A stretch of DNA of 64,000 bases, taken from NCBI RefSeq assembly GCF_014534685.1, contig NZ_JACVVX010000001.1:186001-250000 (forward strand), read 5' to 3'. Both the position numbers and the translations under genes were made by a program. Positions within the stretch are counted from its first letter, which is position 1. Every line of letters begins with the position of its first letter. This document shows positions 1 through 64,000 of the stretch, in pieces. Below the pieces are notes generated by a model. It had not been told where the DNA came from. It worked only from the letters and a program-made list of their open reading frames with translations, and did no database searches. This DNA comes from Oryzicola mucosus. Its GTDB lineage: Bacteria; Pseudomonadota; Alphaproteobacteria; Rhizobiales; Rhizobiaceae.

Positions 1-773
1 AGTTGGTTGGCCAGCCGGAACATCTGGCCGCTATGGGTATCCCAGCCGCTTGTCTCGATCATGGCGATGCGCGGACCGTCGTCTCTGGCCAGGAACCCGG
101 CCGCCGTCTTGCCGATGCTTGCCGGATCCTGGCGGGCCTGCGCATCGTCCGCGAGACCCCGCGCCTCCATCGCAGCACTCCAAAGCGGGTGCAGTTGCGG
201 ATCGGACTCGTAGAGCGCGCCAACCCGCATGAGGAGATCGTCCGGCGCCGGCGGCAAGGCGGAAGGCGCATAGGAAGTGACATCGGCCTTGCCGCGCAGT
301 GCCAGCGGCACTGTGGGTGCGAAGGCTATCGCCTCGTCATGGCTGCGCGGCATCAGCGACACCAGCCGGTTCAGCCAGCCGTCCTTGAGCTGATAGGGGT
401 TGGAGCCGCCGGTTTCGAGCACGTTTTGACCATCGAAATGCGAGCGATCGCGATAGGGCGAAGCCACCGCCTGCACGAACAGCGCCTGCCCTTTCCCGTA
501 GAGCTTGCCGAGTTCGGCCAGCGAGGGATGCAGCGCGAAGGTACCGTCCAGCCTGAGCGCAGCGGCCGGATCAACGGCGAAGTCGCGTCGCAGCGCGGCA
601 TAGCCGGGATCGGCATAAGGCACCACCGTGTCGAGGCCATCGGCTGCACCGCGCTGGATGATGAAGACGAAACGGCGGTCCGTCTCGACATTGGCGAAGA
701 CGAGACGCGGCGCAATCAGCATGGTACCGCAACCGGCAGCGGCGATGCGGAGAAACTGGCGGCGGTGGATCAT
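1..773 (-). CDS. DUF1501 domain protein, 3' end outside window
   Basis: The reading frame opens with ATG at 773 and stays open to the window edge, so about 257 N-terminal residues are visible. The start has a twin-arginine-like signal (HRRQFLRIAAAG) followed by a hydrophobic stretch and an alanine-rich end near residue 28, suggesting folded export by Tat. The motif IIQRGAADGLD and the later segment PYRDRSHFDGQNVLETGG are typical of DUF1501 proteins, which belong to the alkaline-phosphatase/sulfatase-like fold and have no firmly established substrate. It starts four bases after the stop of the upstream DUF1800 gene, and such pairs are common in bacteria, so the two products probably act together. 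The C-terminal part of the fold is not visible. Confidence 0.85.
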   Translation of the reverse strand, partial: MIHRRQFLRIAAAGCGTMLIAPRLVFANVETDRRFVFIIQRGAADGLDTVVPYADPGYAALRRDFAVDPAAALRLDGTFALHPSLAELGKLYGKGQALFVQAVASPYRDRSHFDGQNVLETGGSNPYQLKDGWLNRLVSLMPRSHDEAIAFAPTVPLALRGKADVTSYAPSALPPAPDDLLMRVGALYESDPQLHPLWSAAMEARGLADDAQARQDPASIGKTAAGFLARDDGPRIAMIETSGWDTHSGQMFRLANQ

Positions 774-777
774 CGGA

Positions 778-2169
778 TCACCTTCTCTGAAAATCTGGAG
801 AAACCAAAAGCAGGGCGAGCGCGGTCGGGCCGGATTCCGCCCGTCCGATTTCGCGTCGGGTGAGATCGCTGAGCGTGCCGGGCAGAAGTTCGGGCGCGAG
901 CTGACGCGCGTCGAGCTCCACCGGCGCCTTGCCGACGATCCGCTGCGCCGCCTCGACGCGGCGCACCAGCGCGTCGGGCGCTGCCCAGCTCGCAGCGGCA
1001 TCGTCATAGCCGGCCGGCGAGCCGGGTCGCCAGACAGGCTGGCCAAGCTGGTTGAGCAGCGGCGCAATCGGCATGTCTGGCCGTTCGAAGCCAAGCCCGC
1101 GCAACGACGAGATCGTCCACTCCCACGGCGACTTGAACTTGACCGGCTGCGCCGCCCACGCTTCCGGCATCGCAACCAAGGCGGCATAGACCGCCTTGAG
1201 ATCGCCGCCCGACGATGTGTAGGCCGCAGCAAGCGTCCGGATCGTCGCCGCCGGCGGCTCATCGGCTATGAAATGGCGCGCCAGCTTGGTGGCTATATGG
1301 GCCGCCGTCGCATCATGGGTGGCGAGATCGTGCAAAACAGCGCCCGCCTGTTCTTCACCGGTGTCGGCATAGGACTTGCCGAGGATGTCGCGCTGCCCCG
1401 GCTCGTGCAGGCGTGGACGATAAGCGAAGCCGCCGGGCCGTTCCGCATTCGCGCCGGCGCCCAGCCCACGCACGTTCCAGCCGGTCAGCGCCAACGCGAA
1501 TTGTGTGACATCGGCTTGCGTATAGCCGGTGCGGACACCCAACGTGTGCAACTCCATGATTTCGCGGGCGAGGTTTTCGTTGATGCCGGGCTTGCGCCTG
1601 TTGCGTCGCTCGCCGCTGTTCTGCGCCATCGGGCTGTTGGGACCGACGGAGCGTATCTGGTCGAGAAAAAGCTGCATGGCGGGGTGGCGCACCACCGCGA
1701 GCAGCATATCCTCGAAATTGCCAAGCACATTCGGCCTGATCGCCTCGCGCTCGCAGGCCCCTGCCAGCACCGTCACCGGCAACTTGTCGGCGGAAACGGC
1801 GAAATGGTTCGACCAGAAATGCACCAGCCGTTCGACGAAAGGCGTGTCGGTATCGAGCGCTGAATGGGCGCGCATCTGCACCTCATCGCGATACAGGGCC
1901 TGGCCGTTCTGGCGCAGTTCCTTGCGTGCGGCCATCTTCGCAGTTGCATCGCCGCCGCGAAGCGCCATGCGGCCCTCGCTGAACTGGTCCGCGATATCGG
2001 CCCCCGGCAACGCTCGCTCGAAAGCCGGAGGAGTCGGCTCATAGCGGTCGAACTGGTCGATAAGCCACCGTTCGGCATCGGTGGGAATGGCGTCGCCGGG
2101 CTTTGCGCCAAGGCCGAAACGGTTCATTGCCACGGTCAGGCGTTCAGCTTGGGAAGCTGCTGTCGTCAT
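778..2169 (-). CDS. DUF1800 domain protein
   Basis: 463 codons. The family signature is clear: an opening RFGLGAKPGD, then the central LVHFWSNHFAVS, the ENLAREIMELHTLGVR block and the later FAYRPRLHEPGQRDILG region. DUF1800 proteins are large helical proteins of unknown biochemical role, usually encoded next to a DUF1501 gene, as here. No obvious signal peptide is visible at this start. It follows the metal-sensor-like gene by 63 bases on the same strand, so it may be the distal part of the ECF sigma operon, but a separate promoter in that gap is not excluded. Confidence 0.85.
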   Translation of the reverse strand: MTTAASQAERLTVAMNRFGLGAKPGDAIPTDAERWLIDQFDRYEPTPPAFERALPGADIADQFSEGRMALRGGDATAKMAARKELRQNGQALYRDEVQMRAHSALDTDTPFVERLVHFWSNHFAVSADKLPVTVLAGACEREAIRPNVLGNFEDMLLAVVRHPAMQLFLDQIRSVGPNSPMAQNSGERRNRRKPGINENLAREIMELHTLGVRTGYTQADVTQFALALTGWNVRGLGAGANAERPGGFAYRPRLHEPGQRDILGKSYADTGEEQAGAVLHDLATHDATAAHIATKLARHFIADEPPAATIRTLAAAYTSSGGDLKAVYAALVAMPEAWAAQPVKFKSPWEWTISSLRGLGFERPDMPIAPLLNQLGQPVWRPGSPAGYDDAAASWAAPDALVRRVEAAQRIVGKAPVELDARQLAPELLPGTLSDLTRREIGRAESGPTALALLLVSPDFQRR

Positions 2170-2232
2170 CGCTGGTCATCCCTGTTCATGACAGTTGAAC
2201 GCGAGGCGACCTGCGATCCGTCGCGCGGCGGG

Positions 2233-2697
2233 CTAATTTTCCGACGCGGAGGACCTGCGCAACATGGCGGTCCGGTTTTCGAGCCCATCCACGAAGGCCT
2301 GCCGTTCCGCCGGCGTCAGCGTTGCAGCGAAATCGACGATCGCCATTTCCAAACGCTGACGCAGTGCCGTGTCCGCTTCGCGAATGCCGGTGAGCGCCGT
2401 GTCGATCGCCTCTCGATCGAGGCTTTCGGCGCGCATCAGCCCGTTGAGATCCTGCCTGCCGACGCGTCCCGCCTGGACATCGGGCGCTGAATCGCGCCGC
2501 GCCTGCATGAGCCCCTGCCGGAACGCCTTGCGCTGCTCATCCGACAATCCGTCAGCGGCAAAGCGGAGCGCCCGCTGCCCGACGAATTCAGGCCCCCGCG
2601 TCGACCAGATATAGGCGCCGCCGGCAACGCCGCCGATCAGGAACAGGTTGAGCGCCAGGGAGCCGGCCAGCAGCACAGTGCGCGTTCGGGGGGTCAT
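2233..2697 (-). CDS. Periplasmic heavy-metal sensor-like (CnrR/Spy/ZraP-type) protein
   Basis: 154 codons. An N-terminal membrane anchor at about residues 8-30 is followed by a helical periplasmic part with the pattern LSDEQRKAFRQGL and LTPAERQAFVDGL, the repeated LTxEQR-type hooks of the CnrR/Spy/ZraP superfamily. These proteins act as periplasmic chaperones or as metal-sensing antagonists of sigma or two-component systems. The ATG overlaps the stop of the upstream anti-sigma-like gene by four bases (ATGA), implying translational coupling. I infer a sensory role in the sigma circuit; no His/Cys-rich metal site is evident, so metal sensing itself is unproven. Confidence 0.7.
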   Translation of the reverse strand: MTPRTRTVLLAGSLALNLFLIGGVAGGAYIWSTRGPEFVGQRALRFAADGLSDEQRKAFRQGLMQARRDSAPDVQAGRVGRQDLNGLMRAESLDREAIDTALTGIREADTALRQRLEMAIVDFAATLTPAERQAFVDGLENRTAMLRRSSASEN

Positions 2698-3107
2698 TGA
2701 ACGTCTCCTTCATCTGCGGCGAGGGTGAAGGCCGTTACGGCATAGGCGCCGTCATCGGCATCATATGGCGAATGCGTGACGACAAAACCCGCCAGCACCA
2801 TGCCGGCAGCCGCTCCCGCAACGCCGATGCCTGCCAAACCCAGGCCACGCCATAGAAACCCGCCCAGACCGGCCGCCGCGCGGCGCGGCGCGGAAGCGAT
2901 GATGCGCTCGCGCAAAGCGGCCGACGGCGCCGGAACGGACGATCGGTCGAGCAGCCGATCAAGATCGGCGGCGCCTGCGAGCGCTGCATGCGCTTCTTCC
3001 GGATGGGCATCGATGAAGCTTTGGGCCGCTGCGCGGTCGGCCTCCGGCCAGCGCCTGAGGTCGCTTCCGTAGCTGTCCGTCAAATCATGAAAACGTTGGC
3101 TGTGCAT
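2694..3107 (-). CDS. Putative membrane-anchored anti-sigma factor
   Basis: 137 codons. The soluble N-terminal half (with DSYGSDLRRWPEADR, a pattern typical of small rhizobial anti-sigma-like proteins) is followed by one glycine/alanine-rich transmembrane segment at about residues 84-110 and a short acidic tail. It lies 12 bases after the ECF sigma gene and overlaps the metal-sensor-like gene, the usual place for an anti-sigma factor. No zinc-binding HxxxCxxC motif is present, so it is not a ZAS-type factor. The role is inferred from position and topology. Confidence 0.6.
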   Translation of the reverse strand: MHSQRFHDLTDSYGSDLRRWPEADRAAAQSFIDAHPEEAHAALAGAADLDRLLDRSSVPAPSAALRERIIASAPRRAAAGLGGFLWRGLGLAGIGVAGAAAGMVLAGFVVTHSPYDADDGAYAVTAFTLAADEGDVQ

Positions 3108-3119
3108 GGTCCGTTTCCG

Positions 3120-3677
3120 TCAGTCGGCTTGCGATTTCATGAAGGCGCGAAGGTTGCGGCGCGCTCGGGACAGAAGGCTTTCCAGCGCCTCGACGCTGAT
3201 GTCCATGACGGCTGATGCTTCGACATTCGACAGGCCCTGGTAATATTGCAGAACAATGGCCTCGCGCTGCCGCTCGGGCAAAGACGCCAGCGCCGCGTCG
3301 ATTCCGCGCTGTTCGTCCTCGTGGCGAAGGCCGCTGTCGGGCGCGGGCCCGGTGTCAGCCGTCTCCGGCACTTCGGCCACCGGCTGCTCGCGTCGGCGGC
3401 GCAGCCGGTCATAGCAAAGGTTGAGCACCACGCGGTGCAGCCAGGTATCGAAACGCGCATCCGTTTTCTTCCATTTCGGCGCCTGCCGCCAAACGCGCAG
3501 GAACGCGTCTTGGGCCACATCTTCGGCCTCTGCGCGGTCGCTGAGCAGGCGCGACGCCAACCCCACGATGCGGGGCAGTTTGCGTGCGACCATGCCACGG
3601 ACAGCGCGAGCATCATTCTCCGCGATCCGCGCCAGCAAATCCTCGTCGCTATCCCTGCCGTCCGGCGACCGATTCAC
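3120..3677 (-). CDS. ECF-family RNA polymerase sigma factor
   Basis: 185 codons, a normal ECF length. Region 2 is visible as AEAEDVAQDAFLRVWRQAP, and region 4 as LPERQREAIVLQYYQGLS followed by the recognition helix area around EALESLLSRARRNLR. The protein has only sigma-2 and sigma-4, as expected. It is the first gene of a minus-strand set that continues with a probable anti-sigma factor, a periplasmic sensor-like protein and the DUF1800/DUF1501 pair, so those are its likely regulators and targets. It is not EcfG itself: no nepR or phyR is adjacent. The 150 bases upstream are shared with a divergent small gene. Confidence 0.9.
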   Translation of the reverse strand: MNRSPDGRDSDEDLLARIAENDARAVRGMVARKLPRIVGLASRLLSDRAEAEDVAQDAFLRVWRQAPKWKKTDARFDTWLHRVVLNLCYDRLRRRREQPVAEVPETADTGPAPDSGLRHEDEQRGIDAALASLPERQREAIVLQYYQGLSNVEASAVMDISVEALESLLSRARRNLRAFMKSQAD

Positions 3678-3783
3678 CCTGTTGTCCCTGAACCCGCTTT
3701 TCCCGTTGAACGCGCCTCATTCCGATATCCGTCGCGTCACCTTCACAATTTGCAGGCATCGTCATGAAACACACCCACTTTAA

Positions 3784-3808
3784 GGAACGAAGACACGCTG
3801 CCTGCGTT
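3784..3808 (+). promoter_or_regulatory. EcfG (general stress response) promoter
   Basis: GGAAC at 3784-3788, a 16-base spacer and CGTT at 3805-3808 match exactly the known EcfG/RpoE2 promoter of alphaproteobacteria (GGAAC-N16/17-CGTT). The -10 element ends 28 bases before the start of the 54-codon gene at 3836, a normal leader length. Confidence 0.8.
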
Positions 3809-3835
3809 CATTGAGCAGCACAAAGGGAGGATGCA

Positions 3836-4000
3836 ATGCTCGACAGGCTTCGTGAATATCAAGGGGCCGATCAGGTCGAGCTTTTCGCCGATCTCGAAGC
3901 GTCCAAAACACCTGGTGTCAAGCGCATCGTCGAAGTCATGGCTTCCAAGGCCTTCGATGTCTTGCGAATTGCGCGCAAGCCGGAGCAAACGTCCGCTTGA
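3836..4000 (+). CDS. Small stress-linked protein, 54 aa, unknown function
   Basis: ATG at 3836 follows a strong GGGAGG ribosome binding site at 3825-3830 by five bases; the frame runs 54 codons to TGA at 3998-4000. The product starts MLDRLREYQGADQVELFADL, is charged and probably all helical, and has no signal peptide or membrane segment. An ATG at 3831 in another frame opens a 75-codon frame, but it sits directly on the ribosome binding site and its product has the Ser/Arg/Pro-rich look of a shadow. With a perfect EcfG promoter just upstream this is a credible general-stress gene. I do not recognise a family. Confidence 0.65.
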   Translation: MLDRLREYQGADQVELFADLEASKTPGVKRIVEVMASKAFDVLRIARKPEQTSA

Positions 4001-4040
4001 GCGTTTCGGCGTTCTGGCACAAGGCCGGTTGCAGCCTGGA

Positions 4041-4090
4041 CTAGAGCCTCGCAAGTGAATTCGCTCGTATCCTTTGCGAAGTCGTTCTAG
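4041..4090. repeat. 50-bp imperfect palindrome
   Basis: CTAGAGCC-TCGCAA at the left and TTGCGAAG-TCGTTCTAG at the right pair imperfectly around a central loop. It lies after the small gene and before the transporter. It has no T-run, so it is not a convincing intrinsic terminator; it may be a small interspersed palindrome. Confidence 0.35.
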
Positions 4091-4147
4091 GGGTTGATGC
4101 TTATAGGCGGGCATGACGCCCGCTCTTCAGGCACTTGGCGACACCTT

Positions 4148-5071
4148 ATGAAACCGGCATCCTTTCTGTCGCAGCGTGGCGAGAATGCCATCATACTTGG
4201 CGTATGCCTGATGCTGTTCGGCAACTTCATGTTCGCGCTCAACGACGCGATGGGGAAGTGGCTGGTCGCAAGCTTTTCCGTCGGTCAGGTACTGTTCATA
4301 CGCTCTATCGGTGCTTTTCTCGTCCTTGGCCCCATGGTCCTGCAGGAAGGCCCCCGAAATCTCTTTTCGGTCGACCGTCCGCGGTTGCAGTTTTTACGGG
4401 TCATGCTCGCGACGGCGGATACCGGTTTCTTTTATGCCGCGGTGATCTACCTTCCGCTCGCCGATGTGATGACCTTCTATATGGCCGGGCCGATCTACCT
4501 CGCTGCCATGGCGCATTTCTTCCTCGACGAAAAGGCAGGTTGGCGGCGCTGGGTGGCGATTCTCGCGGGCTTCTGCGGGGTGATCGTCGCGCTCCGCCCC
4601 TCCACCGCGTCCTTGTCGCTGGAAAGCTTGTTCGCATTGATCGGCAGTACGTCTTTTGCGATGTCGATGCTGCTGAACCGGGTGCTGCGCGGCACCAGCG
4701 ACAGCGTTCTGGTCACATGGCAGACGGTCGGCGCGCTGATCGTTGGCGCCATCCTCTGCCTTACCAGTTGGAACCCGCCGGGCCTGTTCGATATCGGCGC
4801 CATGATGCTGCTCGGCATTGTGTCCTGCGCCGCCCATCTGATGATCACCCGTGCGCTTAAGCTTGCCCCGGCATCCACCCTGGCGCCGCTGCAATACACG
4901 CTGCTGTTGTGGGCGGTGATCTTCGGCGCGATGTTCTTCGGCGACCTGCCGGATATGCAAATCCTCGTCGGATCGGCGATCATCGTTCTGTCGGGGTTGT
5001 TCATCTTCCACCGGCAGAAGGTCGTCACCAACCGCGTTCCGAAGGAAAACGTGCCGATCAACATGCCCTGA
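4148..5071 (+). CDS. DMT-superfamily (EamA) transporter
   Basis: 307 residues from the ATG at 4148; an in-frame ATG 54 bases upstream would add a hydrophilic extension that does not look native. About ten hydrophobic segments are arranged as two EamA repeats, starting with IILGVCLMLFGNFMFALNDA and ending with a C-terminal IIVLSGLFIFHRQK and a basic cytoplasmic tail. Members of this family are inner-membrane exporters or permeases for metabolites and amino acids; nothing here identifies the substrate. It has no obvious operon partner, lying between the small stress gene and the convergent DNA-repair genes. Confidence 0.85.
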   Translation: MKPASFLSQRGENAIILGVCLMLFGNFMFALNDAMGKWLVASFSVGQVLFIRSIGAFLVLGPMVLQEGPRNLFSVDRPRLQFLRVMLATADTGFFYAAVIYLPLADVMTFYMAGPIYLAAMAHFFLDEKAGWRRWVAILAGFCGVIVALRPSTASLSLESLFALIGSTSFAMSMLLNRVLRGTSDSVLVTWQTVGALIVGAILCLTSWNPPGLFDIGAMMLLGIVSCAAHLMITRALKLAPASTLAPLQYTLLLWAVIFGAMFFGDLPDMQILVGSAIIVLSGLFIFHRQKVVTNRVPKENVPINMP

Positions 5072-5101
5072 CCCTCGGGAACGCCGGTGGAAGCCCCGGC
5101 G

Positions 5102-6550
5102 TCACGCCGCCTTGTCCAGCGCGCGGCGGGACACGACGAGATCGTCGACGAACTTTTTGTATTCCGCCTCCTTGGCGTCTGCATCCGGCAAGCGCAGCAG
5201 ATAGGACGGATGCACGGTGATCAGCACCGGTGGGCCGCCCTGCCCCGCATCGAGCAGGCGGCCCCGGTTTTCGCCAATGGCCATCGCCTTGCCGAACAGT
5301 GACTGCGCAGCAGTCGCTCCCAGCGCCACGATCAGATCGGGCTGCACCACCTCGATCTCGCGTTCGAGCCAAGGCCGGCAGGCACGGATTTCCGGCATGG
5401 CGGGCTTCTGGTGGATACGCTTCTTGCCGCGCGGGACGAATTTGAAATGCTTGACCGCGTTGGTGACATAGGCGCGTGTGCGTTCAATGCCCGCGTCTTC
5501 AAGCGCACGGTCGAACATCCGGCCAGCCGGCCCGACGAAGGGACGGCCCTCCAGATCCTCGGTGTCGCCGGGCTGTTCGCCCACGAACATGATCGACGCC
5601 TCCGGCCTGCCTTCGCCGAAGACGGTCTGCGTGGCCGGCGCCCATAGCGGACAGGCGCGGCAGTGCGAGGCTTCCTCGCGCAAAGCCGCGATGGTGCCGC
5701 CCTCCGGCTTCGCGGCAGGCTTCGACGCGCTCAGCTTCTGGGGGCGTTCGTTGGCGTCTTTGGGCCCGGTGGCGACCATGGTGTCGGTCCTGCGCTGCGC
5801 ATCCTCGATGAGAGACCGAATGAGCGTGGCCTCTGGAAGGTTCCGCCAATATTTCACCGGCATCTCTGAGCGCATCATATCCACCTTCAACCGCGCCGGA
5901 TTGAAGATGCTGGCATAATAATCCCGCCAGAGATCCTCCAGCGCATCGTCGGCAGGCGCCTCGGTCCGTGAGGCGCCTGGCGAGAAGGCCAGGTCTTCGC
6001 CATCCCAATGCGCGCTCATGCTCGGGGTCAGGATCGACCAGTTCATCGTCGTGAAGCGACGTTTGAAGAAGGGCGCATTGGCCGCGACGATGTGATGTTC
6101 GGGCTCGAACCAGGCGACATACCACTCGCGGTCGTCGATGGCTGTCTTCCGAAACCGCACGAAGGCGCGCATCTTGTGGATGTCGCGGCGGATCGATTTC
6201 GCCATGGCTTCCAACCGGACCACATCGGGATCGACCGAGACCGTCAGCAGCCGCGGTTCCTTCCTCAGCCGCCACAGCATGGCATAGAGCCAAGAGAAGC
6301 GCTGCGGGTCGTTGTGCAGCACGACCTGCTTGGCCAGATCGACAAAACCGCGCGGCACCGATACGGGCTCGCCGGTATCCTTCGGCGTATCGTCCTGCGG
6401 CACGGCATGTGTAAACAGATCGCCCGCATCCTCTCCGACCGTCCAGACGACATCGGAAGGCGGGACGCCACGCGTCAGAAGGCGGCGCGCGGCATCGCGC
6501 CAACCCTCGAAATCGGTCTCGTCGGCAAGCCGGATGCGCAGCATCGTCAC
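5102..6550 (-). CDS. DUF4130-UdgX fusion (uracil-DNA binding/glycosylase-like protein)
   Basis: 482 codons with two parts. Residues 1 to about 250 are the DUF4130 domain that accompanies a radical SAM partner (contains YAMLWRLRKEPR and KMRAFVRFRK). Residues about 290-478 are a UdgX-type uracil-DNA glycosylase: GEQPGDTEDLEGRPFVGPAG at 324-343, GKKRIHQKP around 375-383 and HPSYLL at 447-452. The KRIH loop is the UdgX hallmark; its histidine (here H380) forms a covalent link to the abasic site after uracil removal in the characterised mycobacterial enzyme. Cysteines 297, 300 and 391 fit iron-sulfur ligands. The start overlaps the radical SAM stop by four bases, so the two are coupled. Role: capture or repair of uracil in DNA. 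Confidence 0.88.
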   Translation of the reverse strand: MTMLRIRLADETDFEGWRDAARRLLTRGVPPSDVVWTVGEDAGDLFTHAVPQDDTPKDTGEPVSVPRGFVDLAKQVVLHNDPQRFSWLYAMLWRLRKEPRLLTVSVDPDVVRLEAMAKSIRRDIHKMRAFVRFRKTAIDDREWYVAWFEPEHHIVAANAPFFKRRFTTMNWSILTPSMSAHWDGEDLAFSPGASRTEAPADDALEDLWRDYYASIFNPARLKVDMMRSEMPVKYWRNLPEATLIRSLIEDAQRRTDTMVATGPKDANERPQKLSASKPAAKPEGGTIAALREEASHCRACPLWAPATQTVFGEGRPEASIMFVGEQPGDTEDLEGRPFVGPAGRMFDRALEDAGIERTRAYVTNAVKHFKFVPRGKKRIHQKPAMPEIRACRPWLEREIEVVQPDLIVALGATAAQSLFGKAMAIGENRGRLLDAGQGGPPVLITVHPSYLLRLPDADAKEAEYKKFVDDLVVSRRALDKAA

Positions 6551-7755
6551 AGCAGCGACAGTTGCCTGGGCTGGGGCACGAGCCGCGCCTTGAGATCGGC
6601 CCGGTCGATCAGCCGGTGCGGCGTGTGGTCCGGAAAGATCAGAAACGGCAACACCTTCGCCACCAGCACGCGAAGCCGCGGAATGTCGTCGAGCCGGACC
6701 GCTCTCACCCGCCGTGCCGCAAGGATGCGGTCGACGGCGGTTTTGCCCAGGCCCGGCACGCGCAAAAGCTGGCTGCGGCTCGCCGTGTTGACATCGACCG
6801 GAAAACGGTCGCGATTGCGCAGCGCCCAGGCAAGCTTCGGGTCCATGTCGAGCGAGAGGTGACCAGTGTCCTGCGCCACGATCTCGCCGGCGTCGAAGCC
6901 ATAAAAGCGCATCAGCCAGTCAGCCTGATACAGCCGGTGCTCGCGCACCAAAGGCGGTGCCTGCGGCGGCAGGATGCGGCTTGCGTCCGGAATGGGGCTG
7001 AAGGCGGAGTAATAGACCCGCTTGAGCCGGTAGGAACTGTAGAGATTGGCACTGGTGGCAAGGATGGCGCGGTCATCCTCGGCGTCGGCGCCGACGATCA
7101 TCTGCGTGCTTTGGCCTGCCGGCGCAAAACGCGGTGCGCGCTTGTCGTCCTGTGCCTCATCGATCCGGTTGCGCATCCGCCCCATAGAGCGGCGAATGGC
7201 GCGCACATCCTTTTCCGGCGCAAGCGTTTTAAGGCTGGTTTCCGACGGAAGCTCGATGTTGATCGACAGTCGGTCGGCATATTTGCCCGCCTCGGCCATC
7301 AGTTCGTCGCTGGCGTCGGGAATGGTCTTGAGATGGATATAGCCCTTGAAGTCATGGGTCTGGCGCAGTTCGCGCGCCACCCGGACCACCTGCTCCATCG
7401 TGTAGTCGGGCGAGCGGATGATGCCCGACGACAGAAACAGCCCCTCGATATAGTTGCGGCGATAGAAATCGAGCGTCACCGACACCACTTCCTCAACTGT
7501 GAACCGGGCGCGCGGCACGTTGGACGATGCGCGATTGACGCAATAGAGGCAGTCGAAGGCGCAGGCGTTGGTCAGCAGGATTTTCAGCAGCGAGATGCAG
7601 CGCCCGTCCGGCGCATAGGAATGACAGATCGCGCCCTCGGTCGAGCCGATGCCCTTGCCGCCGAGCGAGTTGCGCTTGACCGTGCCGCTCGAGGCGCAGG
7701 ACGCGTCGTACTTGGCCGCGTCGGCGAGAATTTGCAGTTTTTTGGAAATGTCCAT
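6547..7755 (-). CDS. Putative DNA modification/repair radical SAM protein
   Basis: 402 residues from the ATG at 7755. I chose this start because MDISKKLQILADAAKYDASC is the usual beginning of the family; an in-frame ATG at 7851 would overlap the topoisomerase gene. The radical SAM cluster motif is CAFDCLYC (C65, C69, C72), preceded by further cysteines at 20, 44 and 53 that could bind another cluster. The C-terminus holds a helix-hairpin-helix DNA-binding motif (LLRVPGLGKTAVDRIL). The family is known to be linked genetically to DUF4130/uracil-glycosylase proteins, and here the downstream gene is exactly that, overlapping by ATGA. The chemistry it performs is unknown to me. An SOS box lies 12 bases upstream. 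Confidence 0.88.
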   Translation of the reverse strand: MDISKKLQILADAAKYDASCASSGTVKRNSLGGKGIGSTEGAICHSYAPDGRCISLLKILLTNACAFDCLYCVNRASSNVPRARFTVEEVVSVTLDFYRRNYIEGLFLSSGIIRSPDYTMEQVVRVARELRQTHDFKGYIHLKTIPDASDELMAEAGKYADRLSINIELPSETSLKTLAPEKDVRAIRRSMGRMRNRIDEAQDDKRAPRFAPAGQSTQMIVGADAEDDRAILATSANLYSSYRLKRVYYSAFSPIPDASRILPPQAPPLVREHRLYQADWLMRFYGFDAGEIVAQDTGHLSLDMDPKLAWALRNRDRFPVDVNTASRSQLLRVPGLGKTAVDRILAARRVRAVRLDDIPRLRVLVAKVLPFLIFPDHTPHRLIDRADLKARLVPQPRQLSLL

Positions 7756-7766
7756 GCCGCATAATT

Positions 7767-7781
7767 GTTCACTATTTGTTC
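7767..7781. promoter_or_regulatory. LexA (SOS) box, GTTC-N7-GTTC
   Basis: GTTC at 7767-7770, seven bases (ACTATTT), then GTTC at 7778-7781: an exact match to the alphaproteobacterial LexA operator. It lies in the 76-base gap between topoisomerase IB and the radical SAM gene, ending 12 bases before the chosen start codon, so LexA would block transcription of the radical SAM/UdgX pair until DNA damage. Confidence 0.72.
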
Positions 7782-7831
7782 CATAGCAAGGGACATCCGG
7801 AAAAAGTGATCGCTCAAGGTCACTCCATGGC

Positions 7832-8908
7832 TCATTCCTCGGAAAGCGCAATCAGCCATTTCAGCGTCATGCGCTCATCATCGTCCAGACGGGGTGCTGT
7901 AACGCGCACACTGCTGGCGGCCTTCACCTGGTCCGACAGGGTATTTTCGAGCCAGCTTTCGAAAACCTTGGGATGGATGTAGCAGCTTCGGCACACTGCC
8001 CGCGTGTTGCCGAGAAGGGCTGCCACCTTGTCGATCTCTGCGTTCAGCACCCGTTTCGCAGCCGTCTTCGTTTCCGGCAGTTCGGTACGCTGCAATCCGT
8101 CCAGCGCATAGACCGTGCCGCCCCACGTGCGGAAGTGCTTCGAGGTGAACGCAGCGCCCGTCGCCTCGCGGACATAGGCGTTGACGTCCTGCGATGTGAC
8201 CGGACGGCGAACGCCCTCATCGTCGACATATTGGAAAAGCTGTTGTCCGGGAAGCTCCTGCACCGAGCGGATGATGCGCGCAATCCGCCGGTCGGCGATG
8301 CCGACATTCCACTGCTTGCCGGACTTGCCGGTGAAGATGAACTTGATGCTGTTGCCTTCCGCCTTGACGTGCCGGTTGCGCAGCGTCGTCAAGCCGAAGC
8401 TCTTGTTGTCGCGGGCATAGGCGCTGTTGCCAATTCGGATCAGCATATTGTCCAGAAGCCAGACGACGGTGGCGGTCACCGTATCGCGGCCCAGGCCGCG
8501 CTTGCGCATATCCGCCTCCACCCGCTCCCGCAGCGGGCTCAGGGTACGCGCGAAATCGACGAGGCTGGAGAATTTCGTCTCGCCGCGGCACACGGTCCAC
8601 ATCGCATGATAGCGGTACTGCTTGCGGCCGCGCTCGTCCCTGCCGGTCGCCTGGATATGGCCCTTTTCATCCGTGCAGATCCAGACATCGGTCCAGGCTG
8701 GCGGAATGACGAGCGAGCGGATGCGCGCCATGTCCTTGTCCGATACGGCCTTCTTGCCCGGCGCCTCATATCTGAACCCGCGCCCTGACCGCAGACGGCG
8801 AATGCCGGGTTCCGTATCGGTGGAATGGTTGAGATCACCGACAGCACAGGCATCGGGCAGGATTTCCTGGAATTTTTTGGGAAGAGGTTTGGCGACTTTG
8901 TCCAGCAC
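7832..8908 (-). CDS. DNA topoisomerase IB (poxvirus type)
   Basis: 358 codons. It relaxes supercoils by nicking one strand through a 3'-phosphotyrosine. The catalytic set is visible: the RDERGRKQYRYH block (residues 90-101), the lysine in FTGKSGKQWN near 198, SKHFRTWGGT with H258/R260, and the nucleophile in CRSCYIHPKV (Y310). The small size matches bacterial homologues of the vaccinia enzyme. It is divergent from the ku/ligD genes and upstream of the radical SAM/UdgX pair on the same strand. An EcfG-like promoter ends 28 bases before its start, so it is probably stress-induced. Confidence 0.92.
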   Translation of the reverse strand: MLDKVAKPLPKKFQEILPDACAVGDLNHSTDTEPGIRRLRSGRGFRYEAPGKKAVSDKDMARIRSLVIPPAWTDVWICTDEKGHIQATGRDERGRKQYRYHAMWTVCRGETKFSSLVDFARTLSPLRERVEADMRKRGLGRDTVTATVVWLLDNMLIRIGNSAYARDNKSFGLTTLRNRHVKAEGNSIKFIFTGKSGKQWNVGIADRRIARIIRSVQELPGQQLFQYVDDEGVRRPVTSQDVNAYVREATGAAFTSKHFRTWGGTVYALDGLQRTELPETKTAAKRVLNAEIDKVAALLGNTRAVCRSCYIHPKVFESWLENTLSDQVKAASSVRVTAPRLDDDERMTLKWLIALSEE

Positions 8909-8936
8909 GACCGCGTTCCTGATGTCTCAAGCGCAG

Positions 8937-8961
8937 AACTGTTTCGAACCGTTGCGGTTCC
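8937..8961 (-). promoter_or_regulatory. EcfG-like promoter for topoisomerase IB
   Basis: On the minus strand GGAAC (8961-8957), a 16-base spacer, then AGTT (8940-8937). Only the first, least conserved base of the -10 differs from CGTT. The distance to the start codon at 8908 (28 bases) equals that of the promoter at 3784. It is back to back with the ku-operon promoter. Confidence 0.6.
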
Positions 8962-8963
8962 AT

Positions 8964-8988
8964 GGAACCGATGGCGAGCGCCAGCGTT
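8964..8988 (+). promoter_or_regulatory. EcfG promoter for the 73-aa gene, ku, ligD
   Basis: GGAAC at 8964-8968, 16 bases, CGTT at 8985-8988: exact consensus for the general stress sigma factor. It lies 48 bases before the first gene of the operon at 9037. Confidence 0.8.
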
Positions 8989-9036
8989 AAGCGGCGGTGT
9001 CCGCCGACACAACAAGCAGAAACAAAAGGCTGGAAC

Positions 9037-9258
9037 ATGGACCATCGCGACAGACTCATCCTCGCCCTTTCCGCGCTTGTGCGCGCCGAACGCGAAGCCC
9101 GGATCGCCCTTGAGGCGGCTATCTCCAGCGGAGAATTGTCCCCCGATACGGCAAAAGCCATGGACAATCCCGAGATCGTCCTCAACCAGGACGACATGAT
9201 CATGGCAGAGGAATTCGTGCGGCCCTATGCGCCAAGCAGCCGTCTGGGAATTTCCTGA
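9037..9258 (+). CDS. Small protein of unknown function, first gene of the ku operon
   Basis: 73 residues from ATG at 9037; an upstream in-frame ATG at 8962 would lie across the EcfG promoter and is unlikely. The product is acidic and helical (MDHRDRLILALSALVRAERE, then ALEAAISSGELSPDT), without signal peptide or membrane span. Its TGA shares a base with the ATG of ku (TGATG), so translation of ku depends on it. It has no cysteine or recognisable domain. Coupling to ku suggests a role with end-joining, but that is inference from context only. Confidence 0.7.
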   Translation: MDHRDRLILALSALVRAEREARIALEAAISSGELSPDTAKAMDNPEIVLNQDDMIMAEEFVRPYAPSSRLGIS

Positions 9259-10124
9259 TGGCCTCACGCCCGGCCTGGAAAGGTTACCTCAAGCTCTCGC
9301 TGGTGACCTGCGCGGTCGAACTGTCGAATGCCACCACCGGCAGCGAGAAGGTGTCGTTCCGGATTATCAACCGGGCGACCGGCAACACTGTCAAACGCAG
9401 ATATGTCGATGGAACCACGGGAAAGCCCGTGGCCGAAAAAGACGAAGTTAAAGGCTATGAGACGGGCAAGGACGAATTTCTGCTGATCGAGGAAGACGAG
9501 ATCGACGCGGTACAGATCGAATCGTCGCACACGCTGAGCCTCGACAGCTTTGTGGCTCGCTCGGAGATCGATCCGATCTATCTCGACACCCCTTATTATC
9601 TCGCTCCCGCCGACAAGGTTTCGGAGGAAGCGTTCGCCGTCATCCGTGAGGCGCTGGCGCAAAAGAAGATGGCCGGCCTCGCGCGGATCGTGCTGTTCCG
9701 CCGCGAACGCCCTGTCATCATCGAGCCGTTCGACAAGGGCATGCTGCTGACGACGCTGCGCTATGGCAGCACGGTGCGCCAGTCCGATGACGTTATGGAC
9801 GATGTCGCCCAAGCCAAGGTCGACAAGGAAATGCTCGATCTCGGAACCAAACTGATCGACAAGCGCAGGGGCAAGTTCGATCCAAAGACGTTCGAAGATC
9901 CCTATGAACAGGCCTTGCTCGACCTGATCAAATCCAAGAAGGCCGGTCGTAAGCCGCCTGTTGTCAAGGCGGCTTCGAAACCATCGAACGTCGTCAACTT
10001 GTTCGATGCGCTCAAGAAGAGCCTGGCCGAAGACAAGCCGGCGGCGGACGAGAAACCAGCGCCGAAGAAGAGTCCTGCAAAGAAGCCGGCTTCGAAATCT
10101 CCTTCCAAGCGCAAATCCGCGTAG
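9258..10124 (+). CDS. ku: Non-homologous end-joining protein Ku
   Basis: 288 codons. Bacterial Ku forms a homodimeric ring that binds DNA ends and recruits LigD. The Ku core is visible from WKGYLKLSLVTCAVEL through VSFRIINRATGNTVKRRYV, DPIYLDTPYYLAPAD and ARIVLFRRERPVIIEP. The C-terminal tail from about residue 230 is lysine/proline/alanine-rich (KPAPKKSPAKKPASK), typical of Ku extensions that modulate DNA binding. The start overlaps the stop of the preceding small gene by one base and ligD follows nine bases later, so the three form one operon under the EcfG promoter at 8964. Confidence 0.95.
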   Translation: MASRPAWKGYLKLSLVTCAVELSNATTGSEKVSFRIINRATGNTVKRRYVDGTTGKPVAEKDEVKGYETGKDEFLLIEEDEIDAVQIESSHTLSLDSFVARSEIDPIYLDTPYYLAPADKVSEEAFAVIREALAQKKMAGLARIVLFRRERPVIIEPFDKGMLLTTLRYGSTVRQSDDVMDDVAQAKVDKEMLDLGTKLIDKRRGKFDPKTFEDPYEQALLDLIKSKKAGRKPPVVKAASKPSNVVNLFDALKKSLAEDKPAADEKPAPKKSPAKKPASKSPSKRKSA

Positions 10125-10133
10125 GGGTACATC

Positions 10134-12644
10134 ATGGCGACGCTCGACACCTACCGGGCCAAGCGCGATTTCAAGAAGACGTCCGAACCATCGGGCGCCA
10201 AGGCCGCGGCCAAGCGCAAGGCCGGTTCGGAAGCCGGCATCTTCGTCATCCACAAGCACGATGCCACCCGGCTGCATTACGATTTGCGGCTCGAACATGA
10301 CGGCGTGCTGTGGAGTTGGGCGGTGACCCGGGGACCCAGCCTTGACCCGTCGGAAAAGCGGCTCGCGGTGCATGTCGAGGACCATCCGCTCGACTATGCC
10401 GGCTTCGAAGGCACTATTCCCCAGGGCGAGTATGGCGCCGGCACGGTCATCGTCTGGGACGAAGGCACCTGGGTGCCGGAGATCGACCCGGCGAAAGGCA
10501 TGGCGAAGGGACACCTGCAGTTCGAATTGAAGGGCAGCAAGCTCAACGGCGCGTGGCACCTGGTCCGACTCAAGCCTCGCGCCGGCGAAAAGCGCGACAA
10601 CTGGCTGTTGATCAAATCCGACGATGCCTTTGCCAAGCCCGGCGAGGACATTCTGGAGGAGGCGCCCGCCTCGGTGCAATCGGGCCGCACCATCGCCGAA
10701 GTTGCCGAGGGCAAGCCGGCCAAAGCCGGCAAGGCCAAATCAACGAAGCCGAAGAAGCAATCGGCCAAACCCTCGAAAGTCGCTGGGCTGCCGGACTTCA
10801 TCCCGCCCGCCCTGGCGACATTGCAGAAAACGCCGCCAACTGGCGGAGAATGGCTGCACGAGGTCAAGTTCGACGGCTATCGCCTGCAAGCCCATCTCGA
10901 TGCCGGAAAGGTGCGCCTGCTGACCCGAAAGGGTCTCGACTGGACGGAGAAGTTCGGCCAGACCATCGTCAAGGCGATTGACGGGCTCGACTGCGATAAC
11001 GCCATTCTCGATGGCGAGCTGGTGGCGCTCGACGACAATGGAACCGCTTCCTTTGCGCGGCTGCAAACGGCATTGTCGGACGGGAAGACCGACGAACTCG
11101 TCTTCTACGTCTTTGACCTGCTCCACCTCGACGGCGAGCCACTGCTGGACGAGCCGCTGGTCGAACGCAAGGAGCGGCTGCGCGCGTTGCTCGGCGACAT
11201 CGAACCCAACACCTCGCCGCTGCGCTACAGCGAACATTTCCATGAATCCGGCAAGACAATGCTGGTGCATGCCTGCCGCATGGGGCTGGAAGGCGTGATC
11301 TCCAAGCGCGCCGATGCGCCCTATCGAAGCGGACGCGGGCTGGACTGGATCAAGTCCAAATGCACCCTGCGGCAGGAGTTCATCCTTGCGGGCTATCTGC
11401 CGTCGGAAAAGACCGGGCGCGGCCTTCGCTCGCTGGCAGTGGCGTTTCGCGAAAAAGGCAAGCTGCATTATGCCGGCCGTGTCGGCACGGGTTTCAGCGC
11501 GCAGGTTGCCAACGACCTCAAAAATCGGCTGGACTCACTGAAGACGAAATCCTCGCCCTTCGACGAGAAGGTTCCCGACGACAAGCACATGGTCTGGGTC
11601 AAGCCGGAACTCGTCGCCGAGATCGAATTCCGCAGCTGGACCTCCGATCACATCGTGCGCCAGGCGTCGTTTCAGGGATTGCGCGAAGACAAGCCCGCCG
11701 AAGAGGTCGTCGAGGAAAAGCCCGCACCCGCCGATGCGACAAAGCAGAAAGCCGGGGCAAAAAAAACCTCCGAAGCCGCCTCCGCCGCCAAATTGTCTAC
11801 CAGCATCACGCTGTCCAATCCGCAAAAACTGCTGTGGCCCGAAGCAAAAAAGTCGAAGAGCGATTTGCTCGACCACTACGCTCAGGTCTGGCCGCGCATG
11901 GAGGCCTATGTCGTGAACCGGCCGCTCGCCTTAGTGCGCGCGCCTGACGGGATCGGCAAGCAGCAGTTCTTCCAGAAGCATGCCTCGCGTGGGATGGACG
12001 ATGCCATCTGCCGCATGAAGGACCCCAAAGACGGTGAGGAGCTGCTTTATATCGACAGTTTCGACGGTCTCGCGGCCCTCGTGCAGCTTGGCGTGGTCGA
12101 GGTGCACATCTGGGGCTCGACCATTGATGCAATCGAAACGCCCGACCAGGTCATTTTAGATATCGATCCTGATGAGGGTCTGAATAACACGCATGTGATC
12201 GACGCCGCCATCGATATCCAACAGCGCCTCGACGAACTCGGCCTGCCCTCGTTTCTCAAGACATCCGGCGGCAAGGGCTATCACGTCGTCGTCCCGCTGA
12301 AACCCAAGGCCGACTGGGTGGCGGTCAAAACCTTCGCGCATGACTTCGCCCATGCGATGGAGCAGGCCGAGCCTGACCTTTATACCGCGACCCTGTCGAA
12401 GAAATCCCGAAAGGGCCGCATCTTCATCGATTACCTTCGCAACGGACGCGGATCGACAACGGTATGCGCGTACTCATCGCGTGCAAAGCCGGTTGCATCG
12501 GTGTCGGTGCCGATTGCCTGGCCGGAGATAAAAACCTTCGAACCGGCCGCCTTCACGATGCGCAGCGAGCTTCTATCCAAGGCCCTTTCCGCCAAGGACC
12601 CTTGGAAGGACTATGAAGCCAGCCGAAAGCTTTTGCGGACATAG
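10134..12644 (+). CDS. ligD: DNA ligase D (phosphoesterase-ligase-polymerase)
   Basis: 836 codons with the three LigD modules in the order 3'-phosphoesterase, ligase, polymerase. The phosphoesterase spans about residues 30-190 (IFVIHKHDATRLHYDLRLEH, IPQGEYGAGTV). The ATP-dependent ligase spans about 215-530 with the adenylated lysine K245 in EVKFDGYR. The primase-like polymerase spans about 550-830, with LSNPQKLLWPE, the metal-binding DIDPDEG and SGGKGYHVVVPL. A lysine-rich linker separates each module. It seals double-strand breaks with Ku, filling gaps and cleaning ends. It is the last gene of the stress-promoter operon and converges on the hybrid kinase gene. Confidence 0.95.
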   Translation: MATLDTYRAKRDFKKTSEPSGAKAAAKRKAGSEAGIFVIHKHDATRLHYDLRLEHDGVLWSWAVTRGPSLDPSEKRLAVHVEDHPLDYAGFEGTIPQGEYGAGTVIVWDEGTWVPEIDPAKGMAKGHLQFELKGSKLNGAWHLVRLKPRAGEKRDNWLLIKSDDAFAKPGEDILEEAPASVQSGRTIAEVAEGKPAKAGKAKSTKPKKQSAKPSKVAGLPDFIPPALATLQKTPPTGGEWLHEVKFDGYRLQAHLDAGKVRLLTRKGLDWTEKFGQTIVKAIDGLDCDNAILDGELVALDDNGTASFARLQTALSDGKTDELVFYVFDLLHLDGEPLLDEPLVERKERLRALLGDIEPNTSPLRYSEHFHESGKTMLVHACRMGLEGVISKRADAPYRSGRGLDWIKSKCTLRQEFILAGYLPSEKTGRGLRSLAVAFREKGKLHYAGRVGTGFSAQVANDLKNRLDSLKTKSSPFDEKVPDDKHMVWVKPELVAEIEFRSWTSDHIVRQASFQGLREDKPAEEVVEEKPAPADATKQKAGAKKTSEAASAAKLSTSITLSNPQKLLWPEAKKSKSDLLDHYAQVWPRMEAYVVNRPLALVRAPDGIGKQQFFQKHASRGMDDAICRMKDPKDGEELLYIDSFDGLAALVQLGVVEVHIWGSTIDAIETPDQVILDIDPDEGLNNTHVIDAAIDIQQRLDELGLPSFLKTSGGKGYHVVVPLKPKADWVAVKTFAHDFAHAMEQAEPDLYTATLSKKSRKGRIFIDYLRNGRGSTTVCAYSSRAKPVASVSVPIAWPEIKTFEPAAFTMRSELLSKALSAKDPWKDYEASRKLLRT

Positions 12645-12675
12645 TTCGACGGCGATGCAAGGAACCGTGGATCAG

Positions 12676-14760
12676 CTACGAAGCCGTAGCCTGATCGTTG
12701 ATTGCGGCGAGTACACTGCGCACATCCAGCGTGCTGAACGGCTTTTCCAAAATGTGTGGGCGGCGGATCACGGGGAACTCCTCAAGCTCAGCCTTGGCGC
12801 CCACAAGATCGCCAGTGACCAGAACGAAGCGCTTGGCGATTTCCGGGTGGTTCTCCGCCAGTTCTCGGAAAATGGCGGTGCCGCTGACACCAGGCATGCG
12901 CAGGTCGGAGAACACGATATCCGGCTTGTAGCGGCCTATCGTTTCATCCATGGAGGTCCAGCTTTGCACGATACGCGACTTCAATCCCATCAGCTCGACA
13001 ATATCGGCCAGAGACGCGGCGACGTCCGGCTCATCGTCGATGATCAATGCGTGCCGTAAGGTGTTGGGGCGCTGCTTGGCCTTTGTCCCGAGCTTGACCG
13101 GCAGGGACAGCGCGGGCATCTCGACCACGAAGCGAATGCCGTGCGGCTCGACCGGCGTGAAGGAAATCCGGCCCTGGTGACGGTCGACAATCGACTTTGA
13201 AATCGAAAGGCCGATGCCGGTGCCGACGCCGACAGGCTTGGTGGTGAAGTAGGATTCGAAAATACGGTGCCTGATCTCTTCGGGGATGCCCGGGCCGTTG
13301 TCCTCGACCGAGAACCCCGGCATGCCTTCGGCATTGCGGAAGGTCCTGACCGTGATACGGCGGTCGCCGGGGCGATTGACCAGCGCATGCTGGCTGTTGA
13401 TCAGGAAATTGGCAGCCACCTGAACCATATGGTCGGCCTCCGCCATGACCGTCAGCTCGTCGTCGGCAAAGTCGGTATCGACAGTGATACCACTCGTTCG
13501 GGCGCCATAGGCGGTGACCTCCAACGCCGCGCGCACGACATGGCTCAGATCCGTCTCGGTCTGCGCGCTGGGATGCAGCCGCACCATGCCGAGGAAGCTC
13601 TTGACGATGCGTCCGCAGCGCTCGGCGGCCGCGCGCACCTTTTCCGCGCGGATTTTCGTCGGCTGGTCGGACGCAAATTCATGCAAGAGGGTAGACTGTG
13701 CGACAACGACGGCGAGCGGATTGTTGAGCTCGTGCGAGACACCGGCAAGCAACGATCCCATCGCTGCCATCTTCTCGTTCTGGTGAAGCTTCTCGCGCTG
13801 GCGGTTGATTTCCTCCTCCGCGCGATGTTTTTCACGCAGGTCGCGCATCGACCCGAAGAACAGGCGGCGGTCGCCGATGCGAATTTCCGTCGCCGTCAAC
13901 TCGATCGGAAAGACCTGCCCTTCCTTGTTCTGCGTTAGGGTCTCCATGCGGTGGCCGATCATCGGCGCACCGCGGCCCGTCATATATTGCGCGCCAGTGG
14001 CATAGCCTTTCCGGTAGAAATGCGGCACCACCGTATGCAGCAAATCCTTACCCAGGATTTCGCTTCTGTCGAAGCCGAGCATGCGTTCGGCAGCCGGATT
14101 GAATTCGATGATGCTGCCGGATTCGTCAATGGCGATGATGGCGTCCAACGACATCTGGATCATCGTCGAACGGATCGTCTCGCTGATATGTTCGTCCGAC
14201 AGGGAATGTTCGATGGCATCGCCCAGCGAAGAGGCGATGATCTCGAGTGCCGCCTTTTCCTCGTCGGTCCAGACGCGCTCCTGGACGCAGTCGTTGACGG
14301 CCAGCGTACCCCATAGATAGCCATGCGCAAAAATCGAGACGGAGAGGAAGGATTTGATCTTCTGTTTCTCGAAATCGCGCCTCAGGAAACCCTCGAGATT
14401 CCTGGTGTGGCCCTCGAAGATCTTGCCTTGCGACATCTCCGCCGCCAATTGCTCCAGAAGCGCATCGGAATGAACGATGGTCTGGTTGATCGTCGTCGGC
14501 TGGGTGACCTTGCCCTCCATCTCGGGCGCCAGCCACAGCGACTCGATGGATTGCACGAAGCCTTGGTGGGCGACCTCGTGCTGGCAGAAAACGATGGCGC
14601 GATGAACCGCGAAGCCGTTTCCGAGGATCGCCAGGATCGAGCCGAGATCCCGCTGCCAGTCCTGAACGTTGCGCAACCGCCGCACAGCCTCCGCCGCCGT
14701 CACGCACGGCCTCACCCGGCGTCGTTCTTCAGAAAAGACAGGCACGGTCGCAGCTTCCAT
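12676..14760 (-). CDS. Hybrid sensor histidine kinase (GAF-PAS-kinase-receiver)
   Basis: 694 codons, no membrane segment, so cytoplasmic. A GAF-like domain occupies about residues 35-190 (GYLWGTLAVNDCVQERVW), a PAS domain about 195-315 (IIEFNPAAERMLGFDRSEIL), then the dimerisation helix with GVSHELNNPLAVVVAQ, the ATPase boxes (NFLINSQHAL, FSVEDNGPGIP, GTGIGLSISKSIV) and a C-terminal receiver with the acidic DDEPD, phospho-acceptor in IVFSDLRMPG and lysine in ILEKPFS. It starts nine bases after the OmpR-type regulator, so the two form a pair; the ligand is unknown. The C-terminal receiver makes it a phosphorelay or self-regulating kinase. Confidence 0.9.
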   Translation of the reverse strand: MEAATVPVFSEERRRVRPCVTAAEAVRRLRNVQDWQRDLGSILAILGNGFAVHRAIVFCQHEVAHQGFVQSIESLWLAPEMEGKVTQPTTINQTIVHSDALLEQLAAEMSQGKIFEGHTRNLEGFLRRDFEKQKIKSFLSVSIFAHGYLWGTLAVNDCVQERVWTDEEKAALEIIASSLGDAIEHSLSDEHISETIRSTMIQMSLDAIIAIDESGSIIEFNPAAERMLGFDRSEILGKDLLHTVVPHFYRKGYATGAQYMTGRGAPMIGHRMETLTQNKEGQVFPIELTATEIRIGDRRLFFGSMRDLREKHRAEEEINRQREKLHQNEKMAAMGSLLAGVSHELNNPLAVVVAQSTLLHEFASDQPTKIRAEKVRAAAERCGRIVKSFLGMVRLHPSAQTETDLSHVVRAALEVTAYGARTSGITVDTDFADDELTVMAEADHMVQVAANFLINSQHALVNRPGDRRITVRTFRNAEGMPGFSVEDNGPGIPEEIRHRIFESYFTTKPVGVGTGIGLSISKSIVDRHQGRISFTPVEPHGIRFVVEMPALSLPVKLGTKAKQRPNTLRHALIIDDEPDVAASLADIVELMGLKSRIVQSWTSMDETIGRYKPDIVFSDLRMPGVSGTAIFRELAENHPEIAKRFVLVTGDLVGAKAELEEFPVIRRPHILEKPFSTLDVRSVLAAINDQATAS

Positions 14761-14769
14761 ATCAACAGC

Positions 14770-15489
14770 CTAGGCTATGGACGGAGAAAAAATATAGCCT
14801 TCTCCCCGTACGGTCCTCAGGAACCTAGGGCTCGCCGGATCATTTTCGATCTTTTTTCGCAGCCGCATGATGCGAATGTCGATGGCCCGCGACGCTTCGG
14901 TTTCTTCCACCAGCCCGATGGCCTCGGCGATGTTGGCCCGGCTCAGCAGCCGGTTAGGACGCAGCAGGAACACTTCCAGGACATCGAATTCGCTCTTGGC
15001 CAGGTCGAGAACAGACCCGTCGCCTCTTATTACCAGGCGTCCTTCCAGATCTGCGGTATAAGGCCCGAACGGGACGATCCGGCGCGGCGAATCTATCTCG
15101 TACTTCAGCGGCGTCTCATCCGTATTGGGCACGCGGCGCAACACGCTGCGCACGCGGGCCAGCAATTCACGCAGTTCATAGGGCTTGACCATATAGTCGT
15201 CGGCACCGAGTTCGAGACCGACGATACGGTCCAGCGCGGTGCCTGAAGCGGTGGCATAGATGATGCCGATCGGCATCTTCGAGCGCAGCCAGCGGCCCAG
15301 CGCCAAACCATCCTCACCGGGCATGGCGATGTCGAGGATCGCCAGTTGAAACGAATGCTGCTCGACCAGCAGACGCATGGCCTTGGCATCCTCAGCCTGG
15401 AACACCTCATAGCCGTTGGCGCCGAGATATTCGGCCACCGCGTCCCTCAGGTCAGGCTCATCCTCGACGATTGCTATTCTTGCCCGCAT
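14770..15489 (-). CDS. OmpR-family response regulator
   Basis: 239 residues from the ATG at 15489, which has GGAG ten bases upstream and begins MRARIAIVEDEPDLRDAV; longer in-frame starts (to 15558) add residues not typical of receivers. The receiver is canonical: acidic VEDEP, phospho-acceptor in LAILDIAMPGEDG, conserved lysine in DYMVKPYEL. The winged-helix DNA-binding domain covers about residues 135-238 (LLSRANIAEAIGL, IDIRIMRLRKKIE, RTVRGEGYIFS). It precedes the hybrid kinase and is divergent from a second, degenerate regulator. Confidence 0.92.
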   Translation of the reverse strand: MRARIAIVEDEPDLRDAVAEYLGANGYEVFQAEDAKAMRLLVEQHSFQLAILDIAMPGEDGLALGRWLRSKMPIGIIYATASGTALDRIVGLELGADDYMVKPYELRELLARVRSVLRRVPNTDETPLKYEIDSPRRIVPFGPYTADLEGRLVIRGDGSVLDLAKSEFDVLEVFLLRPNRLLSRANIAEAIGLVEETEASRAIDIRIMRLRKKIENDPASPRFLRTVRGEGYIFSPSIA

Positions 15490-15580
15490 TGCCGCGTGAT
15501 CTCCGCTATCGGCGGAAAGTAGATTTGGTGTAAACATCGTGTCCAGCACTCTTAGCATTCATTCAGTTACGGACCAGAAA

Positions 15581-16306
15581 ATGCGCGCCAGACCCCTCAT
15601 CGCGCTTGTGAATATCGCAGATGCCATTGCTGATGAGCTTGCCAATCATCTCGAGCGGCGTGGCTACGACGTGCGCTTTGCCGCTGCGGCGTGGGAAGCG
15701 GAAGGGCTTCTGGCGGCGCGCGGCCTCGATGTCGTGGTGCTCGGCGACGGAATTCCGGCGGCGGCGGCACGCGACCTGCTGCGCCGCTTCGGCGGCGAGG
15801 ATGGTCCGGCCTTCATCCTGATCAGCGCGACAGGAGACCTGCTGGACAAGGTGCTGGCGCTGGAATTGGGTGCCGCCGATGTCGTGGAAAGCCCGCTCGT
15901 GGTGCGGGAGCTTGCCGCGCGCATCGGCGGCCTTCTGTCGCGCCGGGGCCGCGGCACGACGGAACTGCTGGTTCTTGAAACGGCGACGGTCGATCTCCGC
16001 TCGGCTCTGGTGATGCACAGCAAAGGCGACGAAGACATTCTCTCCCCCGGCCAGATCGCCTTGCTGCGCCTGTTCATCGCCCATCCGCGCAAGGTGCTGA
16101 CGCGCGACGACATCATTGCCGCCGCGCCCGCGGAAAGCGCGGATGCCTTCGACCGTTCCATCGACTCGCGGATCGTGCGGCTGCGGCGCAAGCTCAACAC
16201 CGACAGCATCACCACCATCCGTGGCGCCGGCTATCGCTTCGATCCCCCCATGCAGATGCACGCCAAGGCAGTCAGTGCGGACGGAGTGTCCGACGCGCAG
16301 GACTGA
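15581..16306 (+). CDS. OmpR-like regulator with degenerate receiver
   Basis: 241 residues from ATG at 15581; a GTG at 15539 is an alternative that would overlap the divergent regulator's longest frame. The C-terminal winged helix is intact (LSPGQIALLRLFIAHPRKVL, SIDSRIVRLRRKLN, TIRGAGYRFDP). The receiver is not: the acidic pair is replaced by N11-I12, the phospho-acceptor position holds G55 (VVVLGDGIP, with D56 shifted by one), and the conserved lysine is replaced by S104 (DVVESPL). It should bind DNA without classical phosphorylation. The start MRAR mirrors that of the divergent canonical regulator, suggesting an old duplication. Target genes are unknown. Confidence 0.85.
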   Translation: MRARPLIALVNIADAIADELANHLERRGYDVRFAAAAWEAEGLLAARGLDVVVLGDGIPAAAARDLLRRFGGEDGPAFILISATGDLLDKVLALELGAADVVESPLVVRELAARIGGLLSRRGRGTTELLVLETATVDLRSALVMHSKGDEDILSPGQIALLRLFIAHPRKVLTRDDIIAAAPAESADAFDRSIDSRIVRLRRKLNTDSITTIRGAGYRFDPPMQMHAKAVSADGVSDAQD

Positions 16307-16320
16307 CAGGCTGCATGCCA

Positions 16321-16482
16321 TCAGGATTGGCCCGAGACGACGGCGCTGACAGTGGTATAGGCGCTGCGCGCCATGGTGACCGAATCGCTGCGTATGACGA
16401 CCGAGGCCAGGGCTGCCACGCACAACAGCACCTGAGCATAAAGGAGGGTCGAAAGCACCGACGCCGCGAATTTCGTTTTCAT
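16321..16482 (-). CDS. Small membrane or secreted protein, 53 aa
   Basis: ATG at 16482 follows AGGGAAA by about seven bases. The product begins MKTKFAASVLSTLLYAQVLL and continues CVAALASVVI, a basic start plus one long hydrophobic helix, then a short Ser/Thr-rich polar tail of about 20 residues. It could be a single-span membrane peptide or a secreted peptide cut near residue 27. Its stop is 14 bases from the end of the convergent degenerate regulator. I do not recognise the family. Confidence 0.55.
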   Translation of the reverse strand: MKTKFAASVLSTLLYAQVLLCVAALASVVIRSDSVTMARSAYTTVSAVVSGQS

Positions 16483-16814
16483 GACACTTTCCCTGCCACG
16501 CGCCATCCGGCGCATTGATCCCAACCTGCTCTTCGGCGCGTCCCGCGAAAGCAATGCCGCCGCATCCTCCCGTCCTTGTCCGCCGCCGTCTGTAAGCCCC
16601 TTCTCAACCCTGCCTGTTTCCGGAAGATGCCGCCTGTTACAATCCGCCACGCCGCTTTGTTGCAGCTTCGTTGCGCAACAAAGAACGACCCGTGCGCTCC
16701 ATCATATCTCAATTATGAAAACAATTCGAAACACAAACGACGCTTATACGAAATCTTAACGAAACATAAACGGCGGATATCTCCCTCCACAAACACAAGG
16801 GTTGGAGACAGATC
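16483..16814. other. 332-bp intergenic region with a dyad at 16655-16683
   Basis: Divergent promoter region between the 53-aa gene and the L,D-transpeptidase gene. It holds a perfect 9-base inverted repeat (CTTTGTTGC at 16655-16663, GCAACAAAG at 16675-16683) and an AT-rich stretch at 16705-16790 with no clear reading frame. The dyad may be an operator; no T-run follows it, so a terminator is unlikely. Confidence 0.4.
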
Positions 16815-17276
16815 ATGCACCGCGCACTCTACAGGCATTTCATTCATCTGGCGGCGATAACGCTTGCCGTGGCGACCGCTCTCGCCGGCCTCGGCATGAC
16901 CTCGGCACGCGCCGGCAGCCAGATCGTGGCGCAGATATCCATTTCGCAGCAGACCATGGACGTTCTCGTCGACGGGCGCCCGACCTTCCGCTGGAAAGTG
17001 TCCACCGCAGGCAAGGGCTATGTGACGCCTACGGGATCGTTCAAGCCGACGCGCATGCACAAGATGTGGCACTCGCGGAAATACGACAACGCGCCGATGC
17101 CGCACTCCGTCTTCTTTCATGGCGGCTACGCCGTTCATGCGACCGACCACATTCGCCGGCTCGGCACGCCGGCATCGCATGGCTGCATCCGCTTGGCGCC
17201 GAACAACGCATCGGATTTCTACACGCTGGTCGAGGCCTTCGGCCCGACCAACACCCAGATCGTCATCGTGAAGTAG
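16815..17276 (+). CDS. L,D-transpeptidase (YkuD family)
   Basis: 153 codons. A signal peptide spans about residues 1-33 (hydrophobic core AAITLAVATALAGLG, cut near ARAG). The catalytic YkuD domain follows, with the motif HGGYAVHATDH and the active-site block SHGCIRL containing the catalytic cysteine. These periplasmic enzymes form 3-3 peptidoglycan crosslinks or attach lipoproteins to peptidoglycan, which matters in Rhizobiales because of polar growth. The protein is short, having little beyond the catalytic domain. It stands alone between two oppositely oriented regions. Confidence 0.92.
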   Translation: MHRALYRHFIHLAAITLAVATALAGLGMTSARAGSQIVAQISISQQTMDVLVDGRPTFRWKVSTAGKGYVTPTGSFKPTRMHKMWHSRKYDNAPMPHSVFFHGGYAVHATDHIRRLGTPASHGCIRLAPNNASDFYTLVEAFGPTNTQIVIVK

Positions 17277-17299
17277 TTTTTCATCTTCGTCGCCCTGCT

Positions 17300-17313
17300 T
17301 TGACCCAGGTCAA
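17300..17313. promoter_or_regulatory. FNR/FixK-type box upstream of hemA
   Basis: TTGAC-CCAG-GTCAA is a symmetric 14-base site of the Crp/FNR class (consensus TTGAT-N4-ATCAA, with C/G variants common in alphaproteobacteria). It lies 122 bases before the hemA start codon. Oxygen-dependent control of hemA by FNR-type regulators is known in related bacteria. Confidence 0.55.
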
Positions 17314-17435
17314 GAAGCCCGCCTCCCGACCATGCGACACAGCCTGCGGTGAGGCGTGGCATTTTGACCAAGCGCCCGCAATGGACGCAACGCCGGTCCG
17401 ACATTATGCTCCGGCGCGAAAAACAGGACGACGAG

Positions 17436-18713
17436 ATGAACTATCAGCGGTTTTTCGAAGAAGCGATCGACCAGCTCCACGCCGAGCGGCGCTACCGCGT
17501 ATTCGCGGATCTGGAGCGGATCGTCGGGTCGTTTCCGCGTGCAATCTGGCGCTCCAACGGGCGCGCCGAGGAAATCACCGTCTGGTGCTCGAACGACTAT
17601 CTCGGCATGGGCCAGCATCCCGACGTCATCGGCGCTATGCAGCAGGCGGCCGGAAACATGGGATCGGGCGCCGGCGGCACGCGCAACATTTCCGGCAACA
17701 ACCACCCGCTGGTCGAGTTGGAGCATGAGCTGGCTGATCTGCACGGCAAGGAATCGGCTCTCGTCTTCACCTCAGGTTTCGTCTCCAACGAAGCCGCGAT
17801 TTCCACCATTGCGCGGCTGCTGCCCAATTGCCTGGTGCTGTCCGACGAGTTGAACCACGCATCGATGATCGAGGGCGTGCGCCGCTCCGGCACTGAAAAG
17901 AAAATCTTCCGCCATAACGACGTGGCCCACCTCGAGAGCCTGCTGCAGCAGGCCGGACGCGAGCGCGCCAAGCTGATCGTGTTCGAATCCGTCTATTCGA
18001 TGGATGGCGACATCGCGCCGATCGCTGCGATTGCCGACCTCGCCAAGAAATACAACGCCATGACCTATATCGACGAGGTCCATGCAGTGGGCATGTATGG
18101 CCAGCGCGGCGGCGGCATCACCGAGCGCGAAGGCCTTGCCGACCGCATCGACATCATCGAAGGCACGCTCGCCAAAGCCTTCGGCACACTGGGCGGCTAT
18201 ATCAGTGGCCCTTCCGCCGTGGTCGACGCTGTCCGCTCCTATGCGCCCGGCTTCATCTTCACCACTGCGCTGCCGCCAGCGATTGCAGCCGCCGCCACCG
18301 CATCGATCCGCCATCTCAAGGCCTCGCAGAGCGAGCGCGACGCACAGCAGCGTCAGGCCGCCCATACCAAGACAGTGCTCGCGGCGGCAGGCCTGCCGGT
18401 GATGCCGTCGGATACGCATATCGTGCCGATCTTGGTCGGTGACCCCGAGCTGTGCAAGATGGCCAGCGACCGCCTCCTCGGCGTTCACGGCATCTACATC
18501 CAGCCGATCAACTACCCCACCGTGCCGCGCGGCACTGAACGGCTGCGGGTGACCCCGACACCGTTCCACTCCGATGCGCTGATCAATGAACTGCAGGATG
18601 CGCTGGTCGAAACCTGGGACGCGCTCGGCATTCCCTATGCAACCGCCGGAAGCCCAGCGGTTGCACAGTCCGACCGCATCGTACCGCTTCTGGTCCCCCA
18701 GTCCGGCGGATAG
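17436..18713 (+). CDS. hemA: 5-aminolevulinate synthase
   Basis: 425 residues from ATG at 17436 ([20 protein letters not shown] is the usual beginning; longer frames are not). It condenses glycine and succinyl-CoA to 5-aminolevulinate, the first step of haem synthesis in alphaproteobacteria, with pyridoxal phosphate. Visible marks are [14 protein letters not shown] in the substrate-binding region, [13 protein letters not shown], and the cofactor lysine K247 in [14 protein letters not shown]. The length is normal. An FNR/FixK box lies upstream and a strong terminator directly follows, so it is a single-gene unit. Confidence 0.97.
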
Positions 18714-18746
18714 CCCACCGGTTGCCGACTGCACCGCTGACACTTC

Positions 18747-18776
18747 AACACCGAAGACGCTTCCGTCTTCGGTGTT
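18747..18776. terminator. Bidirectional terminator, hemA / aminotransferase
   Basis: AACACCGAAGACG and CGTCTTCGGTGTT pair perfectly over 13 bp around a CTTC tetraloop and are followed by Ts in both directions. It serves both convergent genes. Confidence 0.85.
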
Positions 18777-18780
18777 TTCG

Positions 18781-19947
18781 TCAGTTTCTGCCGATCCAGT
18801 TGGCAATCCTGTGCGCCGCCTCTTCGACCTGGTCCGTGCGGCGATGGAAACAAAGGCGTAGATAGTGGTCCCCGCCCGGGCCGAAGGCCGTGCCCGGCGC
18901 CAGGCCGACATTGGCGTGGTCGATGAGGTCGAAGGCTGCCTGGCGCGAATCCGCCATGCCGTCGATGGAAAAGAACAGATAGAACGCGCCCGCCGGCACG
19001 CTGAACCGCACCCGCCCCGTGGCGCCGAGGATGTCGCAGAGACGGTCGCGGGTTTTCTCCGCGCTGGCCACCTGTTCCTTGATAGAGGCGTCGCCCTCGT
19101 CCAGCGCCGCCACCGCGCCGCGTTGCAGGAACTGCGCCACGCCTGAACTTGAATATTGGATCAGGTTGCGGAACGTCTGCGCCAGCGACGGATGCGCCGT
19201 CAGCCAACCGATGCGCCAGCCGGTCATCGCCCAGTTCTTGGAGAAGGTGTTGACGAACAGGATGCGGTCTTCAGGATCCATGAAATCCATGAACGACGCT
19301 GCCCGGCCACCGCCGAAATGGAAGAGCGCATAGATCTCGTCGGCGATGATCCACAGCCCATGCTTGCGCGCCAGATCGAGGATTGCCCGCAGCGTCTCGA
19401 TATCCGCCGTCCAGCCGGTGGGGTTGGAAGGCGAATTGACGAAAATCGCCTTTGTACGCGGCGTGATCGCGGCTTGCATCTTGGCGAGATCGAAGGTCCA
19501 GCCCGCCTCTCCTTCTTCGAGCAGTACGGCAACCGGTCGCGCGCCCGTCACGCCCACCGCGGCGGGGAAGTTCGGCCATGCCGGCGAGAGATAAACCACC
19601 TCGTCGCCGGCGCCGGCGACGGCGTGCAACGACAGGGTGATGGCTTGCATACCGCCGATGGTGACGAAGAACGCATCCGGCGAAAAGTCCATGCCGAAAT
19701 GCCGGGCATGATAGCGCGCCAGCGCTTCGCGCAGTGCGGGAATACCGGCCGATGCGGTGTAGAAAGTTTCGCCCGCCTCCAGTGCGCGCACTGCCGCCGA
19801 GGTGATGAAAGGCGGCGTCTGAAGGTGACTTTCCCCGGTCCACAGCGGAATGATGCCGGGACGGCCAGAGCCATAGGCGGAGACCGCCTGAATCCCGCTG
19901 GCGGGCGAAAGCCTGGCTTCGGTGCGCAGGGAATCGAAAAGGGTCAT
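18781..19947 (-). CDS. Pyridoxal-phosphate aminotransferase (class I/II)
   Basis: 388 residues from ATG at 19947, chosen because AGGAG lies five bases upstream and the longer frame adds an Arg/Ser-rich shadow. Fold type I marks are YTASAGIPALREALARY, FVNSPSNPTGW, IADEIYALFHFGG and the cofactor lysine in NTFSKNWAMTGWRIGW, with the C-terminal arginine in YLRLCFHR. It transfers amino groups between an amino acid and a keto acid; the specificity (aspartate, aromatic or other) cannot be read here. It is monocistronic, between the hemA and mscL terminators. Confidence 0.9.
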   Translation of the reverse strand: MTLFDSLRTEARLSPASGIQAVSAYGSGRPGIIPLWTGESHLQTPPFITSAAVRALEAGETFYTASAGIPALREALARYHARHFGMDFSPDAFFVTIGGMQAITLSLHAVAGAGDEVVYLSPAWPNFPAAVGVTGARPVAVLLEEGEAGWTFDLAKMQAAITPRTKAIFVNSPSNPTGWTADIETLRAILDLARKHGLWIIADEIYALFHFGGGRAASFMDFMDPEDRILFVNTFSKNWAMTGWRIGWLTAHPSLAQTFRNLIQYSSSGVAQFLQRGAVAALDEGDASIKEQVASAEKTRDRLCDILGATGRVRFSVPAGAFYLFFSIDGMADSRQAAFDLIDHANVGLAPGTAFGPGGDHYLRLCFHRRTDQVEEAAHRIANWIGRN

Positions 19948-19992
19948 GCTGGCTCCTGAGCTCACCGGGTTTAACCCGCATTGAGCCGACAA

Positions 19993-20026
19993 AAAATCCC
20001 CGGCTGTGAGACCAGCCGGGGATTTT
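19993..20026. terminator. Intrinsic terminator after mscL
   Basis: A perfect 14-bp stem (AAAATCCCCGGCTG / CAGCCGGGGATTTT) with a six-base loop and a T-run on the minus strand. It lies 25 bases after the mscL stop, so it ends mscL transcription before the aminotransferase gene. Confidence 0.88.
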
Positions 20027-20050
20027 CTAATGCCAGAACGGCAAGCCCGA

Positions 20051-20476
20051 TCAGACCGGCTTGCGGGCGAGCAGGTCGCGGATTTCGGTGAGAAGCTGGA
20101 CATCGGCCGGCGGCGGCGCAGCCGGTGCTTCCGTCTTCTGCCGTTCGAGCTTCTTGCGCAGCGTGTTGACCGCCTTCACGATCATGAACACGATCCAGGC
20201 GAGGATCAGAAAATTGATGAGCTGGGTAATGAAAGAGCCATAGGCGAACACCGCGCCCTGCTTCTTGGCTTCTTCCAGGCTGACCGCGGTGACGTTGGAA
20301 GCAAGCGGCAGGAAGTAGTTGGAGAAGTCGAAGCCGCCGATAGCGCCGAAGATCGGCATGATCAGGTCGTTGACCACCGAATTGACGATGGCGGTGAAGG
20401 CGGCGCCGATGATGATGCCGACCGCGAGGTCGATCACATTGCCTCGGGCGATGAATTCCTGGAATTCCTTTAGCAT
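20051..20476 (-). CDS. mscL: Large-conductance mechanosensitive channel MscL
   Basis: 141 codons, the family's normal length. The N-terminal amphipathic helix and first membrane helix read [20 protein letters not shown] and [15 protein letters not shown]; the second helix is [19 protein letters not shown]; the C-terminal charged helix is [12 protein letters not shown]. It opens under membrane tension to release solutes on osmotic downshock. It is transcribed alone and ends at the terminator at 19993-20026. Confidence 0.96.
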
Positions 20477-20663
20477 CTCACTCTCCTATGCCGGCCTGGC
20501 CACCTAAACGGCCATATCCCCTTCACCACAATACCAAAATACGTCGCGCGCAAAACCTGTAAAACGCGGCACCGGCAGCCGGTCGCCGTGATGGACTTGG
20601 CGGCCAAGCTGTGCCTTCTGTTATAGGGCCGGAACGGGGATCGCAAAGGGAGGTTTTCAGGAC

Positions 20664-23600
20664 GTGCAGGGCTGGGTGGTCGTCATCATCGCTGTCGCCT
20701 ATGTGACGCTGCTGTTCGTCATCGCCAGCGTCGGCGACAAGCAATCGGCACGACGCGACAAGTCGCGACCTCGGCCCTTCATCTACGCGCTCAGCCTTGC
20801 GATCTATTGCACCTCGTGGACGTTCTTCGGCTCGGTGGGACTTGCCTCGGAAAAGGGGCTGGAATTCCTCGCCATCTATATCGGCCCGCTCCTGGTCTTC
20901 ATCTTCGGCTTCCCCCTGCTCAGCCGCATCGTGCGTCTCGCCAAGGCCGAAAAGATCACCTCCATCGCCGACTTTCTCGGCGCCCGTTATGGCAAGAGCT
21001 TTGCCGTCGCCTCCACCGCCACGCTCATCGCCACGGTCGGCGCGGTGCCCTACATCGCGCTCCAGCTCAAGGCGATATCGGGTTCGGTCAGCCTGATGGT
21101 CGAACACTACAGCGGCTCGCCGCCCTCCTTCGACCCGTTCGTCAGCGACATCTCGCTGGTCGTGGCGATGCTTCTGGCGCTGTTTGCCGTGCTGTTCGGC
21201 ACCCGCCATGCCGACGCCACCGAGCATCAGGACGGCCTGGTTTTGGCGGTCGCCATCGAATCCATCGTCAAGCTGGTCGCCTTCCTCGCTGTCGGGCTGA
21301 TGGTCACCTTCATGCTGTTCGACGGTCCCGGCGACATGATCCGCCAGCTCGCCTCCAACCCCGAGGTCGAGCGCGCGATGGGCTACAGCACCTCGCTGGG
21401 AACATGGCTCGTCAGCACCATCATCAGCGGTTTCGCCATTCTCATGCTGCCGCGCCAGTTCTACGTCACCATCGTCGAAAACCGCAGCGAGAGCGAGTTG
21501 CGCACCGCGACCTGGGTGTTTCCCGCCTATCTCATCGCCATCAACCTGTTCGTGCTGCCCATCGCCTTCGCCGGTCTCAGCTCTGTCGGATCGGCCACGT
21601 CGAGCGACCTCTACGTCCTGTCGCTGCCGCTGCTGGAGGGCCAGGACCTGCTTGCCATGGTTGCCTTCATCGGCGGTCTTTCCGCCGCCACCGCCATGGT
21701 CATCGTTGCCAGCGTCGCGCTGTCGATCATGATCTCCAACGACCTCATCATCCCGCTCTTCGTCCGGCGTCTGCACAAGAGCAAACCGCAGGAAAACGAG
21801 GATTGGTCGGCACTGATCCTCAACATCCGCCGCTTCTCGATCTTCATCCTGCTGTTCGTGGCCTTCCTCTACTACCGCGAGAGCACAAACAACGCCCGCC
21901 TCGCCTCCATCGGCCTGATGTCGTTCGCGGCCATCGCCCAGTTCGCGCCTGCCTTCATCGGTGGGCTGATTTGGCGCCGCGCCAATGCCAGGGGCGCAGC
22001 ACTCGGCATGGCCGCAGGCATCGCCGTCTGGGCCTACACACTGCTTCTGCCGTCGCTGGCTACGCCCGATGCCGCAATCGTCACCAACGGGCTTTTCGGC
22101 TGGAATGCATTGCGGCCTCAGTCGCTGTTCGGCACGGTGGCCGAACCGCTCAATCACGGCGTTCTCTGGAGCCTGTCGATCAATCTGCTGTTCTTCGTCT
22201 TCGGCTCGCTGTCGCGCGCATCGGTGCCGCTGGAACGCATCCAGGCCTCGATCTTCGTGCCACGCGATGCCGGGCCGATGCCCAGCCTTCGCCGCTTTCG
22301 CACTGCCATCACCGTCAACGATCTCAAGGACACGATTGCGCGCTATCTCGGCGTCGAGCGCACCGAGCGCTCTTTCCTGACCTTCCAGGCCACCAACGGC
22401 GTCACGCTCAACGGCAACGAACAGGCCGGCATGGACGTGATCCGATTCTCCGAACAGCTGCTCGCCAGCGCGGTCGGCTCGTCGTCGGCGCGGCTCATCC
22501 TGTCGCTGCTGTTCAAGCGCAACGACAGCGACTCGCGCGACACGTTCCGGTTGCTCGACGACGCCACCGAGGCGTTGCAGCACAATCGCGACCTGCTGCA
22601 GATAGCACTCGACCAGATGCACCAGGGCATCACGGTCTTCGACCAGGATTTCCGCCTGACCTGCTGGAACCGGCAGTACCGGACGCTGTTCGATCTGCCG
22701 GACGAGATGGGCCAGGTGGGCGTCTCCCTCGACCGCATCCTCGCCTATCTCAGCGAGCGCGACGAAATCCCCGAAGCCGCGCGGCTGTCGATCATCGACC
22801 GGCTGACCCGCTTTGCCAAACCCTGGCAGATGGAGCTCAAATCCAGCGGCCGCATCATCGAATTCAGCTCGAATCCGATGCCCGACGGCGGCATCGTCGC
22901 CACCTACACCGACGTGTCGTCGCGCGTGCAGGCCGACCTCGCGCTCAAGCGGGCCAACGAGTCGCTGGAGCAGCGGGTCCTGACCCGCACCGAGGAACTG
23001 ACCCTCGTCAATCAGGAACTTGCCCAGGCGCAGATGCTTGCCGAGGAAGCCAATCTCGGCAAGACGCGCTTCCTCGCAGCCGTCGGCCACGACATCCTGC
23101 AGCCGCTCAACGCCGCGCGGCTCTACTGCTCGGCGCTTATCGAAAAGACCCGCAAAGGCCCGGTGAGTGCTGCCGCGCAGAACATCGAATCCTCACTGGA
23201 GTCGGTCGAAACCATACTCGGCGCCGTGCTCGACATATCCCGCCTCGATACGGGTGCGATGAAGCCGGTCGAAACCGTCTTCCGGCTCGACGGGCTGCTC
23301 CGCCAGATCGCCACCGATTTCAAGCCTCTGGCTGCCGAGAAGAAGCTGGATCTGATCATCGTTGCCTCGACGCTGGCAGTGGAAACCGACCGCAACCTGC
23401 TGCGTCGCCTGATCCAGAACCTTGTCTCCAACGCGGTGAAATACACCCGCCACGGCCGCATTCTGATCGGCGTCCGGCGCAGGGGCGAACTGGCCGAAAT
23501 CCAGGTGATCGACACCGGTATCGGCATCTCGGCCGAAAAACTGCCCACCGTGTTCGGCGAATTCACCCGGCTCGACGAAGGCAAGCGCGAGGCGCAAGGC

Positions 23601-24158
23601 CTTGGTCTTGGCCTGTCCATCGTCGACCGCATCGCGCGCGTTCTGAAACTGGAAATCCGCATCGATTCCGAAACCGGCGGCGGCACGCGGTTTTCCATCC
23701 TGATGCCGGTCAGCAAGCACCAGCCGGCCATCCTGGCCGAGACGCGGTCGCGCTCGATCGGCGGGACTGCGCTCAACGGCATGTCCGTGCTGTGCATCGA
23801 CAACGATCCGCGTATCCTCGAAGGCATGCGCGAATTGCTCGAAGGCTGGGGCTGTTCGGTGGCGACCTACCCGGATTCCCAAACGGCGGAGGAATGGCTG
23901 GCGGGAGCCCCCATTCCCGACCTGATCCTCGCCGACTACCATCTCGACACCGAGACGGGCCTTGAAGCCATAGACCGGCTCCGCCGCGCCTGCGGCCTGG
24001 CCGTGCCTGCCATGCTGATTACGGCCGACCGGTCGAGCGAAATGCGCATGGCGGCGGGCGAACTTGACGTCACGGTGCTCAACAAGCCGCTGAAACCGGC
24101 CATGCTGCGCACCACCATGACCCGCCTTCGCCAGATGGCTGCCGCGGCGGCGGAGTAG
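20664..24158 (+). CDS. Sodium:solute symporter-fused hybrid histidine kinase
   Basis: 1164 codons from GTG at 20664 (GGGAGG ten bases upstream). About residues 1-520 form a sodium:solute-symporter-like membrane domain with some 12-13 helices (ITSIADFLGARYGKSFAV, STIISGFAILMLPRQFYV). A PAS region at about 640-750 and a coiled linker (LEQRVLTRTEELTLVNQEL) follow. The kinase core has the H-box in VGHDILQPLNAARLY, then GIGISAEKLPTVF and GLGLGLSIVDRIA, and a C-terminal receiver with IDNDPR and LILADYHLDTETG. CbrA-like kinases of this architecture sense or transport a nutrient. The LuxR-type regulator next to it, converging, is a probable partner. Confidence 0.92.
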   Translation: MQGWVVVIIAVAYVTLLFVIASVGDKQSARRDKSRPRPFIYALSLAIYCTSWTFFGSVGLASEKGLEFLAIYIGPLLVFIFGFPLLSRIVRLAKAEKITSIADFLGARYGKSFAVASTATLIATVGAVPYIALQLKAISGSVSLMVEHYSGSPPSFDPFVSDISLVVAMLLALFAVLFGTRHADATEHQDGLVLAVAIESIVKLVAFLAVGLMVTFMLFDGPGDMIRQLASNPEVERAMGYSTSLGTWLVSTIISGFAILMLPRQFYVTIVENRSESELRTATWVFPAYLIAINLFVLPIAFAGLSSVGSATSSDLYVLSLPLLEGQDLLAMVAFIGGLSAATAMVIVASVALSIMISNDLIIPLFVRRLHKSKPQENEDWSALILNIRRFSIFILLFVAFLYYRESTNNARLASIGLMSFAAIAQFAPAFIGGLIWRRANARGAALGMAAGIAVWAYTLLLPSLATPDAAIVTNGLFGWNALRPQSLFGTVAEPLNHGVLWSLSINLLFFVFGSLSRASVPLERIQASIFVPRDAGPMPSLRRFRTAITVNDLKDTIARYLGVERTERSFLTFQATNGVTLNGNEQAGMDVIRFSEQLLASAVGSSSARLILSLLFKRNDSDSRDTFRLLDDATEALQHNRDLLQIALDQMHQGITVFDQDFRLTCWNRQYRTLFDLPDEMGQVGVSLDRILAYLSERDEIPEAARLSIIDRLTRFAKPWQMELKSSGRIIEFSSNPMPDGGIVATYTDVSSRVQADLALKRANESLEQRVLTRTEELTLVNQELAQAQMLAEEANLGKTRFLAAVGHDILQPLNAARLYCSALIEKTRKGPVSAAAQNIESSLESVETILGAVLDISRLDTGAMKPVETVFRLDGLLRQIATDFKPLAAEKKLDLIIVASTLAVETDRNLLRRLIQNLVSNAVKYTRHGRILIGVRRRGELAEIQVIDTGIGISAEKLPTVFGEFTRLDEGKREAQGLGLGLSIVDRIARVLKLEIRIDSETGGGTRFSILMPVSKHQPAILAETRSRSIGGTALNGMSVLCIDNDPRILEGMRELLEGWGCSVATYPDSQTAEEWLAGAPIPDLILADYHLDTETGLEAIDRLRRACGLAVPAMLITADRSSEMRMAAGELDVTVLNKPLKPAMLRTTMTRLRQMAAAAAE

Positions 24159-24180
24159 GTGACGAAGTAGAAGAGAACGC

Positions 24181-24209
24181 CCCCTCCCTGTCCCCTTTGT
24201 GGGGAGGGG
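24181..24209. repeat. GC-rich intergenic palindrome
   Basis: CCCCTCCC (24181-24188) and GGGGAGGGG (24201-24209) flank a short loop between the convergent kinase and regulator genes. It resembles the palindromic repeat at 57640-57790 in core sequence and is probably a member of the same interspersed family. Confidence 0.5.
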
Positions 24210-24236
24210 TTAGGGTGGGTACTGGACGAAGAACCT

Positions 24237-24893
24237 TTACGCCGCAGAAAGCGCGTCGCCGCCGATCTTGCCAAGCAGGATCACCGCCTGGGTGCGGCTG
24301 TCGACGCCGAGCTTCTGCAGCACGGCGGAAACATGCGCCTTGATGGTGGCTTCGGATACATTCAGCTCATAGGCGATCTGCTTGTTGAGCAGGCCCTCAG
24401 CCAGCATGCCCAGAACCCGCGTCTGCTGCGGCGTCAGCGACTGCAGGCGTTTGATGAGCGCGGAAATCTCCGGATCCTGCTCGACGCCGAGATCGAGGTC
24501 GCTGGGTGCAGCGACACCCCCGGCCAGCACGGTTTCGATGGCGCTGCGAATATCGTCCATGCTCGCGGATTTGGAGATGAAGCCGGATGCGCCGAGTTCG
24601 AGCGCGCGGCGGATGGTTTCGGCATCGTCATAGGCTGACACGATCACCACCGGCACGGTCGGATGGATGCCGCGCAGCGAAATCAGGCCGGAAAGGCCGC
24701 TCGCTCCCGGCATGGACAGATCGAGCAACACCAGATCGAGGTCTTCATTTCCGGCAACGGCTGCCTTCGCGCTTTCGAAATCGCCGGCTTCGATGATGCT
24801 GCCGACATCGGCGAGCCCGGCTATCGCTTGCTTCAGCGCGCCGCGAAAGAGCGGGTGGTCGTCCGCTATGACGAACTTCTGGCCTGACGGCAC
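24237..24893 (-). CDS. LuxR/NarL-family response regulator
   Basis: 218 codons. The receiver is canonical: IADDHPLFRGAL, phospho-acceptor in LVLLDLSMPGASG, lysine in GFISKSAS. The HTH domain of the LuxR type covers about residues 150-210 (LTPQQTRVLGMLAEGLLNKQ, then the recognition helix in SEATIKAHVSAVL). It lies tail to tail with the symporter-fused kinase, which lacks an obvious separate output, so a kinase-regulator pairing is likely; regulators of this type with such kinases often control carbon or acetate use. That target is inference. Confidence 0.9.
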   Translation of the reverse strand: MPSGQKFVIADDHPLFRGALKQAIAGLADVGSIIEAGDFESAKAAVAGNEDLDLVLLDLSMPGASGLSGLISLRGIHPTVPVVIVSAYDDAETIRRALELGASGFISKSASMDDIRSAIETVLAGGVAAPSDLDLGVEQDPEISALIKRLQSLTPQQTRVLGMLAEGLLNKQIAYELNVSEATIKAHVSAVLQKLGVDSRTQAVILLGKIGGDALSAA

Positions 24894-25023
24894 ACAACCC
24901 TCCCCCGTCCCAGTGTTTCTTTTTGATTTGGGATCATCGGCGGGATTATCGCTGCTATGGCCCTGATATCAAGCAACAAATGACCAAATACGGTGTTCAC
25001 GCCCCGATTTGAAGCGCTGCGGC

Positions 25024-25467
25024 TCACGTCTTGTTCGGCAAAGGGGCGGGCGAAGACGGTTTGTCGGCCTCCTGTTCCTTGACGATACCCATGAAGCTGC
25101 GGAAGAACCGTTCCATATAGCCCATGGTCTTTTCGAATTCTTCATCGCTGGGCAGCTTGGATTCCAGGCGGGCCGACAGGGAATTCTCCAGCTTGATGAC
25201 ACGGTCGTGCAAGGCCGAGACGTCGCCGCGGAGACGGTCGACTTCATCCTGCATCGCGGTGCGTTCGTCCGCCGCCACCCGGCAGACGAGTTGCGCCGAC
25301 TTTTCCTCGCAGATCGACATTTCGCCGGTGCGGGTATCCATACGGACATAGCCGTTTTCGGTCTTTTCCAGCTGATAGCGCTGTTCCTGCGCGCCTGCCG
25401 TACCGGCGGCAAGGATGACGATGATGGGTGCGGCGCATACCGCCAGTGCGGAACGGGTGATCTTCAT
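25024..25467 (-). CDS. Periplasmic coiled-coil protein, unknown function
   Basis: 147 codons. A signal peptide covers about residues 1-26 (core AVCAAPIIVILAAGTAGA, cut before QEQRYQLEK). A compact segment with two cysteines (GEMSICEEKSAQLVCRV) likely forms a disulfide. It is followed by a heptad-like helix (DEVDRLRGDVSALHDRVIKL) and a Pro-rich end. Small proteins of this shape with the YQLEKTENGYVRMDT-like opening are common but uncharacterised in Rhizobiales. It lies upstream of the LuxR regulator on the same strand with a 130-base gap; no functional link is evident. Confidence 0.75.
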   Translation of the reverse strand: MKITRSALAVCAAPIIVILAAGTAGAQEQRYQLEKTENGYVRMDTRTGEMSICEEKSAQLVCRVAADERTAMQDEVDRLRGDVSALHDRVIKLENSLSARLESKLPSDEEFEKTMGYMERFFRSFMGIVKEQEADKPSSPAPLPNKT

Positions 25468-25570
25468 GGCTGCGATCTCCTTTGGCGTGGCGGCAACTAT
25501 GGCCCTTCATTCAGCCCAAATTAGGGTCGGAACACTTTTCCGCCATGTCGTTTGCGATTATAGCGCGCTG

Positions 25571-25921
25571 ATGACAAACACCATCTACAAGATCTGTCCG
25601 CAGGCGATGTGGCGAAAGGCGGAGCAGGACGGCGTCTTTCCTGGCGCGCCAGTCGATATCGCCGACGGTTTCATCCATTTCTCCACCGCCGAGCAGGTGC
25701 GCGAGACAGCCGCGAAACATTTCAAGGGCCAGCGGGATCTCGTGCTTGTCGCCTTCGACGATACGCGTTTCGGCCCTGCCCTGCGCTATGAAGTATCGCG
25801 CGGCGGCGCGCTGTTTCCCCATCTCTACGCCCCGCTCGACCCCGCCCTCGCGCTGTGGGTGCGCCCCCTGCCGCTGAACGAGGATGGCAGCCACGCTTTC
25901 CCGGACTTGGGACCTCAATGA
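25571..25921 (+). CDS. DUF952 family protein
   Basis: 116 residues from ATG at 25571; longer upstream frames are not supported. The family pattern is visible: IYKICPQAMWRKAEQDG, GFIHFSTAEQVRETAAKHF and GGALFPHLYAPLD. DUF952 proteins are small, distantly related to ADP-ribosyltransferase-like folds, and have no established activity. The stop overlaps the ATG of pyrD (ATGA), so translation of the two is coupled. Confidence 0.85.
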   Translation: MTNTIYKICPQAMWRKAEQDGVFPGAPVDIADGFIHFSTAEQVRETAAKHFKGQRDLVLVAFDDTRFGPALRYEVSRGGALFPHLYAPLDPALALWVRPLPLNEDGSHAFPDLGPQ

Positions 25922-26991
25922 CCCTGCTCGACAGCCTTGGCCGCCGCATGCTCTTCGCCTTCGATCCGGAGACCGCGCACGGCCTGTCCATCGCGGCGCT
26001 GAAGAGCGGGCTTCCCGTTGGGTGCGCGCCTCGACCCGACCCGCGTCTTGCGGTGACGATCGCGGACATCGCCTTCCCCAATCCGCTCGGCATGGCGGCG
26101 GGCTACGACAAGAACGCCGAGGTGCCCGATGCCCTGCTGGGATTAGGCTTCGGCTTTGCCGAGGTCGGCACCGTCACGCCGCTCGCCCAGTCCGGCAATC
26201 CGCGCCCGCGCATGTTCCGGCTGACCGAAGACAACGCCGTCATCAACCGTCTCGGCTTCAACAATGAGGGCCACGATGCCTGCGAGCGGCGTCTGCGGGC
26301 ACGAAATGGCAAGCCGGGCATCGTCGGCGTCAATATCGGAGCCAACAAGGACAGCGACGACCGCACCGGCGACTATGTGCTCGGCATCAGCCGCTTCGCG
26401 CGCCATGCTTCCTATCTGACGGTCAACATCTCGTCGCCCAACACGCCGGGCCTTCGCAACCTGCAAGCGCGCGAAAGTCTCGCGGAACTGCTGTCGCGGG
26501 TTGTCGCGGCCCGTGCCGAAACCGGTCGAACCGTTCCGATTTTCCTCAAGATCGCGCCCGACCTGCACGAAGCGGAGCTGGAAGACATCGCCGCCGAAGT
26601 CGTTGAAAAGGGCATCGAAGGCGTCATCGTTTCCAACACCACCATCACCCGTCCCCGGCTTGCCAGCCGCCACGCCACCGAGACCGGCGGGCTTTCCGGC
26701 AAGCCGTTGTTCGAGCGCTCGACGGCGGTTCTGGCACGGATGCGCAAGCTGGTCGGCAAGTCCTGTGCGATCATCGGCGTCGGCGGCGTGGATTCGGCCG
26801 ATACCGCGCTGGAAAAAATCCGCGCCGGCGCCGATCTGGTCCAGCTTTATTCCTGCATGGTGTTCGAAGGCCCCAGCCTGCCGGGCCGTATCCTGCGCGG
26901 CCTGCCGAAGCTGCTCGACCGCGAAGGCGTGTCCTCGATTTCCGAACTGCGCGACAGCCGACTTCATCAATGGGCTGCGAAACCGCTCTGA
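25918..26991 (+). CDS. pyrD: Dihydroorotate dehydrogenase (quinone), class 2
   Basis: 357 residues from ATG at 25918 (MTLLDSLGRRMLFAFDPETA). It oxidises dihydroorotate to orotate in pyrimidine synthesis and passes electrons to quinone at the inner membrane. Visible marks are the N-terminal membrane-associating helices, NPLGMAAGYDKNAEV, the class 2 serine region in YLTVNISSPNTPGLR, NTTITRP and IIGVGGVDSADTALEKI in the FMN-binding part. It is coupled to the DUF952 gene by a four-base overlap. Confidence 0.96.
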   Translation: MTLLDSLGRRMLFAFDPETAHGLSIAALKSGLPVGCAPRPDPRLAVTIADIAFPNPLGMAAGYDKNAEVPDALLGLGFGFAEVGTVTPLAQSGNPRPRMFRLTEDNAVINRLGFNNEGHDACERRLRARNGKPGIVGVNIGANKDSDDRTGDYVLGISRFARHASYLTVNISSPNTPGLRNLQARESLAELLSRVVAARAETGRTVPIFLKIAPDLHEAELEDIAAEVVEKGIEGVIVSNTTITRPRLASRHATETGGLSGKPLFERSTAVLARMRKLVGKSCAIIGVGGVDSADTALEKIRAGADLVQLYSCMVFEGPSLPGRILRGLPKLLDREGVSSISELRDSRLHQWAAKPL

Positions 26992-26998
26992 ACGCGAG

Positions 26999-27262
26999 CT
27001 ATTTGCGCAGGCTGAGCAGCCGCAGGATGATGAAGGCGGGAATGACGACCGCCGCGCCCAGCAGGAAATAGCCCAGGAAGCGGTCGACGGCGCGGAAACC
27101 CATATTCCAGATGTCGAGGAAGAAATCGCGTATGCCGTAGATGACGTCATAGGGCGACCAGCCGAAGGCATTCATCACGATGCCCACCAGAAAGCTGATG
27201 ACGATAAGCTTGATCAGAACCCGCAAGGGGCTGTCGCCAAGAAAGCGCGTCATTCCGGACAA
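26999..27262 (-). CDS. Small membrane protein (DUF6460-like)
   Basis: 87 codons. The start is TTG at 27262, positioned seven bases after AGGAG; an internal ATG three codons later would be too far from it. Two hydrophobic helices (IKLIVISFLVGIVMNAFGW and YFLLGAAVVIPAFIILRLL) flank an amphipathic segment (GIRDFFLDIWNMGFRAVD). The order resembles a small Rhizobiales family I recall as DUF6460. Function is unknown. It is convergent with pyrD, seven bases apart. Confidence 0.75.
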   Translation of the reverse strand: MSGMTRFLGDSPLRVLIKLIVISFLVGIVMNAFGWSPYDVIYGIRDFFLDIWNMGFRAVDRFLGYFLLGAAVVIPAFIILRLLSLRK

Positions 27263-27476
27263 ACTGTTACTCCTGCAAATCGGAATCGCCGGCTAGGCGA
27301 GCATGACAGGAGATACGGTGTGAACCGGATTGCTTCAAGTCCATACAATGGGAGTCGGTTCGCCTTGGCGGTCGAAGCACTCCTCAAGACGCGCAATAGC
27401 GATTGAAAGTTAACCGATTTCATGCAGGCTACTACAGGTACCGGCGCAGAAAAAGCGGAGAGCAGGAGAGTCGGAG

Positions 27477-27932
27477 ATGCAAAAGGCAAAAGGGCTTTTG
27501 AGTGCGGCCGTGTTGTTGACAACTCTGTCAGCCGGACCGGCTGACGCCCAGTATGTCCCATATGGCAGCTATCTTAACAGTTGTGAGAATATTGAAGTCG
27601 ACTTTGGCAGGCTTCTTGCTGTTTGCCGGACGGACTCCGGCCGCAGGGTCGAAACATCGATGATGTTGCGCTCATGCCCTCAGGGCGCCGATATAGCCAA
27701 CGAGAATGGCCGATTGGTCTGCAACGGCGTCGGGCGAAGTGCCGGTTACAACCCCTATTCCCGTCCGCATGGCAGTTATCGAGACTCGTGCCGCGACGTT
27801 CGTGTCTCAGGCGGTTGGATGACCGCCAGTTGCCAGGACACGCGCGGGCGCTGGAGAGATGCCACGATTGCTCTCGATTGGTGCAAGGGACGCGATATCA
27901 CCAACGACAATGGACGGCTTTCCTGCGGTTGA
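27477..27932 (+). CDS. Secreted CVNH (cyanovirin-N homology) protein
   Basis: 151 codons. A signal peptide ends near residue 25 (VLLTTLSAGPADA). The rest is two tandem CVNH repeats: GSYLNSCENIEVDFGRLLAV with DIANENGRLVC, and GSYRDSCRDVRVSGGWMTAS with DITNDNGRLSC. The pattern GSY-x-SC ... L-x-A-x-C ... C-x(3-4)-DI-x-N-x-NG-x-L-x-C matches the sugar-binding fold of cyanovirin-N. It is exported and may bind mannose-type glycans on the cell surface or in the environment; the ligand is not readable. It is a single-gene unit. Confidence 0.85.
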   Translation: MQKAKGLLSAAVLLTTLSAGPADAQYVPYGSYLNSCENIEVDFGRLLAVCRTDSGRRVETSMMLRSCPQGADIANENGRLVCNGVGRSAGYNPYSRPHGSYRDSCRDVRVSGGWMTASCQDTRGRWRDATIALDWCKGRDITNDNGRLSCG

Positions 27933-28049
27933 GACGATGGCCTGAACGGCCTTCGGTGTCAGGCGGTTGACGGTTCTTCGGCAGCGGCGTCTTGCCTCGC
28001 ACGTTTCTTGATTGCGAGCCGCACGGCGCAATGCTAACCAAAGCGTCGC

Positions 28050-28123
28050 GCGGGTATGATGTAATGGTAGCCTGTCAGCTTCCCAAGCTGAACGCGCGGG
28101 TTCGATTCCCGCTACCCGCTCCA
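28050..28123 (+). tRNA. tRNA-Gly (anticodon CCC)
   Basis: A complete 74-base cloverleaf: acceptor GCGGGTA pairing with TACCCGC, discriminator T and an encoded CCA at 28121-28123. The anticodon arm TCAGC-TTCCCAA-GCTGA gives anticodon CCC at 28082-28084, and the T arm is GCGGG-TTCGATT-CCCGC. Confidence 0.95.
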
Positions 28124-28430
28124 GCGCTCACAGATCCTGTATGACGCTTCATTCAGCTGCATAGCGGCGCCGAAGGCGCGCCTGCGAACTCCGCCACCAC
28201 CCACGGATTGCTTCAAAGAAATTCTCTGAATTTCCGTCCCAAGCGATAAAATAAAGCGTGGCCTTGTCAAATGGCCGGGGATGCACTAAATAGTTATTCA
28301 TCGGTCTTGTTAAAAGAACATTGTTTTTGCGCTGAGAAGCGCGCCGCGATCTTCATTCCCAACATCGATAGCCACGTTGTTTGACACTCGGTCAAACTGC
28401 GATTTTCTATTCCGATTGAAAGGAATTATT
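28124..28430 (+). promoter_or_regulatory. Cold-shock gene leader and promoter region
   Basis: These 307 bases hold no gene. Near the end TTGACA (28381-28386) and TTTCTA (28404-28409), 17 bases apart, form a sigma70-like promoter. A dyad GTTTGAC/GTCAAAC overlaps the -35, which could be an operator. The start codon follows at 28431. Confidence 0.45.
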
Positions 28431-28640
28431 ATGACCACAGGCACAGTGAAGTTTTTTAACTCGACCAAGGGTTTCGGTTTTATCCAGCCTGACGATGGCG
28501 GCACGGACGTTTTCGTTCATGTCTCGGCTGTTGAGCGGTCTGGAATGCGCAGCCTCGTAGAAGGCCAGAAGGTTTCCTTCGAAGCCGTGCGTGACAACCG
28601 CAATGGCAAGCTCGCAGCTGAAAACCTGCAGTCTGCCTAA
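28431..28640 (+). CDS. CspA-family cold-shock protein
   Basis: 69 residues from ATG at 28431 (AAGGA upstream). The single OB-fold domain carries both RNA-binding motifs: [10 protein letters not shown] (RNP1) and DVFVHVSAV (RNP2). It binds single-stranded RNA and acts as an RNA chaperone or antiterminator. It is followed by a terminator at 28704 and, further on, by a lysine-rich small protein and rpsU, an arrangement often seen in Rhizobiales. Confidence 0.95.
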
Positions 28641-28703
28641 CGCATTTGCTTCTGGTCTTTGACCACGGATGTACTGGCACTGACCATCGAGGCAAGCAGG
28701 AGA

Positions 28704-28728
28704 AGGTCGGGAAATCCCGGCCTTTTTC
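28704..28728 (+). terminator. Terminator after the cold-shock gene
   Basis: An 8-bp stem (AGGTCGGG / CCCGGCCT) with an AAAT loop and a T-run on the plus strand, 64 bases after the cold-shock stop codon. Confidence 0.75.
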
Positions 28729-28792
28729 ATTTTTCGCGCATGCCGCCATGTGGCGGTTTGCGACAACGACATGCGGTGAAACGGAGTTGAAC

Positions 28793-29026
28793 ATGAGCAA
28801 TTCTGGCGTTGCGCTATTCCAGCCCAAGCTTTCGAGAAATGAAAGCAAGGCTGACCTGACCACGCGGGTGGCGCGGGAAATTATCGACACCGAGGCGGCA
28901 AAACGGGAAGCCAAGACGGAAAAGCTGCGGCTTGCCCGCATGCTGGCGACCCCCGAGGTCGAAGAGGTAAAGCCCAAGACGAAAGCCAAGGCGGCTGCCA
29001 AGCCCAAGAAAGCCGCCAAGAAATAG
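28793..29026 (+). CDS. Small lysine/alanine-rich basic protein
   Basis: 77 residues from ATG at 28793 with ACGGAG about seven bases upstream. The N-terminal half is mixed and helical (SKADLTTRVAREIIDTEAAK); the C-terminal third is a Lys/Ala/Pro tail (KTKAKAAAKPKKAAKK) like histone-H1-type or nucleic-acid-binding tails. No catalytic motif is visible. Position between the cold-shock gene and rpsU suggests an RNA- or ribosome-linked role, as inference only. Confidence 0.65.
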   Translation: MSNSGVALFQPKLSRNESKADLTTRVAREIIDTEAAKREAKTEKLRLARMLATPEVEEVKPKTKAKAAAKPKKAAKK

Positions 29027-29063
29027 TTTGGGCTGACAATCACCACAAGAATGAGGATCAAAG

Positions 29064-29327
29064 TTGCGAATACTTGTACGCGATAACAACATCGATCAGG
29101 CTCTTCGGGTGCTCAAGAAGCGGCTTCAGCGCGAAGGCGTCTTCAAGGAAATGAAGGCACGCCGCGCTTATGAAAAACCTTCCGAAAAGCGGGTGCGCGA
29201 AAAGGCCGAGGCCGTTCGCCGTCACAGGAAAGCCACACGCAAACTGGCTCAGCGCGAAGGACTGCTTCCCGCGGCACGGCGGAAATTGCCGGTAGCGCCG
29301 GCGCGTCCCGGTCAGTCTTCACAGTAA
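29064..29327 (+). CDS. rpsU: 30S ribosomal protein S21
   Basis: 87 codons from a TTG start at 29064 with GAGGAT upstream; no in-frame ATG fits. The S21 pattern is clear: [20 protein letters not shown], then [20 protein letters not shown]21 sits near the anti-Shine-Dalgarno end of 16S rRNA. The C-terminal tail is longer than in enterobacteria, as is usual in alphaproteobacteria. The rare TTG start may keep expression low. Confidence 0.9.
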
Positions 29328-29411
29328 GCCTCTACAGGCGGCAGGCTGCATAAGCGGCCTTGCCCTGCCTGTTCCGGACCCAGCGCCGCCAGAACCCTGG
29401 CCGCCCCGGTC

Positions 29412-30521
29412 TCACCCCATTCGAAAATGCTTCGACAGCTTCAGGCCCTGGGCCTGATAGTTCGAATTGAGATCCGCGCCGTAAAGCGCGTTCGGTCGCG
29501 CCAGCATGTGCTCATAAACGAGCCGGCCGACGATCTGGCCATGTTCGAGGATGAACGGCACTTCGTGGCTGCGCACTTCCAGAACAGCCCTGCTGCCCGT
29601 GCCCCCGGCGCCCGAATTGCCGAAGCCCGGATCGAAAAACCCCGCATAATGCACACGGAATTCGCCCACCAGCGGGTCGAACGGCGTCATCTCGGCTGCG
29701 TAGAGCGGCGGCACATGCACTGCCTCCCGCGAGACGAGGATGTAGAACTCGTCGGGGTCGAGCACCAGTTCGCCCGAGCCATGATCGTAGATCGGCTCCC
29801 AGAAATCGACCACATTCTGCGCCGCACGCTTGTCGACATCGACCAGCCCGGTGTGATGCTTGCCGCGATAGCCGACGATGCTGCCGGGTTTGCCCGCCAG
29901 ATCGATCGACAGCGCGATGCCGCCGCCCGAAATGTTCGGCGGCTCGGTCGCCACAAGGCGCTCGCTGACATGGAGCGCGTTGAGTTCCGCTTCGCCCAGA
30001 AGCGCATTGCCCTTGCGGAAGCGTATCTGCGACAGGCGCGAACCGGTGCGCGCGACGATGGGGAAGGTGCGCGGGCTGACTTCAAGATAGAGCGGGCCGT
30101 TGTAGCCCGCCGGGATCTTGTCGAACTCCTGGCCATGATCGGTCATGACGCGCGTGAAGATGTCGAGCCGGCCGGTCGAACTCTTCGGATTGGCGGAGGC
30201 GGAGATGTCCTGCGGCAGCGCCAAACGTTCCAGCAGAGGCACGATATAGACGCAACCGGTTTCCAGAACGGCACCCTGCGACAGGTCGATCTCGTGCAGC
30301 TTCAGCCGTTCGAGCTTTTCCGATACCAGATGGTTCGGCCCCGGCAGGAAGCTGGCGCGCGTGCGATAGGCGGTGGCGCCGAGCCGGAGGTCGAGGCTTG
30401 CCGGCTGGATCTGGTCGCCATCCAGCGGTCGCGGCGCAGCCAGCGCCCCGGCATCGAACAGTTCCGCGATGTCCCGATCGGGAAGGATACCCGTTTGCCG
30501 CAAGGCTTCGCTCCGTGTCAA
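29412..30521 (-). CDS. dcd: 2'-deoxycytidine 5'-triphosphate deaminase (two-domain type)
   Basis: 369 codons, about twice the length of the short Dcd, as in the alphaproteobacterial two-domain family. It converts dCTP to dUTP for dTMP synthesis. The first domain has DGDQIQPASLDLRLGATAYR and SANPKSSTGRLDIFTRV, matching the deaminase active-site region; the second repeats the fold with EFRVHYAGFFDPGFG. It is divergent from metZ, and the 200 bases between them carry the SAM-II riboswitch. Confidence 0.9.
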   Translation of the reverse strand: MTRSEALRQTGILPDRDIAELFDAGALAAPRPLDGDQIQPASLDLRLGATAYRTRASFLPGPNHLVSEKLERLKLHEIDLSQGAVLETGCVYIVPLLERLALPQDISASANPKSSTGRLDIFTRVMTDHGQEFDKIPAGYNGPLYLEVSPRTFPIVARTGSRLSQIRFRKGNALLGEAELNALHVSERLVATEPPNISGGGIALSIDLAGKPGSIVGYRGKHHTGLVDVDKRAAQNVVDFWEPIYDHGSGELVLDPDEFYILVSREAVHVPPLYAAEMTPFDPLVGEFRVHYAGFFDPGFGNSGAGGTGSRAVLEVRSHEVPFILEHGQIVGRLVYEHMLARPNALYGADLNSNYQAQGLKLSKHFRMG

Positions 30522-30590
30522 AGGCTCATCAGACGTTTAGCGGACGGCGCGATTGACGCAAGGCAGCGGCGGCGCTAAAGGAGGGGTTAT

Positions 30591-30645
30591 CCCGTGGTGA
30601 TTTGGCCGGTCGGCTTGCAGCCACGTTAAACAAGTCGCTAAAGGA
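30591..30645 (+). promoter_or_regulatory. SAM-II riboswitch
   Basis: The conserved SAM-II (metA motif) sequence is present almost letter for letter: CGTGGTGATTTGG at 30593, CCGGTCGGCTTGCAGCCACG, then TTAAACAAGTCGCTAAAGG, giving the H-type pseudoknot that binds S-adenosylmethionine. It lies in the leader of metZ, ahead of a terminator hairpin. Confidence 0.92.
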
Positions 30646-30670
30646 CCGTTGGCAGATACGCTGTTTTCGG

Positions 30671-30700
30671 ACCGGTTGCGACTTTCGCGGCCGGTTTTTT
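30671..30700 (+). terminator. Riboswitch-linked terminator in the metZ leader
   Basis: ACCGG plus TTGCGA pair with TCGCGG plus CCGGT (with two G-T pairs) around a three-base loop, followed by six Ts to 30700. It lies 26 bases after the SAM-II core and 22 bases before metZ, so SAM binding can favour termination. Confidence 0.75.
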
Positions 30701-30721
30701 GTTGTTGGATCGAGAGCTGTC

Positions 30722-31915
30722 ATGACCACCGAAAAGAAGCGCAACTGGAAGCCGCAGACCACGCTCGTGCATGGCGGCACGCTGCGGTCGCAGTTCGGCG
30801 AGACTTCAGAGGCGATCTACCTCACCCAGGGCTATGTCTACGAGAGTTCCGAGCGGGCTGAAGCCCGCTTCAAGGGTGAGGAGCCGGGCTTCATCTATTC
30901 GCGCTACGCCAACCCGACGGTCGACATGTTCGAGCGCCGCATGTGCGCGCTGGAAGGCGCGGAAGACGCCCGCGCCACCGCCTCGGGCATGGCTGCGGTC
31001 ACGGCGGCCGTTTTGTGCGGGCTGAAGGCCGGCGACCACATCGTTGCCGCGCGCGCTTTGTTCGGTTCCTGCCGCTGGGTGGTGGAAACGCTGGCGCCGA
31101 AATACGGCATCGACTGCAGCATCATCGACGGCAGCGTCATCGACAACTGGCAGGCTGCGGTGAAGCCCAACACCAAGCTGTTCTTCCTGGAAAGCCCGAC
31201 CAATCCGACGCTCGAAGTGGTCGATATCGCAGCGGTGGCCGAAATTGCCAATTCCGCCGGCGCGCGGCTCGTGGTGGACAATGTGTTTGCCACGCCGCTG
31301 TTCCAGAAGCCGCTCGAACTCGGGGCGCATGTCGTGGTCTATTCGGCGACCAAGCATATCGACGGCCAGGGTCGCTGTCTCGGCGGCGTCATCCTGTCGG
31401 ACAAGAAGTGGATCGACGAGCACCTGCACGACTATTTCCGCCACACCGGCCCGAGCCTGTCGCCTTTCAACGCCTGGGCGCTGCTGAAGGGTCTCGAGAC
31501 GCTGCCGCTGCGCGTGCGCCAGCAGACCGAAAGCGCTGCCCGCATCGCCGATGTCCTCGCCGAGCATCCGGCCGTCGCCCGCGTCATCTATCCCGGCCGG
31601 CCCGACCATCCGCAGGCCGACATCGTCAAGAAGCAGATGTCCGGCGGCTCGACCCTGATCTGCTTCGACCTGAAGGGTGACAAACCCGCCGCCTTCGCGC
31701 TGCAGAACGCGCTCGATATCATCAAGATTTCCAACAATCTCGGCGACGCCAAGAGCCTGATCACGCATCCTGCGACGACCACCCACAAGAACCTGACCGA
31801 CGAGGCCCGGGCCGAGCTCGGCATGGGCGGCGGTACGCTCCGCCTGTCCGTGGGCCTCGAAGACGTCGACGACCTGCTCAACGATCTCGACGAAGCGCTG
31901 ACGGTCGCGGGCTGA
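30722..31915 (+). CDS. metZ: O-succinylhomoserine sulfhydrylase
   Basis: 397 residues from ATG at 30722. A pyridoxal-phosphate enzyme of the Cys/Met metabolism family that makes homocysteine from O-succinylhomoserine and sulfide. Marks are FGETSEAIYLTQGYVYES, YSRYANPTVDMFERRMCALE, ESPTNPTLEVVDIA and the cofactor lysine in YSATKHIDGQGRCLGG. The SAM-II riboswitch upstream ties its expression to methionine supply, which supports the assignment over cystathionine enzymes. It ends at a strong bidirectional terminator. Confidence 0.95.
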   Translation: MTTEKKRNWKPQTTLVHGGTLRSQFGETSEAIYLTQGYVYESSERAEARFKGEEPGFIYSRYANPTVDMFERRMCALEGAEDARATASGMAAVTAAVLCGLKAGDHIVAARALFGSCRWVVETLAPKYGIDCSIIDGSVIDNWQAAVKPNTKLFFLESPTNPTLEVVDIAAVAEIANSAGARLVVDNVFATPLFQKPLELGAHVVVYSATKHIDGQGRCLGGVILSDKKWIDEHLHDYFRHTGPSLSPFNAWALLKGLETLPLRVRQQTESAARIADVLAEHPAVARVIYPGRPDHPQADIVKKQMSGGSTLICFDLKGDKPAAFALQNALDIIKISNNLGDAKSLITHPATTTHKNLTDEARAELGMGGGTLRLSVGLEDVDDLLNDLDEALTVAG

Positions 31916-31927
31916 CCGACACCGTAT

Positions 31928-31965
31928 AAAAAATCCACGGCATCCTGCGATGCCGTGGATTTTTT
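31928..31965. terminator. Bidirectional terminator after metZ
   Basis: A perfect 17-bp stem (arms AAAAAATCCACGGCATC and its complement) with a four-base loop, 12 bases after metZ. It also lies just past the natural end of the convergent RTX frame. Confidence 0.9.
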
Positions 31966-31981
31966 CGGTGCCAAAGCGGCA

Positions 31982-33439
31982 TCAGATGACGAGAAAATCC
32001 CGGTAGGTCAGCGTCTCCAGATTGTCGATCGACGCAAACTGCACCGCGTCGTAATCCGTACCCGATCCATCCTGATCGAAAAACAGCTCTCCGGTCTCCG
32101 AGTCTTAGAGAATACGATCATCGGCATCGACCAGGCCGGTGCCCATGTCCTTGAACTGACTTTCGAGGATCAGCGCGCCCGCGGTCAATCCCACGAAGAT
32201 ATCGGCATCGAGCCGGATGCTGTCGGCCGGCGCATAGAAATCGGTGATGGTGTCGATATTATTCGGCCCGAGATCGGTATCGAAGACGAAGCGGTCGGCG
32301 CCGGCACCGCCGGTCAACGTATCGTTGCCGCCCTTGCCGTTGAGGATGTTGCCCACCCCGTTACCGACCAAGGCGTTTGCAAGCTCGTTGCCCGTGCCGT
32401 TGATCATCTTGGTGCCAAGCAGATTCAGGTCTTCGGCATAAAATCCTTCGAGCGAGTAGCTGACCGTGGAGTTCACCACGTCGTGGTCGTTGTATCCGTA
32501 TTCTGCAACCACGTCGCCGACATTGTCGACATAGTAGGTATCGTTGCCATCGCCGCCGCTCATGAAATCCGCGCCCAACATCCCGTTGATGATGTTGTCG
32601 CCCGAATTTCCGATAATCGTATTGGCCAGTTTGTTACCGGTTGCGTTGATGTCGGCTTCGCCCACCAGTTCGAGATTCTCGATATACTGGCCTTTGAGCG
32701 TGTAAGTCACGGAACTGATGACACTGTCGGTGCCCTGTCCGGTTTTTTCGATGGCGATGTCGCCGGCGTTATCGACATAATAGGTGTCGTCGCCCAGCCC
32801 TCCGGTCATCCTGTCCGCACCGATGCCACCATCCAGCGTGTCGTTGCCTTCCCCACCGATCAGTGTGTCGTTACCACCCTCTCCATAAAGATAGTCGTCG
32901 TCGCCGCCGCCGTCGAGCATGTCATTGCCCCAGCCGCCAAAGATCGTATCCGTGCCCGCGCCGCCGAACAGTTTGTCGTTTCCGTAATAGCCGCTGATGC
33001 TGTCGTCGCCCGCGAAGCCATAAAGTTGGTCGTCGCCGGCTGAACCTCCGATGTTATCGCTATCGGAAAGCATGTAGGACAGAATATCGAAATCGCTTTC
33101 AGCGCTCTTATACTGACTGATATCAATGTTAATTCCACCCATCTGCCAAAAACTTGTATAGATAGGCGGTCCAAAATAATTTTGCAAATATACATAGTTA
33201 ACAATACTACTTACGTATCCGTCAATATCTGGGTTTCCGCTACCATCGTCAACAACTTCAAAGAAACCATTTAGGTACTCATTTGTATAAATGCCGGTTT
33301 CTTCGGGGAACTCGCTTATCCCCAGTGAGTAGGAAACATCCCCAATACCGAGCCCCGAGTACGAAATAAAACCCGCGAAATTATGAGGCAGTTGCAAAGT
33401 TCGCATATCGGTTTGCGTGCTCGCGTAAAAATACCCCAT
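31982..33439 (-). pseudogene. RTX calcium-binding protein with in-frame nonsense codon
   Basis: From ATG at 33439 (GAGGG eight bases upstream) the frame codes for 444 residues to a TAA at 32107-32105. Beyond it the same frame continues for 40 codons to TGA at 31982, and these match the end of the sister gene at 34800 closely (LFFDQDGSGTDYDAVQFA, then ETLTYRDFLVI). The sister has tyrosine (RILYDS) where this gene has the stop. RTX nonapeptides (GGEGNDTLDGG, GGIGADRMTGG) occupy about residues 135-240 and recur near 300 and 380. Because type I secretion signals lie at the C-terminus, the truncated product is probably not exported. The first 120 residues are encoded by unusually AT-rich DNA. Confidence 0.8.
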
Positions 33440-33706
33440 AACTGCCCTCATTTTGTTGGCGAATAATTGTCTGCACTGTTTCGTAGAGGAATAGCGAAAA
33501 GACAACTCCCATATGGGAGGTGTCGGCACGGTTGTTGAACTTGATAAAATCGACCTGGCCCGATCCAACCCTTGGCTTTTCCAGTTCAAGTTGAATCAAA
33601 ACCGACTGGTTACTTTGTTTCTCATAGGGCGACACGCACTATGGTGATTGGGAAGAAGGTCTGCGATAGTGATTGGCGATCACGCTACGTTGGGGGAACG
33701 GAGGGA

Positions 33707-34777
33707 ATGCCCGGCGCTATAGTCGAACAGTTCCTGGACGCCACGCAAAACCATGATCTTTTGCCCGAAGTTCTGCGGCGCACTGCGGAGCGTTACGGGT
33801 CCGATCATGCCTTTGCTATCTTCGTCTCGCCCGAAAAGACGAGCGCCTTTTCATCGCGCGACAGCAGCACGGTTTTCGCCGACTTCATGGAGCGGTTGCA
33901 GTTTCGCAATCCGCACATACAGCAAAGCATCGCGCTTGCCCGCTCTCCCGAGGCGGAGGTTCAGACGGGCTGGTCGCCTTTCACCCGCGAGGAGATCGCT
34001 CAAAATCCTTTCGAACCGGCGTTTGCGGCAAGTCACCACGGCGCTCACTATGCAGGTGCGTTGATCCCCTGTTCTGAGAGCTCTTACGTCGCCATCAGCC
34101 TGGAGCGAGGCGCATCCAAGGGTATCTATGCGTCGTCGGAAATGGACGACGTGAACAGATTCATCGAAACGCTCGGTGCGTCGATGAAATACGCACTCAA
34201 GGCACAAGCTCGTCTAACGGCAGGGCTGGTGGATTCGATGAGCCACGAGGGAACTGCGAAAGCTTGGCTTGGCGGCAACGGGCATCTGGTTCATCCCTCC
34301 CAACAGTTTCAGGCGCTGATCGGCCGCTTTGTCGAATTGCACGATGGTCGCATCAGGGCGGCGGGAGACGCTGACGAACGGCTTCAGTGGCTTCTGAAAC
34401 GCACTGCGCGAGGCGAGCGGACAGACGTCACCGTGCGGCTGGAAAGCATGGACGGACAGACGGCACTGGCGCATGCGGTGCCGATGCATACCATTTCGAG
34501 GAGTTTCTCGGTCGATGCCGACTTGCTTTTGACGATTGTGCTTGAACAACCACGCAAACGGATATCGTCAACGCTCCTGCGGCAACGCTTCAATTTCACC
34601 GAGGCCGAAGCGCGCCTCGCCCTCCGCCTTGCCGAGGGCCAATCGCTGCGCGAAGCGGCGAAGGGGGAACGGATCAGTTTCGAGACGGCCCGCACCCGGC
34701 TCAAGGTGATCTTCCACAAATCGGCTACAACCCGTCAGATAGAACTGATCCTGCTGCTGAAAAGCCTGGCTGGCTGA
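33707..34777 (+). CDS. Helix-turn-helix (LuxR-like) transcriptional regulator
   Basis: 356 residues from ATG at 33707 (GGAGGG directly upstream); in-frame ATGs at 33641 and 33572 are alternatives. The N-terminal 280 residues look like a sensory part without clear motif, cytoplasmic and with a few cysteines absent from the conserved core. The C-terminal region has a LuxR-type helix-turn-helix: FTEAEARLALRLAEGQSLRE, then SFETARTRLKVIFHKSATTR. Regulators with this tail are frequent near surface or secreted proteins in rhizobia. It is placed between two RTX genes, so it probably controls one or both. Confidence 0.8.
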   Translation: MPGAIVEQFLDATQNHDLLPEVLRRTAERYGSDHAFAIFVSPEKTSAFSSRDSSTVFADFMERLQFRNPHIQQSIALARSPEAEVQTGWSPFTREEIAQNPFEPAFAASHHGAHYAGALIPCSESSYVAISLERGASKGIYASSEMDDVNRFIETLGASMKYALKAQARLTAGLVDSMSHEGTAKAWLGGNGHLVHPSQQFQALIGRFVELHDGRIRAAGDADERLQWLLKRTARGERTDVTVRLESMDGQTALAHAVPMHTISRSFSVDADLLLTIVLEQPRKRISSTLLRQRFNFTEAEARLALRLAEGQSLREAAKGERISFETARTRLKVIFHKSATTRQIELILLLKSLAG

Positions 34778-34799
34778 TGGAGCCTATAAGCCTCATCGC

Positions 34800-36110
34800 T
34801 CAAATCACCAGAAAATCCCGATAGGTCAGCGTCTCGAGATTTTGGATCGCTGCGAACTGCACCGCTTCGTAGTCCGTGCCCGATCCGTCCTGGTCAAAGA
34901 ACAGGGCGCCCGTCGTGGAGTCGTAGAGGATACGGTCGGTCTCGTCGGGCGCGCCGGTGGCGATGTCCTTGAACTGGTCTGGCAGCAGCAGGCCTTCGGT
35001 CAGCCCGACAAAGATTGCATTGTCGATGCGGATGCTGTCTTTCGGCGCGTAGAAGTCAGTGATGACGTCGACATTGTCCGGCCCCAGTGCCGTCGTGAAA
35101 ACAAATCTGTCCGCGCCCCCTCCGCCGGTGAGGGTGTCGTTGCCTTCCAAACCGTTGAGAATATTGGTGCTGCCACTGTTTCCTGTAATGCTGTTGGCAA
35201 GGGCGTTGCCGGTGCCGTTGATGGAGGAGGTGCCGATCAGTGTGAGGTCCTCGACCTCCAGCCCGACAAGGGAGAAACTGATGGTGCTGTTGACCGTGTC
35301 ATGTCCTTCGTCGGCCAGTTCGATGACGACATCGCCTGTATTGTCGACGAAATAGCTGTCGTTGCCGGCACCGCCGCTCATCAGGTCGGCGCCCTTCATG
35401 CCATTGATGACGTTGCTGCCGGCATTGCCGACAATGGTGTTCGCAAGCTTGTTGCCGGTGGCATTGATGTCGTCGACACCGGTAAGGGTAAGCTTTTCGA
35501 TATATTGCGCCTTGAGCGTGTAGCTGACCGAGCTGAAAACCTTGTCCGTGCCGCCGCCATCGCGCTCGACGGCGAGATCGCCGAGATCGTCGACATAATA
35601 GGTGTCGTTGCCCTTGCCGCCGATCATCAAGTCGGCGCCTGCCCCGCCATCGATGATGTCGTTGCCATACCAGGCGTCGATCCGGTCATTGCCGTCGAAA
35701 CCGTAAAGCTTGTCGTTGAAATAGGATCCGGCGATATCGTCCTCGCCGGCGAACAGGATTTTCAGCCGTTCGAGTCTGCTGGACGTGTCGAAGTCCTCGA
35801 CGGTGATGTAAGTATCGTAAAGATACCACACGGAAACCGGCACAGGGGTCGAACTCATGACATACTTCTGGTAAGTGAATCCGTCGAGATAACCGGTCGA
35901 ACTCACATAGTTTCCGAACTCGTCCCACTGTACGTCAAGAAGCCCCAATGCCGTGTACTCGCTCATCAGGCTTTTGGAGTCCGAATAATAGTTCAATTCC
36001 TGGACAATGGTCTCCGGATAATCACAACCACATTCCAGCGCCTGCCCAACCGAAGCAAAGAACTCCAGTTTCATCATGTCTACGGCATAACCCGAGCCAA
36101 AAATTGCCAT
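34800..36110 (-). CDS. RTX calcium-binding protein (intact)
   Basis: 436 codons from ATG at 36110, with a GGGGGG ribosome binding site. Residues 1 to about 125 are a unique N-terminus (MAIFGSGYAVDMMKLEFFAS). Then come Ca-binding nonapeptides (GYFNDKLYGFDGNDRIDAW-like, GGAGADLMIGGKGNDTYYVD) in three clusters separated by conserved spacers such as NATGNKLANTIVGNAG. The C-terminus (ALFFDQDGSGTDYEAVQF, ending YRDFLVI) is of the type found at type I secretion signals. No ABC exporter genes are in the window, so secretion would need a system elsewhere. It is the sister of the interrupted gene at 31982 in repeats and end, but not in the first 120 residues. Confidence 0.88.
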   Translation of the reverse strand: MAIFGSGYAVDMMKLEFFASVGQALECGCDYPETIVQELNYYSDSKSLMSEYTALGLLDVQWDEFGNYVSSTGYLDGFTYQKYVMSSTPVPVSVWYLYDTYITVEDFDTSSRLERLKILFAGEDDIAGSYFNDKLYGFDGNDRIDAWYGNDIIDGGAGADLMIGGKGNDTYYVDDLGDLAVERDGGGTDKVFSSVSYTLKAQYIEKLTLTGVDDINATGNKLANTIVGNAGSNVINGMKGADLMSGGAGNDSYFVDNTGDVVIELADEGHDTVNSTISFSLVGLEVEDLTLIGTSSINGTGNALANSITGNSGSTNILNGLEGNDTLTGGGGADRFVFTTALGPDNVDVITDFYAPKDSIRIDNAIFVGLTEGLLLPDQFKDIATGAPDETDRILYDSTTGALFFDQDGSGTDYEAVQFAAIQNLETLTYRDFLVI

Positions 36111-36272
36111 ATTGCCCCCCAGGGAATCAAAGATTCAAACCCGCAAATACATTACACACCGCGCAGCCGCAGGTAATGGGGATTTATCGAGAAGAAGAAA
36201 GATGCTGCGAATACTGCGGACAAGGCGGCCGCATGGCCTTGCGTCAGCCTGGCGTCACCGAAAGCGTGTCCA

Positions 36273-37418
36273 TCACGCGCCCGAAACACCGCCGTTCAGT
36301 TCCGAAGCCTCGGCCCGGATCGTCATCGAATTGCCCCGCCAGTCGATCGCGCCATTGAGCCAGCCGCGCAGCCAGACCGCCGGCATCATGACGTCGCGCA
36401 CCATCATGGCCGGCAGGGACAGGAGCGAGACACGCCAGCCCTTGGCGGCGGCCAGCGCCAGTTCGGGCAGGTAGACCGCGGCGGCGACCGCGAGCGCGAC
36501 AGGCGCCAGGGCGACATCCGCTAGGACGGCCGCCCCGAGCGCCAGCAGCATCGGCGGGACGACGCCCAGCAGGATTTCCGGTGCGAAGAACAGCGGAAAC
36601 GTCACCCGCCGCAGCCGCGCCCAGCGGCTCTGCCGCGACCAGAGTTCCTGCGCCGTGCGGTGGCCCAATGGCTGTTCGAAGGGTGAGGACACGAGATGTA
36701 CTTTCAGCCCCAGGCTGTTGACCAGCTTGGTTGCTGCGGCATCCTCGGCGATCTCGGCAGCCAGTGCCTGGAGGCCGCCATGGGCATCCAGCATCGGCTT
36801 GTGCCACAGCATGCTCTTGCCCTGCGCGAAGCCGAGACCGACGGACTCGCCGGCATATTGCCAGCGAGCCTGCTGCGAATTCAGGAACACGCACTCCACC
36901 TCAGCCCAGAACCCCTGCGGGCGCGAGCCGAGCGGCGTCGAACACACCAGCCCGCTGTCGCGACGCCAACCCGCCATCAGATGCTGGATGTAATCGGTCG
37001 GCATGAGCACGTTGGAATCGGCGAGCACGACCCAGTCGTGCCGTGCCGCGTTCCAGCCTTTCAAGCAGTTGTTCAGCTTTGGATTGGCGCTGATGCGGTC
37101 ATCGCCGACGAGAACTTTCATCTCTCTCGATGGATATCGTTCCGCCGCGCGGCGGATTTCGCCGACGACCGGATCGTCCCCACGCGCCACGCAGAAGATC
37201 AGTTCATAAACAGGCCAGTCCAGCCGAAAAGCGCAATCCAACGTTTCGGCGGTGAAGTTCTCGATGCCGCGCGCGGGAACCACGATGGATACGGCAGGCG
37301 TTGCGGATGGCAGCGGCGCGGGCGTACTCCTTGGCGTCATCCTCCGCCACGCGAGACAGATACTGACGAGGTTGACGAGAACCAGGGAAGAGGCGGCAAT
37401 CGCAAGAACGAGTTCCAT
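36273..37418 (-). CDS. Glycosyltransferase, ceramide glucosyltransferase-like (GT21)
   Basis: 381 residues from ATG at 37418; longer frames add an unlikely extension. An N-terminal membrane helix (LVLAIAASSLVLVNLVSICL) anchors the enzyme; the catalytic domain follows with VSIVVPARGIENF, VVLADSNVLMP (metal-binding aspartates), EIAEDAAATK and the RQSRWARLRR motif, the (R/Q)xxRW signature. Two or three further helices lie at the C-terminus (LALGAAVLADVALAPVAL). The pattern matches GT21 ceramide glucosyltransferases, and related rhizobial enzymes make glycosylated lipids, but the acceptor could instead be a hopanoid or diacylglycerol lipid. Confidence 0.78.
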   Translation of the reverse strand: MELVLAIAASSLVLVNLVSICLAWRRMTPRSTPAPLPSATPAVSIVVPARGIENFTAETLDCAFRLDWPVYELIFCVARGDDPVVGEIRRAAERYPSREMKVLVGDDRISANPKLNNCLKGWNAARHDWVVLADSNVLMPTDYIQHLMAGWRRDSGLVCSTPLGSRPQGFWAEVECVFLNSQQARWQYAGESVGLGFAQGKSMLWHKPMLDAHGGLQALAAEIAEDAAATKLVNSLGLKVHLVSSPFEQPLGHRTAQELWSRQSRWARLRRVTFPLFFAPEILLGVVPPMLLALGAAVLADVALAPVALAVAAAVYLPELALAAAKGWRVSLLSLPAMMVRDVMMPAVWLRGWLNGAIDWRGNSMTIRAEASELNGGVSGA

Positions 37419-37693
37419 AAGGCGCGGCCACTCCCATGCGGCGAGATGACGGTCGTCGGGAATCGGCGCCGCCAAGCAAGGTCTGCGAAACACATCATCG
37501 TCATATGTCAGACGGATGACAGAAAACCTCTCCGGGTCTAACACAGGGCCCGAAGAGCAACGCCAAACCGACTGCCCTCCGGCTTCCGGCCGCATGTTTT
37601 CGATGATGTCTGAAACCTATCAGGCCACCGTTACGATGTCAAGAATAAATTCCTATCCATGTTGCCCAGATTTCAACTTGAGGAGTATGGCAG

Positions 37694-38086
37694 ATGTACA
37701 GCGCCATCACCCACGGCATCGTCGTCCAGGTCGAGCCCTTTTTCCTGGCGGAACAATCTGACCCGCGGGACGACCGCTTCGTCTGGGCCTATCGCGTGAC
37801 GATCGAAAACCGCTCCGATGCGGTCGTGCAGCTTCTGTCGCGCTATTGGCATATCACCGACGGCAGAGGCCGGGTCGAAGAGGTCAGCGGCCCCGGCGTG
37901 GTCGGCGAACAGCCCGAGCTCGCGCCGGGCGACAGCTACCAGTACACCTCGGGCTGCCCGCTGCCGACGCCGTCGGGCATCATGCTCGGGCGCTACACCA
38001 TGCGGCGCGAAGGCGGCACACTGTTCGACGTGGAGATTCCGGCCTTCTCGCTCGATCTGCCGGGCGTCAAACAGGTCCTTAACTAA
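37694..38086 (+). CDS. apaG: ApaG protein
   Basis: 130 codons from ATG at 37694 (GAGGAG upstream). A single DUF525 domain: [53 protein letters not shown] and [12 protein letters not shown]. ApaG proteins have a fibronectin-like fold and have been linked to Co2+/Mg2+ homeostasis; the molecular function is not settled. It starts a plus-strand pair with the acyltransferase gene 77 bases later. Confidence 0.93.
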
Positions 38087-38162
38087 TCCTGCAACTCTGC
38101 GTTTCATGAAGCGCTTTTGTCTGCTAGGAGCGGTTCAAGACGCATGGGCTTGGGGCACCTCG

Positions 38163-39236
38163 ATGACTTCGCAACCGTCACTTCGTTCGCTGCAATGCGG
38201 ACGCGGCTTGGCCGCAATGGCCGTCGTGGCCTTCCATCTGTCGCTTTTGCTTGCCGATCCGCGCTACCTCGGACAGCCGGTTTTGCTTGACTTCACCCGG
38301 CGCGGCAATCTCGGCGTCGATTTCTTCTTTGTGCTGTCAGGCTTCATCATCCTGTTCGCGCATGGCCGCGACATCGGCCGGCCGGAAAAGCTGCATGGCT
38401 ATCTTCTCAAGCGTTTCACCCGGCTTTATCCCGCCTACTGGCTCTACACCGCGATCTTCTGTTCGCTGGTGGCCGTGGGCGTCGGCAGCACATCGACGCT
38501 GCCCACCTCGCTGACGGACTGGATTTCCACCGTCTTTCTGCTGCGCATCGACAATTTTGAACTGCCCATCGTGCCGGCCTGGACCCTGATCCACGAGGTC
38601 GCCTTCTACCTCGTCTTCAGCCTGCTCATCGTCAACCGCAAGCTTGGCATCGCTGCCATCGCGCTGTGGATGCTCCCGCTGCTGTTCATCTTCGAGCATC
38701 GCGAGGAAGGCGCGCGCTCTGCGCTGACCACCTACTTCTCGCCGCTCAACCTCAACTTCCTGATCGGCATGGGCGCGTGCCTGCTTTATCGCAAGCTCGG
38801 CCTGTCGCCGGCAAAGGGTGTTTTCCTGGCCGGCATCGCTGCTTTCGCAGCCACCTACGCAGTCGAGGCCAGCGGGCTGAGCTACGACTTCACCCAGATA
38901 CTCTACGCGCTATCCTTCGGCGCCATCATCGCAGGGGCTGCGGCCTGGGAGCGCGAACGCCGGCAGCCCATTTCCTTCGGCCCGCTGCAACTGATCGGCG
39001 ACGCCTCCTACAGCATCTATCTCACGCATCTGGCCTTCCTTGGCCTGTTCTCCAAGATCATGATGAAGCTGCAGGGCCTTGTCGGCCTTGGCCCCCACGT
39101 CTTCTACGCAATAGTGTTCTGCCTCACCGTCGCGGCCGGCTGCTTCCTGTATGTGTTCGTTGAAAAGCCCGTGCTCAAGCTCTGCCGCCGACTGCTTGAA
39201 GGCGATCGGCGGCAACCGGCAGGCGCTACAGCGTAG
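38163..39236 (+). CDS. Acyltransferase 3 family membrane protein
   Basis: 357 residues from ATG at 38163; an in-frame ATG at 38106 is possible. About ten membrane helices. The family's catalytic histidine region is visible as AMAVVAFHLSLLLADP, with GVDFFFVLSGFIILF and KRFTRLYPAYWLY following, and SYSIYLTHLAFLGLF near the end. Such OafA/NodX-like enzymes add acetyl or other acyl groups to cell-surface sugars, O-antigen, exopolysaccharide or glucans. The natural substrate is unknown. Confidence 0.92.
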   Translation: MTSQPSLRSLQCGRGLAAMAVVAFHLSLLLADPRYLGQPVLLDFTRRGNLGVDFFFVLSGFIILFAHGRDIGRPEKLHGYLLKRFTRLYPAYWLYTAIFCSLVAVGVGSTSTLPTSLTDWISTVFLLRIDNFELPIVPAWTLIHEVAFYLVFSLLIVNRKLGIAAIALWMLPLLFIFEHREEGARSALTTYFSPLNLNFLIGMGACLLYRKLGLSPAKGVFLAGIAAFAATYAVEASGLSYDFTQILYALSFGAIIAGAAAWERERRQPISFGPLQLIGDASYSIYLTHLAFLGLFSKIMMKLQGLVGLGPHVFYAIVFCLTVAAGCFLYVFVEKPVLKLCRRLLEGDRRQPAGATA

Positions 39237-39282
39237 ACACAACAAAAAGGAGGAGACATACGCCTCGCCCTTGGACCATGCG

Positions 39283-40287
39283 TTACTCGCCGAATTCCGC
39301 CGGGTCGAATTCGTAGGATTTCGAGCAGAATTCGCAGTTCACGCGGATCGCGCCGTCTTCGACGCTGTCGGTGATCTCCTCGGCGGTGAAGCCTTGCAGG
39401 ATGCCCTTGATCTTGTCGCGCGAGCAGGAGCACTCGTCGGCCACCCGAACGCCCTCGAACACCCGCACGCCATGCTCATGGAACAGGCGGTAGAGCAGCC
39501 GCTCGGCGCCCACCGTCGGATCGATCAGTTCGGTCGGCTCGATCGTTCCGGTCAACGCCACGAGCTCCTGCCAGGCATCGTCCTCGGGCGCGCCGTCCGG
39601 GTCGCGTTCGTCGCCATCGCCGCCATGCAGGTCCGGCACGCGCATGCGCTCGGGCGCCTCCGGCAGAAACTGCGCCAGTATTCCGCCCGCGCGCCAATGC
39701 TCGCGGCTGCCGCCCTCGCCGGGAAGGACAAGCTTGGCCACCGACAGCTTGACGTCGGTCGGGATCTGCTCCGACTGGCGGAAATAGGTCAGCGCGGCCT
39801 CTTCCAGCGACGTGCCTTCGAGCTGCACGATGCCCTGATAGCGCTGCATATGCTGGCCCTGGTCGATGGTCAGCGCCAAAACGCCGTCGCCGAGCAGATC
39901 TTTCGGTCCCGCCCTGCCGGCCTCCACCGCCTGCTGCAGACGTTCGGCATCGAACCGCGCATAGGCGCGCAGCGAATGCGGCGTGGTGAAGTCGGCGACC
40001 AGCATGTCCACCGGCCCGTCTGTGCGGGTCTGCAGAATGAACTTGCCTTCGAACTTCAGCGACGTGCCGAGCAGAACGGTGACCACGCAGGCCTCCGCCA
40101 ACAGCCGTGCGACCGGCTCTGGATAGTCATGACGTTCCAGGATGTCGTCGAGCAGCGGGCCGAGCTGGACGATGCGGCCGCGAACATCCAGCCCTTCCAC
40201 GGAAAAGGGAACGACATGGTCGTCGCCGGCAAAATCGAACTCGCCGAGTTGAGGATAACGATCGGTCACTTCAACGGATTCCAACAT
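39283..40287 (-). CDS. hslO: Redox-regulated chaperone Hsp33
   Basis: 334 codons. Hsp33 is inactive when reduced and becomes a holdase when oxidised, through a zinc-binding redox switch. The switch is present as CSC (in ADECSCSRDK) and CEFC (in RVNCEFCSKS). The N-terminal domain has VRGRIVQLGPLLDDIL and RYQGIVQLEG. An insert rich in Asp/Gly at about residues 215-235 is seen in rhizobial forms. It precedes argF on the same strand by 117 bases. Confidence 0.95.
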   Translation of the reverse strand: MLESVEVTDRYPQLGEFDFAGDDHVVPFSVEGLDVRGRIVQLGPLLDDILERHDYPEPVARLLAEACVVTVLLGTSLKFEGKFILQTRTDGPVDMLVADFTTPHSLRAYARFDAERLQQAVEAGRAGPKDLLGDGVLALTIDQGQHMQRYQGIVQLEGTSLEEAALTYFRQSEQIPTDVKLSVAKLVLPGEGGSREHWRAGGILAQFLPEAPERMRVPDLHGGDGDERDPDGAPEDDAWQELVALTGTIEPTELIDPTVGAERLLYRLFHEHGVRVFEGVRVADECSCSRDKIKGILQGFTAEEITDSVEDGAIRVNCEFCSKSYEFDPAEFGE

Positions 40288-40403
40288 GACATATCTCCGG
40301 CGTGCGGCACTGCCGCCCTCCGGGTAGCATGCTTCCAGACGCCCTGTTTTGGGGTAATGGTGCCCAAATAGGTATGCGCCGGCCGCAGATCAAGAACCCG
40401 GCC

Positions 40404-41321
40404 TCAGGCGCCGAGGCACCAGGCCAGCACCGCCTTCTGGGCGTGCAGCCGGTTTTCCGCCTCGTCGAACACCACCGAGTTCGGCCCGTCCATCACCTCG
40501 TCGGTCACTTCCTCGCCGCGATGGGCGGGCAGGCAGTGCATGAACAGCGCATCGGGCTTGGCGTGGCTCATCAGCTCCGCGTTGACCTGATAGGGCAGGA
40601 AGACATTGTGGCCGCGGGCGCGATGCTCCTGGCCCATGGAAACCCAGGTATCGGTGACGATGCAGTCCGCACCGCTGACGGCTTCCTCGGGCGAGCGGGT
40701 GAGGCTGACATTCCCGCCATTGGCCCTGGCCCAGTCGAGATATGTCTGCGTCGGCTCGCTGCCCTCGGGCACGGCGATGTTCAGCTTGAAGTCGAACCGG
40801 GCGGACGCCTCCAGAAGCGAATGCAGCACATTGTTGCCGTCGCCGGTCCAGGCGAAGGTCTTGCCCTTCACCGGGCCGCGATGCTCCTCGAAGGTCATCA
40901 GATCCGCCATGATCTGGCAGGGATGGGTGTCGTCGGTCAGCCCGTTGATCACAGGTACGGTGGCGTTTTCGGTCAGTTCCACCAGCCGGTCATGGGTGGT
41001 GGTGCGGATCATGATGGCATCGACATAGCGCGACAAGACCTTCGCGGTGTCGGCGATGGTCTCGCTGCGGCCAAGCTGCATTTCGGTGCCGGTCAGCATG
41101 ATGGTCTCGCCGCCGAGCTGGCGCATGCCGACATCGAAGGACACGCGGGTGCGGGTCGAAGGCTTGTCGAAGATCATCGCCAGGACCTTGCCGTCCAGCG
41201 GCCGGGATCGCTCGCCTGCCTTCAGACGCTCCTTGCGCACGGAAGCGTCGTCCAGCATCTCGCGAAGCACGCTGCCGGAGAGGGCCGAAAGGTCGGTGAA
41301 GTGGCGAATTCCGCTGCTCAT
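40404..41321 (-). CDS. argF: Ornithine carbamoyltransferase
   Basis: 305 residues from ATG at 41321 ([14 protein letters not shown]); a longer frame to 41381 runs into a repeat and is rejected. It makes citrulline from ornithine and carbamoyl phosphate in arginine synthesis. The carbamoyl-phosphate site is [15 protein letters not shown], with [12 protein letters not shown] and the ornithine-binding [12 protein letters not shown]. argD lies directly upstream, separated by a palindromic repeat, so the two form an arginine unit (argD-argF). Confidence 0.97.
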
Positions 41322-41333
41322 CAAATCTCCCAG

Positions 41334-41437
41334 TGCATGTCTCCCGAAAGTGGGTACCGGTTTCTGGATAGAGACATGCATAAAAACAAAAAACTAAAGC
41401 GTGTTAAGCGAATCTGAAAGATCGCGACGCGCTTTAG
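41334..41437. repeat. Composite intergenic palindromic repeat (two hairpins)
   Basis: First hairpin: TGCATGTCTC (41334-41343) and GAGACATGCA (41371-41380), perfect 10-base arms. Second: CTAAAGCG (41394-41401) and CGCTTTAG (41430-41437), perfect 8-base arms. A sequence of this kind recurs through many Mesorhizobium-type genomes. It separates argD from argF and overlaps the argD stop by four bases. Confidence 0.65.
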
Positions 41438-42627
41438 CCGGCGTCTGCGGCCATTTCGGACAGGTTTTTCGCGCCCGCGCCGATGCGGTCGAGCGCTTCT
41501 CGGATGTCCTCGTCGGTCGCCGTCAGCGGCGGCAAGAGACGAATGACGTTGTCGCCGGCAGGCACGGCGAGGAATTTGCGGTCGCGCAGCGCGGCGTTCA
41601 CGCGGACGTTCGGCATGGTGCATTTCAGGCCGAGCATGAAGCCGGTGCCGCGAATGCCTTCGATCACGTCGGGATACTCGTCGGCGATGGCCGCCAGCCC
41701 CTGCTTCATCAGCAGTGCCTTGCGGTTGACCTCGTCGAGGAACCCGTCTTCCAGCACAATGTCGAGCACGGCATTGCCGACCGCCATGGCAAGCGGATTG
41801 CCGCCGAAAGTGGTGCCGTGTACGCCCGGCGTCATGCCGCTCGCGGCCTCCGCGGTCGCCAGGCAGGCGCCCATCGGGAACCCGCCGCCAATGCCCTTGG
41901 CAATCGCCATGATGTCGGGCTCGACGCCGGTCCATTCATAGGCGAACAGCTTGCCCGTCCGGCCGATGCCGCACTGGACCTCGTCGAAGATCAGCAGGAT
42001 GCCGTGCTTGTCGCAGAGCTGGCGGATGCGCTTGAGCGAAGCCGTCGGAAACGGCCGGATGCCGCCCTCGCCCTGGACGGGCTCCAGCAGGATCGCCGCC
42101 GTCTCATCCGAGATCAGCTTTTCGGCCGCATCGACATCGTCGAAGGCCACCTGGTCGAAACCCTCAACCTTCGGGCCGAAGCCCTCGAGGTATTTCTGCT
42201 GGCCGCCTGCGGCGATGGTCGCCAAGGTGCGGCCATGGAAAGCGCCCTCGAAGGTGATGATGCGGAACCGCTCGGGATGGCCTTTCACATAGTGATAGCG
42301 CCGCGCCGTCTTGATCGCCGCTTCCAACGCCTCGGCACCGGAATTGGTGAAGAACACCTTGTCGGCAAAGGTGTTTTCGACGAGCCGCTCGCCCAGCCGG
42401 CTCTGGCCGGGGATCTCATAGAGATTGGAGACGTGCCACAGCTTGGCTGCCTGCTCGGTCAGCGCGGCAACCAGGTGGGGATGGCTGTGGCCAAGCGAAT
42501 TGACGGCGATGCCGCCGGCGAAATCGAGATATCGCTCGCCGTTCTCCGCGATCAACCAGCTTCCCTCACCTCTTTCGAAAGCGAGGGGAGCGCGCGCGAA
42601 GGTTTCGTACAGCGCCGATCCGCTCAT
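41434..42627 (-). CDS. argD: Acetylornithine/succinyldiaminopimelate aminotransferase
   Basis: 397 codons from ATG at 42627 (GGAGAGG upstream). A class III pyridoxal-phosphate aminotransferase in arginine synthesis. Marks are [60 protein letters not shown] and the cofactor-lysine region [14 protein letters not shown], with [16 protein letters not shown]. Length is normal. argF follows after the repeat at 41334-41437. A hairpin with a T-rich tail lies 28 bases before the start. Confidence 0.95.
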
Positions 42628-42656
42628 TTTTGCCTCTCCAAGGCCAGAAAAATCAA

Positions 42657-42678
42657 AAGGCCGCCATTCGGCGACCTT
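42657..42678 (-). promoter_or_regulatory. Terminator-like hairpin in the argD leader
   Basis: On the minus strand AAGGTCGCC-GAAT-GGCGGCCTT forms a 9-bp stem with one mismatch and a four-base loop, followed by a T-rich run (TTGATTTTTCT). Lying about 30 bases before argD, it could act as an attenuator. The rest of this 348-bp intergenic region holds the GANTC cluster and no gene. Confidence 0.4.
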
Positions 42679-42799
42679 GGCGCTATATTGTTTTTTTCGC
42701 CTTGGAAGTCAACGAAAAGGTCGCCTGGGCCATGATCTGCCGGGCAGGTTTGCGCCACGCACCGGATCGGCAGGCAAGTTGGGGAAAACCGAAAAAAGC

Positions 42800-42949
42800 G
42801 ATTCGTGTTGCAGCCGGGACTCTTGTCACGGAGTCCACGTATAGCTAATTGTGGTTTCGAAATAACTAGATTTCGTGCGGCGAACATAATCACCCAAGTA
42901 TATGTGGTGCCCAACCGGCTTGCGCCGGGCGTATAGGGATTCGCGAGTC
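42800..42949. promoter_or_regulatory. Cluster of five GANTC (CcrM) sites upstream of gcrA
   Basis: GATTC at 42800, GACTC at 42818, GAGTC at 42831, GATTC at 42938 and GAGTC at 42945. GANTC is the CcrM methylation site recognised by GcrA-type regulation in alphaproteobacteria, and two sites lie only seven bases apart, 27-38 bases before the gcrA start. Confidence 0.6.
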
Positions 42950-42975
42950 CGCACTTCGATCGGGAGAACGATCTC

Positions 42976-43497
42976 ATGAACTGGACTGACGAGCGGGTCG
43001 AGCTTCTTAAAAAACTTTGGTCCGAGGGACTGAGCGCAAGCCAGATCGCTGCCCAGCTGGGTGGCGTCAGCCGCAACGCCGTCATCGGCAAGGTTCACCG
43101 CCTGAAGCTGTCTGGCCGCGGTCGCACCACCGCCACGCCTGCACGGCCGAAGAAGCCCGCGACACCCACCGCCGCCGCGCCCAAGCCGGTCAGCAGCAGG
43201 CCAGCGCCTGCGCCGCGTCCGGTCGCCGCGACCCTGGGCGCCACGGCGCTGCAGGTCCAGTTCGATGCCGAGCCCGCCCGGCCGGCGCTGCGCGCCACCC
43301 AGGATGTCGTGGTGCCGATCTCACGCCGGCTGCAACTGGTCCAGCTCAGCGAGCGCACCTGCAAGTGGCCCAATGGCGATCCGTTGTCGGAAGACTTCAA
43401 CTTCTGCGGCAATGAATGCGCCGATACCGGCCCCTACTGCCGCTATCACGCCCGCCTCGCCTTCCAGCCGGCATCGGAACGCCGCCGGGTTCGCTGA
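42976..43497 (+). CDS. gcrA: GcrA cell-cycle regulator
   Basis: 173 codons from ATG at 42976 with GGGAGA upstream. The N-terminal DNA-binding domain is the GcrA signature: MNWTDERVELLKKLWSEGLS, ASQIAAQLGGVSRNAVIGK, VHRLKLSGR. A long Pro/Ala linker (about residues 50-105) leads to a conserved C-terminal domain with cysteines (RTCKWPNGDP, FNFCGNECADTGPYC, YHARLAF) that binds RNA polymerase sigma70 in the well-studied homologue. GcrA activates genes whose promoters carry methylated GANTC sites. The GANTC cluster in its own promoter suggests self-control. Confidence 0.96.
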   Translation: MNWTDERVELLKKLWSEGLSASQIAAQLGGVSRNAVIGKVHRLKLSGRGRTTATPARPKKPATPTAAAPKPVSSRPAPAPRPVAATLGATALQVQFDAEPARPALRATQDVVVPISRRLQLVQLSERTCKWPNGDPLSEDFNFCGNECADTGPYCRYHARLAFQPASERRRVR

Positions 43498-43523
43498 AGC
43501 CAAGCTTCGACCTGACCATCTCG

Positions 43524-43550
43524 AAGGCGGCGCTTGCGCCGCCTTTTTTT
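43524..43550 (+). terminator. Terminator after gcrA
   Basis: AAGGCGGCGC pairs with GCGCCGCCTT around a tight TT loop (9-10 bp), followed by seven Ts. It lies 26 bases after gcrA. Confidence 0.85.
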
Positions 43551-44031
43551 GTTTCTTCGCCCTGATGACGTCGGCACGCGGATTGTTCTCGGCACTGACC
43601 GCGATTGGCTTGATCGAGAGACTTGGAGACGATTGGCTTTGCTCGCGTCCTCCTCACAGGAGCGGATCGTCCATGCCGGCATTATCTCGCGTTAGACGAA
43701 AAAATGACCCGCCCTCGTCCTGCTGTCGCGTTGCATCTCGCAAGTCGCGGAATGGATTCCCGGGTCGCGCTCGGCTCCGCCTCGCTTGCCTGAGAATGAC
43801 GAAGGTAGAAGGTTCCCTGCCAAACTCCAACGTCGGTGATTGACATACCCTTCCGCGTCTTCGTCATTCCGCGGTGGAGCCGAGCGCAGTGAGGCGGAAA
43901 CCCGGGAATCCATTCCGTGACTTAGATGCCAAACCCGGCAGCCCGGAAAAACGCTCAAAAGGCGCCGAAAAAGGAATGCCAGACCATCAAAAATACGAGC
44001 CTCGAAGGGCGCACCGCCGACCGGGCATCCC
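43551..44031. repeat. 481-bp intergenic region with inverted repeat pair
   Basis: No convincing gene lies here. Two copies of a roughly 65-bp repeat face each other: copy A at 43741-43802 and copy B at 43859-43925 in opposite orientation. Each carries the core CGGAATGGATTCCCGGGT next to a CGCTCGGCTCC-type block and ends in GAATGACGAAG. This is a known sort of interspersed alphaproteobacterial repeat rather than a coding element. Confidence 0.7.
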
Positions 44032-44745
44032 TCAACTCCGGTTGAGCGTCACGCGGTGGCTCTTGTCTTCCTTGGGGCGTTCGGGCGGCATCTGGTCGCC
44101 CGTGACCATGTAATAGATGGTCTCGGCGATGTTGGTGGCGTGGTCGCCGATACGCTCGATGTTCTTGGCGCAGAACAGGAGATGGGTGCAGGGCGTGATG
44201 TTGCGCGGGTCTTCCATCATGTAGGTCAGCAGTTCGCGGAACAGCGACGTGTACATGGCGTCGATCTCTTCGTCGCGGTCGCGGACGAAGCCGATGCGTT
44301 CGACCGAGCGCGAGGCAAAGACGTCGAGAACTTCCTTGAGCTGGGCGAGCGCCAGTTCGGCCAAGGCTTCAAGCCCCCGGAACAGGCTCGCCGGCTGGCG
44401 TCCTTCCGCCACCGCATTGACCCGCTTTGCCAGATTCTTGCCGAGATCGCCGACCCGCTCCAGATCGGCCGTGATGCGGATCGAGCCGATGATCTCGCGC
44501 AGGTCGCGCGCCATGGGCTGGCGCCGGGCGATGATGGAAATGGCCTTGTCGTCGATCTCGCGCTGCGCCTCGTCGAGCAGCAGGTCGTCGCGGATGACCT
44601 TTTGCGCCAAAACGGGATCGCCATTGACGAGGGCCGCCACCGCCTGTTCGACCAGGCGTTCGGCCTGCCCGCCCATCGCTGCCAGTCGCCGCGACAGGAA
44701 TTGCAGCTCCTCCTCGAAGGCACTGACGATATGGCCTGATGGCAT
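44032..44745 (-). CDS. phoU: Phosphate signalling protein PhoU
   Basis: 237 codons. Two PhoU helical repeats: residues about 15-105 ([20 protein letters not shown], then IIARRQPMARDLREIIGSIR) and 120-210 (ending CAKNIERIGDHATNIAETIY). Both carry the E/D-x-x-R/x-x-D metal-binding pattern. PhoU links the PstSCAB transporter to PhoR and represses the pho regulon when phosphate is plentiful. Here phoR lies 132 bases upstream on the same strand and no pst gene is between them, so this is a regulator pair away from the transporter. Confidence 0.95.
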   Translation of the reverse strand: MPSGHIVSAFEEELQFLSRRLAAMGGQAERLVEQAVAALVNGDPVLAQKVIRDDLLLDEAQREIDDKAISIIARRQPMARDLREIIGSIRITADLERVGDLGKNLAKRVNAVAEGRQPASLFRGLEALAELALAQLKEVLDVFASRSVERIGFVRDRDEEIDAMYTSLFRELLTYMMEDPRNITPCTHLLFCAKNIERIGDHATNIAETIYYMVTGDQMPPERPKEDKSHRVTLNRS

Positions 44746-44877
44746 GGGCAGTTCGCCTCCCGGAAATCGACGGTTTGGACTTCGTTTCCACGACCTCGGA
44801 TGTGCTGAAGAATCGTCTCCACAAACTCTTTGACTACGCTAAGCGTATGACAGAAAAAAGAAATGTCGAAGTTTGTC

Positions 44878-46152
44878 TCAGGCTATCGGCAGATGGACGG
44901 CGAAACTCGACCCTTTGCCGACTTCCGAGCGGATCGTCAGACGCCCGCCATGGCGGGTGAGGATGTGCTTGACGATCGAAAGCCCCAGCCCGGTTCCCTT
45001 CTGGGTGCGGCTGGTTTCGACGTCGACGCGGTAGAAGCGCTCGGTGATGCGCGGAATGTGCTCCTGGGGTATGCCCGGCCCGAAATCGCGGATCGTGGCC
45101 ACCACCTCGTGGACACCGCCGGAAACCGCTTTCTCCAACTGCACCACGACACGCCCGCCGGAGCGGCCGTATTTGCAGGCATTTTCGAGCAGGTTCTGCA
45201 AAACCTGGAACAGTTCGTCCCTGTCGCCGGAGACGAGAAAGCTCCCCTCCCCGAACTCCCGTTCCAGCGCCATGCCGGTGTCGGCCATCAAAGGCGTGAG
45301 CGAGGAGATCACCGCCTCGAGCGTTTCCTTTACGTCGACGGTCTGTCCAGGCCGGAGATAGGGCTTCATCTCCAACCGCGACAAGGACAATAGGTCGTCG
45401 ATGAGCCGCGACATACGGCCTGTCTGCTCCTGCATGATGCCCAAAAAATTAGCCTGCGCCTTGGGATCGTTCCGGGCCGGCCCCAGGATCGTCTCGATGA
45501 AGCCGGAGATCGACGCCAGCGGGGTCCGCAGCTCGTGACTGGCATTGGCGATGAAATCGGCGCGCATTCGGTCGATGCGGCGCGCTTCGCTCTGGTCGCG
45601 GAACACCAGGACATAAAGGCCGGTGTCATGCCCTACCGGGGAGGCCGTGACGTGATAGCTGCGCTCGACCGGCAGGCGCTCGGAATAATCGACGGAGAGG
45701 ACCGTGCCATCGCCGGCCAACGCCCCTTCGATGACGGACTGCATTTCCGGCGCGCGAAACCGGAGCGGCAGCGAAAGGCCGGCGCGCATGCCGTCGAAAG
45801 CCCGCCGCGCCGCGTCATTGGCATGCACCACGGCGCCGTACGCGTCGAAGACGACGAGCGGATCGGCAACCGCGGCGGCGAGATGAACAGCCGAAAGCGG
45901 TTCGAGCGGGTTTGCTTCGGGAACAAGCCGGACGGGCTGCACGGCCGCTTCTGTCTCCCTGCCGGGCGCCATTGCGGCCACCGCCAGCACGGCCAGGCAG
46001 GCAAACGCCGCGACATAGCCCGACACCTGCCCGGCGACCGAAACAGCGATAATTGCGGCGCAGGACGCTCCGGCAAGCCAGCCGTTCTGACGCAGGCGGG
46101 CCAAAGCCCGTGTCGATACGGTCTCCACCTGCCGGTCTTCCATCTCGCTCAT
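44878..46152 (-). CDS. phoR: Phosphate regulon sensor kinase PhoR
   Basis: 424 codons. Two hydrophobic segments near residues 27-65 (GWLAGASCAAIIAVSVAG, then AAFACLAVLAVAAM) anchor it. A PAS domain spans about 90-190 (DPLVVFDAYGAVVHANDAA). The kinase core has the H-box ASHELRTPLASISGF, NLLENACKYG, IRDFGPGIPQEHIPRITERF and GTGLGLSIVKHIL. It phosphorylates PhoB under phosphate limitation. The naming as PhoR relies on the adjacent phoU and the PAS/kinase layout; phoB is not in this window. Confidence 0.88.
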   Translation of the reverse strand: MSEMEDRQVETVSTRALARLRQNGWLAGASCAAIIAVSVAGQVSGYVAAFACLAVLAVAAMAPGRETEAAVQPVRLVPEANPLEPLSAVHLAAAVADPLVVFDAYGAVVHANDAARRAFDGMRAGLSLPLRFRAPEMQSVIEGALAGDGTVLSVDYSERLPVERSYHVTASPVGHDTGLYVLVFRDQSEARRIDRMRADFIANASHELRTPLASISGFIETILGPARNDPKAQANFLGIMQEQTGRMSRLIDDLLSLSRLEMKPYLRPGQTVDVKETLEAVISSLTPLMADTGMALEREFGEGSFLVSGDRDELFQVLQNLLENACKYGRSGGRVVVQLEKAVSGGVHEVVATIRDFGPGIPQEHIPRITERFYRVDVETSRTQKGTGLGLSIVKHILTRHGGRLTIRSEVGKGSSFAVHLPIA

Positions 46153-46209
46153 TGGCCGGGCCGTCCTATCTCTGTCTCAGCCGCGATTCCGCTCGCCTGT
46201 AAAAATGGT

Positions 46210-46387
46210 CTAGAGCCTTTCATGATGAGGTGGAAGCAGTTCGCTACGCCTCCGATGGCGAGACAATCCGGCAGGAGAAACGCGCAGATCGATGGGATTC
46301 CATCGTCCAAGCGCTCTACGCCCCCGGGTGTCCGCCAACAGGAAACCCTTCGGCAGAACGGTTTCAACTCATCATGAAAGGCTCTAG
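46210..46387. repeat. MITE-like element, 178 bp with 20-bp terminal inverted repeats
   Basis: CTAGAGCCTTTCATGATGAG at 46210-46229 and its exact reverse complement at 46368-46387 bound 138 internal bases with no open gene. Similarity continues imperfectly inward for another dozen bases. The ends contain TA two bases in from each edge, which fits an IS630/mariner-type MITE with TA target duplication. It lies between phoR and ppk2 and ends only 15 bases before the ppk2 start. Confidence 0.6.
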
Positions 46388-46402
46388 CATGCGCCATAAC
46401 TC

Positions 46403-47332
46403 ATGAAAGGTGTCATTGTGACGAAAAACGCCAAGGAAAATAAGGAACTCGCAAAGATCGGCCCGGTGAAATTCAAAATCGGCGACACCAAGCGCACGCT
46501 GGATATCACCGATCCGAAGCTGCCCGACTGGGTGGAGGACAATACGCTGAGTTCCGGCGGCTATCCCTACGCGGACAAACTCCCCGGCAAGGAGTACGAC
46601 CGGCTGCTCGAGGAATTGCAGGTTGAACTGGTCAAGCTGCAGTTCTGGCTGCAATCGACCGGCAAGCGCGTGCTGGTGCTGTTCGAAGGCCGCGATGCGG
46701 CCGGCAAGGGCGGCACCATCGCGGTTCTGCGCGAATATATGAACCCACGCAATGCGCGCAACGTGGCGCTGACCAAGCCGACCGAGACCGAGCAAGGCCA
46801 GTGGTACTACCAGCGCTACATCGCCCATTTCCCGACCGCCGGCGAGTTCGTCACCTTCGACCGGTCCTGGTACAATCGTGCCGGCGTGGAGCCGGTGATG
46901 GGTTTCTGCACGCCCGAACAGCACGAGCAGTTCCTGCGCGAGACACCGCATTTCGAGCAGATGCTGGTCAATGACGGGATCTGCTTCTTCAAATTCTGGC
47001 TCGATGTCGGCCAGGAAATGCAGCTCAAGCGTTTTCACGACCGCGTGCACAGCCCGCTGACCAACTGGAAATTCTCGCCGATGGACCTGGCCGGCATCGC
47101 CAAATGGGACGACTACACGAAAATGCGCGACCTGATGGTCGAACGCACCCACAGCGCAGCCGCGCCCTGGACCATCGTGCGCGCCAACGACAAGCGGCGG
47201 GCGCGGCTGGAGGTGATGCGGCATATCCTCCTGGCGCTTGACTATGACGGCAAGGAGAAAAAGGACATTGGCGAACCCGACCTCAACATCATCGGCCAGG
47301 GACCGGAATTTTTGCAACGCATAGCGGGCTAG
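46403..47332 (+). CDS. ppk2: Polyphosphate kinase 2
   Basis: 309 codons if ATG at 46403 is used; a GTG at 46418 seven bases after AAAGG is an equally good start and would give 304. A PPK2 enzyme that moves phosphate between polyphosphate and nucleoside diphosphates. The P-loop is [13 protein letters not shown]; other marks are [38 protein letters not shown] and [18 protein letters not shown]. It is divergent from phoR and its leader begins next to the MITE-like element, which may affect its expression. Context supports a phosphate-storage role. Confidence 0.93.
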
Positions 47333-47358
47333 GACCGATCGACAGTCATGGATCGGGG

Positions 47359-49320
47359 CTACTTCCCGACCAGCACATGGGGAGTCTTCTCCCAATGATG
47401 CGGGCGGAAGAAGAGCTGCCAGATGGCCTTCATCGCAGCGATGCACAGCATGAACCAGTAGGCTGGCGTATAGACGACGATGCGCCAGAATTGCTGGCGC
47501 TCGCGCGGCCTGAGCGTGCTCCACCCCAGCAACAGGAACGACATGTAGCCGCCCACAATACTGACGATGTCGAGAAGCAGCAGGATCGGCCTCTCCGGCC
47601 CAGCCTCCACGCCCAGCGCCATCTGTACGCCGCCATAGAAGACGTGAGCCACCAGAACCGGATGGGCAAGCGCTGATACCACCATGCCGGCCAGCAGCAA
47701 TTGCGCCGCGCAGAATGAGGCAGGTCCCAGTTCACGGTAAAGCTGGACCGGATGCCGCATATGCACCAGCCAGCTCTGGCACCAGCCTTTCAACCATCGT
47801 GAGCGCTGCGGCAGCCAGACCTTGAACCGGATCGGGGCGAGTTCCAGGGTGGGCTTGGTGATCGTCGCCGTGCGATAGCCGCACCGCGCCAGCCGGATAC
47901 CGAGGTCGGCATCCTCGGTGACGTTGTACGGATCCCAGCCGCCAACCTCCTCCAGCACCTCGCGCCGGAAGTGGTTCGAGGTCCCGCCCAGGGGCAGGAT
48001 GAGCTTGTTTTGCGCAAGCCATGGCAGAAAACCACGAAACAGCGCGGCATATTCGAAGCCGAACATGGTGGCCACCATGCCGGCGGAATTCTTGTTTGAA
48101 ATCTCCAGCGGCGCCTGCACGCAGGCGAGCCGGCCATCGGCATCGTCCTCGAACGCCTGCCATGCCTCGATCAGTTGGCAGGGATGCGGATGGTCCTCGG
48201 CGTCGTAGAGAACGATGTAGTCTCCGCGCGCCTGAGGCAGCGCATAGGACAGAGCCTTCGGTTTGGTGCGCGGCAGCGATGGCGGCACGGCGACGATGTC
48301 GAAATGCGGCGGCAGGTCCAGCGTGCGTGCGGCGGCAATGGTTTCCAGATCGTCGGCTTCGCAGACCAGCTTGATGTCGAGCTTGCTGCGCGGCCATTTG
48401 AGACGGTCGAGTGCTGCGACCAGTTCCGGGATCATATGAGCTTCGCGATAGACGGCGACCAGCACCGAATAGGTCGGCAATCCAGCGCGGTCGACTGGGC
48501 GCAACCTTTTCGGACGGGGTGGGTGGGCGTGGCGGATCGCACCGACGCGCAACGCAATACAACCGAGGAAGAAGACGAGCGTTATCACGTGCAGGACGCG
48601 GAAGCCGATGGTCGGCTGCAGGAACAGCGCAAGAGGCGCCAACGGGATCAGCAAACCCACCGCCAGACCTTGCCAGCCATACAAGACGAAGCGGGCCGAG
48701 GATGCCGGGAAACGGTCGAACAAGCCTTTGGTCGCGTGACGGTCCAGGTCGTTCTGAAGCCAGGCCGACACCGCTTGCCGAATGGCGGACGGCGTTGTGA
48801 TGCGTATGCGGGTGCGCAGGTTGGGAGCGAGATGAAATTGCCGGCGCAATTCCAGCATTCCCTGGCGGTCCGGAGCGACGACCGTAACCACCTCTTGTGC
48901 AGCATCGTGGCAGCGGACGACCAGTTTCTTATCGGTAGCGCGCAGCACCGGCGTATCCAGGGAGAACCGGTCGACCAGACTGTCCGCTTCGATGGAGGGA
49001 AGGAAGGCAATCCCAAGCTCCGCAGCGATCGCCTGGTAGAAATCCGCTTCGGCAACGAGACCGGAGGCAATCAGTTTTCTCTCGAAGGAAACGCCGGCAA
49101 ACCGCGCCTTGGACGCGATCCGCCAGATCTGCTCGGCCGAAAGACCCAGCCGATCCAGCACCGGCTGCCAATCACGGCTTTCCGGCACGAGCCTGAATAC
49201 CTTTGCCTGGGTAGCACGTGCCTGTCGGGCAAGATCGAGTTGCTTTATCGCAGCCAGACGCGACAGATTGTTATGCTTTAGAAAATCGGCGTGACGAATT
49301 TCCATGGCGCATGCCCCCAT
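47359..49320 (-). CDS. Membrane glycosyltransferase family 2 protein with N-terminal MshEN-like domain
   Basis: 653 codons (start at 49320, or 49305 by the second ATG). Residues about 55-190 resemble the MshEN/GspE N-terminal domain that binds cyclic di-GMP in other proteins (LSAEQIWRIASKARFAGVSF). Two helices near 220-265 precede the GT2 catalytic domain (about 285-520) with YSVLVAVYREAHMIPELV, VLYDAEDHP, TEDADLGIRLARCG and the QRSRWLKGW motif. Several further helices follow. The architecture is of a processive or lipid-linked polysaccharide synthase. The sugar product is not identifiable, though cellulose- or exopolysaccharide-like polymers are likely. Confidence 0.85.
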   Translation of the reverse strand: MGACAMEIRHADFLKHNNLSRLAAIKQLDLARQARATQAKVFRLVPESRDWQPVLDRLGLSAEQIWRIASKARFAGVSFERKLIASGLVAEADFYQAIAAELGIAFLPSIEADSLVDRFSLDTPVLRATDKKLVVRCHDAAQEVVTVVAPDRQGMLELRRQFHLAPNLRTRIRITTPSAIRQAVSAWLQNDLDRHATKGLFDRFPASSARFVLYGWQGLAVGLLIPLAPLALFLQPTIGFRVLHVITLVFFLGCIALRVGAIRHAHPPRPKRLRPVDRAGLPTYSVLVAVYREAHMIPELVAALDRLKWPRSKLDIKLVCEADDLETIAAARTLDLPPHFDIVAVPPSLPRTKPKALSYALPQARGDYIVLYDAEDHPHPCQLIEAWQAFEDDADGRLACVQAPLEISNKNSAGMVATMFGFEYAALFRGFLPWLAQNKLILPLGGTSNHFRREVLEEVGGWDPYNVTEDADLGIRLARCGYRTATITKPTLELAPIRFKVWLPQRSRWLKGWCQSWLVHMRHPVQLYRELGPASFCAAQLLLAGMVVSALAHPVLVAHVFYGGVQMALGVEAGPERPILLLLDIVSIVGGYMSFLLLGWSTLRPRERQQFWRIVVYTPAYWFMLCIAAMKAIWQLFFRPHHWEKTPHVLVGK

Positions 49321-49666
49321 ACGCGCATCTGAAAACTATATTGGTGAGACTTCCGAGTGTTCTTCAACATCCATCAGTGCCCCGTATTCGCGGACGGATG
49401 TTTTCCTTTAATAGCGCATCATTGAACAATAGAGATTAAAACAAATCAATCTATATTTTTAACGTCTTGTCTATGCGCTGCGATGGCCTGATTGTTACGT
49501 CGAAAGTATTAGTCCAATGATCTATGACGACGGCGGCAACCCATCAAACCCTCGCCACATTGAGCGTTTCTCTGCGCCTGCGCCTTTTGCGCCGTGAACG
49601 GCAGGTTGATCTCTGGATTGGGCGCTTCACCAATTCCCAATCATTGAAATCTACACAAAGCAGACC
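49321..49666. other. 346-bp AT-rich intergenic region
   Basis: No gene is seen. The segment 49400-49480 is strongly AT-rich and contains no convincing coding frame, tRNA or terminator. It separates the glycosyltransferase gene from the divergent periplasmic protein gene and should contain both promoters. Confidence 0.5.
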
Positions 49667-50563
49667 ATGACGAATCCGAAACATTCTTCTCCTTCGTACG
49701 CTCCAGGCGCGTGGCTTGCTCGGGCCCGCAGGTCGATCGGCCTCGGGCTCGCCGTGGTCCTTTTCGCCTTTGTGGCGCCGGGACACGCCCAGGAGCCGGA
49801 GATTCCGAACTTTTGGGACATGAAGGAACAGCTGCAGAAGCCGAATGTGTCGGCACTGCCGCGGCTGCGCTTCCTGACGACGACCGATTTCCCGCCGTTC
49901 AACTTCATCGACGGCAATGGCCGTCTGTCGGGATTCCATGTCGATCTGGCGCGCGCCATCTGTCGTGAGCTCCAGATCGAGCCGAAATGCCAGATCCAGG
50001 CGCTGCCGTGGAACGAACTGGAAGGCGCAATGCGCGCGGGCGACGGCGAGGCCTTGCTGGCCGGTCTGCCGGCAACCGCGGACTCCCGAAAGCTGTACGC
50101 GTTCTCCCGGCCTTATCTGCGCTTTCCCGCGCGCTTCATCGTGCGGAGACTGTCCGACTTGAAGCAACTGGATGCCGCGGCCCTTTCGGGCAAGCGCGTC
50201 GGTGTCCTGGCCGGGTCCGCGCATGAGCAATTGCTGCGCGATTATTTCCCCGATGTGCAGCCGGTGACATTCACCCGCCAAGACTGGCTCTATCGCGACC
50301 TCAAGGAATCCAAGATCGACGCCGCCTTCGGCGACGGCATGCGGATGAGCTTCTGGCTGTCGGGCAGCGACGCGGCGGGCTGCTGCCGTTTCGCAGGCGG
50401 ACCTTACATGGCGCCCGACTATCTCGGCGACGGCCTGTCGGTGGCCGTGAAGGCGGAGACGCCGGAACTGGCCGCCGCCTTCGACTACGCCCTGCGCGAG
50501 ATCACCGCCAAGGGCACTTTTGCCGAACTTTATCTGCGGTATTTCCCGGTCAGCTTCTTCTGA
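49667..50563 (+). CDS. Periplasmic substrate-binding protein (family 3-like)
   Basis: 298 codons. A long basic start precedes a signal helix (SIGLGLAVVLFAFVAPGHA), cut near residue 42. The rest is a two-lobed amino-acid-type binding domain: LRFLTTTDFPPFNFIDGNGR, FHVDLARAICREL, KRVGVLAGSAHEQLLRDYF and DGLSVAVKAETPELAAAFDYA. It would bind a small solute in the periplasm. No ABC permease or ATPase gene is beside it, so it acts with a transporter elsewhere or as a sensor input. It may be coregulated with the divergent glycosyltransferase. Confidence 0.85.
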   Translation: MTNPKHSSPSYAPGAWLARARRSIGLGLAVVLFAFVAPGHAQEPEIPNFWDMKEQLQKPNVSALPRLRFLTTTDFPPFNFIDGNGRLSGFHVDLARAICRELQIEPKCQIQALPWNELEGAMRAGDGEALLAGLPATADSRKLYAFSRPYLRFPARFIVRRLSDLKQLDAAALSGKRVGVLAGSAHEQLLRDYFPDVQPVTFTRQDWLYRDLKESKIDAAFGDGMRMSFWLSGSDAAGCCRFAGGPYMAPDYLGDGLSVAVKAETPELAAAFDYALREITAKGTFAELYLRYFPVSFF

Positions 50564-50570
50564 TCAGCGA

Positions 50571-50984
50571 TCAGGTCAGCATGCGGTGGCGCGCCTTGGT
50601 GGCGCGCTCGATGGCTGCGACGGTGAGTTCGTCCACATCGAGATGCCGGCGCAGCAACTGCAGGATACGCACCTCCTCCATCCGCATTTCGAGATCGACC
50701 GAGGCGACTTCGAACGCCGCCGCATAAGCGGTGTCGTGAAGATGGGTTGGGATGGCTTTGGCCGTCAGGGCCAACACACCCTGCACCCCGGCGTCCTCAT
50801 GCAGCATCTTCTGGCAGTCCCTGGCGACGTCGATCAGCTTGTGCTCGTCGAAATCGACGAAGATCGGCCAGGTGTGGATGACCTCGCCGATGCGCGAAAG
50901 TTCGAGGTCGGTCATATCCCTGTCGGAAGCCGAGGTGATCACCATGAGGTAGACTATGGCTTCGTGGGTCGTAAGCTGCGGCAT
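50571..50984 (-). CDS. TerB-like protein
   Basis: 137 codons. A single helical TerB domain: LTTHEAIVYLMVITSASDRD, MTDLELSRIGEVIHTWPIF and VASVDLEMRMEEVRILQLL. The acidic residues match the metal-binding pattern of the TerB family, named after tellurite resistance. Isolated TerB proteins are common in Rhizobiales and are not proven to give tellurite resistance. It is convergent with the periplasmic binding protein and divergent from lysS. Confidence 0.8.
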   Translation of the reverse strand: MPQLTTHEAIVYLMVITSASDRDMTDLELSRIGEVIHTWPIFVDFDEHKLIDVARDCQKMLHEDAGVQGVLALTAKAIPTHLHDTAYAAAFEVASVDLEMRMEEVRILQLLRRHLDVDELTVAAIERATKARHRMLT

Positions 50985-51134
50985 CGAGGTCTCCGTTGAT
51001 GGAACGCTCGGTATCTAGGATCGCCGAGGTGACAGCACAATGAAAAGCACCCGGAATCGTTGACGCCACGGGTTCGCGAGCTTAGGACGGTCGTTTTTGG
51101 CGACGGCATTTCAAAATCACAAAAGGCGTTCGAT

Positions 51135-52787
51135 ATGACGAGATCAAACACGATCGATCTCAACCCCGAAATTCTTGCAGCGGCAGCCGAGAGCAAGGCA
51201 TGGCCGTTCGAAGAGGCACGGAAGATCGTCGAGCGCTACAAAGACAAACCATTTCCTGAGACGGTACTGTTCGAGACCGGCTACGGGCCGTCCGGCCTGC
51301 CGCATATCGGCACCTTCGGCGAGGTGGCGCGCACCACCATGGTGCGTCACGCCTTCCATGTGATCACGCAGGACAAGGTGAAGACAAAGCTGCTCTGCTT
51401 CTCCGACGACATGGACGGCATGCGCAAGATCCCCGACAACGTGCCGGATCGCGCAGCGCTGGAGCCATACATGCACATGCCGCTGTCGGCCGTGCCGAAC
51501 CCGTTCGGCGGCGACTACAAGAGCTTTGCCGACCACAACAACGCGATGCTGTGCCGTTTCCTCGATACGTTCGGCTTCGACTACGAGTTTGCCAGCGCCA
51601 CCGACTATTACAAGTCGGGCCGGTTCGATGCGATGCTGCTGCGCGCAGCCGAATGCTACGACAAGATCATGGCCGTGATGCTGCCGACGCTGGGCGAGGA
51701 ACGGCAAGCGACCTACAGCCCGTTTCTGCCGATTTCACCGACCAGCGGACGCGTACTCTACGTGCCGATGAAGCATGTCGACGCCAAGGCCGGCACGATC
51801 ACCTTCGACGACGAGAACGGCGTCGAGACCACGCTTCCGGTCACCGGCGGAAAGGTCAAGCTGCAGTGGAAGCCGGATTTCGGCATGCGCTGGGCAGCGC
51901 TCAACGTTGACTTCGAGATGTTCGGCAAGGATCACCAGACCAACGCCGTGGTCTATGACAAGATTTGCAACATTTTAGGCGGACGCGCGCCGGAGCATTT
52001 CGTCTACGAACTGTTCCTCGACGAGAATGGCCAGAAGATTTCGAAGTCGAAGGGCAACGGCCTGACCATCGACGAATGGCTGACCTACGCGCCGACCGAA
52101 AGCCTGGGCCTCTACATGTACCAGCGGCCCCGGCAGGCCAAGAAGCTCTATTTCGACGTCATTCCGAAAGCGGTGGACGAGTATTACAGCTTCCTCGCCG
52201 CTTATCCGAAGCAGGACTGGAAGAACCGCCTGGGCAACCCGGTCTGGCACATGCATGACGGCAACCCGCCGGCCATCGAACTGCCGGTGACCTTCGCCTT
52301 GCTGCTCAACCTCGTCAGCGCATCGAACGCCCAGAACAAGGACGTTTTGTGGGGGTTCATTTCACGCCACGCAAAGGGCGTGACGCCTCAGACGCATCCC
52401 GAACTCGATCGTCTGGCGGATTACGCGATCCGCTACTTCGACGACTTCGTGAAGCCGACCAAGGTGTACCGACCCGCCGACGAAGTGGAGCAGGACGCGC
52501 TGCAGAAGCTGGCCGATGCGCTGGGCGCGCTGCCCGCCGACGCGGACGGCGAGGCGATCCAGAACGCGTCGCTCAATGTAGCCCGCGCGATCGAGCGTTA
52601 TCAGGACCATGCCAAGAAAAGCCCAGAGGGCGGTCCCGGCGTTTCCGGGGCGTTTTTCCAGATGATCTACCAGGTGCTGATCGGCCAGGAACGCGGCCCG
52701 CGCTTCGGCTCCTTCGCCGCGCTCTATGGCGTGGCGGAAACCCGCGCCCTCATTCAGAAGGCTCTGGCGGGTCAATTGGCTGCGTGA
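51135..52787 (+). CDS. lysS: Lysyl-tRNA synthetase, class I
   Basis: 550 residues from ATG at 51135 ([14 protein letters not shown]). Class I marks are present: HIGH-like [17 protein letters not shown] and KMSKS-like KISKSKGNG. It charges tRNA-Lys. Class I LysRS occurs in archaea and in a minority of bacteria, including many alphaproteobacteria, where it replaces the usual class II enzyme. Its last 38 bases overlap the end of the convergent SNase-like gene. Confidence 0.95.
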
Positions 52788-53508
52788 ACGAAACATCCGG
52801 CGGAGGCGGCGGCAAATCAGCCGTTTCCGGCGGCCGCCCGAAAATGCCCTTGCCGGCCTTTCGGGCTTTGTCCTCCGCTTCGGCATACGGTCCGCCGGCC
52901 TCGGCCGTGGCCCAGCCATTGTCCACCAGCCAGCGGGCGATATCCTGCTTGCCCAGCCGGCAACCAGCTTCGACAGCGCCCGGCACGGCCTCTTGCGGTA
53001 TATCGCACACGACGGCGCGGCCGCGCAGGAAGGAGCGGAATGCGGTGCGCGCATTGACGCCGCATGGCCATTCCTTGCCGTCCGAATTGCATCTGTAGGC
53101 CGCGTCCACCCCGCTGACACCGGCCAGCGACACCGTGTAGCCCATTGCCTCGATCACACCAGCGGCGGGCGCGACGGGGCGATACAGCGTCGCGCCATCC
53201 CAATCCTTCGGCCGCTTGGGTTTCGGCGGCAGGGCAAGCGACAACTGGCTGAGCGGGGCACGCGGGGCTTCGCGCTGGAGCGTGTCGGCCTCGGCGGTCG
53301 CCGGCACGCCCCCATCCGGATCGGCGGTGCGATTGGCTTCGGGTTGGGGCGAGGCTGTGGAAATCTTCGGCGGTGGCGACGGATCTTTTGGCTGAACCGA
53401 TGCGGCCGGCAGCTCTGGCCGGACGTCAACCCACTGGCCGGCCGCCAGAACCAGCACAGCCCCGCCGCAGAGAACGGCAAGCGACAAAGCTGCATGCGCC
53501 AGCCGCAT
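52750..53508 (-). CDS. SNase-like (thermonuclease family) protein, likely inactive
   Basis: 252 residues from ATG at 53508. A membrane anchor or signal ([18 protein letters not shown]), a Pro-rich linker (about 40-110), then an SNase-like OB fold ([58 protein letters not shown]). The catalytic residues of staphylococcal nuclease are not in place: the Arg of the IRLAGIDAPE-type block is a serine, the Glu is missing from GVSGVDA, and the third Arg (usually in RYGRVVA) is absent from PGAVEAGC. It may bind nucleic acid without cutting. It ends inside the lysS 3' end and follows the repressor gene by five bases. Confidence 0.75.
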
Positions 53509-53513
53509 TCGCC

Positions 53514-54170
53514 CTACTGGCTCGCCCAGACGATGCGGGCAATCCACTCCATGCGGGCGATGGGAATGTGCCGGTCGGGATGCTCGGGATTGAGCGAGAC
53601 GAGGTCGACGCCGGCGGCATTCTGCCGCTCCAGCACCTTGGCCATGACCTCGCCGTCCAGCGTCTTGACCACGACGCGGTCACCCTTGCGGATCGGAGCC
53701 GCCGGTTCCACCACCAGCACGTCGCCATTGCGGTAAAGCGGCAGCATGGAATCGCCCTGGACCTGGAGAGCGTAGGAGTTTTCCGTCGCCTGCCCCGGCA
53801 GTTCGATCAGGTCCCAGCCCTGGCCGACCGGAAATCCGGCATCGTCGAAGAAACCGCCGGCGCCCGCCTGCGCGAAGCCCAGCAGGGGCACGCCCGAGGT
53901 CTGCCGCGCAGATGCTACACTGACCGAGAGCGCCGCCGTCCGGCCCTCGACGAAGCCGATGAACTCGTCGAGCGAGGAGTTGGTCGCCTCGATGATCTTG
54001 GCGAGCGATTCCGTGGACGGCCAGCGCGGCCGCCCATCGACGGACAAGCGCTTGGATTTGTTGAAAGCGGTCGAATCCAGCCCCGCCTTCTTGGCAAGGC
54101 CGGAGGGGGAAAGCGAATAGCGTTCGGCCAGCGTATCGATCGCGGCCCAGACGCGTTCATGGGAGAGCAC
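53514..54170 (-). CDS. S24-family (LexA-like) transcriptional repressor
   Basis: 218 residues from GTG at 54170, seven bases after GGGAG; two upstream ATGs are less well placed. The N-terminus is an HTH (MLSHERVWAAIDTLAERYSL, SGLAKKAGLDSTAFNKSKR). The C-terminal S24 peptidase domain has the serine in VQGDSMLPLYRNGD and the lysine in VVKTLDGEVMAK, the catalytic pair for self-cleavage. Proteins of this kind respond to RecA or to other signals. It is cotranscribed with the SNase-like gene downstream, and a palindromic operator lies at 54201-54215. Confidence 0.85.
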   Translation of the reverse strand: MLSHERVWAAIDTLAERYSLSPSGLAKKAGLDSTAFNKSKRLSVDGRPRWPSTESLAKIIEATNSSLDEFIGFVEGRTAALSVSVASARQTSGVPLLGFAQAGAGGFFDDAGFPVGQGWDLIELPGQATENSYALQVQGDSMLPLYRNGDVLVVEPAAPIRKGDRVVVKTLDGEVMAKVLERQNAAGVDLVSLNPEHPDRHIPIARMEWIARIVWASQ

Positions 54171-54200
54171 CGTTCCACTCCCTTCCATCAACAGGAAAAA

Positions 54201-54215
54201 ATACCTTTTTGGTAT
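54201..54215. promoter_or_regulatory. Palindromic operator ATACC-N5-GGTAT
   Basis: ATACC-TTTTT-GGTAT lies 30 bases before the repressor start codon. The perfect five-base arms suit binding of a dimeric S24 repressor, so this is a probable autoregulatory site. No second complete copy is seen nearby. Confidence 0.5.
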
Positions 54216-54261
54216 ATCGCCCGATTTACGATTTGTCCACCATGCTGAAGCGCAAAGATAC

Positions 54262-54564
54262 CTATTCCGTAGGGAGTTGCCGGTGGATATCTCGCGCCGA
54301 ATGCAAGATGCGAACGATCTGCAATTCTTCGTCCGCGATCCGGTAAAAAATCACGTAGGGAGAGACAGTCCACTTTCTCAGGCCTCTGCGCTTGGGCAGC
54401 AGTACGGGTGCACCAACATAAGGCCGCTCTGTCAGCATCATCGCTGCTTTTTCAAAACGCAGGATCATGCGCTGGGCTGCGAGTGGACTTTCAACAGAGA
54501 TGAAGGCTTCGATTTCGGCTAGGTCACGTTCCGCCAGCGGTGCGAAAATCAGCCTATAGGCCAT
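54262..54564 (-). CDS. parE: RelE/ParE-family toxin
   Basis: 100 codons. ParE fold marks: YRLIFAPLAERDLAEIEAFI, FEKAAMMLTERPYVGAPVL and YVIFYRIADEELQIVRILH, ending in ARDIHRQL. ParE toxins inhibit DNA gyrase. The gene overlaps the antitoxin by 11 bases, the normal arrangement with the antitoxin first. The naming as ParE rather than RelE rests on the IFYRI-x(7-8)-IVRILH pattern and is moderately safe. Confidence 0.85.
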   Translation of the reverse strand: MAYRLIFAPLAERDLAEIEAFISVESPLAAQRMILRFEKAAMMLTERPYVGAPVLLPKRRGLRKWTVSPYVIFYRIADEELQIVRILHSARDIHRQLPTE

Positions 54565-54760
54565 GTTTGGCCTTCAGAGAGGCGAAAACAGATTTTCCAT
54601 CGCGCATCTGCCCGGCATCCAGTTCCGCCAATCCGGCGTCGAGATCGTCTCGAAGCGCAAGATAATTATGGATGTAGTGAAGCAGCTGATCGCCGAGTTG
54701 TTCGCGCAGTTCATCCGGCAACTGCTCGGCTTCCTTGAGTGCTCGCTCCAGCTTGGTCAT
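54554..54760 (-). CDS. ParD-like antitoxin
   Basis: 68 residues from ATG at 54760; an upstream ATG at 54796 would add residues without support. The product is helical and charged (MTKLERALKEAEQLPDELRE) with the C-terminal LAELDAGQMRDGKSVFASLK, the region that wraps the toxin in ParD-type antitoxins. The N-terminus does not show a clear ribbon-helix-helix, so DNA-binding by this antitoxin is uncertain. It starts the two-gene toxin-antitoxin unit. Confidence 0.75.
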   Translation of the reverse strand: MTKLERALKEAEQLPDELREQLGDQLLHYIHNYLALRDDLDAGLAELDAGQMRDGKSVFASLKAKHGL

Positions 54761-54822
54761 CGCCGATCCTCTTGTGCAAGCGAAGATAGTCCTCAAAGCG
54801 TCGCAGTAAAAGAGGAACCTTC

Positions 54823-55368
54823 TCAGCCGCCCTTCGCCACCGCTCTCAGGCGCTTGTGCGAGGCAGTGAAGATTTCCTCCTCCTCGCTGTAGCCGCGCGG
54901 TGCAACCGGGTTCACGCCGAGGGCCTTAAACAGATCGTCAATCGCGACGAAACGGCGGTTGGCGCGGTCATAGACGCCCGCACTGGTCATGATGACGGCG
55001 GCCGTCTCGCCGGTGTCGAGCACGAAGCGGTGCTTGCCGATGACCTCTGTGCCGTCCCAGGTTTCGATGGAGGAGAAAACGTCGAAGCGCCGCCACAGCC
55101 GGATTTCGCGCACGAACACCGTCTGAAGCCCGCCCAGCATCGGCGCCCAGCGCTTCTCCCGCGCCACCTTGATCAGGCCCGACCGCAGGAAGATGTCGAT
55201 GCGGCCGAGATCGGCCAGCATCATGTAGCGCGCATTGTTGAGATGCATGTTGGTGTCGATATCCGTCGGCAGGCAGCGGAACGACAGCCTGCTTTCATCG
55301 CCCAGCGCATAAGGGCCGCGACGGGATGCCGTCGCGGCCATACGGGCCATTCTCGCCCAGACATACAT
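54823..55368 (-). CDS. Acyl-CoA thioesterase (hot-dog fold)
   Basis: 181 residues from ATG at 55368; the longer frame reaches into fadJ and is rejected. The family pattern is TDIDTNMHLNNARYMMLADL, the hot-dog helix with its conserved His-Leu-Asn-Asn, then WRRFDVFSSIETWDGTEVIG. It cleaves acyl-CoA esters; chain length is unknown. It follows the beta-oxidation gene by 10 bases and belongs to the same operon. Confidence 0.85.
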   Translation of the reverse strand: MYVWARMARMAATASRRGPYALGDESRLSFRCLPTDIDTNMHLNNARYMMLADLGRIDIFLRSGLIKVAREKRWAPMLGGLQTVFVREIRLWRRFDVFSSIETWDGTEVIGKHRFVLDTGETAAVIMTSAGVYDRANRRFVAIDDLFKALGVNPVAPRGYSEEEEIFTASHKRLRAVAKGG

Positions 55369-55378
55369 GCCGCCGTCC

Positions 55379-57601
55379 TTACGCCGCCTTCTTGGCGTCG
55401 CCCTTCGCATAGGGATCGAAGCGCTGGTAGAAGGTTTCGCCCGTCTCGGCCATGTCGAGCAGAAGTTTCGGCGCCTTGAACTCGACACCGTATTTCTTCT
55501 GCAGATGCTTGGCGATCTTGGCGAATTTCTTGGCGCCGATCCCGTCGATGTAGGACAAGGCACCGCCCGTATAAGGTGCGAAGCCGAAGGCCAGGATCGA
55601 GCCGACATCCGCCTCGCGCGGGTCGGTGACGATGCCCTCCTCCATCACGCGCACCGCTTCGAGAGCGATCACCGCCAGCAGCCGCTGCTTGATCTCTTCC
55701 ACGTCGACCGTGTCGGGGTCGCGCTGCGGATACAGATCCTTGAGGCCGGGCCAGAGCTTCTTCTTCGCCGGCTTGGCCGGGTAATCGTAGAAACCCTTGC
55801 CGTTCTTGCGGCCGAAGCGGCCATGGGTGTCGACCAGCGTGTTGATCAGTTCCATCTGCTTGGGATCGACGGCCTTGTCGCCGAGATCGCGTATGGTCTG
55901 CTTCATGATCTTCTGGGCGAGGTCGACCGCGGTCTCGTCGGTCAGAGCCAGCGGGCCGACCGGCATACCGGCCATTTTCGCCGCGTTCTCGATCATCGCC
56001 GCCGGGATGCCCTCGATCAGCATCTTGTAGGCTTCCGACATGTAGCGCAGCACGCAGCGATTGACATAGAAGCCGCGCGTGTCGTTGACCACGATCGGCG
56101 TCTTCTTGATGGCGCGGACGTAGTCGATGGCAACCGCCAGCGCTTTTTCGCCCGTCTTCTTGCCGAGAATGATCTCGACCAGCATCATCTTGTCGACGGG
56201 CGAGAAGAAATGGATGCCGATGAAGTTCTTCGGGCGCTTGGAGTTCTGCGCCAGCGACGAGATCGGGATGGTGGAGGTGTTGGAGGCAAAGATCGCCGCC
56301 GGCTTGATCACGGCCTCCGATTTCTCGGTCGCGCCCTTCTTGACCTCGGAATCCTCGAATACCGCCTCGATGACGAGGTCGCAGTCATTGAGGTCGGCAT
56401 AGTCCGCGGTCGGCGTGATCAGCGACAGGAGCTTGTCCTTGTCCTCGGCCTTGGCGCGCCCCTTCTTGATCTGGTCGGAGATCAGCTTGTCGGAATGGTC
56501 CCTGCCCTTGTTGGCGGCTTCCGTGTCGCGGTCGAGAAGCACCACCGGAATGCCGGCCTTCGCCGTGACATAGGCAATGCCCGCGCCCATGAAGCCGGCG
56601 CCAAGCACGCCGATCTTCTTGAACTGGGTTTCCGGCACGCCTTCGGGGCGACGTGCGCCCTTGTTGAGCTCCTGCAGCGACACGAACAGCGAGCGGATCA
56701 TCGCCGCGGCCTCGCGGGTCTGCATGATCTCGGTGAAATAGCGCTGCTCGATGCGCAGGCCGGTTTCGAACGGGACCAGCAGGCCTTCGTAGGCGCATTT
56801 CAGGATCGCCGTGGCTGCGGGATAGTTGCCGAAGGTCTCGCGGCGCAGGATCGCCACCGCGGGCGGCCAGAGATTGGCGCCGGCAGCGGAATAGACTGGC
56901 CCGCCGGGCAGCTTGAAGCCCTTTTCGTCCCAGGGCTGCACGCCCTTGAGACCGCCCTTGATCAGGCCCTTGGCCTTCTCGATCAGTTCGGAAGGCTCGG
57001 CGATCTCGCTAATCAGGCCCATGCCCTTGGCCTTTTGCGGCGTGAGCGTCTGGCCGGAGGTCAGCATCTGCAAAGCGGACTGCGGATCGGTCAGGCGCGT
57101 CACGCGCTGGGTGCCGCCGGCGCCGGGGAAGATGCCGACCTTGACCTCGGGAAGCGCCATCTTGACCTTGTCGGAGTTTGCCGCAACGCGGCCATGGCAG
57201 GCCAGCGCCAACTCGAACGCGCCGCCCATGCAGGTGCCGTTGATGGCCGAAACCCAGGGCTTGCCGCTGGTTTCCAGCTTGCGCCACAGCCAGCTCATAC
57301 GGCCGGCATTGTCGAACAGAAGCTTGGCCGCCGCCTCGGGATCCTTCTTCTTTTCCTTGGCAAAGAGCGTCAGCATTTTCTGCAGCATGGTGAGATCGGC
57401 ACCGCCGGAGAAGGTCTCCTTGCCGGAGGTGAAGACAGCACCCTTGATCGCACCGTCGCCGGAAACCCGGTCGATGATGGTGTCGAGCTCGTTCATCACC
57501 TCTTCGGTGAAGACGTTCATGGAGCGGTCGGGCATGTCCCAGGTGACGAGCGCGATGCCGTCTGCGTCGATGTCGACCGTGAAATTCTTGTAATCAGCCA
57601 T
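55379..57601 (-). CDS. fadJ: Fatty-acid oxidation protein FadJ-like (hydratase/dehydrogenase)
   Basis: 740 codons. Two enzymes in one chain: an enoyl-CoA hydratase/isomerase domain (residues about 5-190; GGADLTMLQKML, NGTCMGGAFELALACHGRVA) and a 3-hydroxyacyl-CoA dehydrogenase (about 330-730; NAD site GVLGAGFMGAGIAYVT, HFFSPVDKMMLVEII, VNRCVLRYMSEAYKML). It catalyses two steps of beta-oxidation. Length is normal for FadB/FadJ. The thiolase gene is upstream, separated by a repeat region. Confidence 0.95.
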   Translation of the reverse strand: MADYKNFTVDIDADGIALVTWDMPDRSMNVFTEEVMNELDTIIDRVSGDGAIKGAVFTSGKETFSGGADLTMLQKMLTLFAKEKKKDPEAAAKLLFDNAGRMSWLWRKLETSGKPWVSAINGTCMGGAFELALACHGRVAANSDKVKMALPEVKVGIFPGAGGTQRVTRLTDPQSALQMLTSGQTLTPQKAKGMGLISEIAEPSELIEKAKGLIKGGLKGVQPWDEKGFKLPGGPVYSAAGANLWPPAVAILRRETFGNYPAATAILKCAYEGLLVPFETGLRIEQRYFTEIMQTREAAAMIRSLFVSLQELNKGARRPEGVPETQFKKIGVLGAGFMGAGIAYVTAKAGIPVVLLDRDTEAANKGRDHSDKLISDQIKKGRAKAEDKDKLLSLITPTADYADLNDCDLVIEAVFEDSEVKKGATEKSEAVIKPAAIFASNTSTIPISSLAQNSKRPKNFIGIHFFSPVDKMMLVEIILGKKTGEKALAVAIDYVRAIKKTPIVVNDTRGFYVNRCVLRYMSEAYKMLIEGIPAAMIENAAKMAGMPVGPLALTDETAVDLAQKIMKQTIRDLGDKAVDPKQMELINTLVDTHGRFGRKNGKGFYDYPAKPAKKKLWPGLKDLYPQRDPDTVDVEEIKQRLLAVIALEAVRVMEEGIVTDPREADVGSILAFGFAPYTGGALSYIDGIGAKKFAKIAKHLQKKYGVEFKAPKLLLDMAETGETFYQRFDPYAKGDAKKAA

Positions 57602-57639
57602 TGGAGAGTTCCTCCTTGAAACGGTAGCGGCGGGGCCGC

Positions 57640-57790
57640 GGTTTCCCTCCCCTCAAGGGGAGGGTGGCGAGCGAAGCGAGACGGGTGGGGTTACCCAATG
57701 CCGCGCTCGGCCTCATTTTTATCCGTCGAGCGTGGCCTAACGACCCCACCCGCTGCGCGGACCACCCTCCCCTCAAGGGGGAGGGAAACC
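57640..57790. repeat. Inverted pair of intergenic palindromic repeats
   Basis: Two copies of a roughly 50-bp repeat face each other: left copy 57640-57692, right copy 57743-57790. Shared core is CCCTCCCCTCAAGGGGAGGG beside a GGGTGGGG block. It lies between the thiolase and fadJ genes inside the operon and could form a stable hairpin in the mRNA. Confidence 0.7.
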
Positions 57791-57793
57791 CCG

Positions 57794-59002
<1,209 letters not shown>

Positions 59003-59026
59003 GGCGGCATTACCTCCTGAAATCTT

Positions 59027-59479
59027 TTATTGCGGTTCGATGACCACTTCGGTTTTTACCGAATTGGCAATGAAGCAGGCATCATGGGCCTGCTCGTGAA
59101 TGTGCGCGAGCCTGGACCGGTCGCCGTCGCATTCGACGGCGGGCCGCAAGGTCACGCGGGTGATGGCCGTCTTGCCCTCGGCGTTCTTTTCCATGAAGCC
59201 CTCGGCCGTGTCGCGATAGGACAGGATTTCCAACCCGGCGCGGCGGGCGAGATCGAGAAACCAAAGCATGTGGCAGGACGATAGCGAGGCCACGAACATC
59301 TCTTCGGGATCAACCGCCGCTTCCGACGAAAAGGGCAATGGGACGACCGAGGGAGAGGCGGATGCAATCAGGGTCGTGCCGCCGTCGAAGGCGATTTCAT
59401 GCACGCGCGTGTAACGGCCGAGGGTGAAATGATCGCCCTCGTCCGGCTTCCAGCTGACTTCCGCCGTGAAGACCGACAT
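59027..59479 (-). CDS. OsmC-family protein
   Basis: 150 codons. The OsmC fold is visible: LSSCHMLWFLDLARRAGLEI with the peroxide-reactive cysteine region, then KTAITRVTLRPAVEC and HEQAHDACFIANSVKTEVV with the second cysteine. OsmC/Ohr proteins reduce organic hydroperoxides. Its place inside the beta-oxidation operon, five bases after an acyl-CoA dehydrogenase gene, suggests protection from peroxides produced during fatty-acid oxidation. Confidence 0.9.
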   Translation of the reverse strand: MSVFTAEVSWKPDEGDHFTLGRYTRVHEIAFDGGTTLIASASPSVVPLPFSSEAAVDPEEMFVASLSSCHMLWFLDLARRAGLEILSYRDTAEGFMEKNAEGKTAITRVTLRPAVECDGDRSRLAHIHEQAHDACFIANSVKTEVVIEPQ

Positions 59480-59484
59480 GTGCC

Positions 59485-60657
59485 TTACAAACTCCTGGCG
59501 ATGAGAAGTTTCATGATCTCATTGGTGCCGCCATAGATGCGCTGGACGCGGGCGTCGCGGAACATCCGGGCGATGGGGTATTCGTTCATATAGCCATAGC
59601 CGCCGAACAGTTGCAGGCACTGGTCGACCACCTTGCCCTGCAAATCGCTGAGCCAGTATTTGGCCATCGACGCCGTTACCGGATCGAGACCGCCGGCGAG
59701 GTGACGGGCGACGCAATCATTGTAGAAGACGCGGCCGATGGTGACCTCGGTCTTGAGTTCGGCAAGCTTGAACTGGGTGTTCTGGAAATCCAGAACCGCC
59801 TTGCCGAAGGCCTTACGCTCCTTGACGTAGTCGATGGTCAGCGCCAGCGCGCGCTCGCACATGGCAATCGCCGTGGTGCCGATCTGCAGGCGTTCCTGCG
59901 GCAGTTGCTGCATGAGCTGGACAAAGCCCTCGCCCTCGACCGTGCCGAGCAGGTTCGAGGTCGGCACGCGCACATCGTTGAAGAACAGTTCGGATGTGTC
60001 GTTGGATTTCAGGCCGATCTTGTCGAGGTTGCGGCCGCGCTCGAAGCCCTCGACCTCGTCGGTCTCGATGACGATCAGCGAGGTGCCCTTGGCGCCCTTG
60101 GCGGGATCGGTCTTGGTCACCAGCACGATGAGGTTGGCCAGTTGGCCATTGGTGATGAAGGTTTTCGAGCCGTTGATGCGGTACTGGTTGCCGTCCTTCT
60201 CCGCCCGCGTCTTGACGCCCTGGAGGTCCGAGCCGGCACCGGGCTCGGTCATGGCGATGGCGCCGATGAGTTCGCCCGAAGCCATCCTGGGCAGCCACTT
60301 CTGCTTCTGCTCCTCGGAGCCGTAATGAAGGATGTAAGGCGCCACGATGGAGTTGTGCAAGGCGATGCCGAAGCCGTCGACGCCGACATGGCTGATCGCC
60401 TCGATGATCGCGCTCTCATGCGCGAAGGTGCCGCCCGAGCCGCCATATTCTTCCGGCATGGAGGCGCAGAGCAGACCGGCCGAACCGGCCTTCTTCCAGC
60501 TTTCGCGGTCGAAGATTTCCTTTTTCTCGAACTCTTCGTAGCGCGGCTCGATTTCCTCGCTGAGGAAGCGGTGGGCCATGTCGTAGAGCATGCCGACTTC
60601 ATCATCGACCCAGGCAGGCTTGGGCAGGCCAAGAATGTCGGCGGGAGCAGTCGTCAC
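59485..60657 (-). CDS. Acyl-CoA dehydrogenase
   Basis: 390 codons, normal for the family. FAD-binding and substrate motifs are visible: EYGGSGGTFAHESAIIEAI, GAIAMTEPGAGSDLQGVKTR, YRINGSKTFITNG, and the C-terminal GGYGYMNEYPIARMFRDARV with YGGTNEIMK. The active-site glutamate region is typical of short/medium-chain enzymes. It is the second gene of the operon, after the 595-aa dehydrogenase. Confidence 0.95.
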   Translation of the reverse strand: MTTAPADILGLPKPAWVDDEVGMLYDMAHRFLSEEIEPRYEEFEKKEIFDRESWKKAGSAGLLCASMPEEYGGSGGTFAHESAIIEAISHVGVDGFGIALHNSIVAPYILHYGSEEQKQKWLPRMASGELIGAIAMTEPGAGSDLQGVKTRAEKDGNQYRINGSKTFITNGQLANLIVLVTKTDPAKGAKGTSLIVIETDEVEGFERGRNLDKIGLKSNDTSELFFNDVRVPTSNLLGTVEGEGFVQLMQQLPQERLQIGTTAIAMCERALALTIDYVKERKAFGKAVLDFQNTQFKLAELKTEVTIGRVFYNDCVARHLAGGLDPVTASMAKYWLSDLQGKVVDQCLQLFGGYGYMNEYPIARMFRDARVQRIYGGTNEIMKLLIARSL

Positions 60658-60722
60658 GTCATTTCCTCCACTGCATGACTATTTTTCAGCCTTTATAGGT
60701 GGGCTGCGACCGGCAGGTCCAC

Positions 60723-62510
60723 TTAAAAGGCCTCCGCCGGCATCAACATCATGGTTGTGGAACCGCTGGAAATGCGGGCCAGACGCGCCGATGTCTCGGG
60801 CATGACGCGTTCCATGAAGAAGCGCGCCGTCACCAGCTTGCTTTCGTGGAAGTCGGACTTGCCCTCGGCAAGCTTTTCCTGCGCAACCTTGGCCATGCGG
60901 CCCCACATATAGCCGAAGGCGACGAGGCCGAAGAGGTGCATGTAGTCGGTGGATGCCGCACCCGCATTGTCGGGGTTGGACATGCCGTTCTGCAGCAGCC
61001 ACATCGTGGCGTTCTGCAGGTCGTTCAGCCCTTTCTTCAACTGTTTGGTATAGGGCGCCATCGCCTCATCGGAGCGGTTGGCCTCGCAGAACTCGCCGAC
61101 TTCCTTGAAGAAGGCCTGTACCGCGCGACCGCCATGCATGCCGAGCTTGCGGCCGACCAGATCGAGCGCCTGAACGCCGTTGGCGCCCTCATAGATCATG
61201 GCGATGCGGGCATCGCGCACAAACTGGCTCATGCCGTGCTCTTCGATATAACCGTGCCCGCCGAACACCTGCTGCGCCATCACCGCATGGTCGAAACCCT
61301 TGTCGGTGAGCACGCCCTTGAGTACCGGGGTCATCAGGCCGACATTGTCGTCGGCGGCCTGGCGTTCCTTCTCGTCTTCCGACCGATGGGCGATGTCTGC
61401 CTGCAGCGCGGTCCACAGGATCAGCGCGCGACCGGCCTCGGTGATCGAACGGATGGTCAGAAGAACGCGGCGGATGTCGGGGTGGACGATGATCGGATCG
61501 GCCTTCTTGTCAGGCGCCTTGACGCCCGTCAGCGAACGGCCCTGGATACGGTCCCTGGCATAGGACACGGCGTTTTGATAGGCGATCTCGGCAATCGAAA
61601 GCCCCTGCAGCGCAACGCCCAGCCGCGCCTCGTTCATCATGGTGAACATCGCCTTCAGGCCGCCATTCTCAGGGCCGAGCAGATGGCCGGTGGCCTCGTC
61701 ATAATTCATGACGCAGGTGGCGTTGCCGTGAATGCCCATCTTCTCCTCGAGCGAACCGCAGGAGACGCCATTGCGCTCGCCCGGCTTGCCTTCGGCATCG
61801 AGTTTGAGCTTGGGCACGATGAACAGCGAAATGCCTTTCACGCCCTCCGGCGCACCCTCGATGCGGGCCAGCACGAGGTGGACGATGTTCTCCGCCATGT
61901 CATGCTCGCCGGCCGAAATGAATATCTTCTGGCCGGAAATCTTATAGGAACCGTCGCCGTTCGGGACGGCCTTGGTGCGCAGCAGGCCGAGATCGGTGCC
62001 GGCATGCGGCTCGGTCAGGTTCATGGTGCCGGTCCAGGTGCCGTCCACCATCTTGGGCAGCCATTTCGCCTTCTGTTCCTCGGTGCCATGCACCAAGAGG
62101 GCGGCGATGGCGCCCTGGGTCAGGCCCGGATACATCATCAGCGCCATGTTGGCCGATGACATATATTCGCCGACCGCGACGTGAACGCTATAGGGAAGCC
62201 CCTGCCCGCCAAACTCCTCGGGAACCGCGAGGCCCATCCAGCCGCCTTCGCGATATTGGTCGAATGCTTCCCGGAAGCCTTTCGGCGTCGTCACCGACCC
62301 GTCGGGCGCACGCTTGCAGCCCTCGATATCGCCGACCCGGTTGAGCGGATGCATCACATTCTCGGACAGCTTGGCGCCTTCCTCGAGAATGGCTTCCAGC
62401 ACATCCCCGCCCGCATCGGCGAAGCCCGGCAGATTGGCGTAACGGCCATAGCCCAGCACGTCGTTGAGAACGAACAGCGTATCCTGAACGGGCGCCTTGA
62501 ATATGGGCAT
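60723..62510 (-). CDS. Long acyl-CoA dehydrogenase (AidB/FadE-like)
   Basis: 595 codons, longer than the ordinary type because of an added C-terminal domain. Marks are [79 protein letters not shown] and [18 protein letters not shown]. Such enzymes act on long-chain or unusual acyl-CoA. It is the first gene of the beta-oxidation operon; its promoter region carries a 24-base palindrome at 62582-62605. Confidence 0.93.
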
Positions 62511-62581
62511 GGTTTCCTCCGGGTGTTTTGCCTGCGGATGCGAAGCGACTGATGTCAGCCGTCCGGCTTCCTCTCAAAAAT

Positions 62582-62605
62582 ATTGACGTTTGCGTAAACG
62601 TCAAT
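62582..62605. promoter_or_regulatory. MerR-type palindromic operator
   Basis: ATTGACGTTT-GCGT-AAACGTCAAT has perfect 10-base arms. It lies 72 bases before the first acyl-CoA dehydrogenase and 130 before the divergent GST. The core is related to the site at 63965, in front of the MerR regulator itself. Confidence 0.65.
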
Positions 62606-62734
62606 ACGCCAGAGCGTCATTTTTGCTGAAGAGGCGTTCTTGTCCGAGACACTTGTCCCGAGCATGCGGTGTTCATGGTATGGCATTGCAACGACCGCGC
62701 CCTTCTCGGCCTCGCGCAGGACTGTCAGGATACG

Positions 62735-63373
62735 ATGAACAAGCCAATACTTTATGGCAGCGGCTACAGCGTCTATGTCCGCTCCGCTCGCCTTGTGCTG
62801 ATCGAGAAGGAAATCGAATACGAGTTGGTGCCCATCGACATATTTGCGAAGGATCGACTGCCGAGCAACTATGTCGACCACCATCCCTTCGGTCGCATAC
62901 CCGCCTTCGACGATGCGGGATTCCGCCTGTACGAGACCGGAGCTATCACGCGGTACATCGACGAAGCATTCCCTTCCAACCCGCTACAGCCGACGACCGC
63001 GCAAGAGCGCGCCCGCGTCAATCAGGTCATAAGCATCGCCGACAGCTATATCTATCCGCATCTCGTTTGGGGATTTTACGTCGAGCAGGTCTCCAACCCG
63101 CAACAGGGCAAGGCTACCGCCGAAGGAAAAATGGCAGAGGCGCGCATCGCCGCACCGATCTGTCTGAAGGCGCTTTCCGATCTGATGAATGGCAAGCCAT
63201 GGCTAGGCGGAACCAACCTGACGCTCGCCGACCTTCATGTCGCGCCGATGATCGACTACTTCCTCATGTCAGACGAAGCACACCGGCTGTTTGAGACCTT
63301 TCCCGATCTTGCATCGTGGTGGTCGCGTATGAGCCAACGCGCCAGCATGAAAATGACGAAACCTTCCAGCTAG
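62735..63373 (+). CDS. Glutathione S-transferase family protein
   Basis: 212 residues from ATG at 62735 (AGGA upstream). The thioredoxin-like N-terminal domain (ILYGSGYSVYVRSARLVLIE, HPFGRIPAFDDAGFRLYETG) is followed by the all-helical domain with LGGTNLTLADLHVAPMIDYF. The glutathione-binding pattern RIPAF-x(6)-LYET is intact. It is divergent from the beta-oxidation operon and convergent with the MerR gene; the shared palindrome upstream could regulate it too. Confidence 0.92.
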   Translation: MNKPILYGSGYSVYVRSARLVLIEKEIEYELVPIDIFAKDRLPSNYVDHHPFGRIPAFDDAGFRLYETGAITRYIDEAFPSNPLQPTTAQERARVNQVISIADSYIYPHLVWGFYVEQVSNPQQGKATAEGKMAEARIAAPICLKALSDLMNGKPWLGGTNLTLADLHVAPMIDYFLMSDEAHRLFETFPDLASWWSRMSQRASMKMTKPSS

Positions 63374-63403
63374 GAAGGCTTCGTCAAGCTCGGAAAGCTC
63401 CGC

Positions 63404-63859
63404 TCAGTTCGCGGCGGCGGATTGCGGCGCGCGTTCTGCGAGCATGCGGCGCACGGAGGCTGCGGCGCCCGTGAGGTCGGCAATCGCGTCATCCAGCAGC
63501 GCACGCTGCTTGCCCAGGCGGACGAGTTGCTTCTCGGATTTTTCCAGCGCCATGCGCAGCTGCTTCACATTCGTCCCCGCCGGGTCGTAAAGATCGATCA
63601 TCTGCTTGACCTCGCGCAGCGAGAACCCGACCTTGCGGCCGAGCAGGATCAGCTTGAGGCGAACCTGGTCGCGACGCGTGTAGAGACGCGTGCTGCCTTC
63701 GCGGCGCGGATTCAGCAGGCCCTTGTCTTCGTAGAAGCGCAGCGCCCGCAAAGTGACACCGAAATTCCGGGCCATTTCGCCGATACGCATGAAGTCTTCG
63801 ACAGGCAATTCGCGACCATGGGCCGCTGTCTCTGCGACAAACATCTGTTGGGTCATCAT
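63404..63859 (-). CDS. MerR-family transcriptional regulator
   Basis: 151 codons from ATG at 63859 (the first of two, GGGGAAAG upstream). The winged-helix MerR domain reads MRIGEMARNFGVTLRALRFY, EDKGLLNPRREGSTRLYTRR, then RLKLILLGRKVGFSLREVKQ, followed by a coiled-coil dimerisation helix. Cysteines for metal sensing are absent. Regulators of this LiuR/fatty-acid-linked branch repress acyl-CoA genes. The palindromes at 62582 and 63965 are its likely binding sites. Confidence 0.9.
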   Translation of the reverse strand: MMTQQMFVAETAAHGRELPVEDFMRIGEMARNFGVTLRALRFYEDKGLLNPRREGSTRLYTRRDQVRLKLILLGRKVGFSLREVKQMIDLYDPAGTNVKQLRMALEKSEKQLVRLGKQRALLDDAIADLTGAAASVRRMLAERAPQSAAAN

Positions 63860-63964
63860 CTACTTTCCCCGGCTCGCGCGTCACGACTTGGGACTGCGCC
63901 ACACGGCAGCGTCGGGGTTACGCTGTCGTCGATTGGTTTCACATATCAGAACAAAAGAGAGTAT

Positions 63965-63980
63965 CTTACGTTTACGTAAG
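63965..63980. promoter_or_regulatory. Second MerR-type operator, upstream of the regulator
   Basis: CTTACGT-TT-ACGTAAG, perfect seven-base arms, 106 bases before the MerR start codon. The shared ACGTTTRCGTAA core links it to the site at 62582-62605. A gene beyond the right edge may also be controlled from here. Confidence 0.6.
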
Positions 63981-64000
63981 GATATAGTCGTCTTTCGTTT

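Follow-up and report, generated by a model that had tools for sequence, protein, structure and literature searches.

What controls the two sets of genes that diverge from positions 8937–8988 of the window (the whole 64,000-nucleotide stretch that was analysed), and are the two sets controlled together? The gene on the minus strand (7832–8908) encodes a 358-residue bacterial DNA topoisomerase IB (topo IB), with matches to the Pfam families Top1B_N_bact (7e-23) and Topoisom_I, the catalytic domain (4e-34). It begins with a GTG at 8908, and AGGAA at 8916–8920 lies 7 nt ahead of this codon. On the plus strand the first gene is an ORF of 73 aa that belongs to an unnamed Rhizobiaceae family (9037–9258). 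AAAAGG at 9024–9029 lies 7 nt ahead of its ATG at 9037, and its stop codon overlaps the start codon of ku (TGATG). The ku gene (9258–10124; TIGR02772, 1.6e-81) is followed by ligD (10134–12644; TIGR02776, 7e-215), for which domain models also identified the phosphoesterase, ligase and polymerase domains, and these two genes have the make-up of a bacterial NHEJ operon.

The original prediction placed two EcfG-type promoters here, 2 bp apart on opposite strands, one of them exact and the other with a single change in its -10 box, and each facing its gene at a sensible distance. Direct reading of the sequence agrees on all of these points. The plus-strand element, GGAAC-N16-CGTT (8964–8988; -35 box at 8964–8968, -10 box at 8985–8988), points toward the 73-aa ORF, ku and ligD, and it matches GGAAC-N16/17-CGTT exactly at promoter distance from its gene; the rhizobial EcfG consensus, from R. 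etli, is GGAAC-N16-CGTT (PMC3892343). The minus-strand element, GGAAC-N16-AGTT, runs from 8961 to 8937 toward topo IB (-35 box at 8961–8957, -10 box at 8940–8937) and agrees with this pattern in its -35 box and spacing, its -10 box being one base off. The gap between the two -35 boxes is only 2 bp (8962–8963), and together they make up a perfect 16-bp palindrome, CGGTTCCATGGAACCG (8955–8970). Without mismatches, the window holds a single copy of the complete divergent pattern, and shuffled versions of the window yielded 0.17 matches when up to three mismatches were allowed. Both promoters lie at workable distances from genes with Shine-Dalgarno-like sequences, and transcription would be expected to start near 8930 on the minus strand and near 8995 on the plus strand, going by the positions of the -10 boxes. 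No sigma-70-like site was found in 8800–9300. One detail of the prediction had to be amended: the plus-strand promoter, said to drive ku and ligD, does face in that direction, and the first gene that it meets is the 73-aa ORF rather than ku.

We propose that EcfG, and thus the alphaproteobacterial general stress response (GSR), uses this site as a divergent promoter pair, which would drive topo IB on one side and the 73-aa ORF, ku and ligD on the other. We put the probability of this reading at about 0.88; EcfG dependence and the start sites in this organism are inferred. The 4.9 Mb genome encodes PhyR, NepR and, adjoining NepR, an ECF sigma factor (EcfG), as the host of an EcfG regulon should. 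By pattern searches with GTTCC-N0-30-GGAAC and a downstream GTT, only two places in the genome matched in both directions: the 8937–8988 locus and the region between phyR and nepR-ecfG. The latter region likewise has back-to-back EcfG promoters in alphaproteobacteria, in this genome with the same two -10 types, AGTT and CGTT, but that pair drives the regulators themselves, and a gap of 7 bp rather than 2 separates its -35 boxes. The -10 box facing phyR is AGTT, as it is in several relatives, and the single change on the minus side of our locus is therefore one that the organism seems to employ for its own regulator. Across 200 Rhizobiaceae genomes the paired pattern gave 234 matches (the sum of the listed columns, with symmetric places counted on both strands) compared with 7 for a reversed control. 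Seventeen of the 30 family pairs that we sampled were at phyR/nepR, and one adjoined ku.

EcfG sites also recur upstream of the same genes in relatives. With the family site defined as GGAAC-N16/17-NGTT, dinucleotide shuffles as the control and kinship between genomes uncorrected, a site was present upstream of topo IB at 34 of 61 Rhizobiaceae loci (shuffle mean 0.38), upstream of ku at 29 of 53 (0.19) and upstream of the 73-aa ORF at 14 of 19 (0.09), a conservation of promoters that is expected of EcfG regulon members. LexA boxes were found upstream of none of 64 topo IB genes, 35 ku genes and 20 of the 73-aa ORFs, so that these genes do not have the hallmark of SOS control. The original prediction had suggested a search for both elements in orthologous divergent regions, and they were found in the sister species, in genomes G119 and G063, and in Aliihoeflea-type genomes. 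In G119 and G063, two EcfG sites lie between divergent topo IB and ku genes, with gaps of 21 and 23 bp between the -35 boxes; in Aliihoeflea and its close relatives the partner opposite topo IB is the 73-aa ORF, with gaps of 20–21 bp. An arrangement of topo IB opposite ku or the 73-aa ORF with paired EcfG sites thus occurs in at least three other lineages. Three further genomes (G014, G117 and G186) have topo IB, the 73-aa ORF, ku and ligD one after another in one orientation, and at least 12 of the 111 genomes with topo IB, from 8 genera, have it within 10 kb of ku. With the pairing repeated in several lineages of Rhizobiaceae, one can test whether topo IB and NHEJ have a joint role when cells are dormant or dried. 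EcfG control is not universal, because most Mesorhizobium topo IB genes had no match to the EcfG pattern. The remaining ku loci in the genome were scanned and showed no NGTT-type EcfG site. Among the Mesorhizobium topo IB genes (L073–L151), GGAAC is often followed about 17 nt later by CTTA in place of CGTT.

End joining is reportedly under stress control in S. meliloti, through RpoE2. Joint EcfG control of topo IB, which the original prediction took to be new, has already been published for Sphingomonas melonis Fr1, where both topo IB (#1831) and Ku (#1102) are EcfG-dependent by RNA-seq and likewise have upstream EcfG motifs (PMC6599016). The motif of #1831 lies 24 nt upstream and has a CATT-type -10 box, and the promoter of #1102 was confirmed with lacZ; for that organism the two genes are listed apart, each with a promoter of its own, whereas here they share one intergenic region (PMC6599016). 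Sphingopyxis granuli likewise has its NHEJ operon, ku-ligD, as a direct target within the GSR regulon (PMC7083833), and a search of that paper's main text found no topoisomerase named, unlike the locus described here. Heat induces ku and ligD genes in Mesorhizobium loti (PMC3989490). The claim of novelty for topo IB control falls, and the common divergent region is a new example of a known stress control. What the locus would add is a single site that ties the relaxation of DNA supercoils and NHEJ to one stress sigma factor.

The sister species, a genus-mate in Corticibacterium (G028, L003) whose topo IB matches at 93%, bears on what the palindrome is for. It retains both -35 and both -10 boxes, and the 2-bp gap is constant in the two Corticibacterium genomes, while about half of the plus-strand spacer and several bases of the minus-strand spacer have changed. 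Constant boxes with diverged spacers are what two functioning promoters would be expected to show. If the palindrome were instead an operator for a dimeric regulator such as LexA, the resemblance to EcfG sites would be secondary and the perfect 16-bp inverted repeat would be accounted for. The sister, however, keeps only the inner GTTCCATGGAAC of the repeat and has lost its outer bases, and it retains the two -10 boxes, which would be needless for an operator; in addition, no LexA box was found in 8850–9060, which spans the region between topo IB and the 73-aa ORF, whereas one precedes the radical SAM gene described below. We regard an operator as extremely improbable.

It could also be that only the promoter on the ku side is real, with the minus-strand match a by-product of the palindromic -35 boxes and topo IB transcribed from another promoter. 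The AGTT in place of CGTT would fit with this, as would the many Mesorhizobium topo IB genes that lack a matching site; part of the minus-strand spacer is conserved in the sister, too. Against it stand the AGTT that faces phyR both here and in several relatives, the excess of EcfG sites upstream of topo IB over shuffles (34 of 61 loci versus 0.38), and the topo IB gene of S. melonis, which depends on EcfG despite its CATT-type -10 box (PMC6599016). A lone ku-side promoter is in our view very unlikely. At the level of sequence, the divergent pair of EcfG-type elements at 8937–8988 is confirmed as real and conserved.

How such a pair would work can be sketched as follows. Stress would activate PhyR, which would sequester NepR, and EcfG-RNA polymerase could then act. 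The holoenzyme would recognise one or the other half of the near-palindrome and transcribe either to the left, through topo IB, or to the right, through the 73-aa ORF, ku and ligD. With the -35 boxes just 2 bp apart, simultaneous occupancy by two holoenzymes is unlikely, and every initiation would pick one direction; this mutual exclusion is what the geometry alone suggests. The topo IB and ku-side operons would rise together with the level of EcfG. Bidirectional promoters of E. coli, which are not an ECF sigma example, unlike the EcfG pair here, are reported to compete only if activity in one of the two directions is strong (PMC12825309). As a refinement of the divergent-pair reading, the 2-bp spacing might set how much topo IB is made relative to NHEJ proteins through polymerase competition, rather than reflect mere compact packing. 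This would agree with the constancy of the gap in both Corticibacterium genomes despite the drift of the spacers, and with an identical 2-bp arrangement at unrelated genes in another genome (G166, L264), but the same gene pair is found elsewhere with gaps of 20–23 bp, so that neither a short gap nor exclusion is needed for co-control. We consider a ratio-setting role rather unlikely.

Behind topo IB on the minus strand are a gene for a radical SAM repair-associated protein (rSAM; 6547–7755; TIGR03916, 2.9e-169), which we take to be COG4277, and a gene for a UdgX-family uracil-DNA-binding protein with a DUF4130 domain (5102–6550; TIGR03914, 1e-99; TIGR03915, 2e-68; also matched in Pfam). The rSAM gene probably starts with the ATG at 7755, and the longer ORF from 7851, which would begin inside topo IB, is unlikely to be used, since the sister has a stop codon within the added stretch and the profile match starts at about residue 35. 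Directly ahead of the probable start is a LexA-type box, GAACAAATAGTGAAC (7767–7781, minus strand), a GAAC/GTTC-N7 direct repeat of the same form as the operator upstream of lexA in this genome, GAACACACATGGAAC. A LexA-type box (GAAC-N7-GAAC) was present upstream of rSAM-UdgX at 30 of 30 Rhizobiaceae loci and in none of 30 in-gene controls, which marks these as SOS-type genes. We rejected the idea that rSAM-UdgX is generally an EcfG-driven operon: forward EcfG-like matches occurred at 2 of the 30 loci, neither of them well placed, compared with LexA boxes at all 30.

In Corticibacterium this SOS-type operon sits directly behind the GSR topo IB gene, which makes the locus a meeting point of GSR and SOS repair genes; among the rSAM loci examined, topo IB adjoined rSAM in none except those of the two Corticibacterium genomes. 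The rSAM-UdgX genes would respond to DNA damage through their own LexA-type operator, and GSR readthrough from topo IB may or may not reach them. That a UDG-based repair operon is under SOS control in Alphaproteobacteria has been reported before (cited in PMC8565304). As described there, the UDG/COG4277 operon likewise lies behind a LexA site, and its Corticibacterium version differs in its position behind a GSR gene. A degraded rSAM fragment is present near topo IB in G177.

What is most open about the locus is the 73-aa protein: it is small, conserved and encoded in the ku operon, and it has neither a name nor an annotation. Homologues are encoded in 22 of the 200 Rhizobiaceae genomes, and in 17 of these 22 ku is the next gene downstream in the same direction (about 340–360 bp away in two of them). 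Topo IB also adjoins the 73-aa ORF and ku in some genomes, and in G060 and G147 the ORF adjoins topo IB, with no ku within the stretch read. Beyond the Rhizobiaceae, in a sample of 385 genomes of the class, the family was found in one other genome, with a weak match. The N-terminal motif DxRDRLIlAL.A..kAER is nearly invariant, and searches of Pfam and NCBIfam gave no convincing match to the family. AlphaFold predicts a helical structure that includes a long helix at the N terminus, with a modest-confidence pTM of 0.44. Gene neighbourhood and shared control point to a possible role of the protein in end joining. We tentatively suggest, as a possibility somewhat short of even odds, that it is a third component of stress-induced end joining in Rhizobiaceae, driven by EcfG with Ku and LigD, in some genomes beside topo IB, and that it works at DNA ends together with one of these three proteins.

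Further EcfG sites were seen in the course of these searches. The GSR locus (L032:786–9217, G000:C3) has many of them within 9 kb, among other places before a gene for a Crp-type regulator and near a gene for an HWE histidine kinase. In G147, G060, G051, G104 and G133, the surroundings of the GSR locus hold two pairs of back-to-back EcfG sites, separated by about 3.3 kb. The pair in G166 (L264:1501–1552) is an independent one that shares the 2-bp gap and the GTTCCATGGAAC core; it lies about 1.7 kb from topo IB, between a 96-aa hypothetical ORF and a 232-aa ORF.
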